From Pseudomonadota bacterium (GTDB lineage Bacteria > Pseudomonadota > Alphaproteobacteria > Acetobacterales > Acetobacteraceae), in the NCBI GenBank assembly GCA_021818505.1, contig JAKADX010000016.1, positions 1 to 64,000 on the forward strand: a stretch of DNA of 64,000 nucleotides, given 5' to 3'. The stretch's first letter is position 1, and each line of letters opens with the position of its first letter. Below the pieces are notes generated by a model. It made no database searches, had not been told where the DNA came from, and was given only the letters and a program-made list of their open reading frames with translations. A program made the position numbers and the translations under genes. Below are positions 1 through 64,000 of the stretch, in pieces.

Positions 1-564
<564 letters not shown>

Positions 565-593
565 GGCCGCGCGCCCGGTTTCGCCGATCAGGT

Positions 594-623
594 CGGCCCT
601 CTCCCGCAGTCGGAAGAGGGCCG
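594..623. terminator. Hairpin after glmS (12-bp stem, one mismatch)
   Basis: CGGCCCTCTCCC-gcagtc-GGAAGAGGGCCG, 30 bp after the glmS stop. Confidence 0.55.
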
Positions 624-648
624 GCATCCGCAGGGGACGTGCCGCCGA

Positions 649-1107
649 CTATTTTTCGGCCGGCGTCGCCATGTTCCACGTATCGGCCAGATATCGCCAC
701 TCTCCGCCGTCGCGGACGACGATAGCGAGATACGTGCCACCCATGCGCGTCGCGGCTGCGCCGTTCTCGCCAGGGATATCCCCGGTCCAGCTTCCCACAT
801 CGAGGACCATGTCCGAGCCGATCATTTTTGCGTCCGACATCGACATTTGCAGATTCGTCGCCTTGTTCTTCACAAATTCTTCGTAGAATTTTCGGATATT
901 TCCTTCACCCTTAATCGGCTGTGTGGCCCCTTGCGGAAGAAATGCGGCGTCCTTCAGGTAGAGTTTGGTCAGGGCAGCGGCATCGCCTGCATCGTAGGCC
1001 GCCTTCCATTTCTGGGTGACTTCCTGGGAGACGGACCGCGCGTCGTCGGCGAAGGCCGGCAGGGAAAAGGCAACCGCGAGGGCGGCGGCCATCATTGACG
1101 TTTTCAT
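649..1107 (-). CDS. Secreted NTF2-like / DUF4440 (SgcJ/EcaC-type) protein
   Basis: Signal peptide MKTSMMAAALAVAFSLPAFA; SNTF2-like pattern QKWKAAYDAGDAAALTKLYLKDAAFLPQG. Confidence 0.75.
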   Translation of the reverse strand: MKTSMMAAALAVAFSLPAFADDARSVSQEVTQKWKAAYDAGDAAALTKLYLKDAAFLPQGATQPIKGEGNIRKFYEEFVKNKATNLQMSMSDAKMIGSDMVLDVGSWTGDIPGENGAAATRMGGTYLAIVVRDGGEWRYLADTWNMATPAEK

Positions 1108-1429
1108 GGGCTTCCTCTTTTGCTGATTATTGGCTGACAGAACATTCAATTCCCGGTTCCAAATCGGGAATCTGCTCATACAACCCACTCGTACAGATTA
1201 GTTCATGTAGAAGCCCGCCATGAAATGTCCACGATTAAACATCCAATACACGGAATTCTGAGAGCATGATTTGCATTGCCATCTGTCACGCCCAGATGAC
1301 CCGCGAATACGATCTCTGGACGCCGGGCCGATTTGTGCGCCCGCGAGGCAAGGTCATGGTCCGCTCCGCCGGCTGACAGCCGCCCTGTGCTGGCCTATCT
1401 GTGGCGGGAACCGTCAGAGGAGGTCCGCC

Positions 1430-2908
1430 ATGCTGACCCAAGCCGCCCCGTTGCCCCTGCATGATGCCAGCCTGTTCCGTCAGACGAACTGCATCGACGG
1501 CAAATGGGTCGAGGCTGACAGCGGCCGCACCCTCACGGTGGTGAACCCGGCCACCGGCGAGGCGCTCGGCACGGTTCCCGCCATGTCGGCCGCGGAAACC
1601 CGCCGCGCCATCGAGGCCGCCAACCGCGCCCTGCCGGAGTGGCGTGCCCGCACGGCCAAGGAGCGTGCGGCAGTCCTGCGCAAGCTCTACGACCTGATGC
1701 TGGCCAACCAGGACGATCTCGCCGTCATCATGACCGCCGAGCAGGGCAAGCCGTTGGCCGAGAGCCGTGGCGAGATTCTCTACGCGGCCAGCTTCATCGA
1801 GTGGTTCGCCGAGGAGGGCAAGCGCGTCTATGGCGACGTGATCCCGCAGAACGCGCGCGGCCGGCGCATCATCGTGCAGAAGCAGCCGATCGGCGTGTTC
1901 GCCGCGATCACGCCGTGGAACTTCCCCGCCGCCATGATCACGCGCAAGACCGGCCCCGGCTGGGCCGCCGGCTGCACCGGCGTGATTCGACCCGCGAGCC
2001 AGACACCGTTTTCAGCCCTCGCGATCGCCGTGCTGGCCGAGCGCGCCGGGATGCCGCCGGGCGTGTGCAACGTCATCACCGGCCCATCGGGCGAGGTCGG
2101 CGGCGAACTCACCTCCAACCCGATCGTGCGCAAGCTGACCTTCACCGGCTCGACCGAGGTGGGTGCCAAGCTGCTCGCCCAATGCGCGCCGACCATCAAG
2201 AAGACCAGCATGGAACTGGGCGGCAACGCGCCGTTCATCGTGTTCGATGACGCCGATCTCGACGCGGCGGTGCAGGGCGCGATGTTGAGCAAGTACCGCA
2301 ACGCCGGCCAGACCTGCGTGTGCGCCAACCGCATCCTGGTGCAGGACGGCGTGTACGACGCCTTCGCCGACAAGCTGCTCGCCGCCGTCGCCAAGCTGAC
2401 GGTCGGCAACGGCATGCAGGACGGCGTGACGCAGGGGCCGCTGATCAATGCCGACGCGGTCCGCAAGGTCGAGGAGCACATCGCCGATGCGCAGGCCAAA
2501 GGCGCCAGGGTGATCGCCGGCGGCAAGCGCCATGCGCTCGGCGGCACGTTCTTCGAGCCGACAGTCCTGGTCAACGTGCCGCGCGACGCCGCGATCTTCC
2601 ACGAGGAGACGTTCGGCCCGGTGGCGCCGCTGTTCCGCTTCAAGACCGAGGAGGAGGCGGTGCGCATGGCCAACGACACCGAGTTCGGGCTTGCCGCCTA
2701 TTTCTACGCCCGCGACGTGGGGCGAATCTTCCGCGTCGCCGAGGCGCTGGAATACGGCATCGTCGGCATCAACGAGGGCATCATCTCCACCGAGGTGGCG
2801 CCGTTCGGCGGCGTGAAATCCTCTGGTCTCGGCCGCGAGGGATCGAAATACGGCATCGAGGACTATCTGGAGATCAAATACATGGCGCTCGGCGGCATCG
2901 GCACCTGA
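1430..2908 (+). CDS. gabD: NAD(P)-dependent succinate-semialdehyde dehydrogenase
   Basis: Aldehyde dehydrogenase motifs: ITPWNFPAAMITRK, FTGSTEVGAKL, MELGGNAPFIVFDDADLDAAV, NAGQTCVCANR. Confidence 0.9.
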   Translation: MLTQAAPLPLHDASLFRQTNCIDGKWVEADSGRTLTVVNPATGEALGTVPAMSAAETRRAIEAANRALPEWRARTAKERAAVLRKLYDLMLANQDDLAVIMTAEQGKPLAESRGEILYAASFIEWFAEEGKRVYGDVIPQNARGRRIIVQKQPIGVFAAITPWNFPAAMITRKTGPGWAAGCTGVIRPASQTPFSALAIAVLAERAGMPPGVCNVITGPSGEVGGELTSNPIVRKLTFTGSTEVGAKLLAQCAPTIKKTSMELGGNAPFIVFDDADLDAAVQGAMLSKYRNAGQTCVCANRILVQDGVYDAFADKLLAAVAKLTVGNGMQDGVTQGPLINADAVRKVEEHIADAQAKGARVIAGGKRHALGGTFFEPTVLVNVPRDAAIFHEETFGPVAPLFRFKTEEEAVRMANDTEFGLAAYFYARDVGRIFRVAEALEYGIVGINEGIISTEVAPFGGVKSSGLGREGSKYGIEDYLEIKYMALGGIGT

Positions 2909-2910
2909 GC

Positions 2911-4344
2911 GTGGCTTACGACTTCGATCTGTTCGTGATCGGCGGCGGCAGCGCGGGCGTGCGATGCGCCCGCATCGCCGCCGGCCACGGCGCGCGCGTC
3001 GGCATCGCGGAGGCGCGGTTCTGGGGCGGCACCTGCGTCAATGTCGGCTGCGTGCCGAAGAAACTGCTGGTGATGGCGGCGGAGTACGGCGCGACGGCGC
3101 AGGACGCGCGCGGCTTCGGCTGGGAGTTTCCGCCGCCGTCGCATGACTGGCCGACGCTGCTGGCCAACAAGGACCGCGAAATCGCGCGGCTCAACAGCAT
3201 CTATCGCCGCCTGCTCGACGGCGCGGGTGCCACTGTGTTCGAGGCGGCGGCGCGCTTCGTCGATCCGCACACGCTCGATGTCGGTGGCCTGCGCGTCAGT
3301 GCCGAGCGCATCGTCATCGCGGTCGGCGGCCGGCCGGTCGTGCCGGACTTTCCGGGCGGCGAGCTGTGCGTGATCTCCGACGAGGCCTTCTTCCTGCCCG
3401 AACGGCCGCGGCGCGTGACCATGATCGGCGGCGGCTACATTGCCGTCGAGTTCGCCGGCATCTTCGCCGGCCTGGGCAGCGAGGTCGATATCGTGCTGCG
3501 CCAGGACCTGCCGCTGCGCGGGTTCGATGAAGATCTGCGCGAGGCGATGGCCGAGGCGCTGGAGTCGGAGGGAATCCGCCTGCATCGCCGCTGCCATGTC
3601 CGCGCCGTGACGGCCGAGGGCGACGCGCGGCGCGTGCGGCTCGATGACGGGACGGAGATCGCGAGCGATCTGGTGTTCGCCGCGATCGGCCGCATTCCGA
3701 ACACCGACGGACTGGGACTGGCGCAGGCCGGGGTTGCCGTCAACGGCTTCGGCGCGGTCACGGTGGATGCCGCGCAGCGGACCAGCGTGCCGCAGATCTA
3801 CGCGATCGGCGACGTGACCGACCGGCTGAACCTGACGCCGGTGGCCACCGCCGAGGGCCACGCGCTCGCCGACGCGCTGTTCGGCCCGGGACCGCGGCAA
3901 TGGGCGATGGACCGGGTGGCGACGGCGGTGTTCTCCTCCCCCCCGCTGGCGACCGTGGGGCTGACCGAGCACGAAGCGGCGGCACGCGGGCCGGCGGACA
4001 TCTACCTCACGCGCTTCACGCCCATGCGCCACGCGCTGACCGGCCGTGCGCGGCGGACGTTGATGAAGCTGGTGGTCGATCAGCAGACCCAGGCGGTGCT
4101 CGGCGCGCACATGCTGGGCGATGATGCGCCCGAGATCATCCAGGGCCTGTCCATCGCCATCAACTGCGGTGCCACCAAGGCGGATTTCGACCGCACCGTC
4201 GGCATCCACCCGACCGCGGCGGAGGAGTTTGTCACGTTGCGCGCCCGCACCCGCGTCGCCGAAGGCCCGATGCCGGCAGCGCCGGCGGAGACCGTGATGA
4301 CGCCGGCCGAGATCGGCGCCGCCGAGGCCGGGGTGGGCGGCTGA
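2911..4344 (+). CDS. gor: Glutathione-disulfide reductase (GTG start)
   Basis: FAD GGGSAGVRCAR, redox-active GGTCVNVGCVPKK, IGGGYIAVEFAGIFAGLGSEV, C-terminal TVGIHPTAAEEFVTL. Confidence 0.93.
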   Translation: MAYDFDLFVIGGGSAGVRCARIAAGHGARVGIAEARFWGGTCVNVGCVPKKLLVMAAEYGATAQDARGFGWEFPPPSHDWPTLLANKDREIARLNSIYRRLLDGAGATVFEAAARFVDPHTLDVGGLRVSAERIVIAVGGRPVVPDFPGGELCVISDEAFFLPERPRRVTMIGGGYIAVEFAGIFAGLGSEVDIVLRQDLPLRGFDEDLREAMAEALESEGIRLHRRCHVRAVTAEGDARRVRLDDGTEIASDLVFAAIGRIPNTDGLGLAQAGVAVNGFGAVTVDAAQRTSVPQIYAIGDVTDRLNLTPVATAEGHALADALFGPGPRQWAMDRVATAVFSSPPLATVGLTEHEAAARGPADIYLTRFTPMRHALTGRARRTLMKLVVDQQTQAVLGAHMLGDDAPEIIQGLSIAINCGATKADFDRTVGIHPTAAEEFVTLRARTRVAEGPMPAAPAETVMTPAEIGAAEAGVGG

Positions 4345-4415
4345 GGCGCCGTGGTAGCCAACCGGCCGAAATCGGGGGATAAGGCGCGACCCTCTGACCC
4401 CTTGAGCACAGCGTG

Positions 4416-5804
4416 ATGATGTCTGCCCCCTGGACCCCCGACTCCTGGCGCGCCCGCCCGATCTCCCAGGTGCCTGCCTATCCCGATCCGGCGCGGCTGG
4501 CGGCGGTGGAGGCGAAGCTGCGGCGTTATCCGCCGCTGGTGTTCGCCGGCGAGGCGCGGCGGCTCAAGGCCGCGCTGGCGCAGGTCGCCGACGGCCGCGC
4601 CTTCATCCTGCAGGGCGGAGACTGCGCCGAGAGTTTCGGCGACTTCACCGCCAACATTATCCGCGATACCTTTCGCGTGCTGCTGCAGATGGCCGTCGTG
4701 CTGACCTTCGGCGCCAGCGTGCCGGTGGTGAAGATGGGCCGCATGGCCGGGCAGTTCGCCAAGCCGCGTTCCTCCGACAGCGAGACGCAGGACGGCGAGA
4801 CGCTGCCGAGCTATCGCGGCGACATCATCAATGGGCCGGAATTCACGTCGGAGGCGCGCATCCCCGATCCGGCGCGCATGGAGACGGCGTATTTCCAGTC
4901 CGCCGGCACGCTCAACCTGCTCCGCGCGTTCGCCACCGGCGGCTACGCCGATCTGCACGAGGTGCATCGCTGGAACCTCGGATTCATCGCACGCTCGCCG
5001 ATGGCCGACCGCTATCGCGACCTCGCCGCGCGCATCGACGAGACGCTGGGCTTCATGGCCGCCTGCGGCATGACCAGCGCCACCACGCCGCAGATCCGCG
5101 AGACCGATTTCTTCACCAGCCACGAGGCGTTGCTGCTGCCCTATGAGCAGGCGCTGACGCGCGTCGATTCGACGACCGGCGACTGGTACGCCTGCTCGGC
5201 GCATTTCCTCTGGATCGGCGATCGCACCCGCCAGCCGGACGGCGCGCATGTCGAGTTCCTGCGCGGCGTGAACAACCCGATCGGGCTGAAGGTCGGACCG
5301 AGCACGAGTGCCGATGACCTGCTGCGCCTGATCGACGCGCTCAACCCGCAGGACGAGCCGGGGCGGCTGACACTCATCAGCCGCATGGGGGCCGACAAGG
5401 TTGGCCGCCTGCTGCCGCCGCTGCTGCGCGCGGTGCGCCGCGAGGGGCGGCGCGTGCTGTGGCTGTGCGACCCGATGCACGGCAACACCATCTCCACCGC
5501 CGCGCGGCTCAAGACGCGCAGCTTCGATGCGATTCTCGCCGAGGTGCGCGGGTTCTTCGACGCCCATGCCGAGGAAGGCACCTGGGCCGGCGGCGTGCAT
5601 GTCGAGATGACCGGGCGCGACGTGACCGAATGTGTCGGCGGCGCGCACCGGCTGACGGAGGCCGATCTCGCGCGCAGCTATGAGACCTTCTGCGACCCGC
5701 GGCTGAATGCCGAGCAGTCGCTGGAACTCGCGTTCCTGGTTGCCGAGGAATTGAAGGCGCGGCGGCAGCCCGCGCACGAGATGCCGGCGGTGGCGGCGCA
5801 GTAG
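4416..5804 (+). CDS. Class II (plant-type) 3-deoxy-7-phosphoheptulonate synthase
   Basis: [56 protein letters not shown]. Confidence 0.95.
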
Positions 5805-5806
5805 CG

Positions 5807-6967
5807 ATGAGCGGGAGTGACGCCGCGTCCGACGATCTCGGCCGCGACATCGCCGCCCGCACCGACGTGTATTTCAACCGCACGCGTCAGGTGGTGATGC
5901 GCTTCGGCGACAAGCGCGTCACTTACGCCGTATTCCTCCGCCGCCCCGTCATCTCCGCCCCGCGCCTGGCGCTGGAGTGGCTCCAGCGCGTCGCGGCCGC
6001 GCGTGCGACCGAATTCGACATCGACCTGGTGCAGCCGGAGGGGGTGTGGACCGGCGCCGGCGAGCCGATTGCCTACATCACCGGCAGCCTGATGCACCTG
6101 GCGGACCTGGAAACCATCCTGCTGCAAAAGCTCGGTCCGGCCTGTGTCGCCGCGCACAACGCCTACCAGATGTCGATGGCGCTGCCGAAGATCGCCTTTC
6201 TGGCGATGGACGCGCGCCACTGCGCCGGGGCGGAGATGCAGGACATGATGGCCTATGCCGCCAGCGTCGGCAGTGCTGCGGCGCAGCGGGAGGGCGCGGT
6301 CGGCTTCGTCGGCAACGCCAATGACGGCACGGCGCACTGGTTCGGCGCCGCGGCCGGGCGCGGCACCATGCCGCACGCGCTCATTGGCTATGCGGGATCG
6401 ACGGTCCGCGCCGCCGAGATGTTCCGGGAGACTTTCCCGGACGAGCCGCTCACGGTGCTGACAGACTATTTCGGGCGCGAGATCGGCGATGGGCTGGCCG
6501 TCTGCCGCCGCTTTCCCGACCTCGCGGCGTCCGGGCGGCTCTCGGTGCGCCTCGATACGCATGGCGGGCGGTTCCTGGAGGGGCTGGATCCGGCGGAGAG
6601 CTACGCGGTGCTGGAGCGGCACGCGCCGGGCGCCATCCGCCGCTACCGCAGTGAGACCGAGCTTCGCTACCTGGTGGGCACCGGCGTCTCCGCCGCCGCA
6701 ATCTGGCGCATGCGCGAGGTGCTGGACGAGGCCGGATTTTCCACCGTGCGGATCGTGGTGAGTTCAGGTTTCAACGTCGAGAAATGCCGTGTCATGGCCG
6801 ATGCCCGCGCGCCCATCGACCTGGTCGGCACCGGCAGCTTCCTGCCTGATCTGTGGAGCGAAACCTACGCCACCGCCGACATCGTCGCCTATGACGGGAT
6901 GCCGATGGTCAAGGTCGGGCGCGAGTTCCTGCTGCGGCGCAACGGCGAGCGGCGGCGCGGCGGCTGA
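5807..6967 (+). CDS. pncB: Nicotinate phosphoribosyltransferase
   Basis: NAPRTase-like TDVYFNRTRQVV, LVGTGSFLPD, VKVGRE; strongly suggestive overall sequence. Confidence 0.8.
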   Translation: MSGSDAASDDLGRDIAARTDVYFNRTRQVVMRFGDKRVTYAVFLRRPVISAPRLALEWLQRVAAARATEFDIDLVQPEGVWTGAGEPIAYITGSLMHLADLETILLQKLGPACVAAHNAYQMSMALPKIAFLAMDARHCAGAEMQDMMAYAASVGSAAAQREGAVGFVGNANDGTAHWFGAAAGRGTMPHALIGYAGSTVRAAEMFRETFPDEPLTVLTDYFGREIGDGLAVCRRFPDLAASGRLSVRLDTHGGRFLEGLDPAESYAVLERHAPGAIRRYRSETELRYLVGTGVSAAAIWRMREVLDEAGFSTVRIVVSSGFNVEKCRVMADARAPIDLVGTGSFLPDLWSETYATADIVAYDGMPMVKVGREFLLRRNGERRRGG

Positions 6968-6988
6968 TTGCGCGGCGCGTACAGCAAA

Positions 6989-7015
6989 GCGCCGGACGGG
7001 AAACCCGTCCGGCGC
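6989..7015. terminator. Perfect 12-bp hairpin between convergent genes
   Basis: GCGCCGGACGGG-aaa-CCCGTCCGGCGC; on the minus strand it is followed by TTTG, so it probably terminates the repeat gene. Confidence 0.75.
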
Positions 7016-7049
7016 GGTGAGTCTGAGCCGTCGGCGTGATCGCCCGCGA

Positions 7050-7973
7050 TCACTCGCAAGCGGAGGCCGCGGCGAACTGCGGAGCCAGCGCGGCACCGCT
7101 GTCGCTGCCACGGGCGGCAAGCTGAGCCGTGGCGGCCGCGCCGCTGACCTGGCCACGCGCGGCGAGCTGCGCGTCGGTGGATTCGCCGGTGACCTGACCG
7201 CGCGCGGCGAGCTGCGCGTCAGTGGATTCGCCGGTGACCTGACCGCGCGCCGCGAGCTGCGCGTCGGTCGATTCGCCGGTGACCTGACCGCGTGCCGCGA
7301 GCTGCGCGTCGGTGGACTCACCGGTGACCTGACCGCGTGCCGCGAGCTGGGCCGCGCCGGTGTCCTGACCACGGGCGGCAAGCTGGGCCGCGCCGGCGGC
7401 GTTGCCACGCGCGGCGAGCTGTGCCTCGGTGGATTCGCCGGTGACCTGGCCGCGTGCGGCGAGCTGCGCGTCGGTCGATTCGCCGGTGACCTGGCCGCGC
7501 GCCGCGAGCTGCGCGTCGGTGGACTCACCGGTGACCTGACCGCGTGCGGCGAGCTGCGCGTCGGTGGATTCGCCGGTGACCTGGCCGCGTGCCGCGAGCT
7601 GGGCTGCGCCGGTGTCCTGACCACGGGCGGCAAGCTGGGCCGCGCCGGCGGCGTTGCCGCGTGCGGCGAGCTGGGCCTCGGTCGATTGGCCGGTGACCTG
7701 GCCGCGTGCGGCAAGCTGGGCCGCGCCGGTGTCCTTGCCACGTGCGGCAAGCTGCGCCGCGCCGGCGGCGTTACCGCGTGCGGCGAGCTGCGCCTCAGTG
7801 GACTGGCCGGTGACTTGGCCGCGTGCGGCAAGCTCGGCCGCGCCGCTGGCATTGCCGCGCGCCGCCTGTTGCATCGGCGTGCAGGGCTTCAGGCCGCTGG
7901 CGTCCTGCGCGAACGCGCCGGCAGACACCAGCAGCGCGGCGGCGGCGCTTGCGGCCAGGAAACTGAGCTTCAT
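7050..7973 (-). CDS. Predicted secreted tandem-repeat protein (QLAARG 12/15-residue repeats)
   Basis: Signal peptide MKLSFLAASAAAALLVSAGAFAQ, then 19 consecutive repeat units; third-position variation in this frame (see findings). Confidence 0.8.
   Translation of the reverse strand: MKLSFLAASAAAALLVSAGAFAQDASGLKPCTPMQQAARGNASGAAELAARGQVTGQSTEAQLAARGNAAGAAQLAARGKDTGAAQLAARGQVTGQSTEAQLAARGNAAGAAQLAARGQDTGAAQLAARGQVTGESTDAQLAARGQVTGESTDAQLAARGQVTGESTDAQLAARGQVTGESTEAQLAARGNAAGAAQLAARGQDTGAAQLAARGQVTGESTDAQLAARGQVTGESTDAQLAARGQVTGESTDAQLAARGQVTGESTDAQLAARGQVSGAAATAQLAARGSDSGAALAPQFAAASACE
7077..7871. repeat. Tandem coding repeats of 45 bp and 36 bp
   Basis: Twelve 15-aa and seven 12-aa units counted directly in the translation. 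Confidence 0.9.
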
Positions 7974-8220
7974 GGTGACGTTCTCCGTGGGGATGAGTAT
8001 GCGCTTTAGGTTCGACGTGCCGGCCCAGCTTTCAAGCCCCGACCCCCCGGCCGTTCATCCGGGGTGAGGGGTGAGCCGATGCACAAGGGTCTCGGCACCA
8101 ACAACAGCGTTACGCAGCAGGGCGTTGTCTGGATGCAGCCGCACCCGACGCAGAGCGGACATGCACGTTTCCCGCGCCCGTCGGTGACGCTGCCACGCCG
8201 GCATTCCCGTGGGCGGCGCC

Positions 8221-9705
8221 TCAGCCCGGCGAGACGCGCAGCGCGATCCACTTCGGACCAGGAAACTTGCTGCCCTTTTCCGCCGCGCTTTTCGGCAGAA
8301 TCAGAAACATCGCGAACTTGCGGTGCGCCGCGCGCGCCCGGTCGATCTGTTCCTGGAGATCCGAGGCGCTGGCGATCGACCGATCATCGATTCGCAGGAT
8401 CAAATCACCCGCCTGCAGCCCGCGCCGCGCCGCCTCGGCGTCCTTGCGGATGCTGTTGACCATGACAGCCTGCATGTCTTTTGTGTTAGCAGGAAATGAA
8501 TTCTTTGACAGGAAATCGGCGGGCGGCGGTTGCACGCTGATGCCCAGGTCAGGCGGGATGACCCAGCGAGGCTCGGCCGCTTTGGTCGGCGCATCCCTCT
8601 CCTCCCACTGCATTTTCGGCCATTCGGCGAGCGTCACGGGCAGATCGAGCTGCTGGCCGTCGCGCAGCAGCGTGATCGTGGTCTTCTCGCCCGGCGGACT
8701 GGCCGCGATCAGGCGCAGCAGGGCGCGATCGTCGCTGGGGACCTGCTCGCCGAAGCGCAGGATCACATCGCCGATCCGCACGCCGGCGGCGGCGGCCGGG
8801 CCGCCCGCCACCACCCAGGCGACGATCGAGCCGTCGGGCTGCGCCATGCCCAGTGCCGCTGCCATCTCCGGGGTCAGGGATTGAATTTTCACGCCGAGCC
8901 ATGCGGGGCGCACCCAGCCGTAATGCAGCAGCCGCTCGATGGCGAAATGCGCGTCGTTGGAGGGAATGGCGAAGCCCAGGCCGGCCGAGGCGCTTGTGGG
9001 CGAGATCAGGGCGGTGTTGATGCCGATCACCTCGCCCTTGAGGTTGAACAGCGGCCCGCCGGAGTTGCCGTGGTTGATCGGCGCGTCGGTCTGGATGAAA
9101 TCGTCGTAGGGCGTGTCCATCAGATTGCGATTGAGCGCGCTGACGATCCCCGCCGTCACCGACAGGCCGACGCCGAGCGGGTTGCCGATCGCCAGCACCG
9201 GATCGCCGATCTGCACCTTGCCGCTGTTGCCCCACCGGACGGCGACGAGCGGATGGCCGGTATTGACCTTCAGGATGGCGATGTCGATGAGCCGCGCGGC
9301 GTTCAGCACCTCGGCGCTCGCGCGCGAGCCGTCGGCGAAGGTCACGAAGATTTCGTAGGCGCCATCGACGACATGCCAGTTGGTGACGATGACGCCGTCC
9401 GGCTGCACGACGAATCCCGACCCGGCATTCACGCGGATCTGGAATTGCTGACGCTCGTCAGCGGCCGCGGTGTCCATCGCATCGGAGGTCGGAGCGGGGA
9501 CCTGCGCGCGGGCGGTGATGTTGACGACGCTGGGGAGCAGGTTTTTCACCAGGTCAGCCTGGCTGAACATCATGCTCTGCATCATCATCATCGGCGCCGG
9601 CTGCTGCGCGCGCGCCGAGAGCGTCCCGGCCAGCACCACCCCTGCCAGCAGTGCCGCTGCCGCGGCGATCCTGCCGCAAGCAGCCGATAGCCTGACGTTG
9701 CGCAT
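8221..9705 (-). CDS. HtrA/Deg-type periplasmic serine protease with PDZ domains
   Basis: Triad contexts IVTNWHVVDGA, LIDIAILKV, INHGNSGGPLFN; PDZ-like GVRIGDVILRFGEQV and GLQAGDLILRIDD; N-terminal signal peptide. Confidence 0.93.
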   Translation of the reverse strand: MRNVRLSAACGRIAAAAALLAGVVLAGTLSARAQQPAPMMMMQSMMFSQADLVKNLLPSVVNITARAQVPAPTSDAMDTAAADERQQFQIRVNAGSGFVVQPDGVIVTNWHVVDGAYEIFVTFADGSRASAEVLNAARLIDIAILKVNTGHPLVAVRWGNSGKVQIGDPVLAIGNPLGVGLSVTAGIVSALNRNLMDTPYDDFIQTDAPINHGNSGGPLFNLKGEVIGINTALISPTSASAGLGFAIPSNDAHFAIERLLHYGWVRPAWLGVKIQSLTPEMAAALGMAQPDGSIVAWVVAGGPAAAAGVRIGDVILRFGEQVPSDDRALLRLIAASPPGEKTTITLLRDGQQLDLPVTLAEWPKMQWEERDAPTKAAEPRWVIPPDLGISVQPPPADFLSKNSFPANTKDMQAVMVNSIRKDAEAARRGLQAGDLILRIDDRSIASASDLQEQIDRARAAHRKFAMFLILPKSAAEKGSKFPGPKWIALRVSPG

Positions 9706-9851
9706 GACTCCTCCAACCGTGCCTGGATGCGGCATATGGTTCCGCAGCAGCCAAGGATAAATGCCAAGTTGCCGGACCGCCACCGGGCGGGCGTCCAGGG
9801 GGCCGGCCGGGCAAGATTGATCGGCCCGGCCTCTGCCCCTAGCTTCGCGGC

Positions 9852-11516
9852 ATGTCCGACACGTTGCGCATCGCGCTGGCCCAGATCAACCCCGAGGTCG
9901 GCGCGGTGCGCCGCAATGTCGAGATCATTCGCCGTGCCCGCGCCGAGGGGGCGCGGCTTGGCGCCGATCTCGTCGTCACGCCGGAGTTTGCCATCGGCGG
10001 CTATCCGCCCGAGGATCTGGTGCGCAAGCCCGTCTTCGTCGCCGCCTGCGAGGCGGCCATCGCCGAACTGGCAGCCGACACCGCGGACGGCGGGCCGGGG
10101 CTGATCGTCGGCGGTCCCTGGCAGGACGGCCCACGTCTGCACAACGCGGCCTATGTGCTCGATGCCGGCCGCGTCCTGGCGCGCCGGGCCAAGCACGAGT
10201 TGCCGAACTACGGTGTGTTCGACGAAAAGCGCGTGTTCGATCCCGGTCCGGCCCCGGGTCCGGTCGCTTTCCGCGGCTTCCGCCTCGGCGTGATGGTCTG
10301 CGAGGACTGGTGGCTGCCGGCGGTGTCCGAGACGCTGGCCGAAAGCGGGGCGGAACTGCTGCTGTCGATCAACGGCAGCCCTTACGAGGTGGACAAGCAG
10401 GAGCACCGCATCCAGCTCGCCGTCCGCCGTGTGGTCGAGACCGGACTGCCCTTCGTCTTCGCCGCCCTGTTCGGCGGCCAGGACGAGCTGGTGTTCGAGG
10501 GGGCGAGCTTCGTCCTCAACGCCGACCGCAGCCTCGCTGTGCAGATGCCGTTCTTCGCCGAGGCGGTGACGCTGACCGAATGGCGCCGCCAGGGCGAGCA
10601 TCTGGTCTGCGCGCCGCTGCCGCTGGCGGCGGAGCCGGAGCGGCTGGAGCTGATCTACCGCAGCCTGATGACCGGGCTTGCCGACTACGTGCGCAAGAAC
10701 CGCTTTCCCGGCGTCATCCTCGGCCTCTCGGGCGGCATCGACAGCGCGCTGTCGGCCGCCATTGCCGTCGATGCGCTGGGTCCGGCCCGGGTGCGCAGCT
10801 TCATGCTGCCCAGCCCCTATACCAGCCGCGACAGCCTGGAGGACGCGGCGGACTGCGCGCGCCTGCTGGGCATGCGCTGTGACACGGTGCCGATCACGCC
10901 GGCGATGGAGGCGTTCGGGGCGGCGCTTGGCCCGCTGTTCGCCGGCCGCCCGCCCGACATCACCGAGGAGAACATCCAGTCCCGCTCGCGCGGGCTGATC
11001 CTGATGGCGATTTCCAACAAGTTCGGCGACATGCTGCTGACCACCGGCAACAAGAGCGAGATGTCGGTGGGCTACGCGACACTCTACGGCGACATGTGCG
11101 GCGGCTACTCGGTGCTCAAGGATGTCTACAAAACCACCGTGTTCGCGCTCGCCCGCTGGCGCAACGCGCATGTGCCGCAAGGCGCGCTGGGACCGGCCGG
11201 GCCGGTCATGCCCGGGCGCGTCATCACCAAGCCGCCAACCGCGGAACTCAAGCCCAACCAGACCGACCAGGACACGTTGCCGCCGTATGATGTGCTGGAC
11301 GCGATCCTGGCCGGGCTGGTCGAGGGCGAGCAGAGCGTCGATGCGCTGGTCGCCGCCGGCCATGACCGGGAGACGGTGTTGCGGGTGTGGCGGATGCTCG
11401 ACCGCGCCGAATACAAGCGCCGGCAGGCGCCGCCGGGGGTCAAGATCACGCCGCGCGCCTTCGGCCGCGACCGCCGCTACCCGATCACCAACGGCTTCAC
11501 CGCGCTGATCGCATGA
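9852..11516 (+). CDS. nadE: Glutamine-hydrolysing NAD+ synthase
   Basis: N-terminal nitrilase-like domain (MVCEDWW), synthetase P-loop LGLSGGIDSALSAAIAVDALG, TTGNKSEMSVGYATLYGDMCGG. Confidence 0.95.
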   Translation: MSDTLRIALAQINPEVGAVRRNVEIIRRARAEGARLGADLVVTPEFAIGGYPPEDLVRKPVFVAACEAAIAELAADTADGGPGLIVGGPWQDGPRLHNAAYVLDAGRVLARRAKHELPNYGVFDEKRVFDPGPAPGPVAFRGFRLGVMVCEDWWLPAVSETLAESGAELLLSINGSPYEVDKQEHRIQLAVRRVVETGLPFVFAALFGGQDELVFEGASFVLNADRSLAVQMPFFAEAVTLTEWRRQGEHLVCAPLPLAAEPERLELIYRSLMTGLADYVRKNRFPGVILGLSGGIDSALSAAIAVDALGPARVRSFMLPSPYTSRDSLEDAADCARLLGMRCDTVPITPAMEAFGAALGPLFAGRPPDITEENIQSRSRGLILMAISNKFGDMLLTTGNKSEMSVGYATLYGDMCGGYSVLKDVYKTTVFALARWRNAHVPQGALGPAGPVMPGRVITKPPTAELKPNQTDQDTLPPYDVLDAILAGLVEGEQSVDALVAAGHDRETVLRVWRMLDRAEYKRRQAPPGVKITPRAFGRDRRYPITNGFTALIA

Positions 11517-11887
11517 GCGGCTTCGGCGCCGACACCCTGTTCGCGCCGGCGGGCGGCTGGCGCGTGCGCATCCTCGACCTCTCGGGCGGGGCCGAGGGCA
11601 ACGTGGTCGAAGAGGTGGGCGGCTTTCCCACGCTGATGCAGGCCAATGCCTTCGCCCGGCGCTACGTGCGCGACAGCGTCGAACGGTGCCGCGCGCCGGG
11701 CCTGAGTTCGCGCGAGGTGCTGGACGCCTGGTTCGCCTTCGGCGAGGACGCCGAGGTGGTCGATGCCGGCGGGGGTGGCTGGCGCAGCGGCACCGAACTG
11801 GCCGATTTCGCCGACCGCCCGGCGGGTGGGGAGGAGCGGGACTGGCGCGCCCTCGATCCCCGCCGCGACCCTGGAGCGGAGGAGTGA
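11513..11887 (+). CDS. Conserved hypothetical protein
   Basis: ATGA overlap with nadE, stop overlaps the GTG region of gltX; codon-position GC bias consistent with coding. Confidence 0.65.
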   Translation: MSGFGADTLFAPAGGWRVRILDLSGGAEGNVVEEVGGFPTLMQANAFARRYVRDSVERCRAPGLSSREVLDAWFAFGEDAEVVDAGGGGWRSGTELADFADRPAGGEERDWRALDPRRDPGAEE

Positions 11888-11898
11888 CCGGCCCCGTC

Positions 11899-13230
11899 AT
11901 GCGGGTGCGGTTCGCGCCCTCGCCCACCGGCTATCTGCATGTCGGCAACGCGCGGCTGGCGCTGATCAACTTCCTGTGCGCGCGCCGTCACGGCGGGCGC
12001 TTCCTGCTGCGGCTGGACGATACCGACGCCGCCCGCAGCACCGAGGCGTATGCCGAGGCGATCGGGCAGGATCTGCAATGGCTCGGCCTGGAATGGGATG
12101 AGACCTTCCGCCAGTCCGCCCGGCTCGACCGCTACGCCGAGGCGGCCGAGACGCTCAAGCGCGCCGGCCGGCTCTATCCCTGCTTCGAGAGCGAGGAGGA
12201 ACTGCGCGCCAAGCGCGAACAGCGGCTCAAGCGCGGCCAGGCGCCGGTCTATGACCGGGCGATGCTGAAGCTGACCGCCGAGCAGCGCGCAGCGGCCGAA
12301 GCCGGCGGCAAGCGGCCCTATTGGCGGTTCCGCCTGTCGGATGGCGCGGTCGCGTGGGACGACCTGGTGCTCGGCCGGCGGCAGGTGAAGCTCGGTGCGG
12401 TATCAGACCCGGTGCTGATCCGCGCCGACGGGACGCCGCTCTACAGCTTCTGCTCCGTGGTCGATGACCTCGACAGCGCGGTGACGCATGTGATCCGCGG
12501 TGAGGATCACGTCACCAATACCGGCGTGCAGCTGGACCTGCTGGCGGCGCTCGGGGGCGACCCGGCGCGGCTGCGTTTCGCCCACTTGCCGCTGCTGTTG
12601 GACGAGAAGGGCGAAAAACTGTCCAAGCGATTAGATGGGCTGTCATTGCGCCGGCTGCGCACCGACGGGGTCGAGCCGGCGGCGATCACCGCCTATCTCG
12701 CCCGCCTCGGCTCGGCGCGCGATCCCGTGCCGGCGCGGCTGGACGAACTGATCGCCGACTTCGACTTCGCCCATTTCTCGACCGCCCCGGCGAGGTTCGA
12801 CATCGCGCAGTTGCAGGCGCTGAACCGGCGCGTGCTGCACGGTCTGGGCTTCGCCGAGGTCGCCTCCCGCCTGCCGCCTGGCGCGACCGAGGCATTCTGG
12901 CGCGCGGTGCGGGGCAATCTCGACCTGCTCGGCGAGGCGCGCGGCTGGTGGGAGGTGGTGGCCGGCACCATCGTGCCGCCGGTGATCGAGGGCGAAGGCG
13001 AATTCCTGCGCGTGGCGCTGGAAACGCTGCCCCTGGAGCCCTGGGACGCCGAGGTCTGGACCACCTGGACCGAGGCGCTGAAGCTGCGCACCGGCCGGCG
13101 CGGGCGGGCGCTGTTCCAGCCGCTGCGGCTGGCGCTGACCGGGGAGGACCACGGGCCGGACCTCAGGACGCTGCTGCCGCTGATCGGGCGGGCGCGGGCG
13201 GCGCAGCGGTTGCAGGTCGCCGCGGCCTGA
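11899..13230 (+). CDS. gltX: Glutamyl-tRNA synthetase (possible GTG start at 11884)
   Basis: RFAPSPTGYLHVGNARLALINFL (HIGH-type motif), KLSKRLDG (KMSKS-type motif). Confidence 0.95.
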   Translation: MRVRFAPSPTGYLHVGNARLALINFLCARRHGGRFLLRLDDTDAARSTEAYAEAIGQDLQWLGLEWDETFRQSARLDRYAEAAETLKRAGRLYPCFESEEELRAKREQRLKRGQAPVYDRAMLKLTAEQRAAAEAGGKRPYWRFRLSDGAVAWDDLVLGRRQVKLGAVSDPVLIRADGTPLYSFCSVVDDLDSAVTHVIRGEDHVTNTGVQLDLLAALGGDPARLRFAHLPLLLDEKGEKLSKRLDGLSLRRLRTDGVEPAAITAYLARLGSARDPVPARLDELIADFDFAHFSTAPARFDIAQLQALNRRVLHGLGFAEVASRLPPGATEAFWRAVRGNLDLLGEARGWWEVVAGTIVPPVIEGEGEFLRVALETLPLEPWDAEVWTTWTEALKLRTGRRGRALFQPLRLALTGEDHGPDLRTLLPLIGRARAAQRLQVAAA

Positions 13231-13232
13231 CG

Positions 13233-13394
13233 TCACCGCCGCAGAGCGGCGTAAGCGATCGTGAGCACGATCAGGATCAGGAACAGCGCGAATAACTGCT
13301 GCGCCAGGCCGACCGCGACAGTGACGATGCCGGCGAAGCCGACCACGCCCGCGGCCACCGCCAGCACGACCAGCAGCACGATCCAGCCGAGCAT
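13233..13394 (-). CDS. Small DUF1328/YtjA-like membrane protein (53 aa)
   Basis: Manual translation MLGWIVLLVVLAVAAGVVGFAGIVTVAVGLAQQLFALFLILIVLTIAYAALRR; below the ORF track length cutoff. Confidence 0.8.
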   Translation of the reverse strand: MLGWIVLLVVLAVAAGVVGFAGIVTVAVGLAQQLFALFLILIVLTIAYAALRR

Positions 13395-13397
13395 GTC

Positions 13398-14702
13398 TCA
13401 GGCCGGCGCCGCGGCGCCCCCGGCGGCCGGGCGTCGCGGCACCGCGCTGCCGGGGCGCACCGCCAGCGCGGCCAGTGCCGCCAGCAGGCAGAACGCGCCG
13501 GAGGCCATGAAGGCCGGCACATAGCTCGACAGCAGGTCGCGCGACACGCCGCCGCCCAGCGCCGCCACCGCCGCGCCGAGCTGATGGCCGGCGAACACCC
13601 AGCCGAACACGAGGGCCGCCCGCTCCCGCCCGAACAGTTGCGCGGACAGCCGCACCGTCGGCGGCACGGTCGCGATCCAGTCCAGGCCGTAGAACACCGC
13701 GAAGATCGTCAGCCCATAGACGGAGAAGGTCGAGAACGGCAGCGCCAGCAAGGAGAGGCCGCGCAGGCCGTAATAGGCGAACAGCAGCCTGCGCCCGTCG
13801 AAACGGTCCGACAGAATCCCAGAGCCGATGGTGCCAACGAAGTCGAATGCGCCCATCATCGCCAGCACGCTGGCCGCCGCCACCTCCGCCATCCCGAAAT
13901 CCTGGCAGAGCGGGATGAAATGCGTGCCGACCAGACCGTTGGTGGACAGGCCGCAGACGAAGAAGGTGAAGAACAGCAGCCAGAACGACGGCACGCGCCC
14001 GGCCTCGGCCAGCGTGCCGAGCGCGAGTCGCGCGGCGCCGGCGGCACGCGGCGGCGGCGGGTTGGCGATCCGCTCCCCGAAGGCCGGCAGGCCGAGTTCG
14101 CCCGGATGATCGCGGCCGAACAGCAGCATCAAGGCGCCCGCGGCAAGGCAGGCCAGGATCGCCGGCAGCAGCGCCATCCGCCAGCCATCATGCGCGGCGA
14201 GCCAGGCGGCGAGCGGCAGGAAGGCGAGCGCGCCGGTGGCGCTGCTGGCCGTCAGCATCCCGACGACGAGGCCGCGCCGCGCGGTGAACCAGCGTGTCGC
14301 GACGGTGGCGCCGAGCACCATCGCGGTCATGCCGGTGCCCAGCCCCACCAGCAGCCCCCAGCACAGCCAAAGCTGCCACAGCGCCGTCATCCGGGTCGCC
14401 AGCCCCAGCCCGGCGACGATCAGCAGCATCGCCGCCAGCACCGTCGCGCGTAGCCCGTGGCGCTGCAGCAGCGCCGCCGCGAACGGCGCCATCGCGCCAT
14501 ACAGCACCAGCCGCAGCGCCAGTGCGCCGGAGATGTCGCCGGTGCTCCAGCCGAACTCGGCGGAGAGCGGGCGGATCAGCACGCCCGGCATCCCCATCGC
14601 CGCCGCGGTCGCCAGCATCACCAGGAAGGTCGCTGCCGCCACCGCCCAGCCGTAATGGACGCCGCGGCGGGCGAAGGCGGGGGCGAGCATCTTGGCGAGC
14701 AT
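13398..14702 (-). CDS. MFS transporter
   Basis: 12-TM hydrophobic pattern, FARRGVHYGWAVAAATFLVML start, GSGILSDRFDGRRLLF. Confidence 0.88.
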   Translation of the reverse strand: MLAKMLAPAFARRGVHYGWAVAAATFLVMLATAAAMGMPGVLIRPLSAEFGWSTGDISGALALRLVLYGAMAPFAAALLQRHGLRATVLAAMLLIVAGLGLATRMTALWQLWLCWGLLVGLGTGMTAMVLGATVATRWFTARRGLVVGMLTASSATGALAFLPLAAWLAAHDGWRMALLPAILACLAAGALMLLFGRDHPGELGLPAFGERIANPPPPRAAGAARLALGTLAEAGRVPSFWLLFFTFFVCGLSTNGLVGTHFIPLCQDFGMAEVAAASVLAMMGAFDFVGTIGSGILSDRFDGRRLLFAYYGLRGLSLLALPFSTFSVYGLTIFAVFYGLDWIATVPPTVRLSAQLFGRERAALVFGWVFAGHQLGAAVAALGGGVSRDLLSSYVPAFMASGAFCLLAALAALAVRPGSAVPRRPAAGGAAAPA

Positions 14703-14844
14703 GACCGATCCTTCATCCGGGACCCGGGACGATGGGTGCGCAAGGCGCGATCGACAACCTCCGGAATTTCAGCGCAGCCGCGCAACCGCGCGGCGGTTGC
14801 CTCCGTTCGGTGACCGCCACCCCATGCGTGGAGGAGACGGGGCG

Positions 14845-15345
14845 ATGAAGACGATGAACGATGCCTGCCTGAACATGCTGCAGGACATCTATTATGCCGA
14901 GCGGCAGATCCTGAAGGCGCTGCCGAAGATGGCGAAGGCGGCCGAGAGCGAGAAACTCCGGCAGAGCTTCCTCAAGCACCGCGAGGAAACCGAGCACCAG
15001 GTCGAGCGCCTGCAACAGGTGTTCGAGCACATGGGCAAGCGCGCCCGCGGCCAGACCTGCGAGGCGATCAACGGCATCATCGAGGAAGGCGAGGAATTCG
15101 CGAGCGATTACGAGAAAGGCCCGGTGCTGGACGCGGCCCTGGCCGCCAACGCGCAGGCGGTCGAGCACTACGAGATGGCGCGCTACGGCACGCTGATCGC
15201 GTGGTTCAGGGCCACCGGCATGACCGAGCCCGTGCGCCTGCTGGAGCAGACGTTGGCGGAGGAGAAGCAGGCCGACCACCTGCTGACCGAGATCGCCACC
15301 GCCGAGTTGAACCAGAAGGCCGCGCAGGTCGCCAAGGCGGCCTGA
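14845..15345 (+). CDS. Ferritin-like YciE/YciF (DUF892) family protein
   Basis: LQDIYYAERQILKALPKMAKAA, HREETEHQVERLQQVF, AVEHYEMARYGTLIAWF. Confidence 0.93.
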   Translation: MKTMNDACLNMLQDIYYAERQILKALPKMAKAAESEKLRQSFLKHREETEHQVERLQQVFEHMGKRARGQTCEAINGIIEEGEEFASDYEKGPVLDAALAANAQAVEHYEMARYGTLIAWFRATGMTEPVRLLEQTLAEEKQADHLLTEIATAELNQKAAQVAKAA

Positions 15346-15363
15346 GGCCGATCGCGACTCACG

Positions 15364-15390
15364 ACCCTCTCCTGCGTCGCGGGAGAGGGT
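15364..15390. terminator. Hairpin (9-bp stem) after the DUF892 gene
   Basis: ACCCTCTCC-tgcgtcgc-GGGAGAGGGT followed by gcctttctc. Confidence 0.5.
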
Positions 15391-15435
15391 GCCTTTCTCG
15401 ATCTGGCCGGACGCGTGCCATTCCATTCCGATATT

Positions 15436-15464
15436 GTCATGGCCGGGCTTGACCCGGCCATGAC
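15436..15464. repeat. REP-like palindrome, copy 1
   Basis: GTCATGGCCGGG-cttga-CCCGGCCATGAC, perfect 12-bp stem. Confidence 0.85.
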
Positions 15465-15541
15465 GATGATGCCGGCGGCATGGTCCAGATCAGATTCGTT
15501 GTTTAATCGCAACATTAAGGTCGTGCGCCGGCACCTTGCGC

Positions 15542-16165
15542 TCACGCTGCAACGACGGGCGGGCCGCAGGCGCGGGGTGGGCAGAGCGGCGTGGGTTCGG
15601 CGCGGCGCAGCGGCGGCGGTGCCGGGGGGTGCGGGAAGCCGGCCGAGGGGCGGGTACTCGTGCCCGGTTTGGCGGGACGTGGCGGCAGGGCCAGCGCGGC
15701 GGGCGGGCGGACCCCGAGCATCCGGCAGAGGGGCCGCAGCAGCCGGCGCATCTGTGGGGCCGCATCGACCAGCGCGGCAAACTCCGGCTCCGCCAGCAGG
15801 TGCTGCAACTGCGACCCGTAGCCGGCGGCCTGCGGCACCAGCGCCACCAGCCAGGCGGGGCCGTGCGGCAGCGCGCGGTGGGGCGCGCGCCGCGGCGCCG
15901 CGCGCGGCGGCCGGCGGGCGGGATAGCGCCGCTGTCGCCCGGCGGCGATGCGGGCGGCGAGAGCGGCCACCTGGGCGGCGATCCGGCGCAGGTGCCGCCA
16001 GATCAGGATGACCAGCGGCCCGGCCAGCCGGTCCCTGCCGCCGCCGCGCGCGGCGACCGCGCTGCACAGCCCGTCGAGGATACGGACGAAGCGCTCGGCA
16101 GGGGCGGGGGTGGCGACGGGAAGGGTCACGACAGAGTAACTAACAAACTGCGCCGGATTGGGCAA
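15542..16165 (-). CDS. Hypothetical protein, lineage-specific
   Basis: RLAGPLVILIWRHLRRIAAQVAALAARIAAGR core; related fragment present at about 17928-17985. Confidence 0.55.
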   Translation of the reverse strand: MPNPAQFVSYSVVTLPVATPAPAERFVRILDGLCSAVAARGGGRDRLAGPLVILIWRHLRRIAAQVAALAARIAAGRQRRYPARRPPRAAPRRAPHRALPHGPAWLVALVPQAAGYGSQLQHLLAEPEFAALVDAAPQMRRLLRPLCRMLGVRPPAALALPPRPAKPGTSTRPSAGFPHPPAPPPLRRAEPTPLCPPRACGPPVVAA

Positions 16166-16261
16166 GGGATTTCACCTGTCGGGCGGTGGGTGCGATCGCG
16201 GGACCGTGGGATCGTCGGTTCGGCCGATCCAGGTGCGCCCGGTTCCAGCCTGTGCTATCGG

Positions 16262-16289
16262 GGTTCCGAATTGGAGCAGATTCGGAACC
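16262..16289. promoter_or_regulatory. Perfect palindrome abutting the antitoxin start codon (candidate autoregulatory operator)
   Basis: GGTTCCGAAT-tggagcag-ATTCGGAACC, ending 2 bp before the ATG at 16291. Confidence 0.65.
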
Positions 16290-16290
16290 G

Positions 16291-16527
16291 ATGCCCGTCA
16301 ACCTGTCGATCAAGAACGCCCCTGACGAGGTGGTCCGGCGCCTGCGGCTGCGGGCGGAGCGGCATCACCGCTCGCTGCAAGGCGAACTGCTCGCCATCAT
16401 CGAGGAGGCGGTCCAGCCCGAACGCGAACTGACCCCGGCCGAGTTGCTGGCGGAAGTCCGGCGCCTCGGCTTGCGTACGCCGGCCGAGTCGGCCGCCATC
16501 ATCCGGGCCGACCGTGACCGGCGTTAA
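16291..16527 (+). CDS. FitA/Arc-type ribbon-helix-helix antitoxin
   Basis: MPVNLSIKNAPDEVVRRLRLRAERHHRSLQGELLAIIEEAV; overlaps the PIN toxin by 14 bp. Confidence 0.85.
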   Translation: MPVNLSIKNAPDEVVRRLRLRAERHHRSLQGELLAIIEEAVQPERELTPAELLAEVRRLGLRTPAESAAIIRADRDRR

Positions 16528-16888
16528 GGTGGTGGACGCCTCGGCGCTCGCCGCCCTGCTGTTCGCCGAGCCGGAGGCGGAGGCGATCGCGCAGCGGCTG
16601 GAGGGTGCGCGTCTGGCGGCACCGTCCCTGCTCGGCTTCGAACTGGCCAATGTCTGCCTCACCAAGCTGCGCCGCCATCCGGCGCAGCGCGACAGCCTGC
16701 GCGCCGCCTTCCGCCTCGCCGGCCGGCTGGCGGTGGAGACGGTCGCGGTCGATCACGCGGCGACGCTCGACCTCGCCGAGGCGACGGGGCTGACCGCCTA
16801 TGATGCGTGCTACCTGTGGCTCGCCCGTGCGCTTGGCGGCGAACTGGTGACGCTCGACCGGAAGCTGGCGGCGGCCACATCACGTTAG
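16514..16888 (+). CDS. PIN-domain toxin (VapC/FitB-type)
   Basis: VVDASALAALLF...EPEAEAIAQRLEG, FELANVCLTKL, LTAYDACYLWLARALGGELVTLDRKL. Confidence 0.9.
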   Translation: MTGVKVVDASALAALLFAEPEAEAIAQRLEGARLAAPSLLGFELANVCLTKLRRHPAQRDSLRAAFRLAGRLAVETVAVDHAATLDLAEATGLTAYDACYLWLARALGGELVTLDRKLAAATSR

Positions 16889-16895
16889 ACGTGCG

Positions 16896-16968
16896 ACGGG
16901 GCGGGAGGGGAAGCGGAGACGCGAGCGCAATGAGAAAAGGCCGGCGCGACCTGGACAAGGGCTCTTTG
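16896..16968. repeat. Dispersed intergenic repeat, copy A
   Basis: gggcgggaggggaagcggagacgcgagcgcaatgagaaaaggccggcgcgacctggacaagggc aligns with 18027-18098. Confidence 0.65.
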
Positions 16969-17059
16969 GCGGCCTGACGCTTCGTGTCGCTCTCGCCGGA
17001 GCTATTGCGCTCCAGAGACGATCGGCCGACAATGCGCGCCGAAACCCGGCGGAAATGCA

Positions 17060-17611
17060 GTGAAATCGCCCGCGAAGGCAAGCCCGACCAGCCCGAAACA
17101 CGTCGCGGAAGCGCTCGCCCGGCTGCCGAATCAGTCGAGCGGATCAATCAAGGCGACGCTGGAAAATGCGCGTCGCGCCAGGCTCGACGAGCTTGTGGTG
17201 GCCTGCGAGCAGGAATTGCGCGTCCGTGGGTCACTGAATCTGAGCGCCAATGACGCGGCACACGCAGCCAGTGTCAACGCAGCCGTCGCCGGCAAATCCT
17301 TGCAGGAGGTCATCGGGATCGCGTTCCGCGACGTGCCCGCGAGGCCGGAGGAAGTGCTGATCATCCGATGGATCGCGCAGCATCCCGGCACGTCCTATCG
17401 CGAGGTTCGGGCGGTTTACGGGAAGGCCGATCTGTCGCTGGTCATCGGGCACCTGATCTACCACCGGTTCGGTCACTTTCGGCACATGCTCGGCGATGGC
17501 GCCCAATCCGATCTGCTGCTGCACCGTGACAGCACGGCGCAGAGCGTCCGATACACGCTTCGCCCCGAGGCGATCGCGGCTTTTGCGGCGATTGGTCTGC
17601 TGGATGCGTGA
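17060..17611 (+). CDS. Hypothetical protein
   Basis: 183-aa ORF with HTH-like stretch TSYREVRAVYGKADLSLVIGHLIYHRFGHFRHML; no recognised family. Confidence 0.6.
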   Translation: MKSPAKASPTSPKHVAEALARLPNQSSGSIKATLENARRARLDELVVACEQELRVRGSLNLSANDAAHAASVNAAVAGKSLQEVIGIAFRDVPARPEEVLIIRWIAQHPGTSYREVRAVYGKADLSLVIGHLIYHRFGHFRHMLGDGAQSDLLLHRDSTAQSVRYTLRPEAIAAFAAIGLLDA

Positions 17612-17620
17612 CGGCTGACG

Positions 17621-17917
17621 GTGCCGATGCCCCGACGACGCCCTGAACCATCCACGTCGATGCTCGACGCCATCGCCAACGTGATCGCAGAGACTGATGG
17701 GCGGGCGGTGGCCGATGATCCGGCACGCTATCGCCGGATGGCACTGGCAGCCCTCAAGCCGCTCCTGCGCCCGACCGAGGCCATGATCGACGCGGCGCAT
17801 GAAGCGGTCTGGTTCGACAATTACTGGGCGATCAACAGCCGCGCGGATTTCCGAAAGGCCGTGCGCGCGATGATCAAGGCGGCGATGGCGGGCGATGCCC
17901 GGCCGCAAGACGGCTGA
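17621..17917 (+). CDS. Hypothetical protein
   Basis: LLRPTEAMIDAAHEAVWFDNYWAINSRADFRKAVRAMIKAA; coherent 98-aa ORF downstream of 17060-17611. Confidence 0.6.
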   Translation: MPMPRRRPEPSTSMLDAIANVIAETDGRAVADDPARYRRMALAALKPLLRPTEAMIDAAHEAVWFDNYWAINSRADFRKAVRAMIKAAMAGDARPQDG

Positions 17918-17927
17918 ATCCCTGTCC

Positions 17928-17985
17928 GGATCAGGATGAGCAGCGGCCCGGCGAGCCGGCCCCCCGCCGCGCGCGCCCCCACCCC
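17928..17985 (-). pseudogene. Fragment homologous to the 15542-16165 protein
   Basis: GRLAGPLLILIR versus DRLAGPLVILIW; nucleotides gatcaggatgaNcagcggcccggcNagccgg shared. Confidence 0.45.
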
Positions 17986-18026
17986 TGCGGCACAGTAGGC
18001 TGATGATGGCGGCGAACCGCAGGTCG

Positions 18027-18098
18027 GGGTGGGAAGGGGAAGCGGGGACGCGAACGAAAAGAGAACACATCCGGCTTGACCTGGGCAAAGACGATCTT
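18027..18098. repeat. Dispersed intergenic repeat, copy B
   Basis: ggggtgggaaggggaagcggggacgcgaacgaaaagagaacacatccggcttgacctgggcaaaga. Confidence 0.65.
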
Positions 18099-18273
18099 TC
18101 GGTGGGTGGGTCTCGGTATGAAATTTCCCGGTATGCGGTAGCACCGGCCGCAAGCGGCACGCCGCACCGGTCGCCAGATTTCGTGGTTGGGAGTCGGCGG
18201 GAAGCGCTTGTTCGTCGCGAGAGCGTGAGTTTCCCCGTAGCGGGCGCTGGGGAGTCTGCATACGCTGGTCGGT

Positions 18274-19110
18274 ATGGCCCCCAACCATCGACGAGCGGCA
18301 CGAGAGGCAGCGCTTAGACCGTCAGAGACAGAGACTCTCGAACGTGGGCGCGTTGCGCATTGGCTCCGCTGGGATCACCTCAATTGGTGGGTTGCATTCA
18401 TTCCTGGCGTCCCCGGAGCAGTTCTAATGGCCGCTGGGGAATATGGCTTAGGCGAGATTAGCCTCGGGATAGCGTCGCTGATATTCAGTGTCAGTGTATT
18501 AACGTGGAAAGTGAATGGGTTAGTTAAGTTATGGATCATCATAGGATTGTTTGTGGCCAGTTTGTTTGTGATCGCCACAGTAGACTATGACCGATATCAG
18601 CAGAAACTTGCGGCATATGAGGGAGACCTGATTGCGGCAGATGAGCCAGATCCGCCTACTCACTGTCCAAGTTATTACACTGGAAAATATAGAATTTATA
18701 TGGGGGACAGCGCAATAATAACAGATATCGCGCAAACGGCATTGGTAGTGATAAAAGGAAAGGTAATGCTTTCCATATCTAAGAATAGATCTAATAGTGC
18801 GTTGCAGATATCGCTAAAAATATTCGATCCGTCATTGCATATATTAGCAGAAATCGAGAATAATCATTACACTATTTCATCTGGTATCTTCCGCAAAAAA
18901 CAGAACGATCTGAGTGGATTTACCTTGACAGACCAGTATGATCATGAAGTATTGCGTATTAGATACCTCAATCAGCACTCATTCATGTTGACCGGCAGTC
19001 TCATGTACATGGCCGGAATTGAAATAACGGATGGGCATATGTTCATATTTCCCAACCGACTTGATATATCTCAATTTTGCTCCGCTGGCGGAAAGATCGT
19101 AATCAATTAA
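18274..19110 (+). CDS. Hypothetical two-TM membrane protein, AT-rich
   Basis: TM segments around VAFIPGVPGAVLMAAGEYG and LVKLWIIIGLFVASLFVIATV, then a hydrophilic domain; composition markedly AT-richer than flanks. Confidence 0.7.
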   Translation: MAPNHRRAAREAALRPSETETLERGRVAHWLRWDHLNWWVAFIPGVPGAVLMAAGEYGLGEISLGIASLIFSVSVLTWKVNGLVKLWIIIGLFVASLFVIATVDYDRYQQKLAAYEGDLIAADEPDPPTHCPSYYTGKYRIYMGDSAIITDIAQTALVVIKGKVMLSISKNRSNSALQISLKIFDPSLHILAEIENNHYTISSGIFRKKQNDLSGFTLTDQYDHEVLRIRYLNQHSFMLTGSLMYMAGIEITDGHMFIFPNRLDISQFCSAGGKIVIN

Positions 19111-19259
19111 AGGTCTTCCAGCCGCATCCTCTCCATTTCCAGCGAAGTTAGCACTGCGAGAAAGCCATGCGTACGGCGGGAAAAGGGCAGCGCATTCCAC
19201 CACGTTCTCGCGCCCGTTTGCCTGTGCCGGTTGGTTCGGCACCGTGCCGGCGCCAGACG

Positions 19260-19364
19260 CGCATGGCGCACTGCGTCCACGTGGGTGATGAGCAGCCGGG
19301 AGCGGCGGTCGGGCAGGTTCACGGTGAAGAAGGAGGTCCCGCCAGGGACACGATTGCGCCGGTC
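19260..19364 (-). pseudogene. Remnant of a REP-associated tyrosine transposase (RAYT/IS200-like)
   Basis: DRRNRVPGGTSFFTVNLPDRRSRLLITHVDAVRHA matches the RAYT N-terminus style YRRxRVPGGTYFFTVNLxxRRSxLL; no intact downstream catalytic part. Confidence 0.65.
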
Positions 19365-19506
19365 GTGGGCGTGCGCGGAGACGCTGTCGTCTTGGAGTGC
19401 GGCGGAATGCGCGGCGCTCTTCCGCCCGCTGATTCCGGGAGAAGTGGGGCGTAACAAGGCAGGGAGCGGGAAATATCAGCACCGCATGGTAAAAGCTTTG
19501 GCGACA

Positions 19507-20133
19507 TCATGGTGAATCGTCTAAGTGCCGATAGCCTCGTTCCCCGGATTCAACGCCTACAGCAAGTTCAGTAGGTTTAATAGGGTTAGAGGAAAGTTGA
19601 TTGACCGCGCTCTTGGTAACCGGCAGGTTAAGGATGGGCTCGATTCTCGGTCTTTCCACTGGCCGCCTCAGTGTCCGGTGCGTTCCCCTCTCTCGTTCGC
19701 TCTTTGTTGCCCGATAAGATGGCAGTATACCTGCCCCAGGAAGCGGAAACTCACCGGCGTCACGACGTAGTTTCGCGATCTCAAGTCGTAGTTTTTCTTC
19801 CTGCAAGGGCCAGAGTTTTACCTTCTCGACAATTTGCAACGTCGTCCACACGGCTCCTATCCCGGCAAATACGGTGCCGAGAATCAAAAGCCCTGGTGAC
19901 GCGAACCGGATACGCGGGATGCGGAGTTGGTATGCCTTCGGAACCCGGAAACTGTTCCGCCCATAGCCACCGTAGCTTGCCTCATCCAGTTCGTAGGGGT
20001 CCTGCTCAACCTTGAAGGCAACGGCGTAGAGCCGGTTGATGTCAAAAAGGAAAGCAGAAAGGTCGAGAACAGCAATTGGCTGCGCCTCTGCAAACCAAAG
20101 GGTGAGCGTTACTCTCTTGTCCTCGGATGGCAT
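19507..20133 (-). CDS. Hypothetical protein with one TM segment
   Basis: MPSEDKRVTLTLWFAEAQPIAVLDLSAFLFDINRLYAVAFKVEQDPYEL..., TM FASPGLLILGTVFAGIGAVWTTLQIV. Confidence 0.6.
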   Translation of the reverse strand: MPSEDKRVTLTLWFAEAQPIAVLDLSAFLFDINRLYAVAFKVEQDPYELDEASYGGYGRNSFRVPKAYQLRIPRIRFASPGLLILGTVFAGIGAVWTTLQIVEKVKLWPLQEEKLRLEIAKLRRDAGEFPLPGAGILPSYRATKSERERGTHRTLRRPVERPRIEPILNLPVTKSAVNQLSSNPIKPTELAVGVESGERGYRHLDDSP

Positions 20134-20378
20134 TGGTTCCCCCGACGCATCGCAGGCGGACCGGACCACAAGCGCAAGGAGGGTCGCAAGAGGGGATGTA
20201 TGCCAGCAAGCGCGGCAAGCGTAACCCGGATTCCCGGCACGCCGGCGGGCAGGCGCAACCCGCCGACGCAACTTGCCGCTTGCGCACCACGACGTCGTTC
20301 CGCCCCGTCGCCGGCCGGCTTACCAAGGCGGATTGCATCCGGCCCACGCTTGCTGCGGCTTTCCCGCCGTGCGCCTGC

Positions 20379-20392
20379 TTGATCGAGGTCAA
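20379..20392. promoter_or_regulatory. FNR/FixK-like box upstream of cytochrome b561
   Basis: TTGATCGAGGTCAA, about 55 bp before the ATG. Confidence 0.6.
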
Positions 20393-20447
20393 GGCACGGA
20401 GAACGCGGTCCCTATAGTTTGCATTGTTCTTTCCGAAGGAGCCGGAG

Positions 20448-20990
20448 ATGGGAAATCAACAACCTGTCCATTCGGGCACCGCTCACTATGATCGGACGAC
20501 GGTCTGGCTGCATTGGACCACGGTGGGCCTCATCGTCGTCCTGTGGGTGATCGGTCAAACCGCCGACGCATTGCCGCGCGGGCCATTTCGGTCGGGCGTA
20601 TGGTCGGTTCATGTGCTGCTCGGAATCGCCACCGGCTTCGTTCTCGTGACCCGGATCGCATGGCGGGCAACCTTTGGGCGCGTGCTTCCGCCGGCCAATA
20701 CGGGCATCCTGTACGCGATCGCGAAAGCCACGCACCTTGCCCTGTACGTCCTGCTCGCCGTGGTCGTCGCCCTGGGAGTCGCGGATGCGCTGTACCGCGG
20801 CTTCAATCTGTTCGGCCTGTGGTCGCTGCCGCAGGTCGGGACAGGCGATGCCGCGACGCGGCACAGCATCAACGACTGGCACGGACTCGCGGCCAATCTC
20901 ACGGTGCTGGTCGCGGCGTTTCACGGACTGGCGGCCGTCCTGCACCAGTATGTCTGGCGGGACCATCTGATCGCGCGCATGGCTCCGTAG
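20448..20990 (+). CDS. Cytochrome b561
   Basis: YDRTTVWLHWTTVGLIVVLWVIGQ, HVLLGIATGFVLVTRIAWR, HSINDWHGLAANLTVLVAAFHGLAAVLHQYVWRD heme-ligand pattern. Confidence 0.93.
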   Translation: MGNQQPVHSGTAHYDRTTVWLHWTTVGLIVVLWVIGQTADALPRGPFRSGVWSVHVLLGIATGFVLVTRIAWRATFGRVLPPANTGILYAIAKATHLALYVLLAVVVALGVADALYRGFNLFGLWSLPQVGTGDAATRHSINDWHGLAANLTVLVAAFHGLAAVLHQYVWRDHLIARMAP

Positions 20991-21213
20991 CGCGTCGCCG
21001 GGTGGCTTGCGATCGCGGATTGCATCCGGCCTTTGTCGTCTTTGCGCATTTCGATCGCGCGCCGGACGCTGCCGTCGAGGCCGGCGTAGTACAGGCCGGA
21101 CGGATCAGGCAGCGCGCCGCCCTTGGCGAAGGTGAGTTTCACGCGGCACCGGGCGTTCCGGGCCGGGTCGGCGCTGCCACCCGGCCAAGGCTCGTGCGGG
21201 TTGGACCGCGTGG

Positions 21214-21239
21214 ATGGCCGGGTCAGGCCCGGCCATGAC
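21214..21239. repeat. REP-like palindrome, copy 2 (inverted relative to copy 1)
   Basis: Reverse complement GTCATGGCCGGGCCTGACCCGGCCAT differs from copy 1 at a single base over this span. Confidence 0.8.
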
Positions 21240-21253
21240 GGTCGCGCCGGATC

Positions 21254-22078
21254 CTAGCGGATCAGGCCGGTCAGCGGGCTGGAGGGGTCCGCGCCCATCC
21301 GCCGCGGCATCCGCCCCGCCAGATGCGCGAGACGGCCCGCCTGCACCGCGTGCTTCATGGCGCGGGCCATGCGCACCGGGTCGCCGGCATGGGCGATGGC
21401 GGAGTTCAGCAGCACCGCGTCGCAGCCGATCTCCATGGCGATGGCGGCATCCGAGGCGGTGCCGACGCCGGCATCGACCAGCACGGGCACCCGCGCCTGC
21501 GCGATCAGGATCGACAGCATGGCCGGGTTCTGCAGGCCGAGGCCCGAGCCGATCGGGGCGCCGAGCGGCATGATGGCGACGCAGCCCAGCTCCTCCAGCC
21601 GCTTCGCCGCCACCGGGTCGTCGGCGCAATAGACCATCACCTCGAACCCATCGCGGATCAGCGCCTCGGCGGCCTCGAAGGTCGCGGTCATGTCGGGGTA
21701 GAGATGCGGCGGCGGGCCGAGCACTTCCAGCTTGACCAAATTCCACCCGCCGGCCTCGCGGGCCAGCCGCAGCGTGCGCACGGCGTCCTTGGCCGTGTGG
21801 CAGCCGGCGGTGTTGGGCAGGTAGGTGTAGCGGCGCGGATCGACGAAATCCTGCAGCATCGGCGCGTTGGGATCGGAGAGGTTCACGCGCCGCACCGCGA
21901 CCGTCACCATCTCCGCCCCGCTCGCCTCGATGGCGGCGGCGGTTTCCTCCAGGCTTTTGTACTTGCCCGTGCCGACGACGAGGCGCGAGCGGAACTGGCG
22001 GCCGGCGACCGTCCAGGGGTCGTCGGTCTCCGCCGGTCGGGTCCCGCCCGGAGGCGGGGTGGTATCCATGTCAGCCAC
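21254..22078 (-). CDS. thiG: Thiazole synthase
   Basis: [88 protein letters not shown]. Confidence 0.96.
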
Positions 22079-22271
22079 CTCCGATGAAATGCACGATCTC
22101 CAGCGCGTCGCCGCCGGCGAGGCGGGTCGCGGCGTAGGCGGAGCGCGGCACGATCTCCTCGTTGCGCTCGACCGCGACCTTGCGCGCGTCGAGCCCGATC
22201 TGCGCCAGCAGCCCGGCCACCGTGGCCGGCGCCGTCAGCTCAAACCGCTCACCGTTGAGCAGGATGGTCAT
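22071..22271 (-). CDS. thiS: Sulfur carrier protein ThiS
   Basis: [28 protein letters not shown]...VHFIGGG; C-terminal GGG, overlaps thiG. Confidence 0.93.
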
Positions 22272-22413
22272 CGCCTCGTCCATGCCCGGCAGTATGGGGA
22301 GGCGGCCGGGGCGCGACAAGCACGGGCGCGGCGGCCACACCTGCCGCCCGGCTCCTCGGCGTTCACGGTGCTGGCGATTGTCGCGGCGCCGCCCGGCGTG
22401 CTACGGCGCGCCC

Positions 22414-22890
22414 ATGCAGCAATCCGTGCGCCTGCCGCTGGTCGCGATCCTGAACGGCCCCAACCTGAACATGCTGGGGCTGCGCCAGCCGGAGATCTAT
22501 GGCCGCGCCACGCTGGACGACGTGGAGACGATGTGCGCGGACTTCGCCGAGCGGCTGGGACTGGCGATCGACTTCCGCCAGACCAACGCCGAGGGCGAGC
22601 TGATCTCCTGGGTCCACGAATGCCGCGACCGCGCCGCCGGCATCATCATCAACCCGGCCGGCTACACCCACACCTCAATCGCGCTGCTGGACGCGCTGAA
22701 AGCCGTGGAGCTGCCGGTGATCGAGGTGCATATTTCTAACATCCACCAGCGCGAGCCGTACCGGAACCATTCCTACGTCTCGCTGGCGGCGGTGGGCGTG
22801 ATCTGCGGGCTGGGCATCCGCGGCTATACGCTGGCGCTGACGGCGATGGCCGATCTGCTGGCCGATGGCCCGCAACAGGAGGGCGGATAA
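22414..22890 (+). CDS. aroQ: Type II 3-dehydroquinate dehydratase
   Basis: ILNGPNLNMLGLRQPEIYG, RQTNAEGELISWVHE, INPAGYTHTSIALLDAL, EVHISNIHQREPYRNHSYVS. Confidence 0.96.
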   Translation: MQQSVRLPLVAILNGPNLNMLGLRQPEIYGRATLDDVETMCADFAERLGLAIDFRQTNAEGELISWVHECRDRAAGIIINPAGYTHTSIALLDALKAVELPVIEVHISNIHQREPYRNHSYVSLAAVGVICGLGIRGYTLALTAMADLLADGPQQEGG

Positions 22891-23351
22891 TGGCCGTGCC
22901 GTTCGACCCGGCGGCGGTCCGCGCGCTCGCCACCATCCTGGCCGATACCGGGCTGACCGAAATCGAGATCGAGGGCAAGGAGGGCCGCATCCGCGTCGCC
23001 CGTGCCCCCGCGCAAGTGACCGCCTATGCCGCCCCGGCGCCGCCTGCCGCGGTGCTGCCGGCGGCGAGCCATGCCGCCCCGGCCCCGGCGCCGGCCGTCG
23101 AGGATCTGTCGCGCCATCCCGGCGCGGTGCTCAGCCCGATGGTCGGCATCGCCTATCTGGCGCCCGAGCCGGGGGCGACGCCGTTCATCACCCAGGGCCA
23201 GGCGGTCGCGGCCGGCCAGACGCTGCTGCTGATCGAGGCGATGAAGACGTTCAACCAGATCAAGGCCCCGAAAGCGGGCACCGTGGTGCGCATCCTGGTC
23301 ACGTCGGGCGCGCCGGTGGAGTATGGCGAGCCGCTGCTGATCCTGGAGTAG
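22890..23351 (+). CDS. accB: Biotin carboxyl carrier protein of acetyl-CoA carboxylase
   Basis: Biotinylation site LLIEAMKTFNQIKAP; upstream of accC. Confidence 0.95.
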   Translation: MAVPFDPAAVRALATILADTGLTEIEIEGKEGRIRVARAPAQVTAYAAPAPPAAVLPAASHAAPAPAPAVEDLSRHPGAVLSPMVGIAYLAPEPGATPFITQGQAVAAGQTLLLIEAMKTFNQIKAPKAGTVVRILVTSGAPVEYGEPLLILE

Positions 23352-23359
23352 CGGGGATC

Positions 23360-24709
23360 ATGGCCGGCCTGTTCCAGAAGGTGCTGATCGCCAATCGCGG
23401 CGAGATCGCGCTGCGCATCCAGCGTGCCTGCCGCGACATGGGCATCCCCTCGGTCGCGGTGCATTCCACCGCCGATGCACAGGCGATGCATGTCCGCCTC
23501 GCCGACGAGAGCGTGTGCATCGGCCCGCCGGCGGCACGCGAGAGCTACCTGAACGCCGCCAGCATCCTCTCCGCCGCGATCGTCACCGGGGCGGATGCGA
23601 TCCATCCCGGCTACGGCTTTCTTGCCGAGAACGCCGAGTTCGCCGAGATGGTGGAGGCGCATGGCCTGACCTTCATCGGCCCCTCGCCCGCGCATATCCG
23701 CATGATGGGCGACAAGATCGCGGCCAAGGCGGCGATGGCCACGCTGGGCGTGCCGCTGGTGCCCGGCTCGGACGGCGAGGTGACGCGCATCGAGCAGGCA
23801 CGCGCGGTCGCCGCGCGCATCGGCTATCCGGTGCTGATCAAGGCGGCGGCGGGCGGCGGCGGGCGGGGGATGAAGGTGGCGCACGACGCCGAGGGGCTGG
23901 AGGAAGCCTGGCGCGTCGCCCGCGCCGAGGCCCGCGCGGCGTTCGGCAACGAGGCCGTCTATGTCGAGAAATATCTCGACCGGCCACGCCATATCGAATT
24001 GCAGGTGTTTGCCGATGCCACGGGGAACGTCGTGCATTTCGGCGAGCGCGATTGCAGCCTGCAGCGCCGCCATCAGAAGCTGCTGGAGGAGGCCGGTTCA
24101 CCGGCGCTGACGGCGGAGGCACGGGCGCGGCTGGGGACGACCGCGACGGCGGCGTTGGCGCGGCTCGGCTACCGCAACGCCGGCACGCTGGAGTTTCTGT
24201 ATCAGGACGGGCAGTTCGCGTTCATCGAGATGAACACGCGATTGCAGGTCGAGCATCCGGTGACCGAGATGCTGTGCGGCATCGATCTGGTGCGCGAGCA
24301 GATCCGCATCGCCGCGGGCGAGACGCTCGGCTACGGCCAGGAGGACATCGCGTTTTCCGGCCACGCGATCGAGTGCCGCATCAATGCCGAGGACCCGGAG
24401 AATTTCACGCCGACGCCGGGACTGGTGGAGGCATATCACGCGCCCGGCGGCCTGGGCGTGCGCGTCGATTCGGCGCTGTATGCCGGCTACAAGGTGCCGC
24501 CGTTCTACGACAGCCTGGTGGCCAAGCTGATCGTGCATGGTCCCACACGCGCGCAGGCGATCGCGCGGCTGGCGCGCAGCCTCGCCGAGTTCGCGGTGAT
24601 CGGCATCAAGACCACGCTGCCGCTGCATCAGCGCATCGTCGCCGACCAGCGGTTCCAGGCCGGCGACTACGACATCCACTGGCTCGAACGCTTCGTCGCC
24701 GGCACGTAA
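23360..24709 (+). CDS. accC: Biotin carboxylase
   Basis: FQKVLIANRGEIALRIQRACRDMGI, HPGYGFLAENAEFAEM, AAAGGGGRGMKV, RDCSLQRRHQKLLEEA. Confidence 0.97.
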   Translation: MAGLFQKVLIANRGEIALRIQRACRDMGIPSVAVHSTADAQAMHVRLADESVCIGPPAARESYLNAASILSAAIVTGADAIHPGYGFLAENAEFAEMVEAHGLTFIGPSPAHIRMMGDKIAAKAAMATLGVPLVPGSDGEVTRIEQARAVAARIGYPVLIKAAAGGGGRGMKVAHDAEGLEEAWRVARAEARAAFGNEAVYVEKYLDRPRHIELQVFADATGNVVHFGERDCSLQRRHQKLLEEAGSPALTAEARARLGTTATAALARLGYRNAGTLEFLYQDGQFAFIEMNTRLQVEHPVTEMLCGIDLVREQIRIAAGETLGYGQEDIAFSGHAIECRINAEDPENFTPTPGLVEAYHAPGGLGVRVDSALYAGYKVPPFYDSLVAKLIVHGPTRAQAIARLARSLAEFAVIGIKTTLPLHQRIVADQRFQAGDYDIHWLERFVAGT

Positions 24710-24728
24710 CGCGCCACGCCACGCCGCA

Positions 24729-24742
24729 TTGATTCAGGTCAA
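24729..24742. promoter_or_regulatory. FNR/FixK-like box upstream of porin
   Basis: TTGATTCAGGTCAA, about 143 bp before the ATG at 24886. Confidence 0.55.
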
Positions 24743-24885
24743 TGCCGTGTGGCGCCGATCACATCGAAGTTGGCGTCACGCATTGGTGATCGGGGACGTA
24801 CGCCGGTCACGGCAAGCGCGATGCGCGTGCGCCGTGAACGCTCCGCCGCCCTCCGGCCTGCGCATGAGGCACTGGGGGGAACGGA

Positions 24886-26406
24886 ATGCAGCCGGAGAGC
24901 TTGGGGTCGCGCGCGCTGCTCGCGTGCGCGGCGGTGATCTGCGTGTGCGGCTCTGTGCCGAGCGCGCGGGCGGAATCTTCGGAAGTCTCGCTCGGCACAT
25001 TCGGCCCTGGAACAGTTTTCATCACCGGCGACGGATATGTGGCGGCGCCGGCCGAGCAATGGTACACGCCGACGCCGTCGCATGGGGTGCAGACGGCGAA
25101 CGCCTATATCTTCGAGCAGGGCGTGGTCCGGCTGGGCGTCGGGTATCACTCCGATATCGGCGTGACGGCCTATGTGCAGGCGATCGGCACCACCCTGCTC
25201 AATCTGCCAACCAATGCGAAGGCGCCCTATCCGCAGGGCGAAAGCGGACTCGGTGCGACGTATTTCGCGGCCAACAACCAGCGCGACGGCGCGGCGGTAT
25301 TTCTCAGGCAGGCGTACATCGCGCTCGATCCGGCGAAGTTCGGCGGCTTCGGCTTCGTCGGCGGACGCTACGAATTCAATGACGGCACCGAGATCATACC
25401 CGATGATCCCGGTCTGCGCTGGCTGGTGGAGAACCGCATCCAGCAGCGGCTGATCGGCTCGCGCTACGTGCTGGTCGGCGGACGCTCGCTGGACGGGGCA
25501 AAGGCCAGCTACGGCAACTCCGACTACAACGTCACCGCGCTCTATGCCATCCCGACCGAAGGCGCCTATCTGCTCAACGGCAACGACCAGATCAACGGCG
25601 TCAATCTCGGCTATGTGTCGCTCAGTGCGGCACCCGGCGCGCTGCCGGGCGCGCTGGGGCAGGATGCGCTCGGCCGGCTGTTCGCGATCCAGTACGACGA
25701 CACGCGCGGCCTGCTGCTGCCCGGCAACCAGAGCCTCGCGCAGCGCGAAGCCAACAACGGGCCGGTGCGCATCACCACGATCGGCGGCGACTATGTGAAG
25801 GAGTTCAAGACGGGGCCAGGTGAGTTCGACGCGCTGCTGTGGGGCGCATACCAGTTCGGCCAATGGGGCGCGCTGGCGCAGCGCGCCTATTCCTACAGCG
25901 TCGAGGGCGGATATCACTGGACATCGGGGCCGTGGCAGCCGTGGCTGCGCGTCGGCTACACCGTCGGATCGGGCGACAAGAATCCCAACAACGGCACGCA
26001 CGGCACATTCTTCCAGGTGCTGCCGACGCCCTGGTACTTCGCCAACTTCGCGTTCTACGACATGGAGAACATCGAGGACGCGATGGTCGAGCTGCTCACC
26101 TTCCCGACCGAGACGCTGCAATGGCGGGTCGATCTGCACGCGCTGTGGCTGAACTCCAGCCGCGATCTGTGGTACGCCGGCGGCGGCGCGTGGAACGACA
26201 CGCTGTTCGGCTATCAACCGCGCCCGAGCTACGGCCAGAGCTATCTGGCCACCGTGCTGCAGACATTCGTGAGCTGGCACGTCAGCCCGCATGTGACGTT
26301 GAGCGCCTATGTCGGACACAGCTTCGGCGGCGATGTCGTGGCGGCGAACTACCCGCTGGGCAAGGAGGCGAATTTCGCGTTCCTGATGGCGATGTGGCAC
26401 CTTTGA
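24886..26406 (+). CDS. Outer-membrane porin of alginate-export-like type
   Basis: Signal peptide, alternating beta-strand pattern, FLRQAYIALDPAKFGGFGFVGGRYEFNDGTE, terminal FAFLMAMWHL. Confidence 0.75.
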   Translation: MQPESLGSRALLACAAVICVCGSVPSARAESSEVSLGTFGPGTVFITGDGYVAAPAEQWYTPTPSHGVQTANAYIFEQGVVRLGVGYHSDIGVTAYVQAIGTTLLNLPTNAKAPYPQGESGLGATYFAANNQRDGAAVFLRQAYIALDPAKFGGFGFVGGRYEFNDGTEIIPDDPGLRWLVENRIQQRLIGSRYVLVGGRSLDGAKASYGNSDYNVTALYAIPTEGAYLLNGNDQINGVNLGYVSLSAAPGALPGALGQDALGRLFAIQYDDTRGLLLPGNQSLAQREANNGPVRITTIGGDYVKEFKTGPGEFDALLWGAYQFGQWGALAQRAYSYSVEGGYHWTSGPWQPWLRVGYTVGSGDKNPNNGTHGTFFQVLPTPWYFANFAFYDMENIEDAMVELLTFPTETLQWRVDLHALWLNSSRDLWYAGGGAWNDTLFGYQPRPSYGQSYLATVLQTFVSWHVSPHVTLSAYVGHSFGGDVVAANYPLGKEANFAFLMAMWHL

Positions 26407-28007
26407 GCCGACGCCGCGTGCGGCTGCCGCGCGACGGGCGGCAGCCAGTAGCAGCCGGTCATCGCCAGCTCGAACGCAACACTGCGCGCGCCGTCGAGCG
26501 GCAGCACCGCCTCGCCGTCGGTCCAGCGCCACCGCGCTTCGGGCGCGTGCCAGCCGCAATCGAGCCGCGGGCTGTCGAGCCCGATCGCGCGCCCGTCGAG
26601 CCAGAGCCGCCCGATCGCAACGCCGAGCCGGCGCGGGTCCGTCCCCGCCGGTTGGTTATGTGCCGGCACCCAGCGGCGTGACAGCAGCCGAAGCTGCGTG
26701 CAGCCTGCCGGCACGGTGACGTGCCAGCGGCGTGCCCGCGCGCCGACGGCAAGTTCGTGCGCGCCGTCGAGCAGCTTCAGCGCCGGCTGTATCGTCAATC
26801 GATGACCGAGAGCCTGCGCGCGCGCGTGCAGCCGCTCGCGGATCGCGACCAGCCGCTCCCCTGCCTGCAGCAATTCCGCGCAGGCGGAGGTGCGCCATGT
26901 GTGCGCGCCGAAATCGGGATGCAGCGTGACGCTGGGGCCACCGTTGTCGAAGCTGGCGCGGTTGCCGGTGTCGAGATAGCTCTCCACCGCGAGACCCTCG
27001 GCGAAGATCACGTCATGACGCGGGAGTTCGACGTGCCAGTAGGTGACGGCATCGACCGGTTCGCGCCGGATGGTCGCGCCGTTCACCAGATGATGCACCG
27101 GGACAAGCACGCCGCCGAGGAAGATGGCGTGGTCGGGAGACAGCAGCAGGTCGCGCGACGGCTGGCCGTGCCCCAAGGCGTGCCGTGTGACGCGAACCGG
27201 CCAGATGCGCGCCGGGTCGGGGTGGCGCGCGCAGGCGACGCGGCGGTGGCCGATCCAGACGATCCGGGTCGGTCCGGCAAAGTGCGTGGGAACCGTGTCG
27301 CCCACTCGCAGTTCCTCGACCGGGACGGCGCCGCGCGAGGTCGCGATGCGCGTGCCCGAGGCAAAACAGGCAGCCTCGTCCAACGCGACCCAGGATTCGA
27401 TCGTATCGAGCGCAGACGGCGTGATCTGGGCGAAGATGCCGGTGGTGTCCGTTGCGGAGGAGACGAGGCCGACCACCGACGGCCCGCTCGCACCGTTGAT
27501 CCAGACCGGCCCGCCGCTCGACCCCGGTCCGAGCGGCGTTCCCTGATAGACGCTGTAGACCGCCGCTCTGGCGAAGTACTGGGAGATGGACACCTGGTTG
27601 CCGCCGGCGGACGCGGGATAGCCGGTCAGGTTCGCCGCACCTCCCACCCAGTTTGCCTGCAGCCCCATCGTACCGAGACTGAAGGAGTGCGCCAGATGGA
27701 TCACCGCGTAGTCGTACTGCGATTGCTGCAGCGTGATCTGGCCGCCGGCGTCATTGACCGGCTCGTAATGGATGCGGGTGCCGATCGCGGAACCGTATGC
27801 AGCGTGGCCCGCGCTGTAGCCGGGGGAGACCACGATGTTGGATGCGGTGCCGACATCGGACTGATAGACCACGTGCGCCGCGGTCAACACTTCGTTGGGC
27901 GCGATCAGTACGCCGGAGGCCTGGTAGGTGATGCCGCCGATGCGATCCGTTATGTAGGTAACGGTGTCGTAGGGAAAGGCGGCCGGGTCATAGGCCATTC
28001 CGCTCAC
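26349..28007 (-). CDS. Trypsin-like serine protease fused to Hint (Hint_2) domain
   Basis: LTAAHVVY (His), YDYAVIHLA (Asp), GPGSSGGPVW (Ser), then Hint ACFASGTRIATSRGAVPVEELRVGDTV, LLLSPDHAIFLGGVLVPVHHLVNG, YWHVELPRHDVIFAEGLAVESYLDTGNRASF. Confidence 0.88.
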   Translation of the reverse strand: MSGMAYDPAAFPYDTVTYITDRIGGITYQASGVLIAPNEVLTAAHVVYQSDVGTASNIVVSPGYSAGHAAYGSAIGTRIHYEPVNDAGGQITLQQSQYDYAVIHLAHSFSLGTMGLQANWVGGAANLTGYPASAGGNQVSISQYFARAAVYSVYQGTPLGPGSSGGPVWINGASGPSVVGLVSSATDTTGIFAQITPSALDTIESWVALDEAACFASGTRIATSRGAVPVEELRVGDTVPTHFAGPTRIVWIGHRRVACARHPDPARIWPVRVTRHALGHGQPSRDLLLSPDHAIFLGGVLVPVHHLVNGATIRREPVDAVTYWHVELPRHDVIFAEGLAVESYLDTGNRASFDNGGPSVTLHPDFGAHTWRTSACAELLQAGERLVAIRERLHARAQALGHRLTIQPALKLLDGAHELAVGARARRWHVTVPAGCTQLRLLSRRWVPAHNQPAGTDPRRLGVAIGRLWLDGRAIGLDSPRLDCGWHAPEARWRWTDGEAVLPLDGARSVAFELAMTGCYWLPPVARQPHAASAQRCHIAIRNAKFASLPSG

Positions 28008-29167
28008 TCCGCATCGGCGTTCTTCCGATACGGAGAAAACTGGGACAGCTCGGCCATCTCGGCCAGACGCGCCCGCCGTTCCTGCTCTAAAAACTCGGCG
28101 ATCGCCTCCCGCAGTCCCGGATGCGCGACCCAGTGTGCCGAAAACGTCGGCACCGGACGGTAGCCGCGCTGGATCTTGTGTTCGCCCTGCGCGCCGGCCT
28201 CGACGCGCCGCAGACCGTGCGCGATGGCGAAGTCGATGGCGCGGTAGTAGCAGAGTTCGAAGTGCAGGAACGGAAACTCACCACGCACGCCCCAGTTGCG
28301 GCCGTACAGCGTGTCGGTTCCCATGAGGTTCAGTGCGCCGGCGACCGGCGTGCCATGCCTGCGCGCCAGCATCAGCACCACACGCTCGCCCAGGCGTTCG
28401 CCGAGCAGCGGGAAGAACTGCTTGGTCAGATACGCGCTGCCCCATTTGCGATCGACGGTGGAAGTGTAGAAGTCATAGAAGGCTTTCCACTCGCGCCGCC
28501 CGATCTCCGGCCCGCGTAGTGCCAGGAATTCCAGACCGACGGCATTGGCATCGCGCCGCTCGCGCCGGATCGTCTTGCGTTTACGTGAGGCGAGATCGGC
28601 AAGGAAATCGTCGAACGTGGCGTAACCGGCATTCTCCCAATGGAACTGCATGCCGATGCGCCTGAGCCAACCCGCGTCCTCCAGCGCCTCCGCCTCCGCC
28701 GCGGTACAGAACGTCGTGTGGACCGACGACAGCTTGAGTTCGCGGCACGCCTGCGTCAGCGCGCGGCCGAATGCCGCCGGTGCCACGCCGGAATCGGGAC
28801 GCAGCAGTAGGCGTGGGCCGGGAACCGGGCTGAACGGCACCGCCACCTGCAACTTGGGATAGTAGCGTCCGCCGGCGCGTTGGAAGGCGTGCGCCCAGCC
28901 GTGGTCGAAGACGTATTCGCCATAGCTGTGCGACTTGGCGTACATCGGCGCGACGCCGACGATCCCGCCGGCTGCATCGCGCAGCATGGCGTGCTGCGGC
29001 AGCCAGCCGGTGCGTGCGCCGGCCGAGCCGCTGTCCTCGATCGCGGAGAGGAAGGCGTGACTGACGAACGGGTTGTCCGGGCCGGCGCAACGATCCCAGT
29101 CGGAGGCGGGAATCTCCGCGATCGCTGCGTGCAGCGAAAGTGTCAGGAGCGGCGAACCGTCGGGCAT
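28004..29167 (-). CDS. GNAT/FemAB-like N-acetyltransferase (DUF482 family)
   Basis: NPFVSHAFLSAIEDSGSAG, PMYAKSHSYGEYVFDHGWAHAFQRAGGRYYPKLQVAVPFSPVPGPRLL; 4-bp overlap with the downstream gene. Confidence 0.88.
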   Translation of the reverse strand: MPDGSPLLTLSLHAAIAEIPASDWDRCAGPDNPFVSHAFLSAIEDSGSAGARTGWLPQHAMLRDAAGGIVGVAPMYAKSHSYGEYVFDHGWAHAFQRAGGRYYPKLQVAVPFSPVPGPRLLLRPDSGVAPAAFGRALTQACRELKLSSVHTTFCTAAEAEALEDAGWLRRIGMQFHWENAGYATFDDFLADLASRKRKTIRRERRDANAVGLEFLALRGPEIGRREWKAFYDFYTSTVDRKWGSAYLTKQFFPLLGERLGERVVLMLARRHGTPVAGALNLMGTDTLYGRNWGVRGEFPFLHFELCYYRAIDFAIAHGLRRVEAGAQGEHKIQRGYRPVPTFSAHWVAHPGLREAIAEFLEQERRARLAEMAELSQFSPYRKNADAE

Positions 29168-29193
29168 GAAGTCAACGTAGGTGCCCCGGCGGT

Positions 29194-29661
29194 TCAGGCA
29201 ATGAGGAACATGCCCTCGACCTCCACTGCGCAGTCGAGCGGCAGTGAGGGTACGCCGACGGTCGTGCGGGCGTGCCGGCCCGCGTCGCCGAACACCGCCA
29301 CGGCGAGATCGCTCGCCCCGTTCATGACAGTCGCGTGCTGCGTGAATTCCGCCGGTGCCGCAATGAACCCGCCGAGGCGCACGACTCGCGTCACACGGTC
29401 AAGGTCACCGTCGCAGGCCGCGCGCAACTGCGCCAGCAGGTTGATGAAGCACTGGCGCGCCGCGCGCACACCGTCCTCGACGCTGACGCCGGCACCGACC
29501 TTGCCGCTCCAGCCGACCTTGCCGTCGATGACCGGCACCTGGCCCGAGATCACGACAAGATTGCCGGCGACGACATAGGGCACGTAATTGGCGACGGGCC
29601 GCGCCGGCTCAGGCAGCGCGATTCCGAGGTCGGCGAGGCGGGCATCAATATGTCCGGGCAT
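29194..29661 (-). CDS. RidA (YjgF/YER057c/UK114) family protein
   Basis: YVVAGNLVVISGQVPVIDGKVGWSGKVGAGVSVEDGVRAARQCFINLLAQLRAACGDLDRVTRVVRLGGF-type sequence. Confidence 0.85.
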   Translation of the reverse strand: MPGHIDARLADLGIALPEPARPVANYVPYVVAGNLVVISGQVPVIDGKVGWSGKVGAGVSVEDGVRAARQCFINLLAQLRAACDGDLDRVTRVVRLGGFIAAPAEFTQHATVMNGASDLAVAVFGDAGRHARTTVGVPSLPLDCAVEVEGMFLIA

Positions 29662-29671
29662 GTCCGATCTC

Positions 29672-31144
29672 CTATTTCACCACGCGCAGCCGCCGCTGCC
29701 TGGCCTCGCCGCGCGGCAGGTCGAGCGGCAGCGACGGCTCGGGCAGCGCGTCGTCGTCGGGCGCCGCCTCGGCGAGATCGGTACGACCGAGATAATGTGC
29801 GGCAAGGCTGCGGAAAGCGTAGTCGAGGAGGGAAGTGGCGCGTGCCACGTGCGGATCGCCCTCGACCGCGCCGGCGGGGCCGAAGCGGGTGAGGGTGAAC
29901 GCATCGACGAACTCCTCCAGCCGCACACCGTGTTGCAGGCCGAGGCTGACCGCCAGCGCGAAGGCGTCCATCAGGCCGCGGAACGCGGCACTTTCCTTGG
30001 GCAGTCCGATCGCCAGTTCGCCGAGCGTGCCGTCGGCGTATTCGCCGGTGCGCAGATAGATGCGATGGCCGCCGACGGAGGCCCGCTGCGCCAGTCCGGC
30101 ATGGCGTGCCGGCAGGTCGCGCCGCCCCCCCGAAGCGGGGGCAGGGAGCGGCAGCGCCACGGGACGCGGCGGCATTGCGTCGAAGAACGGCGCGAGGGCG
30201 TCGTGCATGGCGACGTGCGCGGCCGTGTCGGCGCGAGGGAACGGAGAAGCGCCGGCGAGGGTGGCGGCAAGGGCCGCCTCCGCCGTCATTCCCCGCGCGG
30301 CGAGCCAGGCGCGCGCCGCGCGCGTCAGATGGCCAGAGTCGTCGAGCGGGCCGAAGCTCGGCGCGACGCCGCCGGTCTCGGCGCCGAGCAGCGCCTCGGT
30401 CGCATCTGGCGGGGCGAGCAACGTCAAGGCTGCGTGGCGCCGCCGGGGCTGTGCCGCCGCTCGGTGCTGCGCCGCCGCGGCGGCCTCGGCAAGGCCGGGC
30501 ACCACGGTCGCGCGCGGAGCGGACGGTGCGGCCGGCGCCTGCGCACGCGCTCCGTCGCGGGCAGCGAGTGCCGCGGAAGCCGCCTCGGTGGTGCCACGCA
30601 ACAGGGCGGCCAGCGCGACCGCCACCGCGCGCGCGGCGTCGCTGTCATAGGCGACGCCGAGGGCGGCCAGCAGCCCGGCAAGGTCGGCAAACCCGACGCC
30701 GAGGGTCGCCGCGGTCGGATCGTACGCAGCCAGCGCCCGCGTCGCGATGTCCGCCGCGTCGGCGAAGCCGGCCACGTCGAACCCGGCCTCCGGGTCGAGG
30801 AAGGCCGGCAGGTTCAGCACGAATCGCGGCACCGCCGCCGGTCGGCCCTGCCACAGCGACGCGCCGGGCGCGCCACGCCGCGCGCGCAACAACGCGTGCA
30901 GCCCCGCGGGCAGTTCCGGACCGCCGCGTGCGGCGACCGGGTCGATCCACGCGGACGCCGCGCTCTCCAGGACGACCGGGCGGTGCCCTGGCACCAGCGA
31001 GGCGAGGGCGGCGGCGGCACGATCGTCCCAGGTGGCGGGCAGGAGGACCTGCCGCACTGGCTCGTCCGGTCCGGGAGCGGCGAGGGCACGTCGCAGGCGC
31101 ACGCCGCGCCAGAACGGACCAGGAATGTGCTTGCGTGGTTTCAT
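29672..31144 (-). CDS. Stand-alone protein related to the C-terminal region of B12-dependent ribonucleotide reductase (NrdJ)
   Basis: [101 protein letters not shown]. Confidence 0.78.
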
Positions 31145-31329
31145 GGCGGCGAATCTAAGGGCAGTGCGCAGCACGCGGAAGCGCATTTTGGGGTCCATGC
31201 AGGTTCGCGCCACAAAATCCTGTGGAGGGTTCTGTTGAGCACCCTGTGGACAACGCGCTGCCCGCTGTGGACAGACATCGCGTCGCAACCGGCATGGACC
31301 GCGCCGCCCGCGGCTCGTATATGAGGCCC

Positions 31330-31695
31330 ATGACCCTGGGCACACGCATATTCACCTGGCTGAACGGCCGCGAGATCGGCCGCGATGCCGGCGGCAATAT
31401 CTATTACGAGGAAAAGCGGGCGCGGCGCGGCGCGCGGCCGCGGCGCTGGGTGATCTATGCCGGTGCCGCGGAGGCCTCGGCGGTGCCGCCGGAATGGCAC
31501 GCCTGGCTGCACTACACCACGGACGCGCCGATCGCGGTGCCCCGGCAGTTGCCGTGGGTGAAGCCGCACCGGCCCAACATGACCGGCACGGCCATGAGCT
31601 ACCGCCCGCCTGGACATGATTATCAGGGCGGCCAGCGGGCCGCGGCGTCCGGCGACTACGAGGCCTGGACGCCGGACGCGCCGGCCGGGGCCTGA
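31330..31695 (+). CDS. NDUFA12-family NADH:ubiquinone oxidoreductase accessory subunit
   Basis: [53 protein letters not shown]. Confidence 0.93.
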
Positions 31696-31702
31696 GCGGA
31701 GG

Positions 31703-32197
31703 ATGCCGCAACGCAGCGCGGCGGAGCTGGTGGCCGGTGCCGTCGTGCTGGTGGCAGCGCTCGGCTTTCTTGGCTACGCGGTCGCCAATTCCGGCAAGGT
31801 GACCCTGGGCGGCTATGAGCTGCACGCAAGGTTCACCGCCGTGGACGGCCTCGCGGCCGGCTCCGACGTGCGGCTCGCGGGGGTGAAGGTCGGCAGCGTG
31901 CTGGGGATGCGTCTCGATCCGCAGACCTATCAGGCGGTGGTCGATTTCACCGTCGCCAACGACGTGAAGCTGCCGAAGGACAGCAGCGCCGCCGTCACCA
32001 GCGACGGGCTGCTCGGCGGCAAGTATCTGGGCCTGCAGCCGGGCGGCGACACGCAGATGATCGCGCCGGGCGGGCAGGTGACGATCACCCAGTCCTCGAT
32101 CAGTATCGAGCAGTTGCTGGGCAAGTTCATCTTCAGCATGGGCAACCTGTCGGGCGGGCAGAAGCCGGGCCAGCCGCAGGGAGGGGAGCTGAAATGA
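31703..32197 (+). CDS. mlaD: MlaD-family lipid-asymmetry/MCE protein
   Basis: N-terminal TM then LHARFTAVDGLAAGSDVRLAGVKVGSVLGMRLDP, DGLLGGKYLGLQPGGD. Confidence 0.92.
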   Translation: MPQRSAAELVAGAVVLVAALGFLGYAVANSGKVTLGGYELHARFTAVDGLAAGSDVRLAGVKVGSVLGMRLDPQTYQAVVDFTVANDVKLPKDSSAAVTSDGLLGGKYLGLQPGGDTQMIAPGGQVTITQSSISIEQLLGKFIFSMGNLSGGQKPGQPQGGELK

Positions 32198-32421
32198 CCA
32201 TTCGCCCTCCCGCTAACTGGGCGCAGCCGGACGGCGCGCCGGTGTCGTGCCGCGAGAAGCTGAAGGTGCTGGCCAAGAACCACGCCGAACTGGCCCAGAC
32301 CATGCAGGACGTGTTCGACGACGCGGTGCTGATGGGCGTGGACGAAGCGGCGATGCGCGGCATCATCGACGACATGGTGCGCCATCTGGCGAGCCCCCGG
32401 CGTGGCCGGTTGACGGAATGA
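32194..32421 (+). CDS. Conserved hypothetical protein
   Basis: ATGA overlap with mlaD; EKLKVLAKNHAELAQTMQDVFDDAVLMGVDEAAMRGIIDDMVRHLASP. Confidence 0.65.
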   Translation: MTIRPPANWAQPDGAPVSCREKLKVLAKNHAELAQTMQDVFDDAVLMGVDEAAMRGIIDDMVRHLASPRRGRLTE

Positions 32422-32864
32422 GACACCGCATGGCGGCGCTGCTGCCGCCCCTGGTGTTGCTGGGCACCCTGGCAGGGGCGGCGGCGCAGGAGGCGCCGCC
32501 CGCACCCGCGCCTGCCCAACCGGCCGAGCCGGGGCAGGAGCAGGCGCCGGCTGCACCCCCTGCACCGGCTTGGCTGCCGCAGCCGGCGGCGAGGCTGATC
32601 CTGCTCGACAAGATCGCCGCCCAGCCGCACACCGTGACGGTGAAGGTGGGCGAGCAGGTGGTGTTCGGCTCGCTGACCATCGCGGTGCGCGCCTGCGATG
32701 TCCGCCCGCCGGATGTCGCCGCCGATGCCGCCGCTTTCCTCGCCATCACCGACCGAAATCCCGGAATGCCCGGCTTCAACGGCTGGATGCTGGCCGACGA
32801 GCCGGCGGTATCGATGTTGCAGCACCCGGTGTACGACGTCCGGCTCGTGGGCTGCTCCGGCTGA
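32418..32864 (+). CDS. DUF2155 domain protein
   Basis: LILLDKIAAQPHTVTVKVGEQVVFGSLTIAVRACDVRPP...NPGMPGFNGWMLADEPAVSMLQHPVYDVRLVGC, signal peptide. Confidence 0.88.
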   Translation: MRHRMAALLPPLVLLGTLAGAAAQEAPPAPAPAQPAEPGQEQAPAAPPAPAWLPQPAARLILLDKIAAQPHTVTVKVGEQVVFGSLTIAVRACDVRPPDVAADAAAFLAITDRNPGMPGFNGWMLADEPAVSMLQHPVYDVRLVGCSG

Positions 32865-32923
32865 ATGCGCAGACGGGGGACGGACTGGACGCAACTTCAT
32901 GCGGCGGTCATGGTTGATCCGTC

Positions 32924-33655
32924 ATGACGGGCGGAACCCTGGCCGCGCTCGCCCTGCCGGAGCGCGCGGCGCTGCTGCTTGATCTGGATGGCACGCTGCT
33001 CGACATCGCGCCGACGCCGGCCGCGGTGCGGGTGCCCGAGGAGCTGCCCGCCACGCTGCGCCGGCTGCGGGCGCGGCTGGACGATGCGCTCGCGATCGTG
33101 AGCGGCCGGCCGGCCGAGCAGGTGGACGCGCTGCTGCCCGGCATCGCCTACGCGGTTGCCGGGGAGCATGGCGGAGCGATGCGGTTCGCGCCCGGCGCGG
33201 CGGTCGCGCGCGCGCCCCTGCCGCCGGTGCCTCCGGCCTGGCTCAGCGAAGCCGAGGCGCTGATCGCCGCCCATCCCGGCACGCTGCTGGAGCACAAGGC
33301 GCGCGGCTTCGTCCTGCATTACCGGCTCGCGCCGGCGGCCGGCCCAGCGCTGGAGCGGGGGTTGCTGGCGCTGCTCGACGGCCAGGCGACGCACGTGCTG
33401 ATGCCCGCGCACATGGCCTTCGAAGTGAAGCCGCGCGGCGCCGACAAGGGCTCCGCGGTGGCGGCGCTGCTCGACCGCGCCCCGTTCGCCGGCCGCGTGC
33501 CGGTGTATATCGGGGATGACGTGACCGACGAGGACGCGATCCGCGTCGCCCGCGCGCGCGGCGGCCTCGGCCTGCGGGTGGCCGAGGCGTTCGGCGATGC
33601 CGCCGGGGTCCGCGCCTGGCTCTGGCGGCTGGCAAGCGCGGAGGTTGCGGCGTGA
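32924..33655 (+). CDS. otsB: Trehalose-6-phosphate phosphatase
   Basis: LLLDLDGTLLDIAPTP, IVSGRPAEQVDALLPG, FEVKPRGADKGSAV, YIGDDVTDEDAIRVA. Confidence 0.95.
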   Translation: MTGGTLAALALPERAALLLDLDGTLLDIAPTPAAVRVPEELPATLRRLRARLDDALAIVSGRPAEQVDALLPGIAYAVAGEHGGAMRFAPGAAVARAPLPPVPPAWLSEAEALIAAHPGTLLEHKARGFVLHYRLAPAAGPALERGLLALLDGQATHVLMPAHMAFEVKPRGADKGSAVAALLDRAPFAGRVPVYIGDDVTDEDAIRVARARGGLGLRVAEAFGDAAGVRAWLWRLASAEVAA

Positions 33656-34992
33656 GCCGGCTGATCATCGTCAGCAACCGCGTGCCGCCGCCGCGCGAGC
33701 GCGCGAATCTGGCGGGCGGCCTTGCCGTCGCCCTGCGCGAGGCGCTGGCCGGACGCGACGCACTGTGGTTCGGCTGGTCCGGCAGCAACCACGCGCCCGA
33801 AGCGCCGGCGCGGGTCACCCGCATCGGCCGCCTCGGCTTCGCGACGATCGACCTGCCGCCGGTCGATTTCGCCGGCTACTACCGCGGCTTCTCCAACGGC
33901 ATGTTGTGGCCGCTGCTGCATCACCGCATGGGACTGGCGGAGTTCCGGCGCGAGGATCTCGCCGCCTACCGCCGTGTCAACGAAACTTTCGCGGCGGCGC
34001 TGACGCCTCTGCTGCGGCCGGGCGATCTGGTGTGGGTGCATGACTACCACCTGATCCCGCTCGGCGCCGGGTTGCGCCGCCGCGGGTTCGCTGGACGGAT
34101 CGGTTTTTTCCTGCACGTCCCGTTCCCGCCGCGCGCGATCTTCGGCGCGCTCCCGCAGGGCGAGGGACTGGTCGCCGATCTCGGCGCCTATGACGTGATC
34201 GGCGTGCAGACCAGGGAGGACGTCGCCAATCTCGACGAGGTGCTGGCGGCGGTCGGCCTCACGGTGCGCGCCGGCTGCTACCCGATCGGCATTGACCCGG
34301 AGGCCTTCGCCGCCGAGGCGCGCGCCGCCGCCGCGGGACCGGAAGGCGAACGGCTGCGCAGCAGCCTGGGCGACCGCGCGCTGATCCTCGGCGTGGACCG
34401 GCTCGACTACAGCAAGGGTATCCCGCACCGCTTCCGCGGCTTCGCTCAGTTGCTGAAGCGGTTCCCCGAGCACCGCAATCGTGTCACGCTGCTGCAGGTC
34501 GCCCCGGTCTCGCGCGGCGACGTGGCGCAGTATCGGGCGCTGCGCCGGGAACTGGACGAACTGGTCGGCCGCATCAATGGCGAGCACGCGGAGTTCGACT
34601 GGGTGCCGCTGCGCTATCTGACGCAGACCGTGCCGCGCGCGACGCTGGCCGGATTCCAGCGCATTGCGTCGATAGGATTGGTCACGCCGCTGCGCGACGG
34701 CATGAACCTGGTGGCCAAGGAATTCGTCGCCGCCCAGGACCCCGACCATCCCGGCGCGCTGGTGCTGAGCCGCTTCGCCGGCGCTGCCGCGGCACTCGAC
34801 GGCGCGATCCTCGTCAATCCCCACGACCCCGACGAGACCGCCGAGGCGCTGCACATCGCCTTGACCATGCCGGAGGCGGAGCGCCGCGCGCGCTGGGAGC
34901 GGATGTGGCAGGAAGTCAGGCGCCACACGGCGGCAAGCTGGGCGCGCAGCTTCCTGGCCAGCCTGGACGTGGCGGCGGCGCGGGCGGCCTAG
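33652..34992 (+). CDS. otsA: Trehalose-6-phosphate synthase
   Basis: SRLIIVSNRV, VWVHDYHLIPLGAGLR, GVDRLDYSKGIPHRFRGF, VTPLRDGMNLVAKEFVAAQ. Confidence 0.96.
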   Translation: MSRLIIVSNRVPPPRERANLAGGLAVALREALAGRDALWFGWSGSNHAPEAPARVTRIGRLGFATIDLPPVDFAGYYRGFSNGMLWPLLHHRMGLAEFRREDLAAYRRVNETFAAALTPLLRPGDLVWVHDYHLIPLGAGLRRRGFAGRIGFFLHVPFPPRAIFGALPQGEGLVADLGAYDVIGVQTREDVANLDEVLAAVGLTVRAGCYPIGIDPEAFAAEARAAAAGPEGERLRSSLGDRALILGVDRLDYSKGIPHRFRGFAQLLKRFPEHRNRVTLLQVAPVSRGDVAQYRALRRELDELVGRINGEHAEFDWVPLRYLTQTVPRATLAGFQRIASIGLVTPLRDGMNLVAKEFVAAQDPDHPGALVLSRFAGAAAALDGAILVNPHDPDETAEALHIALTMPEAERRARWERMWQEVRRHTAASWARSFLASLDVAAARAA

Positions 34993-35023
34993 GGTCGCGG
35001 CGCGGTCGCGCAGGGCGGCCGGT

Positions 35024-35659
35024 TCAGCTCGGCGTCACCGCCGCATGCCGCCGGTACGCCGGGCGTGCCAGCAGCCGCTCATACCACGCGTGCAGATGCG
35101 GGCTGTCGGGCCGCGCGATCGGCATGACGAACCAGCGGTGGGCGTGCACGCCGAAGGCGATGTCGGCAAGCGTCAGGCCGTCGCCGGCAATGAAGGGTCG
35201 GCTTTCCAGCCGCGTGTCGAGGATGCCCCAGATGCGCCCGGCCTCGGTCACGCCGGCGGAGATCGCTTCGTTGTCGCGCTGTTCCGGCGGCGTGCGGACC
35301 AGCCCGGCGAACACGACCGATTGCGGGCGGTTCAGCGCGGTCTGCTGGAAGTCGAGCCAGGCGTCCACCGTGCCGCGCGCGCGCGGCTCCGCCGGGTAGA
35401 AAGAGTTGCCCGGCGCGTGGGCGTTGCACAGGTAGCGCAGGATGGCGTTGCTCTCGAACAGCGCGAACCCGTCGTCCTCCAGCGTCGGCACCAGGCCGAG
35501 CGGGTTCATGGCGCGGTATTCCGCCGTTCCGGTCCGGCCGAAGGCGCCCCCGGCGTCGATGCGCTCGACGGCCAGGCCGAGCTCGTCGAGCAGCCAGAGC
35601 ACTTTCATCACGTTCGACGAGTTGGTGCGTCCCCAGACCCGCAGCATGTCGCCCTCCAT
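35024..35659 (-). CDS. Glutathione S-transferase family protein
   Basis: WGRTNSSNVMKVLWLLDELGL, MNPLGLVPTLEDDGFALFESNAILRYL. Confidence 0.92.
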   Translation of the reverse strand: MEGDMLRVWGRTNSSNVMKVLWLLDELGLAVERIDAGGAFGRTGTAEYRAMNPLGLVPTLEDDGFALFESNAILRYLCNAHAPGNSFYPAEPRARGTVDAWLDFQQTALNRPQSVVFAGLVRTPPEQRDNEAISAGVTEAGRIWGILDTRLESRPFIAGDGLTLADIAFGVHAHRWFVMPIARPDSPHLHAWYERLLARPAYRRHAAVTPS

Positions 35660-35742
35660 GCGCCGAACGAAACGGCAATCTAGCCCGCTGCATTGAGGGA
35701 TCGCAACTTGCCGCGGCCGGCGGCGGCGGTCATATCGCGGCC

Positions 35743-36240
35743 ATGAAGCTCTCGCCGCGTCTGGCACTGTTCTGCTCCGGTCTGGCGGCCGCGCTCGCGC
35801 TCGGTGTGGCGTTCGCGGCGGAGTGGTGGGGCGGGCTGGTACCGTGCCCGCTCTGCCTGCTGGAACGCTGGCCGTACCGGGTCGCGATCGCGGTCGCCGC
35901 ACTCGGCCTGCTGCTGCCGCGGCGGGGCGCGCGGGTGGCGCTGGTCCTGGTGCTGCTGATCGGGCTGGCGGAGGTGGGGCTGGCCGGGCTGCATGTCGGC
36001 GTCGAGTGGCACGCCTGGCCCAGCCCGCTGCCGGAATGCGCCGCGCCGCGCTACCGGGGCGGCAGTATTGCCCAGCGGCTGCGCGCCATGCCGGCGCGCC
36101 CATCGAAATCCTGCGAGGAGGGCGTCTATCCCGTGCCCGGCCTGCCGGTTTCATTCGCCGAACTGAATCTGCTTTATGCTGCGGCGTTTTCCGCCGCCAT
36201 CGGCGCGTCGCTGGTGCGCGCAGGCAGGAGGACCGCATGA
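35743..36240 (+). CDS. dsbB: Disulfide bond formation protein B family
   Basis: WWGGLVPCPLCLLERWPYRVAIA (CxxC), second Cys pair, 4 TM. Confidence 0.88.
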   Translation: MKLSPRLALFCSGLAAALALGVAFAAEWWGGLVPCPLCLLERWPYRVAIAVAALGLLLPRRGARVALVLVLLIGLAEVGLAGLHVGVEWHAWPSPLPECAAPRYRGGSIAQRLRAMPARPSKSCEEGVYPVPGLPVSFAELNLLYAAAFSAAIGASLVRAGRRTA

Positions 36241-36788
36241 ACACACCCCCGACCGCGCCGCTGCCCGGCGATCCGACCGCGCGCAAGCAGGTTGAGCGCA
36301 TGATCCGCGTCGATCACGCCGGCGAATACGGCGCCCGGCGCATTTATGAGGGTCAGCTCGCCGTGCTCGGGCGGCGGGCCGAGGGCGAAATACTGCGCCA
36401 CATGCGCGCGCAGGAGCAGGTGCATCTCGAACGTTTCGCCGCCCTGATCGCCGAGCGCCGCGTGCGCCCGACGGCGCTGCTGCCGCTGTGGCACGTCGCC
36501 GGCTTCGCGCTCGGCGCGGCGACCGCGGCGCTGGGCAGCCGCGCGGCCATGGCCTGCACTGTCGCGGTCGAGGAAACCATCGACGCGCACTACGCCGGCC
36601 AGGCGGCGCGGCTCGGCGCGGACGAGGCGCCGTTGCGCGACACGATCGAAACCTTCCGCGCCGAGGAGTTGGAACACCGCGATATTGGGCTGGCCCACGG
36701 GGCGGAGCAGGCGCCCGCCTATCGCCTGCTGTCGCGCGTCATCCGCGCCGGCTGCCGCGCCGCGATCGCGGCGAGCGAGCGGCTCTGA
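36237..36788 (+). CDS. coq7: Demethoxyubiquinone hydroxylase
   Basis: RVDHAGEYGARRIYEGQLAVLG, MRAQEQVHLERFAALIAERRVRPTALLPLWHVAGFALG. Confidence 0.95.
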   Translation: MNTPPTAPLPGDPTARKQVERMIRVDHAGEYGARRIYEGQLAVLGRRAEGEILRHMRAQEQVHLERFAALIAERRVRPTALLPLWHVAGFALGAATAALGSRAAMACTVAVEETIDAHYAGQAARLGADEAPLRDTIETFRAEELEHRDIGLAHGAEQAPAYRLLSRVIRAGCRAAIAASERL

Positions 36789-36799
36789 CGCGCGAGGCT

Positions 36800-37360
36800 T
36801 CAGCTTTCGAGTTCGGCGTCCCAGTAGAGATAGTCGCGCCAGCTCTCGTGCAAGTAGTTGGGCGGAAAGGCGCGCCCGTTCTCCTGCAGTTCCCAGCTCG
36901 ACGGCTGATAGGGGCGCTGACGGGGAAACATATGGCATTCCCGCGGCAGCCGGCTGCCCTTGCGCAGATTGCAGCCGCCGCAGGCCGTGACCACGTTCTC
37001 CCACGTCGTCCGCCCGCCGCGACTGCGCGGTACTACGTGATCGAATGTCAGATCCTGCGCCGGCTGCCGCTCGCCGCAATACTGGCAGGCGAAGGCATCG
37101 CGCAGGAACACGTTGAAGCGGGTGAACGCCGGCTTGCGGGCGGCCGGCACGTAGTCCTTCAGCGCGATCACGCTGGGCAGGCGCATGACCAGGCTGGGCG
37201 AACGAACCTCGGCCTCGTACTCGTTGAGCACGCTGACGCGATCGAGGAACACCGCCTTCACCGCGTCCTGCCACGCCCAGACCGAGAGCGGGAAATACGA
37301 CAGCGGGCGAAAATCCGCGTTAAGCACAAGCGCAGGAAAGTGTTGGCCGCCGTCTGGCAA
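36800..37360 (-). CDS. HNH endonuclease
   Basis: LNADFRPLSYFPLSVWAWQDAVKAVFLDRV, FACQYCGERQPAQDLTFDHVVPRSRGGRTTWENVVTACGGCNLRKGSR. Confidence 0.95.
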   Translation of the reverse strand: MPDGGQHFPALVLNADFRPLSYFPLSVWAWQDAVKAVFLDRVSVLNEYEAEVRSPSLVMRLPSVIALKDYVPAARKPAFTRFNVFLRDAFACQYCGERQPAQDLTFDHVVPRSRGGRTTWENVVTACGGCNLRKGSRLPRECHMFPRQRPYQPSSWELQENGRAFPPNYLHESWRDYLYWDAELES

Positions 37361-37593
37361 GCAACGCCCCCGTCGTTCCGCGTCCGTCGCGGCAGAGGCG
37401 ATATCTGCGGCCCACGTGGGCGAACCCGCAGATTTTGTTCGTCACCGCGAACTGCTGCGGCCTTATGGCACCCGCCGGGCGGGTGCCGCAAGCGGCCCGC
37501 CCCGGTTTCACCGATGCGTCACGATCCGGGAGTTGGCCGAGCTTCCTGCCACGTCGGCGATGCCTGGTCCCGCAAGCCGCCAAAAGCCCGATA

Positions 37594-38433
37594 ATGCCGC
37601 CAACCACCCGATTCGCGCCCAGCCCGACCGGCCTTCTGCATCTCGGCCACGCCTTCGCGGCCCTGACCGCCTGGCGCCGGGCGCGGGAGGCCGGCGGGCG
37701 GTTCCTGTTGCGGCTGGAGGACATCGACACCGGCCGTTGCCGGCCGGACTACGCCGCCGCGATCCTCGAGGACCTGGCCTGGCTCGGCCTGGACTGGGAC
37801 GGCGAAGTGCGGGTCCAGTCCGAGCACCTCGCGGAGTATCGCGCCGTGCTCGACCGGCTTGCCGCGCGCGGGCTGCTCTACCCATGCTTCTGCACTCGCG
37901 CCGAGATAGCCCGCGAGGTTTCCGCCGCCGCCGCCGCGCCGCACGGCCCCGACGGCCCACGCTATCCCGGCACCTGTCGCCGCCTGAGCGCCGACGAGCG
38001 CGCGGCGCGGCTGGCCGCCGGCGTGCCGCACGCGCTGCGGCTCGACATGGCGGCGGCACTCGAAGTGGTGGGGGAAACGCTGACGGTCCACGAGGAAGGC
38101 GAGGGGACCGTGCGCTGCGACCCCGCCGCCTTCGGCGATGTCGTGCTGGGTCGCAAGGACATCCCCGCCAGCTACCACCTCTGCGTGACCCACGATGATG
38201 CCGTGCAGGGGGTCACGCTGGTGACGCGCGGCGCCGACCTGCGTCCGGCGACCGCCGTGCACAGGGTGCTCCAGGCCCTGTTTGGCTGGCCGACGCCGAG
38301 CTACGCCCATCACGATCTGCGGCGCGACGCCGATGGGCAGCGTCTGGCCAAGCGGACCGGCGCCCAAAGTCTCCGCACCCTGCGGGCTGCGGGAATTGCC
38401 GCCGCCGATATTCGCGCGCAACTGCTAGCTTGA
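37594..38433 (+). CDS. gluQ: Glutamyl-Q tRNA(Asp) synthetase
   Basis: TRFAPSPTGLLHLGHAFAALTAWRRAREAGGRFLLRLEDIDTGRCRP; short GluRS lacking the anticodon-binding domain. Confidence 0.93.
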   Translation: MPPTTRFAPSPTGLLHLGHAFAALTAWRRAREAGGRFLLRLEDIDTGRCRPDYAAAILEDLAWLGLDWDGEVRVQSEHLAEYRAVLDRLAARGLLYPCFCTRAEIAREVSAAAAAPHGPDGPRYPGTCRRLSADERAARLAAGVPHALRLDMAAALEVVGETLTVHEEGEGTVRCDPAAFGDVVLGRKDIPASYHLCVTHDDAVQGVTLVTRGADLRPATAVHRVLQALFGWPTPSYAHHDLRRDADGQRLAKRTGAQSLRTLRAAGIAAADIRAQLLA

Positions 38434-38663
38434 GGGGTCATGCGAAATGGTTGTGCAGTCACCCGATAATGTGCGTAAATTCAGTCAGGCAGGCGCGACC
38501 AAGTCGCGGCTGTTCAATCACGAGTGAGCGAACCGGCGGCGACTTCACGCCGCTGCGAACGTTACCGATCCAGGGTTCGGGATGATCCGGCGGCAATGAC
38601 GACTTTGTTTTTCCGCCCGCTTTCGCCGGCCGCCGCGGCTGTTCCGACGGCGCCTTGGCGGGG

Positions 38664-40763
38664 ATGGGGGCGCTGATGCGGCGGCTGATGCGGTCGCTGC
38701 TCGACCGCGTCGCGCGAGGGCGTGCGGACGACGGGACGGACGCGGCGTTGCGCGAGGCGGTCGCATCCGCCGAATCGGCGCGCCGGGCGCTGGCGGAAGC
38801 CGAGGCGCGGCTGCGGCTGTCACTCGCGGCGGTGGATGTCTCGGTCTATGAGATCGACCTTGCCGGGGACCGGGTCTGGTTCGATCACCGTGCCACGACG
38901 TTGAGCCGGGGGTTGCTGCCGTCCGATACCTGGCTGTCGCGTTCCGATCCGCGGTGGTGCGAGTGGCTGGAGCGCATCCATCCCGACGACCGGGAGCAGC
39001 GCCAGACTCAATTGCGGGCGATCCTCGACGGCACCGCCGAATCGTTCGCATTCACCTACCGTTTCCGCGACCCTGACAATGTCTGGCGCTGGCTCGTCCA
39101 TCGCGGCGCCGTAGTGGCGCACGTGCCAGGCACCGGAGGGCCGCTGCGCATCGTCGCGGTGGCGCGCGACGCGACGGAGCAATACGACCGCGCTGCCGCC
39201 CTGGAACGCAAGGTGGCCGAGCGGACGGTGGCCCTGGAAGAGCGCGAACGGCGATATCGCGGCATTTTCGAATCTGCCTTCCAGCTTACCGCGCTGTTGA
39301 GCCGCGACGGCGTGGTCCTGGAGCTGAATCGCGCCGCGCTGCAGTTTCATGGCCTGACGGAATGCGAGGCGATCGGCCGGCCGGCCTGGGAGTTCGGTCC
39401 CTGGGCGCGTTCGCCGCGTGCCGTCGCGGCGTTCAAAGCGCGACTGGCGCGGGCTGCCGCCGGCGAGTTCGTGCGTTACGAGACGTGCCAGCCGGACGCC
39501 TCGGGTCGCAGGCTCAACTTCGACTTCTCGCTCAAGCCGATTTTCGACGAGGCCGGCAAGGTCACGCTGCTGGTCGCCGAGGCGCGCGACATCACCGATC
39601 GGGCGGGGTTGCAGGCGCAACTCGTGCAGGCGCAGAAGATGGAAGTGGTCGGGCAGTTGACCGGCGGCGTCGCGCACGACTTCAACAACCTGTTGCAGGC
39701 GCTGGTCGGCAATCTCGACCTGATCCGCCGGCTCGGCGAGAGCACGGGCGACGAGCGGCTGCAGCACCTGACGGCGAATGCGCAGCGCGCGGCGGCGCGC
39801 GGGACGCGTCTTACCCGCCAGTTGCTGGCGTTCTCGCGGCGCCAGCAGCTGCGGTCGGAACGTGTCGACGTATGCCGCCTGACCGGCGGGATGATCGAGT
39901 TGCTGCGGCGTGCTGCCGGCGAGACGGTAGATCTGGATCTCTCCGTGGCATCTGACGTGTGGCTCTGCCAGATCGACCCGACGCAGTTCGAAACGACACT
40001 GCTCAACCTCGTGATCAATGCCCGCGACGCCATGCCCGAGGGCGGCACGGTGCGCATTGTCGCCGACAAGGCGGAACTGGGCGCGGAGGAGGCCCACAGG
40101 CTCGAGGTGCCGCCGGGCGATTATGTGCGGGTGGACGTGATCGACAGCGGCTGCGGCATCGCTCCGCAGGACCTGGCCCGTTTGTTCGAACCGTTCTTCA
40201 CCACAAAGGAATCGGGCAAGGGCAGCGGACTGGGACTGGCGATGGTACACGGCTTTGCCCGGCAGTCCGGCGGGACGGTCACGGTGACCAGTGAGCCCGG
40301 TTGCGGCACCACGTTCTCGCTGTACCTGCCGCGCGCTGCGGAGCCGGTCGCGCCGGAGCCAACGCGCCCGCAAGCCCCGCCGGCAGTGCGCGCCGAACGT
40401 CACGACGTTCTGGTGGTCGAGGACGACGTCGAAGTGCGTGAGGCCATGCAGTTCGCGCTGTCCGATGCCGGATACAGCGTCCGCACCGCCGGTGAGGCGG
40501 ACGCGGCGCTCGCTGTGCTGATGAGCGATACGCCGCTCGACCTGCTCGTGTGCGACGTGACGCTGCCCGGCAGCATGGACGGACTGGAAATCGCCGCGAT
40601 CGCGCGGCGGCGGCGCCCCGATCTGCGCATCCTGCTCGCCTCCGGCTACGGCGGGGAGGAACTGCACGGCGCCGAGGGCTTCGACATGCTGGCCAAGCCG
40701 TTTTCGCAGGCCGAACTGCTGCTGCGGGTCGCCCAGGCCTGCGCGCGCGTCGCCGCCGGCTGA
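38664..40763 (+). CDS. PAS-domain hybrid sensor histidine kinase with C-terminal receiver
   Basis: H-box GGVAHDFNNLLQALVGNLDLI, GCGIAPQDLARLFEPFFTTKESGKGSGLGLAMVHG, receiver DVLVVEDDVEVREAM...LLVCDVTLPG. Confidence 0.92.
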   Translation: MGALMRRLMRSLLDRVARGRADDGTDAALREAVASAESARRALAEAEARLRLSLAAVDVSVYEIDLAGDRVWFDHRATTLSRGLLPSDTWLSRSDPRWCEWLERIHPDDREQRQTQLRAILDGTAESFAFTYRFRDPDNVWRWLVHRGAVVAHVPGTGGPLRIVAVARDATEQYDRAAALERKVAERTVALEERERRYRGIFESAFQLTALLSRDGVVLELNRAALQFHGLTECEAIGRPAWEFGPWARSPRAVAAFKARLARAAAGEFVRYETCQPDASGRRLNFDFSLKPIFDEAGKVTLLVAEARDITDRAGLQAQLVQAQKMEVVGQLTGGVAHDFNNLLQALVGNLDLIRRLGESTGDERLQHLTANAQRAAARGTRLTRQLLAFSRRQQLRSERVDVCRLTGGMIELLRRAAGETVDLDLSVASDVWLCQIDPTQFETTLLNLVINARDAMPEGGTVRIVADKAELGAEEAHRLEVPPGDYVRVDVIDSGCGIAPQDLARLFEPFFTTKESGKGSGLGLAMVHGFARQSGGTVTVTSEPGCGTTFSLYLPRAAEPVAPEPTRPQAPPAVRAERHDVLVVEDDVEVREAMQFALSDAGYSVRTAGEADAALAVLMSDTPLDLLVCDVTLPGSMDGLEIAAIARRRRPDLRILLASGYGGEELHGAEGFDMLAKPFSQAELLLRVAQACARVAAG

Positions 40764-40833
40764 ACGGTGCCGGCGATCTGGCCCGCCCGGCCCTGCCCGA
40801 CTAAGCTTCCGGCGCAGCGCGGGGGAGGTGACG

Positions 40834-42468
40834 ATGGCGGACGATCCGACGGTCTGGCAGCTTGGGCTGGAAAAGAACGCCGCCAACTTCGTCGCCCTGA
40901 CCCCCTTGTCGTTCCTGGCGCGCACCGCCTCGGTCTATCCGGCCCGACCGGCGATCGTGCATGGCGAGGTGCGGCGAAGCTGGGGCGAGGTCCATGCGCG
41001 CTGCCGGCGGCTCGCTTCGGCGCTGGCGCGGCGCGGGCTGGGACGCGGCGACGTGGTGGCGATCATCGCGCCCAACATCCCGGCGATGGTGGAGGCGCAT
41101 TTCGGCGTGCCGATGGCCGGGTGCGTGCTGAACACGCTGAACACGCGGCTGGATGCCGCGACGCTGCGCTTCATGCTGGAGCATGGCGGAGCGAAGCTGC
41201 TGCTGGTCGATCGGGAATTCGCGCCGGTGATGCGCGCGGCGCTGTCCGGCATGGCCGCACCGCCCGAAGTGGTCGATATCGAGGACGCGGCGACCGCCGG
41301 GACGGCATCGCTGGGCGCGCTCACCTATGAAGCCCTTCTGGAGCAGGGCGACCTCGATTTCGCTTGGCTCGCGCCGCAGGACGAGTGGGACGCGATCTCG
41401 CTCAACTACACGTCCGGCACCACCGGCGATCCCAAGGGCGTCGTGTATCACCATCGCGGCGCGTATCTGAACGCCGTCAGCAACATCCTCGGCTGGAGCG
41501 GGATGGGGCGGCATCCGGTCTATCTGTGGACGCTGCCGCTGTTTCACTGCAACGGCTGGTGCTTCCCCTGGTCGATCGCGGCGGTGGCCGGCGTGAATGT
41601 GTGCCTGCGGCGCGTCGAGGCGGCGGCGATGTGGACGGCGATCAGGCGCGAGCGGGTGACGCATATGTGTGGCGCGCCGATCGTGTACGCGATGCTGGTC
41701 GACGCGCCGGCGGAGATGCGGGCAGGCGTCGATCACGCGATCGCCGGCCAGATCGCCGCCGCCGCACCGCCGCCGGCGCTGATCGAGGGCTGCACGCGCG
41801 CCGGTATCGAGCTGACGCATGTCTATGGGCTCACGGAAACATACGGGCCGGCCAGCGTGTGCGCCTGGCAGGAGGAATGGGCGGATCTGCCGCTGGATGC
41901 GCGCGCCGACCGGCTCAGCCGCCAGGGCGTGACGGCCGTGCTGCAGGAGGCGATGGAAGTGCTCGATCCGGACACGCTGCGTCCGGTGCCGCGCGACGGC
42001 CACACGATGGGCGAGATCATGTTCCGCGGCAACATTACCATGAAGGGCTACCTGAAGAATCCTGCGAGCACGGCGAAGGCGTTCGCCGGCGGCTGGTTCC
42101 GCACCGGTGACCTCGCGGTGGTGCACGCGGACGGCTACGCGAAGATCCAGGATCGCTCGAAGGACATCATCATCTCCGGCGGCGAGAACATCTCCTCGCT
42201 TGAAGTCGAGGAGGCGCTGTATCGCCATCCCGCCGTGATGCACGCCGCCGTGGTGGCGCAGCCGGACGAGAAATGGGGCGAGGTCCCCTGCGCGGTCCTG
42301 GAAATGCGCCCGGGCATGAGCGCGACCGAGGACGAGATCATCGCGTTCTGCCGCGAGCGCATGGCCCGCTACAAGGTGCCCAAGCGCGTACTGTTCCGTG
42401 AGATTCCCAAGACCTCGACGGGCAAGATCCAGAAGCACTTGCTGCGTGAGATGGTCGCCGGGCGGTGA
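40834..42468 (+). CDS. Acyl-CoA synthetase (AMP-dependent ligase)
   Basis: LNYTSGTTGDPKGVVYHHRGAYLNAVSN, HVYGLTETYGPASVCAWQEEW, GWFRTGDLAVVHADGYAKIQDRSKDIIISGGENISS. Confidence 0.93.
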   Translation: MADDPTVWQLGLEKNAANFVALTPLSFLARTASVYPARPAIVHGEVRRSWGEVHARCRRLASALARRGLGRGDVVAIIAPNIPAMVEAHFGVPMAGCVLNTLNTRLDAATLRFMLEHGGAKLLLVDREFAPVMRAALSGMAAPPEVVDIEDAATAGTASLGALTYEALLEQGDLDFAWLAPQDEWDAISLNYTSGTTGDPKGVVYHHRGAYLNAVSNILGWSGMGRHPVYLWTLPLFHCNGWCFPWSIAAVAGVNVCLRRVEAAAMWTAIRRERVTHMCGAPIVYAMLVDAPAEMRAGVDHAIAGQIAAAAPPPALIEGCTRAGIELTHVYGLTETYGPASVCAWQEEWADLPLDARADRLSRQGVTAVLQEAMEVLDPDTLRPVPRDGHTMGEIMFRGNITMKGYLKNPASTAKAFAGGWFRTGDLAVVHADGYAKIQDRSKDIIISGGENISSLEVEEALYRHPAVMHAAVVAQPDEKWGEVPCAVLEMRPGMSATEDEIIAFCRERMARYKVPKRVLFREIPKTSTGKIQKHLLREMVAGR

Positions 42469-43826
42469 ACGCGCCGTTCGTCCCGCCGCGGCCCCCGGTC
42501 GCCACGGACGATGCCGGGCTGTCGGATTTCCTGCTGGCGGTGCGCACGAACGCGCTGAAGATGTGGCGTGCGGAGGCGTACGAGCAGGACGTGACGATCG
42601 GCCATGCGCTCGGCCAGCCCTGGATGCTGCTGAATGCGCCGGAGGCGATTCAGCATGTGCTGGTGGACAATCCCACCGGCTATCGCCGCACAGCCGCGTC
42701 TATCCGCATCCTCTGGCCCATCACTGGCCGCGGGCTGCTGCTCGCCGAGGGGAACGAGTGGCGCTGGCAGCGCCGCACGACGGCGCCGGCGCTGGCGCCG
42801 CGCATGATGCCGCTGCTGCTGCCCCACATGGCGCACGCGGCGCGGGCGGCGCTGCCGGGACTGCGGGACGCGGCGGCCGCGGGTCCGGTCGATCTGCTGG
42901 CGGCGATGCAGCGCGTCACCCTCGATGTCGCGGCGCGGGCGATGTTCTCGCTGGATGCGGAGGGATTCGCCGCGCGCCTGCGCAGCGAACTCGCGGGATT
43001 CGCCGAGCGGCTGGCGCGTCCGACCCCGCTCGACCTGCTGTTGCCGCCCGGCCTGCCCTCGCCGCGCGACGTGGCGCGATGGCGGTTCCGCCGCCGCTGG
43101 GTGCGGCTGATGGACGCGATCGTGGCGGCGCGCGCGGCCGCGCCCCCGGGCGCCGGGCCGCGCGACGTCTATGACCTGCTGCGCGCCGCCCGCGACCCGG
43201 AGCGCGGCGCCGGTTTCACCCCGGCGCAGTTGCGCGACCAGATCGCCACCCTGATCGTCGCCGGCCACGAAACCACGGCGCTCGCCCTGTTCTGGTCGCT
43301 TTATTTGTTAGCCAAGGCGCCGGTGACGCAGCAGCGCGTGGCCGATGAGGTGGCCGGGCTCGATCTCGGCCCCGACGGTGCGGCGGCGGCGCTGCCGCGC
43401 CTGCCGTTCACCGCCGCCGTCATCAATGAGGCGCTGCGGCTGTTCCCGCCGGCCTTCACCCTGGTCCGGCAGGCGCGCACGGCCGATCGGGCCGGCGGGG
43501 TGGCGATCCCGCGCGGGGCGGTGGTGATGATTGCACCCTGGGTCCTGCACCGCCACCGCCGCCTGTGGAACGAGCCGGACGCATTCCTGCCGGAGCGGTT
43601 TCTGCCGGGGGCGCCGACGCCGCCGCGCTACGCGTATCTGCCGTTCGGTGCCGGGCCGCGGGTCTGCGTGGGCGCGCAGTTCGCGCTTGCCGAGGCGACG
43701 CTGGTCCTGGCGACGCTGGTGCAGGCGTTCCGCATCACGCTGACGGGGACGCGCCCGGTTCTGCCCGCCCCCGTAATCACGACCCAGCCGGATCATGCGC
43801 CGGGCTTCCTGCTCACGGCGACGTGA
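42465..43826 (+). CDS. Cytochrome P450
   Basis: I-helix LIVAGHETTALALFW, ExxR INEALRLFPP, heme loop YLPFGAGPRVCVGAQFALAEA. Confidence 0.95.
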   Translation: MNAPFVPPRPPVATDDAGLSDFLLAVRTNALKMWRAEAYEQDVTIGHALGQPWMLLNAPEAIQHVLVDNPTGYRRTAASIRILWPITGRGLLLAEGNEWRWQRRTTAPALAPRMMPLLLPHMAHAARAALPGLRDAAAAGPVDLLAAMQRVTLDVAARAMFSLDAEGFAARLRSELAGFAERLARPTPLDLLLPPGLPSPRDVARWRFRRRWVRLMDAIVAARAAAPPGAGPRDVYDLLRAARDPERGAGFTPAQLRDQIATLIVAGHETTALALFWSLYLLAKAPVTQQRVADEVAGLDLGPDGAAAALPRLPFTAAVINEALRLFPPAFTLVRQARTADRAGGVAIPRGAVVMIAPWVLHRHRRLWNEPDAFLPERFLPGAPTPPRYAYLPFGAGPRVCVGAQFALAEATLVLATLVQAFRITLTGTRPVLPAPVITTQPDHAPGFLLTAT

Positions 43827-43961
43827 GAGCAGAAGCCGATGCGCAAAAAAATTCGCTTTCCTTTCCCGGCAGGCATGACTATCGGGTAATTCGGTCCCGA
43901 GGCGGGCGGCGCATGGGCGTGCGCGTGCTGGCGGGCGCCAAGAACACTTGGGAGGACGTCG

Positions 43962-45677
43962 ATGCTAACGAGGAAGCAGGCGGTTATCGCCGGCGCGGCA
44001 ATTGTGCTCGGCCTGGCGTTCGGTCCGGCGCGGGCGCAGCCGGTGGACACGGCACGGATCGCCGCCGCAAATCCGAACGACTGGCTGACCTATCACGGCT
44101 CCTATAACAGCTGGAGCTACAGCGGGCTCGACCAGATCAATTCCAATAACGTCAAGGATCTGTCGGTTGCCTGGATCCATGTCCCCGGTAGGTCTACGCG
44201 CGGCCTGCAGTCGATGCCGCTGGTGGCCGATGGCATTCTGTACTACACCGGCTCCTACAGCCGCACGTTCGCGCTCGACGGTGCGACCGGCAAGCTGATC
44301 TGGTCGTATTTCCCCGAACTCGACGACGCGCTGGTCGCTCGGCAGACGCACTCGCCGTACAACCGCGGCGTTGCCCTCGGCGAGGGGAAGGTGTTTGTCG
44401 GCACCGTCGATGGCCGCCTGATCGCGCTCGACATGAAGACCGGCAAGCCGGTCTGGGACAAGAAGTTGCAGGATTCGGCCAAGCTGACGGTCGGGTTCAC
44501 CGGAGCGCCGCTCTATGCCAACGGCACGGTGGTGATCGGCAGCCAGGGCGGCGAGTGGCCGGGCCGCGGCCCGATCTATGGGGTCGATGCCGCGACCGGC
44601 AACGTCAAGTGGACGTTCCTGACGGTCGCCCCCGACGAGGAGACGAAGAAGACCTGGGGCAACGATTCCTGGCGCACCGGCGGCGGTGGCGGCTGGATGC
44701 CGGGCGGCTATGACGCGGCAAGCAACACGATCTACTGGGGCACCGCCAACCCGGCACCGCTGTATGACTGGGCCGGCAAGGACTGGATGACGACCGGCGC
44801 GCGCCCTGGCACGAACCTCTACACCACGTCGGTCCTTCGCCTGGACCTCGCGACCGGCAAGCTTGTCAGCTATCATCAGGAACTGCCGCACGACGAATGG
44901 GACTTCGACAGTGCGCCCGGCGAGTTCGTGATGCTCAATCGTGGCGGCAAGACCTACATCGTGCATCCGAACAAGAGCGGGTTCATCTTCGTCTATGACG
45001 AGAACCTGAAGGTTCAGAACGTCTACCCGCTGATCAAGAACTACAATTTCGTCAAGGGGATCGATCCCAAGACGGGCGAACTGATCGGGCGTCGCGCCAT
45101 GACGGCCGGCAAGCAGAGCGAGCCGCTGTGCCCGGCGATTGACGGCGGCATCAGCTGGAACCACGGCAGCTACAATCCCAAGACCGGCCTTTACTACAAG
45201 ATCGGCAACGAGTGGTGCATCGATCTGGAGATCGTCAAGACCACCCCGGTGACGCAGCCGGTGGTGCAGCTCAACATCGGGGCGAACTTCCACGAAGTGC
45301 CGCCTCCGGGTGGCCAGATCTACGGCCATCTTGACGCCATCGACCCGATCACCGGCGTCAAGAGCTGGGAGGTGCGCTTCCCCGAACCGCCGATGGCGAG
45401 CGTGCTGTCCACCGGCGGCAACCTGGTGTTCGTGCCCGACAGCCGCGGCATCATCCATGCATATGATGCGCGGACCGGTGCGGAACTGTGGAACCACAGC
45501 GACGGCACCGGCCACCAGGGCGGCATCGTCAGCTACATGGCGGGTGGCAAGCAGTACGTCGCCGTCACCGCCGGGTTCGGCGGCATGGTGAGCGACGGCT
45601 TCGGTGCCATGTTCGGCGAGCCGTACAAGAGCATGCCGCGTGACGAAGGGCTGCTGATCGTCTATTCGCTGAAGTAG
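43962..45677 (+). CDS. Soluble PQQ-dependent alcohol dehydrogenase, lanthanide-type active-site motif
   Basis: Eight-bladed propeller W-motifs; YHQELPHDEWDFDS active-site motif; signal peptide; no vicinal CysCys. Confidence 0.88.
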   Translation: MLTRKQAVIAGAAIVLGLAFGPARAQPVDTARIAAANPNDWLTYHGSYNSWSYSGLDQINSNNVKDLSVAWIHVPGRSTRGLQSMPLVADGILYYTGSYSRTFALDGATGKLIWSYFPELDDALVARQTHSPYNRGVALGEGKVFVGTVDGRLIALDMKTGKPVWDKKLQDSAKLTVGFTGAPLYANGTVVIGSQGGEWPGRGPIYGVDAATGNVKWTFLTVAPDEETKKTWGNDSWRTGGGGGWMPGGYDAASNTIYWGTANPAPLYDWAGKDWMTTGARPGTNLYTTSVLRLDLATGKLVSYHQELPHDEWDFDSAPGEFVMLNRGGKTYIVHPNKSGFIFVYDENLKVQNVYPLIKNYNFVKGIDPKTGELIGRRAMTAGKQSEPLCPAIDGGISWNHGSYNPKTGLYYKIGNEWCIDLEIVKTTPVTQPVVQLNIGANFHEVPPPGGQIYGHLDAIDPITGVKSWEVRFPEPPMASVLSTGGNLVFVPDSRGIIHAYDARTGAELWNHSDGTGHQGGIVSYMAGGKQYVAVTAGFGGMVSDGFGAMFGEPYKSMPRDEGLLIVYSLK

Positions 45678-45686
45678 CATGTGAAC

Positions 45687-45720
45687 ACCCGGGGGCGGCG
45701 CCGCCGCTCCCGGGTTTCTT
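45687..45720 (+). terminator. Intrinsic terminator/attenuator between PQQ-ADH and cytochrome c
   Basis: ACCCGGGGGCGGC-gcc-GCCGCTCCCGGGT (13 bp, one G:U) followed by ttctt. Confidence 0.75.
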
Positions 45721-45749
45721 CGCGGCCTGGATTTTTCAGAGCGAGTAGT

Positions 45750-46088
45750 ATGAAATTCCGCGTGACGAGAGTGATCGCGTCGGCGCTTGCCGTGACGCTG
45801 TGGTCTGTTGCGGCGATGGCGCAAACGCGTGAGGAGCCGGAGCCGAGATCGAACCTGAACGTGGAGGAACTGTTTTCCTCCACATGCGGCTTCTGCCATA
45901 TCGATGGCGGTCGGGAGGCCGGCCGCGGGCCGCAGTTGATGGATACGAAGCGCAGCGACGACTTCATCCGCAACCGGATCAAGAATGGCAAACCGGGCGC
46001 GATGCCGGCGTTCGGCGCGAGTTTCAGCGACGAAGACATCAACGCCATCATCTACTATATTCGTCACCTCAAGCCGGAGAAGGGATGA
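45750..46088 (+). CDS. Class I cytochrome c (XoxG-like partner)
   Basis: Signal peptide, CGFCH heme motif, MPAFGASFSDEDINAIIYYIRHL. Confidence 0.88.
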   Translation: MKFRVTRVIASALAVTLWSVAAMAQTREEPEPRSNLNVEELFSSTCGFCHIDGGREAGRGPQLMDTKRSDDFIRNRIKNGKPGAMPAFGASFSDEDINAIIYYIRHLKPEKG

Positions 46089-46873
46089 CCCTGATGATGC
46101 CACACCGCCAGCTTCGTGCGCTGCTCGTTGGTGCGGTGCTGGCCGTGCTGGCCGTGGGCGCGGCGGATGCGCGAACCCTCGAACAGATTCGCGCCAGCGG
46201 CTCGATCGGGCTGTGCGTCCATCCCAATTCGCTGCCGTACGCCAGCAAGACCGCTGACCCTCCGGGGTTCCAGATCGAGATGGGCCGGGCGCTGGCCAAG
46301 CAGCTCGGGGTGTCGATGACCCCGGACTGGATCCTGATCGCCTATCAGGTGCCGCGCGCCGAGTGCGACATCCTGCTCGATATGATACACGAGCCGGAGG
46401 CGATGGATTTCGGCATCAAACTGACCAAGCCCTATTATCACAGCGGCGTCGGGCTGGCGGTGCCGGCGGACAGCAAGATCGCGTCGTTCCATGACCTCGA
46501 TGCCCATACCAAGGTGGCTGTGCAGACCGGGTCGCTCGTGGCGATGACATTGAGCAAGCGCCACATCCCGATCTCGGTCTTCGGTTTCGAGGACGACATG
46601 CTGGCGGCGCTCGCCACGCATGAGGTGGATGCCGCGGCAGTGACGCCGATTTCGATCGAGTACTACAATTTGCGCCATCCGGACGCGAAGCTGAAGGTTG
46701 TTCAGCCCGACGAGAGCGAGCATGACCTGGTGTGGAACATCGCCGTCGGCATGCGCCGTCCCGATGCGGCGTTGCGCGGCGCCATCGAGGCGGCGCTCGA
46801 CCGCCTGCGGGCCGATGGTACCATGGCCGCCATCTACGCCCGGTATGGCGTGACCCTGACGCCACCTAAATAA
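46085..46873 (+). CDS. Periplasmic substrate-binding-like protein (XoxJ/MoxJ-like)
   Basis: Signal peptide, IRASGSIGLCVHPNSLPYASKTADPPGFQIEMGRALAKQLGVSMTPDWI; position after ADH and cytochrome c. Confidence 0.82.
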   Translation: MTLMMPHRQLRALLVGAVLAVLAVGAADARTLEQIRASGSIGLCVHPNSLPYASKTADPPGFQIEMGRALAKQLGVSMTPDWILIAYQVPRAECDILLDMIHEPEAMDFGIKLTKPYYHSGVGLAVPADSKIASFHDLDAHTKVAVQTGSLVAMTLSKRHIPISVFGFEDDMLAALATHEVDAAAVTPISIEYYNLRHPDAKLKVVQPDESEHDLVWNIAVGMRRPDAALRGAIEAALDRLRADGTMAAIYARYGVTLTPPK

Positions 46874-46888
46874 GCATTGCGCGGCGCG

Positions 46889-47548
46889 CTAGACTGGCAA
46901 GAGCAGGTCGGCGCCGTCGTTACGCACGTTGTTGACGCGCGTCGAGACCGGCCAGATGCGCAGGGCCGCCCGCGAGGTCCGCAGCAGTGCCGGGGCGTCG
47001 CCCGCGGTTTCGCCCAGCCACAGCGGCCAATCGGTCGGCTCGATCACCGCCGGCATCCGATCGTGCAGCGCGCGCACAACGTCGTTCGCCTCCGTGGTCA
47101 GGATGACGAAGCTGCGCAACACTTCGCCGTCCGGCGCACGCCAGCTGTCCCATAGACCGGCCAGCGCCAGCATGTCGCCATCGGCGCGGGCGATGGCATG
47201 TGGGCGTTTGCCCTGCGGGGTCGCCTGCCACTCATAAAAGGCGTCCGCCGGCACGAGGCAGCGCCGCCGCGCCAGCGCGTCACGGAACAGCGGCGATGTG
47301 GCGGCGGTCTCGCTGCGCGCGTTGATCGGCTGGCGGGCCGATTTCAGGTCGCGTGCCCAGTGCGGCACCAGCCCCCAGCGCAGCAGATCAAGATGACGCT
47401 GGCGTGTGTCGGGATGCAGGCGCACGACCGGAGCGAGCCGGGTCGGCGCCATGTTCCAGCTCGGCGCCACGTTGGGCGGCGGGTTGGTCGTGCCGAAGAT
47501 GGCACGCATCTCGTCGATCGGGCGGGAGAACACGAAGCGGCCACACAT
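46889..47548 (-). CDS. SOS response-associated peptidase (YedK/HMCES family)
   Basis: MCGRFVFSRP, WGLVPHWARD, INARSETAATSPLFRDALARRRCLVPADAFYEW. Confidence 0.95.
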   Translation of the reverse strand: MCGRFVFSRPIDEMRAIFGTTNPPPNVAPSWNMAPTRLAPVVRLHPDTRQRHLDLLRWGLVPHWARDLKSARQPINARSETAATSPLFRDALARRRCLVPADAFYEWQATPQGKRPHAIARADGDMLALAGLWDSWRAPDGEVLRSFVILTTEANDVVRALHDRMPAVIEPTDWPLWLGETAGDAPALLRTSRAALRIWPVSTRVNNVRNDGADLLLPV

Positions 47549-47558
47549 GGCGCCGTCC

Positions 47559-47987
47559 TCACCGCCACAGCCCACGCGGCCCGTCCGCCGGCACCACCAT
47601 CCGCCCGATTGGCCACACGGCCAGCCCCGCCAGCTTGAGATGCGCCCAGGCGAACGGGATACCGATGATGGTGACGGCCAGCAGGACCGCGGTCGCCAGA
47701 TGGCCCAGTGCCAGCCACCAGCCGGCAAGCACCAACCAGATGATGTTGCCCAGCGTGCCGAGCGGGCCGCTGCCCAGGTCCTCATGCCCGGTGTACTCGG
47801 CGCGCGACACCACGCGGTAGCCGAACGGCAGCAGCGTATAGGCGGCGATGTTGAAGGCGGCCCGCGCCCAGGGCAGGCCGATGATGGTGATCGCCAGGAC
47901 GAGGCCGGCAACCACCCAGCCGACGGCCATCCAGAAGCCGCCGGTCACGATCCACAGGACATTCAGCAGCAGGCTGAGCGGTGACAT
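47559..47987 (-). CDS. YccF domain membrane protein
   Basis: LLNVLWIVTGGFWMAVGWVVAGLVLAITIIGLPWARAAFNIAAYTLLPFGYRVV, duplicated repeat. Confidence 0.92.
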   Translation of the reverse strand: MSPLSLLLNVLWIVTGGFWMAVGWVVAGLVLAITIIGLPWARAAFNIAAYTLLPFGYRVVSRAEYTGHEDLGSGPLGTLGNIIWLVLAGWWLALGHLATAVLLAVTIIGIPFAWAHLKLAGLAVWPIGRMVVPADGPRGLWR

Positions 47988-48062
47988 GGCTGTGCACCTC
48001 GCCCGCGCTACATGGCGCCGTGCGGCCCCGGCTGGAAGGTGTGGCGCACCGATGGCGGCCCG

Positions 48063-49784
<1,722 letters not shown>

Positions 49785-49789
49785 TCGCC

Positions 49790-50992
49790 ATGCCGGGATT
49801 CGCTTCCCGCCTGGAGCGCGCGCGCGTTGCCGCCGCGGTGGCGATGACGGTGCGCGCGCGCGAATTGCGCGCCGCCGGCGCGGACGTTATCCAGCTCACC
49901 ATCGGCGAGCCGGATTTTCCCACCCCGCCACACGCGATCGAGGCAGCGCATCAGGCGGCACTGCGCGGGGAGACCAAGTACCCGCCACAGGACGGTACGC
50001 CGGCGCTGAAGACCGCCGTGCAGCGCAAGTACCGCCGCGAGCACGGACTGGACTTCGCGCCTGATCAGATCGTGGTCGGCCACGGCGGCAAGCAGGTGAT
50101 CTTCGATGCGCTGCTCGCAACCGTCGAGCATGGCGACGAGGTGCTGATACCAGCACCTTATTGGTCGGCCTATGCGCTGATGACGCACACCGTCGGCGGC
50201 ACGCCGACCTTCGTGAACTGCCCGCAGAACAACGGATTTCGTCTGCGTCCCGAAGACCTCGACGCCGCGATCACGCCGCGCACACGCTGGCTGTTCCTCA
50301 ACTTCCCGAACAATCCTTCGGGCGCCGCGTGCTCGCGCGCCGAACTGGCCGAGATCGGCCGCGTGATGCTGCGCCATCCGCATGTCTGGATTCTCTCCGA
50401 TGATATGTATGAACACTTGGTCTATGACGGCTTTGAATACGCCACGCTCGCGGCCGTGGAGCCGCGTCTGGCTGATCGCGTGCTGACCGTCTCCGGCGTC
50501 TCCAAGACCTATGCGATGACGGGCTGGCGCATCGGGTTCGGCGTGGGGCCGCGCGACCTGATCCGGGCCATGGCGAACATGCAAGGCCAGGCGACTGCCG
50601 GCGTTTCCACCGTGGGCCAGGCCGCCGCCGCGGCCGCCCTGGATGGACCGCAGGATCTGATCGCCGAGCGCGCAGCCATCTATCGCGCGCGGCGCGATCT
50701 GGTGGTGAACATGTTGAATGCCGTCCCCGGCCTCGCTTGCCACAAGCCCGAAGGCACTTTCTACGTCTTTCCCAACATCGCCGGATGCCTCGGGCGCACG
50801 AGCGCGGGCGGGCGGGGTATTGCGACCGACGAGGATTTCGCCACCGCACTGCTGGAGGAGCAGCACGTCGCAACGGTGCACGGCGCTGCGTTCGGCATGA
50901 GCCCCTACCTGCGCATCTCCTACGCCACCGACACCGCCGCGCTGGAACAGGGCTGCCGGCGCATCGCTGCCTTTGTGGACGGGTTGCACTGA
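49790..50992 (+). CDS. PLP-dependent aminotransferase, tandem paralogue
   Basis: [52 protein letters not shown]. Confidence 0.92.
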   Translation: MPGFASRLERARVAAAVAMTVRARELRAAGADVIQLTIGEPDFPTPPHAIEAAHQAALRGETKYPPQDGTPALKTAVQRKYRREHGLDFAPDQIVVGHGGKQVIFDALLATVEHGDEVLIPAPYWSAYALMTHTVGGTPTFVNCPQNNGFRLRPEDLDAAITPRTRWLFLNFPNNPSGAACSRAELAEIGRVMLRHPHVWILSDDMYEHLVYDGFEYATLAAVEPRLADRVLTVSGVSKTYAMTGWRIGFGVGPRDLIRAMANMQGQATAGVSTVGQAAAAAALDGPQDLIAERAAIYRARRDLVVNMLNAVPGLACHKPEGTFYVFPNIAGCLGRTSAGGRGIATDEDFATALLEEQHVATVHGAAFGMSPYLRISYATDTAALEQGCRRIAAFVDGLH

Positions 50993-51003
50993 CTGACGAC
51001 GTG

Positions 51004-52059
51004 ATGCTGCGCGCCGGGCGCGACGACGATGCGGACGAGATCATCCGCCTGATCGGCGATTGCTGGGCGGAGTATCCCGGCTGCGTGATGGACCTTGACG
51101 GCGAGGTGCCGGAGTTGCGTGCGCTGGCGACCTATGCCGCCGGGCGCGGCGGCGCGCTCTGGGTGGCCGAGCAGGACGGGGCGGTAGCGGGCCTGATCTG
51201 CAGTTGGCCGTTGCAGGACGGCGCATGGGAAATCGGCAAGATGTACGTCGCCAAGTCGCATCGCGGCCGGGGCGTCGCGCATGTGCTGGCGGAGGCGGCG
51301 GAGGCGTACGCGCGGGCACGCGGCGCGGAGCGGATGCAGCTCTGGAGCGACACGCGCTTCGACCGCGCGCATCGATTCTACGAAAAGCGCAGCTACGTCC
51401 GCGCAGGTCCGCTGCGCGTGCTCGGCGACAAGTCAAACTCGATCGAATTCGCCTATGCCAAGCCGCTTGTCGGGATCGCGGTCGGCCCGCTCGACGCCGC
51501 TGCTGCCGCTTCCGCCGAACGGCCGCTCGCGCAGACACTGGTTGCCTGCGTCGAGGCCGGCGCCTCGGTATCCTTCCTGTTACCCTTGTCGCTGGACAAG
51601 GCGCGCGCGTTCTGGCGTGACGCGGCGCGCGGGGTGGCGCGGGGCGAGCGGCTCCTGTTCGCCGCCTGGCTGGACGGGGTGATCGTCGGCACCGCGCAGA
51701 TCGCCTTCGCAGTGCAGGAGAACCAGCGGCACCGCGCCGACCTGCAAAAGTTGCTGGTGCATCCCGATGCGCGGCGGCGCGGCATCGCGCGACGTCTGTT
51801 GGCCGCCGCCGAGGCCGGCGCGGCCGCGGCGGATCGCACGCTGCTGGTGCTCGACATCAGCCCGCCCGGCGGCGCGGCGGAGGGGCTGTATCGCTCGGCG
51901 GGCTGGCAGGAGGCGGGCGTCATCCCGGGCTACGCCCTCAACCCCGACGGCACACCCTGCGATACACGATATTTCTATAAGCGGGTGCGAGCCGCTGCCG
52001 GGGCGGACGCGAACGCGGGAGAGGAGCCGCGCCCTGCCCCAGCCCTCCCGTTCAGGTGA
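51004..52059 (+). CDS. Double-GNAT-domain N-acetyltransferase
   Basis: KMYVAKSHRGRGVAHVLAEAAEAYAR and KLLVHPDARRRGIARRLLAAAEAGA acetyl-CoA-binding motifs. Confidence 0.88.
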   Translation: MLRAGRDDDADEIIRLIGDCWAEYPGCVMDLDGEVPELRALATYAAGRGGALWVAEQDGAVAGLICSWPLQDGAWEIGKMYVAKSHRGRGVAHVLAEAAEAYARARGAERMQLWSDTRFDRAHRFYEKRSYVRAGPLRVLGDKSNSIEFAYAKPLVGIAVGPLDAAAAASAERPLAQTLVACVEAGASVSFLLPLSLDKARAFWRDAARGVARGERLLFAAWLDGVIVGTAQIAFAVQENQRHRADLQKLLVHPDARRRGIARRLLAAAEAGAAAADRTLLVLDISPPGGAAEGLYRSAGWQEAGVIPGYALNPDGTPCDTRYFYKRVRAAAGADANAGEEPRPAPALPFR

Positions 52060-53206
52060 ACAGGGGGGCGTCGGTGATGCCCAGCATGTGCTGGCCGGCC
52101 AGCTCGAAATTGGCGCGGCGGCCCTGGATCTGCTGGGCGACGGCGTGCATGTCACGCAGCCGGCGTTCGAACGGACCGGAGTCGAAAATCGCGGTCGCTC
52201 CGGCCTCGTGGTACGCTGCATCGACGATCGCCAGCGACTCCTGGATTGCATGGGTCGCCGACATGCGGATGTCGAGCGAGTGCGCCGCGCTCAGGTCGTA
52301 GCCTGCCTCCAGATCGGCCCAGATATCGCGCGCGGTGCCGTGCAGGTAGCTTTGGGCGGCCCGCCAGCGCGCCTCCAGATGCCCAAGCACGCCCTGAAGC
52401 GCCGCGTTGTCGCGCAGCCGCCCCGCCCCGCGCGGCGTCTTGTCAGTGGCCAGCGCCATGAGGGCGTCAAGCATGGCTCTCGCGATGCCGAGGCCGACCG
52501 CCCCGAAGGCGATCGGATAGACCTGCCCCAGCGGCACCCGGTACAGCGCACCGGCCTGGGGCACCGGCTGCGTCCGATCGAAGCAATAGGCGTCGGGCAC
52601 GTGCAGATCAGTCACCACGTAGGCATGGCTGCCGGTGCCGCGCAGGCCGATCACCTGCCACTCGCCGGTGAGGGTGGCGGCTGCGCGCGGAAAGATGAAG
52701 GTGCGCACCTCGGCGGGCCGGCCGGCCAGCGGACACTGTCCGCCCAGCATCGTGGCGTGCAGGCCACCGCTGGCGAACAACCACCGCCCGCTGATGCGCC
52801 AGCCTTGCCCGTCACGCACCGCCTCTCCGCTGACCCCGGCGCCCCAGGCGAGGACCGCCCGTCGGTCCCGGCCGAACGCTTCCCACGCGGCCTGCGGCGG
52901 CAGGTGGGCAGCTGCCATCGCACAACCGGCGGCCTGCCCCAGGCACCAGGCGCAGCTCGCATCCCCCTGTGCGATCACCGCGATGACGCGGGCGAGCGTC
53001 AGCAGGTCCGCCTCGGCGCCGCCGAGCGCGCGTGGGATCAGCAGGCGGAAGAGTCCAGCATCGTGAAGCGCGTCGAGCACGTCCGGCGGCAGTTGCCGTC
53101 CCGCCTCGATACGTGGCGCCGCTGCCACAAGCAGCGGTTGCAGTGCACGCGCGCGCTCCAGCAGGGCGGCTGGCGCGAGGTCCGGGTTGGTCGGGGGCCG
53201 ATCCAT
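52052..53206 (-). CDS. Acyl-CoA dehydrogenase-fold flavin monooxygenase/hydroxylase
   Basis: LHDAGLFRLLIPRALGGAEADLLTLARVIAVIAQGDASCAWCLG, WRISGRWLFASGGLHATMLGG, VIGLRGTGSHAYVVTDLHVP. Confidence 0.87.
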   Translation of the reverse strand: MDRPPTNPDLAPAALLERARALQPLLVAAAPRIEAGRQLPPDVLDALHDAGLFRLLIPRALGGAEADLLTLARVIAVIAQGDASCAWCLGQAAGCAMAAAHLPPQAAWEAFGRDRRAVLAWGAGVSGEAVRDGQGWRISGRWLFASGGLHATMLGGQCPLAGRPAEVRTFIFPRAAATLTGEWQVIGLRGTGSHAYVVTDLHVPDAYCFDRTQPVPQAGALYRVPLGQVYPIAFGAVGLGIARAMLDALMALATDKTPRGAGRLRDNAALQGVLGHLEARWRAAQSYLHGTARDIWADLEAGYDLSAAHSLDIRMSATHAIQESLAIVDAAYHEAGATAIFDSGPFERRLRDMHAVAQQIQGRRANFELAGQHMLGITDAPLFT

Positions 53207-53232
53207 GATGTGCGCCTGCGGGCTGCGGACCG

Positions 53233-54048
53233 TCAGCGCCGCAGATGCCGGCCAATCAACGACAGGACGGACGGCCCCAGCCGGCCGGAGGCAGTCATCG
53301 CCTGGTGCCAGTGGCGGTCGCGCAGCGGCGGCGCACCGACCGCGTCCAGTCGCACCCGCTCCGACTCGGTGACCGTCAGGTCGGCGGACGCAGATTGTCC
53401 TCGAACGGCGGTTCGGTGTGCGCGCCGATGAGGACCGCACTGCCGGCCGGCCGGGCCAGCAGCCAGGCCAGGGCTACCTGGGCGGCCGACATGCCGCGCG
53501 CCGGCGGCTCGCTGCCGGTCGGTAAGTTGGCGCGACTCGGCGTCCGGCCTGCAGTCACGGCGGTCCGTGCCCGACAGCAGGCCGCCTGCCAGCGGGCCCG
53601 ACACCAGGATGCCCGCCCCCTGGTCGGGCGCGATCGGCACCAAGTCGTGTTCCGCTTCGCGCGCCTGCAACGAGTAGTAACTCTGCTGACTGGCGAAGTG
53701 GGCGGCGCGGTCACGCTTGCTCACTGCCAGCCATTTCATCAAGTGCCGCCCGGAATAATTGGAGGCGCCGACATAGCGCACCTTGCCGGCGGATTGCAGA
53801 TCGTCCAGGGCCCGCGGGGTCTCCTTTAGCGCCGTGCCGACGATCTCCTCGGCGAGGCCGCGGGTGTAGGTGTCGGCGGTGTCGATCAGGGTGACGCCGG
53901 CGCCACGCGCCCAGGCGATCAGGCGTCGGGCGGCGACGAGGCCGAGGCTGCCGGTCTTGGCGAAATTACCCTGCCCGCCGAAGGCCGTGGTGGCGAGCGC
54001 GAGTGCCGGCACGCGCAGCCCGGAGCGGCCAAGTTGCCGGTATTCCAT
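53233..54048 (-). pseudogene. Decayed aldo/keto reductase (internal deletion plus frameshifts)
   Basis: MEYRQLGRSGLRVPALALATTAFGGQG start; ALKETPRALDDLQSAGKVRYVGASNYSGRHLMKWLA lacks the intervening ~60 residues; C-terminus split across frames (QVALAWLLARPAGSAVLIGAHTEPPFEDNLR in another frame). Confidence 0.78.
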
Positions 54049-54854
54049 GCGCCTCGTCCTCCGCGACGTGCCGGTTATGGAGTGCGGCGGCCACGGCGGC
54101 AAGGCACCGCCGCAAGGGCACGGCACGATAGGCGCGGCGCGGCCGGCGTTTTGCATGATGGCGCCATCGTGGCACGACGCAGGCACATCGATGCGATGCT
54201 CTGCCGTGGCCGCGGCCATTGCCGCGTGCTCCGAGGCGTCGCGATGGGCCGGCGAGGCCGATTTGCGCTAGTGCGATCCCGCAGGGCGGGCCGGCTGCGA
54301 ATGCACTCCCGTGGCGACGGAATTGTTCCCTCTGCGAACAAAATTAGGCGGGGCGGAGCCGTTGATGATGGTCACGGGCAATACCGCCGGCTGGCCTATG
54401 ACGTTGGATGTGGCCAGACGCCCGTCCGCGCGGGGCGCCGCCGCCGAGGACGGGCAGATCAGCCGGATTTCACTGGACTATGCGCTGCGTTGCTGCAACT
54501 CTCAGTCGAGGCGCACGTGAAAAGTGCGCGCGCGCGCCGACGTGAAGGGCGCAACGAGGCGGCAGGCGAAAACTTGGTAGCGCGGGGGCGTTACCGGGTT
54601 GCATCCTGGCCACAGAGCAAAGACGCATTTCCGAATATCCCGGGAATTAACAACCGGCCATCAAAGATTTTCTCCACTTTTAAATTGGCCCCCGGTTGCT
54701 CATTGATCCATGATTGGTTGCGAGCGCCGGATTCGCCCCAATGGGCGTGGGGAAAGCCCGTGGGAATGGGCGCCGCCGATGCCACCCGAAGTCTGCCGAT
54801 CTGCCGGGCCGAGGGGAGCGGTGTGTGCGTTGTTGACTGACAGGAGAGCTGTGG

Positions 54855-56798
54855 ATGCCTCTCGACTCGGTGCGTGATCTTTTCGCCAGGATCTACGAAG
54901 GTCGCCGCGATGCGGAGATGAGCCTGGAGGCGTATCTGCGCCTCTGCCGCGACGAACCCGGCACCTATGCCTCCGCCGCCGAGCGCCTGCTGCGCGCGAT
55001 CGGCGAGCCGGAGATCGTGGACACGGCGAAGGACCCGCGACTCGGCCGCATCTTCGGCAACCGCACCATCGCGCGCTACCCGGCCTTTTCCGAGTTCTAC
55101 GGAATGGAGGAGACGATCGAGCGAATCGTCGGGTTTCTGCGCCATGCCTCGCAGGGGCTGGAGGAGCGGCGGCAGATTCTCTACCTGCTTGGGCCAGTCG
55201 GCGGCGGCAAGTCCTCGCTGGCCGAGCGGATCAAGACACTGATGGAGCGCGAACCGATCTATGTGCTCAAGGCCGGCAAGGAGGTCAGCCCCGTCTATGA
55301 AACCCCGCTCGGCCTGTTCGCGAGCGAGGAGATGTCGGCAGCGCTGACTGCGGAATACGGCATCCCGCCGCGTGCCGTGCGCGGGCCGATGAGCCCATGG
55401 GCGGCCAAGCGGCTGGCGGAGTTCGACGGTGACATCGGCCGTTTCACCGTCGCGCGCATGATGCCCTCGCGCATCAAGCAGGTCGCAATCGCCAAGACCG
55501 AGCCGGGCGACGAGAACAACCAGGACATCTCCTCGCTGGTCGGCAAGGTCGATATCCGCAAGCTGGAGGCGTATTCGCAGAACGACCCCGATGCCTATTC
55601 CTTCTCCGGCGGCCTGAACCGCACCACGCAGGGCGTCCTTGAATTCATCGAGATGTTCAAGGCGCCGATCAAAATGCTGCACCCATTGCTGACCGCGACC
55701 CAGGAGGGCAACTACGTCGGCACCGAGAACATCGGTGCCATGCCGTTCCACGGCGTAATCCTGGCGCACTCGAATGAATCGGAGTGGGTCGCCTTCAAGA
55801 ATAACAAGACCAACGAGGCGTTCATCGACCGGATCTTCGTAGTCAAGGTTCCATACTGCCTGCGCGTGTCGGAGGAGGAGCGCATCTACCGCAAGATGCT
55901 AGAGGCCTCGGAACTGGCGACGGCGCCCTGCGCGCCCGGGACGGTCGAGATGCTGGCCCGCTTTTCGGTATTGTCGCGGCTGAAGGACCATCCGAATTCC
56001 AACCTGTTCTCCAAGATGCGAGTCTATGATGGCGAGAACATCAAGGAGCAGGACCCGCAGGCACGCTCGGCGCAGGAATACCACGACTCCGCCGGCATCG
56101 ATGAGGGCATGGCCGGCATCTCCACCCGCTTTGCGTTCAAGGTGCTCAGCCAGACGTTCAACCACGACCCGTCGGAGGTCGCCGCCGATCCGGTGCATTT
56201 GATGTACGTTTTGGAGAAAGCGCTGCGCCACGAGCAGTTCCCTGACGAAATCGAGCGCCGACTGCTGAACACGCTCAAGACGATGCTGGCGCCGCGCTAC
56301 GCCGAGTTCATCGGCAAGGAGATCCAGAAGGCGTATCTGGAATCCTACAGCGACTACGGTCAGAACGTGTTTGAGCGCTACATCCAGATCGCTGACCGCT
56401 GGATCGAGGACCAGGACTTCAAGGATCCCGACACCGGCATCCTGATGAGTCGCGAGGAGCTGAATGCCGAACTGACCAAGATCGAGAAGCCGGCCGGCAT
56501 CAGCAACCCGAAGGACTTCCGCAACGACGTCGTGAAGCACTGTCTGCGCGTGCAGGCCAGCAATGGCGGACGGATGCCCCGCTGGACCGACTATGCCAAG
56601 ATCCGCGAGGTGATCGAAAAGCGGATGTTCAGCCAGGTCGAGGACCTGCTGCCCGTGATCAGCTTCGCCGCCAAGAAGGACGCGGAGATGGAGCGCAAGC
56701 ATTCTGATTTTGTCGCCCGCATGAAGGAGCGCGGCTATACGGAACGTCAGGTGCGCCGCGCGGTCGAGTGGTACATGCGGGTGCAGAAGGCGGGCTGA
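54855..56798 (+). CDS. prkA: PrkA/YeaG family serine protein kinase
   Basis: LYLLGPVGGGKSSLAERIK, ENIGAMPFHGVILAHSNESEW, NNKTNEAFIDRI, PrkA-wide sequence. Confidence 0.95.
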   Translation: MPLDSVRDLFARIYEGRRDAEMSLEAYLRLCRDEPGTYASAAERLLRAIGEPEIVDTAKDPRLGRIFGNRTIARYPAFSEFYGMEETIERIVGFLRHASQGLEERRQILYLLGPVGGGKSSLAERIKTLMEREPIYVLKAGKEVSPVYETPLGLFASEEMSAALTAEYGIPPRAVRGPMSPWAAKRLAEFDGDIGRFTVARMMPSRIKQVAIAKTEPGDENNQDISSLVGKVDIRKLEAYSQNDPDAYSFSGGLNRTTQGVLEFIEMFKAPIKMLHPLLTATQEGNYVGTENIGAMPFHGVILAHSNESEWVAFKNNKTNEAFIDRIFVVKVPYCLRVSEEERIYRKMLEASELATAPCAPGTVEMLARFSVLSRLKDHPNSNLFSKMRVYDGENIKEQDPQARSAQEYHDSAGIDEGMAGISTRFAFKVLSQTFNHDPSEVAADPVHLMYVLEKALRHEQFPDEIERRLLNTLKTMLAPRYAEFIGKEIQKAYLESYSDYGQNVFERYIQIADRWIEDQDFKDPDTGILMSREELNAELTKIEKPAGISNPKDFRNDVVKHCLRVQASNGGRMPRWTDYAKIREVIEKRMFSQVEDLLPVISFAAKKDAEMERKHSDFVARMKERGYTERQVRRAVEWYMRVQKAG

Positions 56799-58106
56799 GT
56801 GGGCAACTTCATGGTCATCGTCGATCGACGGGCCAATCCCCAGGGCAAGAGCCTGGCGAATCGCCAGCGCTTCCTGGAGCGCGTGCGCGGCGATGTGAAG
56901 CGCGCGGTCGCGGACACGATTGCGCGCCGGCGCGTGGCCGATGTCGATACCGAGGAGGAAGTGCGGGTGCGCGTGGACGGCATCGAGGAGCCGGGCTTCG
57001 CCACCACGCCGGAAGGCGAGCACGACTATGTGTTGCCTGGCACCGGAACGCTCAATCGCGGCGATCGCATCCGCAAACCGCAGGGCGGCGGCGGCCGCGG
57101 CAGCGGCCGCAGGGCTGGGCGGGGCAGTGGTGAGGATGCCTTCGAGTTCACGCTGACGCGCGAGGAGTTCCTCAACTATTTCCTCGATGAGCTGGAACTG
57201 CCGAGACTCGCGCGCACAAGCCTGACGCAGGAGCGCATGTCCAAGCCGCAGCGCGCGGGCATCACGCTGTACGGCTATCCCAGCGCCCTGGACGTGCGGC
57301 GCACCATGCGCAACAGCCTAGCCCGCCGCATCGCGCTGGGCCGGCCGGATAAGAGCGTGCTGGAGAGGCTGGAGGCGCGGGTTGCCTCGGCCCGCGAGGC
57401 GGGCGACGAGGATGGGCTGGCGCTAGCCGAGCGTGATCTTGCACAGGCGCGACGGCGGATCGCCCGCATCCCGTATGTCGATCCGATCGACGTGCGTTAT
57501 GCGCGTCACGAGCGTCGCCCGCAGCCGGCGACCGAGGCAGTGATGTTCTGCCTGATGGACGTGTCCGGCTCCATGACCGAGCACATGAAGGATCTGGCCA
57601 AGCGCTTCTTCATGCTGCTGCACCTGTTTCTCGGCCGGCGCTACGATCGCGTACACGTGGTGTTCATCCGCCATACCGAGCGGGCAGCGGAGGTGGATGA
57701 GGAGACATTCTTCCGCTCGCGCGAGACGGGCGGCACGCTGGTGTCGTCGGCGCTGGAAGTGATGCTGGAGGTGCAACGGGCACGCTATCCGCGTGACCGC
57801 TTCAACCTCTATGTCGCGCAGGCGTCCGACGGCGACAACGACAGCGCGGATCGCGGGCGGGTTGCACATCTGATGGAGGATCACATCCTGCCGATCGTGC
57901 GCTACTTCGCCTATGTCGAGACAGGCGGCGACCGCGGCGCTTTCCCCCACCATGCCGGGCGGCGCACCACCGAGTTGTGGGACACCTATGAGTCGCTGGC
58001 GAGTGACTACGATCAGCTTGCGATGCGGCGGCTGAACGACAGCGCGGCCGTGTGGGGCGTGCTGGCCGATCTGTTCGCCAAGTCTTCCGGCCCGGTGCCG
58101 GCGTAG
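56799..58106 (+). CDS. YeaH/YhbH (DUF444) family protein, GTG start
   Basis: IVDRRANPQGKSLANRQRFLERVRGDVKRAV, VMFCLMDVSGSMTEHMKDLAKRFFMLLHLFL. Confidence 0.95.
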   Translation: MGNFMVIVDRRANPQGKSLANRQRFLERVRGDVKRAVADTIARRRVADVDTEEEVRVRVDGIEEPGFATTPEGEHDYVLPGTGTLNRGDRIRKPQGGGGRGSGRRAGRGSGEDAFEFTLTREEFLNYFLDELELPRLARTSLTQERMSKPQRAGITLYGYPSALDVRRTMRNSLARRIALGRPDKSVLERLEARVASAREAGDEDGLALAERDLAQARRRIARIPYVDPIDVRYARHERRPQPATEAVMFCLMDVSGSMTEHMKDLAKRFFMLLHLFLGRRYDRVHVVFIRHTERAAEVDEETFFRSRETGGTLVSSALEVMLEVQRARYPRDRFNLYVAQASDGDNDSADRGRVAHLMEDHILPIVRYFAYVETGGDRGAFPHHAGRRTTELWDTYESLASDYDQLAMRRLNDSAAVWGVLADLFAKSSGPVPA

Positions 58107-58123
58107 CACCGACGGAGGCGGTG

Positions 58124-59641
58124 ATGGCGCTGCTGTTCGATGGCGCGGAGTGGGATTTCCAGACGCTCGATGCGATCCACCGTGCCTGCACGGAGATCGC
58201 GGTCGGCGAGTTCGGGCTGGACGTGTTTCCCAACCAGATCGAGGTGATCACGTCCGAGCAGATGCTGGACGCCTATTCATCCAACGGTCTTCCGCTGATG
58301 TACAGCCACTGGAGCTTCGGTAAGCGCTTCGCGCGCGACGAGGCGCTGTACCGGCAGGGCTATCAGGGCCTCGCCTACGAGATCGTCATCAACTCCTCGC
58401 CCTGCATCTCCTACATCATGGAAGAGAACACGGCGACCCTGCAGGCGCTGGTGATCGCGCACGCCTGCTTCGGCCACAATCACTTCTTCCGCAACAACTA
58501 CCTGTTCAGGCAGTGGACCGACGCCGATGCCATCCTCGGCTATCTGGCGTTCGCGAAGGCCTATGTCGCAGAATGCGAGGAACGCCAGGGCCGCGCCGCG
58601 GTCGAGCGCGTGCTGGATGCAGCGCACGCGCTGCGCCCGCAGGGCATCCACCGCTACCCCAAGCGCCGCTGGCGGCTGGCCGAGGAGGCGGAGCGCGTCA
58701 AGGCGCGGCGCGAGCACGCCGAGACCAGCTACGATCCGATGATGCGCACTGTCCCGGGCTTTCGCCTCGGCGGTGCGCCGCCGGAGGCGCGCCAGCAGAT
58801 GGAGACGGAGGCACGCGCACGGCTGCGCCTGCCGGAAGAGAACCTGCTGTATTTCTGCGAGAAGAACTCACCGCGCCTGGCCGGATGGGAACGCGAGCTG
58901 ATCCGCATTGTCCGCGTGCTTGCTCAGTATTTCTATCCGCAGGCGCAGACCAAGGTGGCGAACGAGGGCTGCGCCACCTACTGCCATTATCAGATCATGA
59001 CGCGACTGCACGAAACCGGCCAGATCAACGATGGCGCATTGTTGGAATTCTTGCATTCGCACAGCTCGGTGATCCTGCAACCTGACTTGTCGGATGAGCG
59101 GTTCGCCGGCTGGAACCCGTATGCTCTGGGCTATGCGATCATGAACGACGTGGCGCGGGCGGCGGTCGAGCCGGACGAGGAGGATCGCGCGTGGTTCCCT
59201 GCCTTCGCCGGCAACGGCGACCCTTGGGGCGTGCTGCGGGACGTGTGGGCCAACTATCGTGACGAGGGACTGATCCGGCAGTTCCTGGGACCCAAGGTTA
59301 TCCGTGCGTTCCGCATGGTGCATCTGGCCGACCGCCCGGCCGATCCCGATTACCGGATCAACGACATCCATGACGAGGAAGGCTATCGCCGCATCGCCTC
59401 GCTGCTCGCCGACCAGTACGAGCCGGCCAACCTTGCCCCGCTGATCGAGGTCGCCGACGTGGACCTCTTCGGCAGCCGCACGCTGAAGCTGGTGCATGAG
59501 TCGCACCGCGGCGCACGGCTAGATGGCGACCTCGCCAAGAAGACGCTCCAGCACATGCAGGTGCTGTGGGGCTATCGCGTCTGCCTGCAGGAGCGCGACG
59601 CGGAGACCGGCAGGGTCCTGACCGAATACGCCTCCGCCTAG
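58124..59641 (+). CDS. SpoVR family protein
   Basis: YPNQIEVITSEQMLDAYSS-like start, LPLMYSHWSFGKRF, AHACFGHNHFFRNNYLF. Confidence 0.95.
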   Translation: MALLFDGAEWDFQTLDAIHRACTEIAVGEFGLDVFPNQIEVITSEQMLDAYSSNGLPLMYSHWSFGKRFARDEALYRQGYQGLAYEIVINSSPCISYIMEENTATLQALVIAHACFGHNHFFRNNYLFRQWTDADAILGYLAFAKAYVAECEERQGRAAVERVLDAAHALRPQGIHRYPKRRWRLAEEAERVKARREHAETSYDPMMRTVPGFRLGGAPPEARQQMETEARARLRLPEENLLYFCEKNSPRLAGWERELIRIVRVLAQYFYPQAQTKVANEGCATYCHYQIMTRLHETGQINDGALLEFLHSHSSVILQPDLSDERFAGWNPYALGYAIMNDVARAAVEPDEEDRAWFPAFAGNGDPWGVLRDVWANYRDEGLIRQFLGPKVIRAFRMVHLADRPADPDYRINDIHDEEGYRRIASLLADQYEPANLAPLIEVADVDLFGSRTLKLVHESHRGARLDGDLAKKTLQHMQVLWGYRVCLQERDAETGRVLTEYASA

Positions 59642-59707
59642 GCTTCCCGGCTGTTCAGGTGGGCCGTCACGCGCTACGGTTCCGCAAAACGGGCGGGGAG
59701 GGGGGCA

Positions 59708-60643
59708 ATGCCGGCAAGGATGTGGAAGCGCCGCGCGGTGATGGCCGCCGCCGCGGCATCGGCCGCGCCGGTGCGGGAGGCGTTTGCGCAGGCGGTGAAG
59801 TGGTCGTCAGGGACCGAGCGGGCGAGCCTGCCGGCGCCCACCAATGCCACGGACTGCCATCACCACATCTACGATTCCCGCTTCCCGATTGATCCCAAGG
59901 CGACGCTGCGGCCGGGCGACGCGACGGTGGCCGATTATCGCGCGTTGCAGCGGCGCATCGGCACGACCCGCAACGTGGTCGTGCAGCCGTCCACCTACGG
60001 CACCGACAACCGCTGTATGCTCGATGCGCTGGCGCAGTTCGGTGCGGCGGCCCGTGGCGTCGCGGTGGTGGACACAAGTGTTTCCGACGACGAACTCGCG
60101 CGGCTGAACGCGGCCGGCGTGCGCGGCATCCGCTTCAACCTCGTGCAGACGGGGGCCACGACGGTCGAGATGGTCGCACCGCTTGCCGCGCGGGTGGGTA
60201 AGCTCGGCTGGCACGTGCAGATCCATGCGCTGCCCACGCTGATCGTCGCCAACGCCGCGCTGTGGCGCGGCCTGCCATGCCAAGCGGTGTTCGACCATAT
60301 GGGCCATCCGCACGAGCCGGGGGGCGCGAGCGATCCTGTCGTGGGGCTGCTGTGCGAACTGGCGCGCGACGGACGTGCCTGGGTGAAGCTGTCGGGCGTC
60401 TATATGGACAGCAAGGTAGGACCGCCGACCTATGCCGACTGCACCGCCGTCGCGCGCGCCTATATCGCGGCGGCGCCGGCGCGGATGGTGTGGGGCAGCG
60501 ACTGGCCGCATCCGACCGAAAAGACGACGAAACCGGATGACGCGATCCTGTTTGACCTGCTCGGGCGATGGGCGCCGGACGCCGACGTGCGCACCCGCAT
60601 CCTGGTGGACAATCCGGCCCGGCTCTACGGGTTTGCCGCCTGA
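59708..60643 (+). CDS. Secreted amidohydrolase/TIM-barrel hydrolase (2-pyrone-4,6-dicarboxylate hydrolase-like)
   Basis: TDCHHHIYDSRFPIDP, FDHMGHPHEP, MVWGSDWPHPTE; N-terminal signal-like peptide. Confidence 0.85.
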   Translation: MPARMWKRRAVMAAAAASAAPVREAFAQAVKWSSGTERASLPAPTNATDCHHHIYDSRFPIDPKATLRPGDATVADYRALQRRIGTTRNVVVQPSTYGTDNRCMLDALAQFGAAARGVAVVDTSVSDDELARLNAAGVRGIRFNLVQTGATTVEMVAPLAARVGKLGWHVQIHALPTLIVANAALWRGLPCQAVFDHMGHPHEPGGASDPVVGLLCELARDGRAWVKLSGVYMDSKVGPPTYADCTAVARAYIAAAPARMVWGSDWPHPTEKTTKPDDAILFDLLGRWAPDADVRTRILVDNPARLYGFAA

Positions 60644-61998
60644 GCGGCGGAAGCATGCTCGTCCCAGCCGCGCATCTTTCCTGGATTGAGCAGCCCGCGC
60701 GGATCGGCGCGGTGTTTGAACTCGAGCTGCGCGGGGTCGGTCTGCTTCATCCCACCGTCCTCCAGCACATATGTGTGCGGGTCGAAGACAGTACAGCCGC
60801 GCGCCTCCAGGTCGGCGATGATGGCGCGCAGCCGCGGCTCGTCGGTGAAGCGCACCAACGGCAGCGCGGCGCACGCGACCTCGCCGTCCACGCGGATGAA
60901 TTCGAGGTGCATCGGCACCTCGTCGCCGTAATCGGCGATCACGGCCGCGACCGTATCCAATGGCCGCGTGCGCGGAAAGCGGACCTGCAAATACGTGATG
61001 CTGCGGTCCACCTTCAGCGCCAGCAGCGTTGTGTGGTTCCAGGTGAATTCGAAGGCCGGCACCTGACCCTCGGCCTCCGCTTCGGTCAGGCGGCGGCACA
61101 CGCGGCCGCCATGCGCGCGCAGCATCTCCTCGAACGGTTCCTTGCTCTGCACCGCGATCAGGAACAGGCCGACCGATTCGCCCGCCGCGATCGCGTCGCC
61201 GAGGGAGCGGAAATGCGCCGCGGCGCCGGCGGCGACCGCGGTGCACAGGCGCTTGGCGATGCCGTCGGCGCGTGCCACCGCCTCGGTGAAGCGGGCAATC
61301 TGCATGAAATCGGGGAAGCCGACCGCGTAATCGACCCAGTGCTGCGCCGGCGCCATGGCGATTTCGAGTTCGGTGATGATGCCGTTGGTGCCGTAGGCGT
61401 GATGCACGCGATTCACCTCGGCGCCACGCAACGTCAGCACGCGCGGCTCGGCCTCCATCGTGACGACGCGCGCGGCCAACAGCGTGCCGGCCTCGCGCAT
61501 CTGGCCGAAATTGATCGAGCCGACGCCACCCGAGCCGCCGCCGACGAAGCCGCCGATCGTGGCGGTGCGGCGCGTCGAGGGAAACATGCGCAGTTCCCAG
61601 CCCTGCGGCTTGCAGCCCGCTTCGATCTCGCCAAGCTTCGCACCGGCGCCGACGCGCAGGATGCCGTTCTCGACCGGATGGATCGCATTGAGGCCGCTGA
61701 GGTCGAGCACGAGGCCGCCGTGCAACGGCATCGCCTGGCCATAATTGCCGGTGCCGCCGCCGCGTGCCGTCACCGGCACGCGCTCGGCAAAGCAGCGGCG
61801 CAGCACCGCGATCACCTCCGCCTCGTCGCGCGGCATCGCCACGAGATCGCCCGTCACGCTGCGCAACTGCCGCTTCAGCACCGGGCTATACCAGTAGAAG
61901 TCGCGTGACTTCTGCTTCACCAGCGCCGGATCGGTTTCCACTGCGACGCCGCCGAGTGAGGCGGCGAATCCGATCCAGTCGCGTGTGGCGTCGTTCAT
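60625..61998 (-). CDS. FAD-binding oxidoreductase (GlcD/lactate-dehydrogenase-like)
   Basis: VPVTARGGGTGNYGQAMPLHGGLVLDLSGLNAI FAD PCMH-type motif; GLLNPGKMRGW C-terminus. Confidence 0.92.
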   Translation of the reverse strand: MNDATRDWIGFAASLGGVAVETDPALVKQKSRDFYWYSPVLKRQLRSVTGDLVAMPRDEAEVIAVLRRCFAERVPVTARGGGTGNYGQAMPLHGGLVLDLSGLNAIHPVENGILRVGAGAKLGEIEAGCKPQGWELRMFPSTRRTATIGGFVGGGSGGVGSINFGQMREAGTLLAARVVTMEAEPRVLTLRGAEVNRVHHAYGTNGIITELEIAMAPAQHWVDYAVGFPDFMQIARFTEAVARADGIAKRLCTAVAAGAAAHFRSLGDAIAAGESVGLFLIAVQSKEPFEEMLRAHGGRVCRRLTEAEAEGQVPAFEFTWNHTTLLALKVDRSITYLQVRFPRTRPLDTVAAVIADYGDEVPMHLEFIRVDGEVACAALPLVRFTDEPRLRAIIADLEARGCTVFDPHTYVLEDGGMKQTDPAQLEFKHRADPRGLLNPGKMRGWDEHASAAQAANP

Positions 61999-63284
61999 CG
62001 TGTCCCCAGCAGTGCATCGAGTTCGCGGTAGTCGGGCAAGGTACGATCGATCGTGCGTCCGGCGCGCAGCACGATGCGATCGGATTGCGGTCGCGACAGC
62101 ATCTCATTGAAACTGCGCGCACGGAACAGCAGCAGATCGGCGGGGGCGCCTTCACTGATGCGGCCGGCGCCGAAACCCGCGATCATCCCCGGCGTGGCGG
62201 CGACGGCGGCGGGCCAGGTGCCGATCGGGTGATCCAGATGCGCGATGCGCGTTGCCTCCCGCCACACCTCGATCATGTCATGATCGCCATAAGCGTAGAA
62301 CGGATCGCGACAGTTATCGCTGGCGACGCTCACGGGAATGCCGCGCGCGCGCATCTCGTGCAGCAGAGTCACGCCGCGCCATCGCGGTGTGCGGCCCGCG
62401 GCGCGGTCCTGCAAATACATGTTGCACATCGGTAGGCTGACCACGGCAAGCCCCGCGCGCGCCACCAGATCAAGCGTGCGGTCCACCTCTTCCGCCGGCT
62501 GCACCGCGATGCTGCAGCAATGGCCGACCACGATGCGACCGGGGAAGCGGCGGCGCAGCGCCGTCTCGGCGATTGCGCGCAGCACCGCGGCGGCCGGATC
62601 GCCGGTCTCATCGACATGGAAGTCCAGATCGAGGCCGCGCTGCTCGGCGGCCGCGAAAACGCGGTCGAGCAGATCGTGCAGTCCCGGCGCCATGTACGGC
62701 ACGCCGCCGAGGATGCCGCCATGCGCCGCGACCAGATCGGCGAGTCGCGGCAGCCACGCGTCATCCTCTACCGCATCGGGATGGAACAGCGCGACCGCCT
62801 GCAAGTCGATCCGCCCGCGCCACTGCGCGCGCAGTTCAGCGAACACCGGCCAGGAAATCTGCGTCTGCTTGCCGATCGAGTCGAGATGCGTGCGGATCGC
62901 GGTCGTGCCGTGAGCATAGGCGCAGCGCAGGCCGAATTCCATGCGCGCGCGCACGTCCGCGGCCGACCAGTTGGCCTCCCGGTCAGTCCCGACGGCGCCG
63001 AGCGCACCGTCGCGCGAGCCGTCGGGATTGGCGGCGCGCGGCCAGACATGGCCCTTGTCGAGATGCGTGTGCAGATCGACCAGGCACGGCCAGACCATGC
63101 CGCGGTCGAGATCGACACCCTCGCCCCCAAGTACGCCCGGCGGCATGATCCGCGCGATGCGGCCTGCATCCAGCGCGATGTCACGGAGCGTGGTCTCACC
63201 CTCGGGCGGGCGATCGAGCAGGGCGCAGGGGATCGTGGCATTGCGCAGGACGAACGCCGGTGCGTCGGGGATTTGCATTCTCAA
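61995..63284 (-). CDS. Cytosine deaminase-like amidohydrolase
   Basis: GMVWPCLVDLHTHLDKGHVWPRA, LDFHVDETGDPAAAVL, IVVGHCCSIAVQ, VSVASDNCRDPFYAYGDHDM. Confidence 0.9.
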   Translation of the reverse strand: MRMQIPDAPAFVLRNATIPCALLDRPPEGETTLRDIALDAGRIARIMPPGVLGGEGVDLDRGMVWPCLVDLHTHLDKGHVWPRAANPDGSRDGALGAVGTDREANWSAADVRARMEFGLRCAYAHGTTAIRTHLDSIGKQTQISWPVFAELRAQWRGRIDLQAVALFHPDAVEDDAWLPRLADLVAAHGGILGGVPYMAPGLHDLLDRVFAAAEQRGLDLDFHVDETGDPAAAVLRAIAETALRRRFPGRIVVGHCCSIAVQPAEEVDRTLDLVARAGLAVVSLPMCNMYLQDRAAGRTPRWRGVTLLHEMRARGIPVSVASDNCRDPFYAYGDHDMIEVWREATRIAHLDHPIGTWPAAVAATPGMIAGFGAGRISEGAPADLLLFRARSFNEMLSRPQSDRIVLRAGRTIDRTLPDYRELDALLGTR

Positions 63285-64000
63285 CCGATGTCCTCCGTTC
63301 CGGCCATTGCCGCGCGCAGCGCCGCCGATGTGCGGCGGCAGATTTCATTGTATGCGGGTGAGGTGCGGAAGGCCTCGTCGCGCGGATAGGGCACATCGAC
63401 GGCGATGATCTCGCGGATGCGCCCCGGCCGTGTGCCCATCACGGCGATGCGGCGCGAGAGATATGCCGACTCATAGACGCTGTGGGTGACGAAGATCACC
63501 GTCCAGCCGCCGGCCGCCCACAACCGCAGCAGGTCGTCGTTCAGCCGCATCCGCGTGATCTCGTCCAGCGCGGCGAAGGGTTCGTCCATCAGCAGCAGCT
63601 TCGGGTGCATCACCATCGCGCGCGCGATCGACACGCGCATCCGCATCCCGCCCGACAACTGTCTCGGATAGGCACGCGCGAAGGCGCCGAGGCCGACATT
63701 GTCGATTGCCTCCTGGACCCGCGACGCGACCGCGCGGCGCCGGTGCCCCGCCAGCCGCAGCGGCAGGTACACGTTTTCGAACACCGTCGCCCAGGGCATC
63801 AGCGTCGGTTCCTGGAACACGAAGCCGACGCTATGGTCCGGCCGTCCGGCGGCATCGAGCGTCGCGCCGGGCCAGTCGATGCGCCCGGCGCTCGGGGCCG
63901 CCAGCCCCGCGATCATGCGCAGCAGCGTCGATTTGCCGCAGCCGGAGGGTCCGAGCAGGCTGAGGAACTCGCCCTCCTGCACTGCAAGGTCGATGCCCTG
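63281..64000 (-). CDS. ABC transporter ATP-binding protein (nitrate/taurine type), 5' end beyond window
   Basis: Walker A LLGPSGCGKSTLLRMIAGL, signature QLSGGMRMRVSIARA, Walker B LLLMDEPFAALDEITR. Confidence 0.95.
   Translation of the reverse strand, partial: QGIDLAVQEGEFLSLLGPSGCGKSTLLRMIAGLAAPSAGRIDWPGATLDAAGRPDHSVGFVFQEPTLMPWATVFENVYLPLRLAGHRRRAVASRVQEAIDNVGLGAFARAYPRQLSGGMRMRVSIARAMVMHPKLLLMDEPFAALDEITRMRLNDDLLRLWAAGGWTVIFVTHSVYESAYLSRRIAVMGTRPGRIREIIAVDVPYPRDEAFRTSPAYNEICRRTSAALRAAMAGTEDIG

What the first reader, a model, noticed from the sequence alone, without database searches (positions are those of the whole stretch)
7050..7973. Secreted protein built almost entirely from QLAARG 12/15-residue tandem repeats
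Seen directly: after a signal peptide, the 307-aa minus-strand product is 19 back-to-back units plus a degenerate last one. Twelve are 15-mers (mostly QLAARGQVTGESTDA) and seven are 12-mers (QLAARGNAAGAA or QLAARGQDTGAA/KDTGAA). The only two cysteines flank the array (LKPC near the mature N-terminus, SACE at the C-terminus), so a terminus-to-terminus disulfide is conceivable. I recognise no family for it. Function (surface/periplasmic scaffold, adhesin, matrix or stress protein) is unknown.
Basis: partly seen in the sequence, partly recalled or inferred. Interest (0 to 1): 0.75.

Follow-up and report, generated by a model that had tools for sequence, protein, structure and literature searches.

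The report
HtrA-linked exported QLA-repeat protein family
This is a real, exported bacterial protein made of 19 near-identical short repeats between two conserved cysteines; it belongs to a small undescribed family found in only three related genera, and its gene nearly always sits beside genes for a special group of HtrA quality-control proteases, which gives the first clue to what it does.

Summary
It matches no curated family. It is nevertheless not an orphan: relatives occur in all nine sampled genomes of three related genera and in no other genome searched. Across them the repeat spacer has been replaced wholesale (QVTGESTDA, NSSGQPDSV, SKAGNNDAGANA, KSVSEQTAPNA). What stays fixed is a QLA motif every 12-15 residues, an N-terminal Cys near mature residue 9 and a penultimate C-terminal Cys. 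Units differ mainly at silent sites (pN/pS 0.27-0.30). At 8 of 8 readable loci of the main gene, one to three tandem genes of a distinct, catalytically intact HtrA/DegP-like subfamily lie directly upstream; two short non-repetitive relatives also follow such an HtrA. Best explanation: an exported, flexible, disulfide-capable, multivalent QLA-motif ligand or regulator of its neighbouring HtrA. Export signal, caps, family and linkage are shown by sequence; HtrA binding, the disulfide and flexibility are inferred. AlphaFold2 is contradictory (disorder or beta-solenoid), and it is known to invent beta-solenoids for repeats.

The parts
7050..7973 (-). Gene of the repeat protein (307 aa, ATG at 7973, stop codon 7052-7050)
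   Evidence: single copy in the genome
7908..7973 (-). Signal peptide MKLSFLAASAAAALLVSAGAFA, cleavage expected before QD
   Evidence: AxA-type site conserved in relatives; SignalP not available
7872..7907 (-). N-cap QDASGLKPCTPM with the first conserved Cys (residue 31, codon 7883-7881)
   Evidence: P30 and C31 columns invariant in A2, 12 sequences
7080..7871 (-). Array of 19 units: twelve 15-mers, seven 12-mers (QLAARG + variable spacer)
7053..7079 (-). C-cap QFAAASACE with the second conserved Cys (residue 306, codon 7058-7056)
   Evidence: Cys-[Glu/Gln]-stop end in all repeat-bearing relatives whose C-end is assembled and that carry the caps
7981..7986 (-). Ribosome-binding-site-like GGAGAA
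   Evidence: GGAGA upstream of most relatives
8008..8036 (-). Conserved promoter-like block CTTGAAA ... CGAACCT (own promoter probable; sigma factor not identified)
   Evidence: same block in four congeners, TGAA core in all eight HtrA-linked main genes; no sigma-70 consensus match
6989..7015 (-). Intrinsic-terminator-like hairpin after the gene
   Evidence: the number found is not above the shuffled expectation, but it is a 12-bp stem directly after the gene
8221..9705 (-). HtrA/DegP-like protease (Trypsin_2 + two PDZ), catalytic motifs present; ATG at 9705 likelier than GTG at 9783
5807..6967 (+). Convergent gene with QRPTase_N match, nicotinate phosphoribosyltransferase-like (marks the orthologous locus; not thought part of the system)

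Best explanation
An exported, lineage-restricted partner of the HtrA/DegP-like protease(s) encoded directly upstream. After signal-peptide removal the mature chain (about 285 aa, one aromatic residue, Ala/Gly/Gln-rich) stays largely flexible. Its two cysteines, one nine residues from the N-end and one penultimate at the C-end, are probably oxidised by the Dsb system to close the chain end-to-end or to link chains. The conserved QLA motif, repeated every 12-15 residues on interchangeable spacers, would act as a multivalent short linear motif that engages the HtrA oligomer (PDZ domains or substrate groove), so that it tunes protease/chaperone activity in the cell envelope or tethers clients to it. 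Shown by sequence: export signal, caps, array, selection on the protein, HtrA-gene linkage. Inferred: flexibility, disulfide, HtrA binding, regulatory effect.
For: Linkage: an HtrA lies directly upstream at 8 of 8 readable loci of the main gene in three genera (G000-G003, G031, G141, G112, G175), as 1-3 tandem HtrAs. Two short, non-repetitive relatives (53-54 aa mature, two Cys) also directly follow an HtrA of the same subfamily (G001:C44, G003:C398). The HtrA subfamily is discrete: 457 bits or more against at most 338 for all other HtrAs, found in 8 of 120 surveyed genomes, 6 of which have the repeat protein. Catalytic motifs are present in nearly all copies. Motif: Q1 and A3 of QLA are invariant and L2 is present in 11 of 13 unit consensuses, while no spacer column is fixed. 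Two cysteines at matched places in every complete capped relative; DsbB in 8 of 9 genomes including this one. Selection: pN/pS 0.27-0.30. [quoted passage not shown]
Against: Linkage is not proof of interaction, and most loci are related by descent, so they are not independent. Paralogues exist away from HtrA (G001:C34, G004:C259, G031:C19), and a second, Cys-less repeat gene follows the main one in G031:C94. HtrAs of the subfamily also occur without a partner (G000:C7, G004:C226, G079, G093). The unit has no paired hydrophobic residues, which DegP prefers to cut (PMC11642142), so a pure-substrate role is unlikely. A 247-bp gap, a separate promoter-like block and a terminator suggest that the two genes are not simply co-transcribed. 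No binding or structure data exist.
Confidence: 0.4

Rival explanations
1. Structural spacer or cross-linker of the envelope: a flexible chain with a reactive cysteine at each end that forms disulfide loops or end-to-end polymers; the repeat only sets the length.
For: Cys at both extreme ends in all complete capped members, one at mature position 5-10 and one penultimate, despite mature lengths of 90 to 285 residues; spacer sequence freely replaced.
Against: Does not explain the fixed QLA motif nor the HtrA neighbourhood; short relatives (53-54 aa) would be poor spacers.
Confidence: 0.22
2. General envelope stress shield (hydrophilin-like): a disordered, soluble chain that prevents aggregation under acid, metal or desiccation stress, co-selected with HtrA but not binding it.
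For: Gly about 12-16% in the repeat-rich members of genera g1 and g28, almost no aromatics, some members on the disordered side of the charge-hydropathy plot; the neighbour is a stress-type protease.
Against: The window's own protein misses the hydrophilin hydrophilicity criterion (0.33; more than 1 is needed) and falls on the folded side of the charge-hydropathy line; Gly is only 1% in the g109 array fragment.
Confidence: 0.18
3. Folded beta-solenoid, each 12-15-residue unit one coil, serving as a surface, adhesive or ice/mineral-binding rod closed by the terminal cysteines.
For: AF2 with a 6-row alignment gives regular 15-residue beta coils, pLDDT 70-80 at residues 210-280, pTM 0.45.
Against: Single-sequence AF2 gives helices and coil at pLDDT 49; AF2 gives confident but false beta-solenoids for random repeats (PMC11795689); no PDB fold match (best E 0.16); 12- and 15-mers are mixed in one array and most spacers have no hydrophobic residue.
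Confidence: 0.1
4. Polyprotein-like precursor: HtrA cuts at the QLA motif and releases many copies of a species-specific 12-15-residue peptide.
For: Fixed motif, species-specific and internally homogenised spacer, adjacent proteases.
Against: I know of no precedent for HtrA as such a processing enzyme; the short relatives carry no repeated peptide; homogenised arrays arise anyway by unequal crossing-over.
Confidence: 0.07

Closest known systems
HtrA/DegP (Do family) proteases and their activating ligands
   Same: The upstream gene has Trypsin_2 plus two PDZ domains and a complete triad; best NCBIfam hit is degP_htrA_DO (377.9 bits)
   Different: Falls below that family's curated cut-off (416.2 bits); forms a separate subfamily; classical DegP loci carry no repeat protein as far as I know (own knowledge)
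Hydrophilins / LEA-like stress proteins
   Same: Low-complexity, Gly-rich in g1 and g28 members, soluble, short repeats
   Different: No Pfam match to such families; hydrophilicity criterion not met by the window's protein; exported, with two Cys
Beta-solenoid antifreeze and surface repeat proteins
   Same: 12- and 15-residue units; AF2 with an alignment draws a solenoid
   Different: No significant fold match, mixed unit length, scarce hydrophobics; AF2 is unreliable here (PMC11795689)
HdeA/HdeB acid-activated periplasmic chaperones (own knowledge, functional analogy only)
   Same: Small exported proteins with two cysteines, envelope stress
   Different: HdeA is folded and not repetitive; no sequence match

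Membership tests
Do/DegP HtrA family (for the neighbour P0002) | Trypsin-like domain with intact His-Asp-Ser triad | tested here: met
   PF13365 E 2.6e-34; TNWHVV, LIDIAIL and GNSGGP motifs in the translation
Do/DegP HtrA family (for the neighbour P0002) | Two PDZ domains | tested here: met
   PDZ matches at about 296-385 and 437-480
Do/DegP HtrA family (for the neighbour P0002) | Score above the curated TIGR02037 cut-off | tested here: not met
   377.9 against 416.2 bits; hence called HtrA/DegP-like, not filed as DegP
Hydrophilin | Gly above 6% | tested here: met
   13.7%
Hydrophilin | Hydrophilicity index above 1 | tested here: not met
   0.33 on minus Kyte-Doolittle
Any described repeat family (Pfam, NCBIfam, PHROGs, PDB) | Match over curated cut-off | tested here: not met
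   Best Pfam Glutenin_hmw 19.9 bits against 50; HAF repeat 13.2 against 22.65; a weak PHROG of unknown function; no PDB sequence match
Beta-solenoid protein | Confident, reproducible solenoid fold | tested here: inconclusive
   Two AF2 runs disagree; no fold match
QLA-repeat family as defined here | Signal peptide, Cys near the mature N-end, penultimate C-terminal Cys, QLA-spaced units of 12-15 aa | tested here: met

The most novel reading that the evidence does not exclude
A dedicated regulator class for HtrA proteases: an exported, disulfide-closed, disordered polymer of short linear motifs whose valency (repeat number) and spacer evolve freely while the motif and caps stay fixed, setting the assembly or activity of tandem HtrA proteases.
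Probability: 0.2. Interest if true: 0.8.

Novelty: new variant of a known kind. Interest (0 to 1): 0.55.

Why it matters
HtrA proteases guard the bacterial envelope and are mostly thought to be switched on by damaged proteins themselves. A co-inherited, repeat-built partner would be a new layer of control. It is also a clean natural case in which almost every residue of a repeat has been replaced between genera except one three-residue motif and two cysteines, which tells an experimenter exactly which residues to test.

Tried and rejected
Curated families: no match over cut-off in Pfam or NCBIfam, only a weak unknown PHROG, nothing in PDB. A genome-contig scan with the repeat protein found nothing, and the first alignment was too divergent for that tool. 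Plasmid collection: none. No relatives in 395 genomes drawn across the class, apart from the own genome. Heat-shock (RpoH-type) reading of the CTTGAAA block: groES genes of these genomes have a CIRCE-like inverted repeat and a TTGACA-type promoter instead; the hsp20 windows I took mostly covered coding sequence, so that half is inconclusive and the sigma factor stays unidentified. Antisense or non-coding array: rejected because homologues share signal peptide and caps in the sense frame. A hit in G031:C168 proved to be an unrelated GQLVGR repeat at the end of another protein and was dropped. Habitat: relatives are metagenome bins (ZJ1, LL2, MAS3, ZJ5, SCN18, a moss bin); acid mine drainage was suspected from the names but could not be confirmed. 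HtrA tree poorly resolved and not used.

Full report
OBSERVATION. Window 7973-7050 on the minus strand encodes 307 aa: signal peptide, N-cap QDASGLKPCTPM, 19 units (twelve 15-mers, seven 12-mers), tail QFAAASACE. Cys occur only at residues 31 and 306. TRF scores the array at up to 988, while nothing else in the window exceeds 59. The units differ mostly at silent sites (pN/pS 0.27 for 15-mers, 0.30 for 12-mers; 1.9-2.2 in shifted sense frames), as expected of a protein under selection. One antisense frame gives 0.34, so this test alone does not fix the strand; homology does.

A FAMILY, NOT AN ORPHAN. The own genome has one copy. All four congeners sampled have the gene at the orthologous place (for G004 only the C-terminal end beside the phosphoribosyltransferase is assembled), and relatives occur in both sampled genomes of two further genera of the same taxonomic family. 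It was found in no other of 300 family-level genomes and in no other genome of 395 drawn across the class. Sensitivity is limited for a low-complexity family, so very diverged members elsewhere may be missed. A named-genome scan with the neighbouring HtrA returned uncultured bins, among them one Acetobacteraceae bin with a related HtrA, so the group is probably in or near Acetobacteraceae; this was not verified.

WHAT IS CONSERVED. Unit consensuses: QLAARGQVTGESTDA here; QLAARGNSSGQPDSV, QLAARGNDSGAPPAS, QLAARGNDTGKSDAA and QLAARGNASGAPPDS in congeners; QLASKAGNNDAGANA and QLASQAGDRKDGA in genus g28; QLAKSVSEQTAPNA and QLAASVKETTAPNA in g109. In 13 consensuses Q1 and A3 are invariant, L2 is in 11, and no other column is fixed. 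Every complete capped member has exactly two Cys, one near the mature N-end and one penultimate, at mature lengths from 90 to 285 aa. Two short relatives (53-54 aa mature) have two Cys but no array; they may resemble the ancestral form.

NEIGHBOURHOOD. The gene directly upstream, 247 bp away on the same strand, is an HtrA-like protease with two PDZ domains. A survey of 120 genomes separates a discrete subfamily (457 bits or more; G000-G004, G031, G079, G093) from all other HtrAs (at most 338 bits). The subfamily HtrA lies directly upstream of the main repeat gene at 8 of 8 loci where that side is assembled, as one to three tandem copies, and directly upstream of both short relatives. Catalytic motifs are present in nearly all copies; a few do not fit the simple pattern used or are truncated. 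Downstream lies a nicotinate phosphoribosyltransferase-like gene in g1, in G031 and in G112; an array tail in G175 is instead followed by a GSDH-domain gene. The HtrA-repeat pair may therefore exist in two contexts, but contigs break in the array there. The HtrA tree is poorly resolved and was not used for argument. Exceptions: three paralogues without HtrA beside them, one Cys-less second repeat gene in G031, and several partnerless HtrAs.

EXPRESSION SIGNALS. A GGAGAA ribosome-binding-like site, a block CTTGAAA...CGAACCT conserved among four congeners and a terminator-like hairpin suggest an own transcription unit. The sigma factor is unknown; comparison with groES upstream regions did not support a heat-shock reading.

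STRUCTURE. AF2 on the single sequence: pLDDT 49, pTM 0.16. AF2 with six homologues: beta-solenoid, pLDDT 53 overall, 70-80 locally, pTM 0.45, without significant PDB neighbours. AF2 makes confident but unrealistic beta-solenoids from repeats, some of them predicted to be disordered (PMC11795689). Mixed 12/15-mers and the lack of hydrophobics in most spacers favour disorder, but charge-hydropathy is split among members, so the question stays open.

MECHANISM. Best supported: exported partner of the adjacent HtrA acting through repeated QLA motifs. DegP is activated by ligands bridging a PDZ domain and an active site (PMC11642142), so multivalency is a sensible way to influence such an enzyme. 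A plain substrate is less likely, since DegP prefers paired hydrophobics and the unit has none. Two Cys at the ends plus DsbB in 8 of 9 genomes make a disulfide plausible. Interaction, disulfide and effect are untested. Rivals: end-to-end cross-linker, stress shield, solenoid rod, peptide precursor.

NOVELTY. No described family fits. I rate it a new variant of a known kind (an HtrA locus with an undescribed secreted repeat partner), with a possible new regulator class as the ambitious reading.

Noticed in passing
window 16186-16888 (+): FitA-like ribbon-helix-helix antitoxin followed by a PIN-domain protein (FitAB/VapBC-type toxin-antitoxin pair).
   Followed up: partly
window 14692-15345 (+): DUF892 (YciF-like) gene.
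   Followed up: partly
window 18001-20000: GC drops to 0.54 in a 0.65-0.74 background; two ORFs there (18274-19110 +, 19507-20271 -) have no Pfam match: possible acquired island.
   Followed up: partly
window 35758-36201 (+): A DsbB disulfide-bond gene lies in the same window.
   Followed up: no
G000:C7:38415-39860 (L062): Second HtrA of the same subfamily in the own genome, followed by an IHF-alpha-like and a MerR-like gene, with no repeat partner.
   Followed up: partly
L031 1498-2040 (-), same place in L070 (G031:C94): A second, Cys-less repeat protein (QLASRAGNNDAGASA units) sits between the main repeat gene and the phosphoribosyltransferase-like gene: an array without caps.
   Followed up: partly
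L087, L091 (CAJCJG01 records): Records titled Solirubrobacterales bacterium 70-9 have the same contig numbers and lengths as G031, which groups with this family: the record title looks wrong.
   Followed up: no
L003, L004, L008, L009, L014, L021-L023, L108, L109: Contigs of six relatives end inside the array, so such genes are probably broken or missed in public short-read assemblies, and repeat numbers are lower bounds.
   Followed up: no
L016 (G031:C168) 1495-2076 (-): An unrelated protein ends in a perfect GQLVGR hexapeptide tandem repeat.
   Followed up: no
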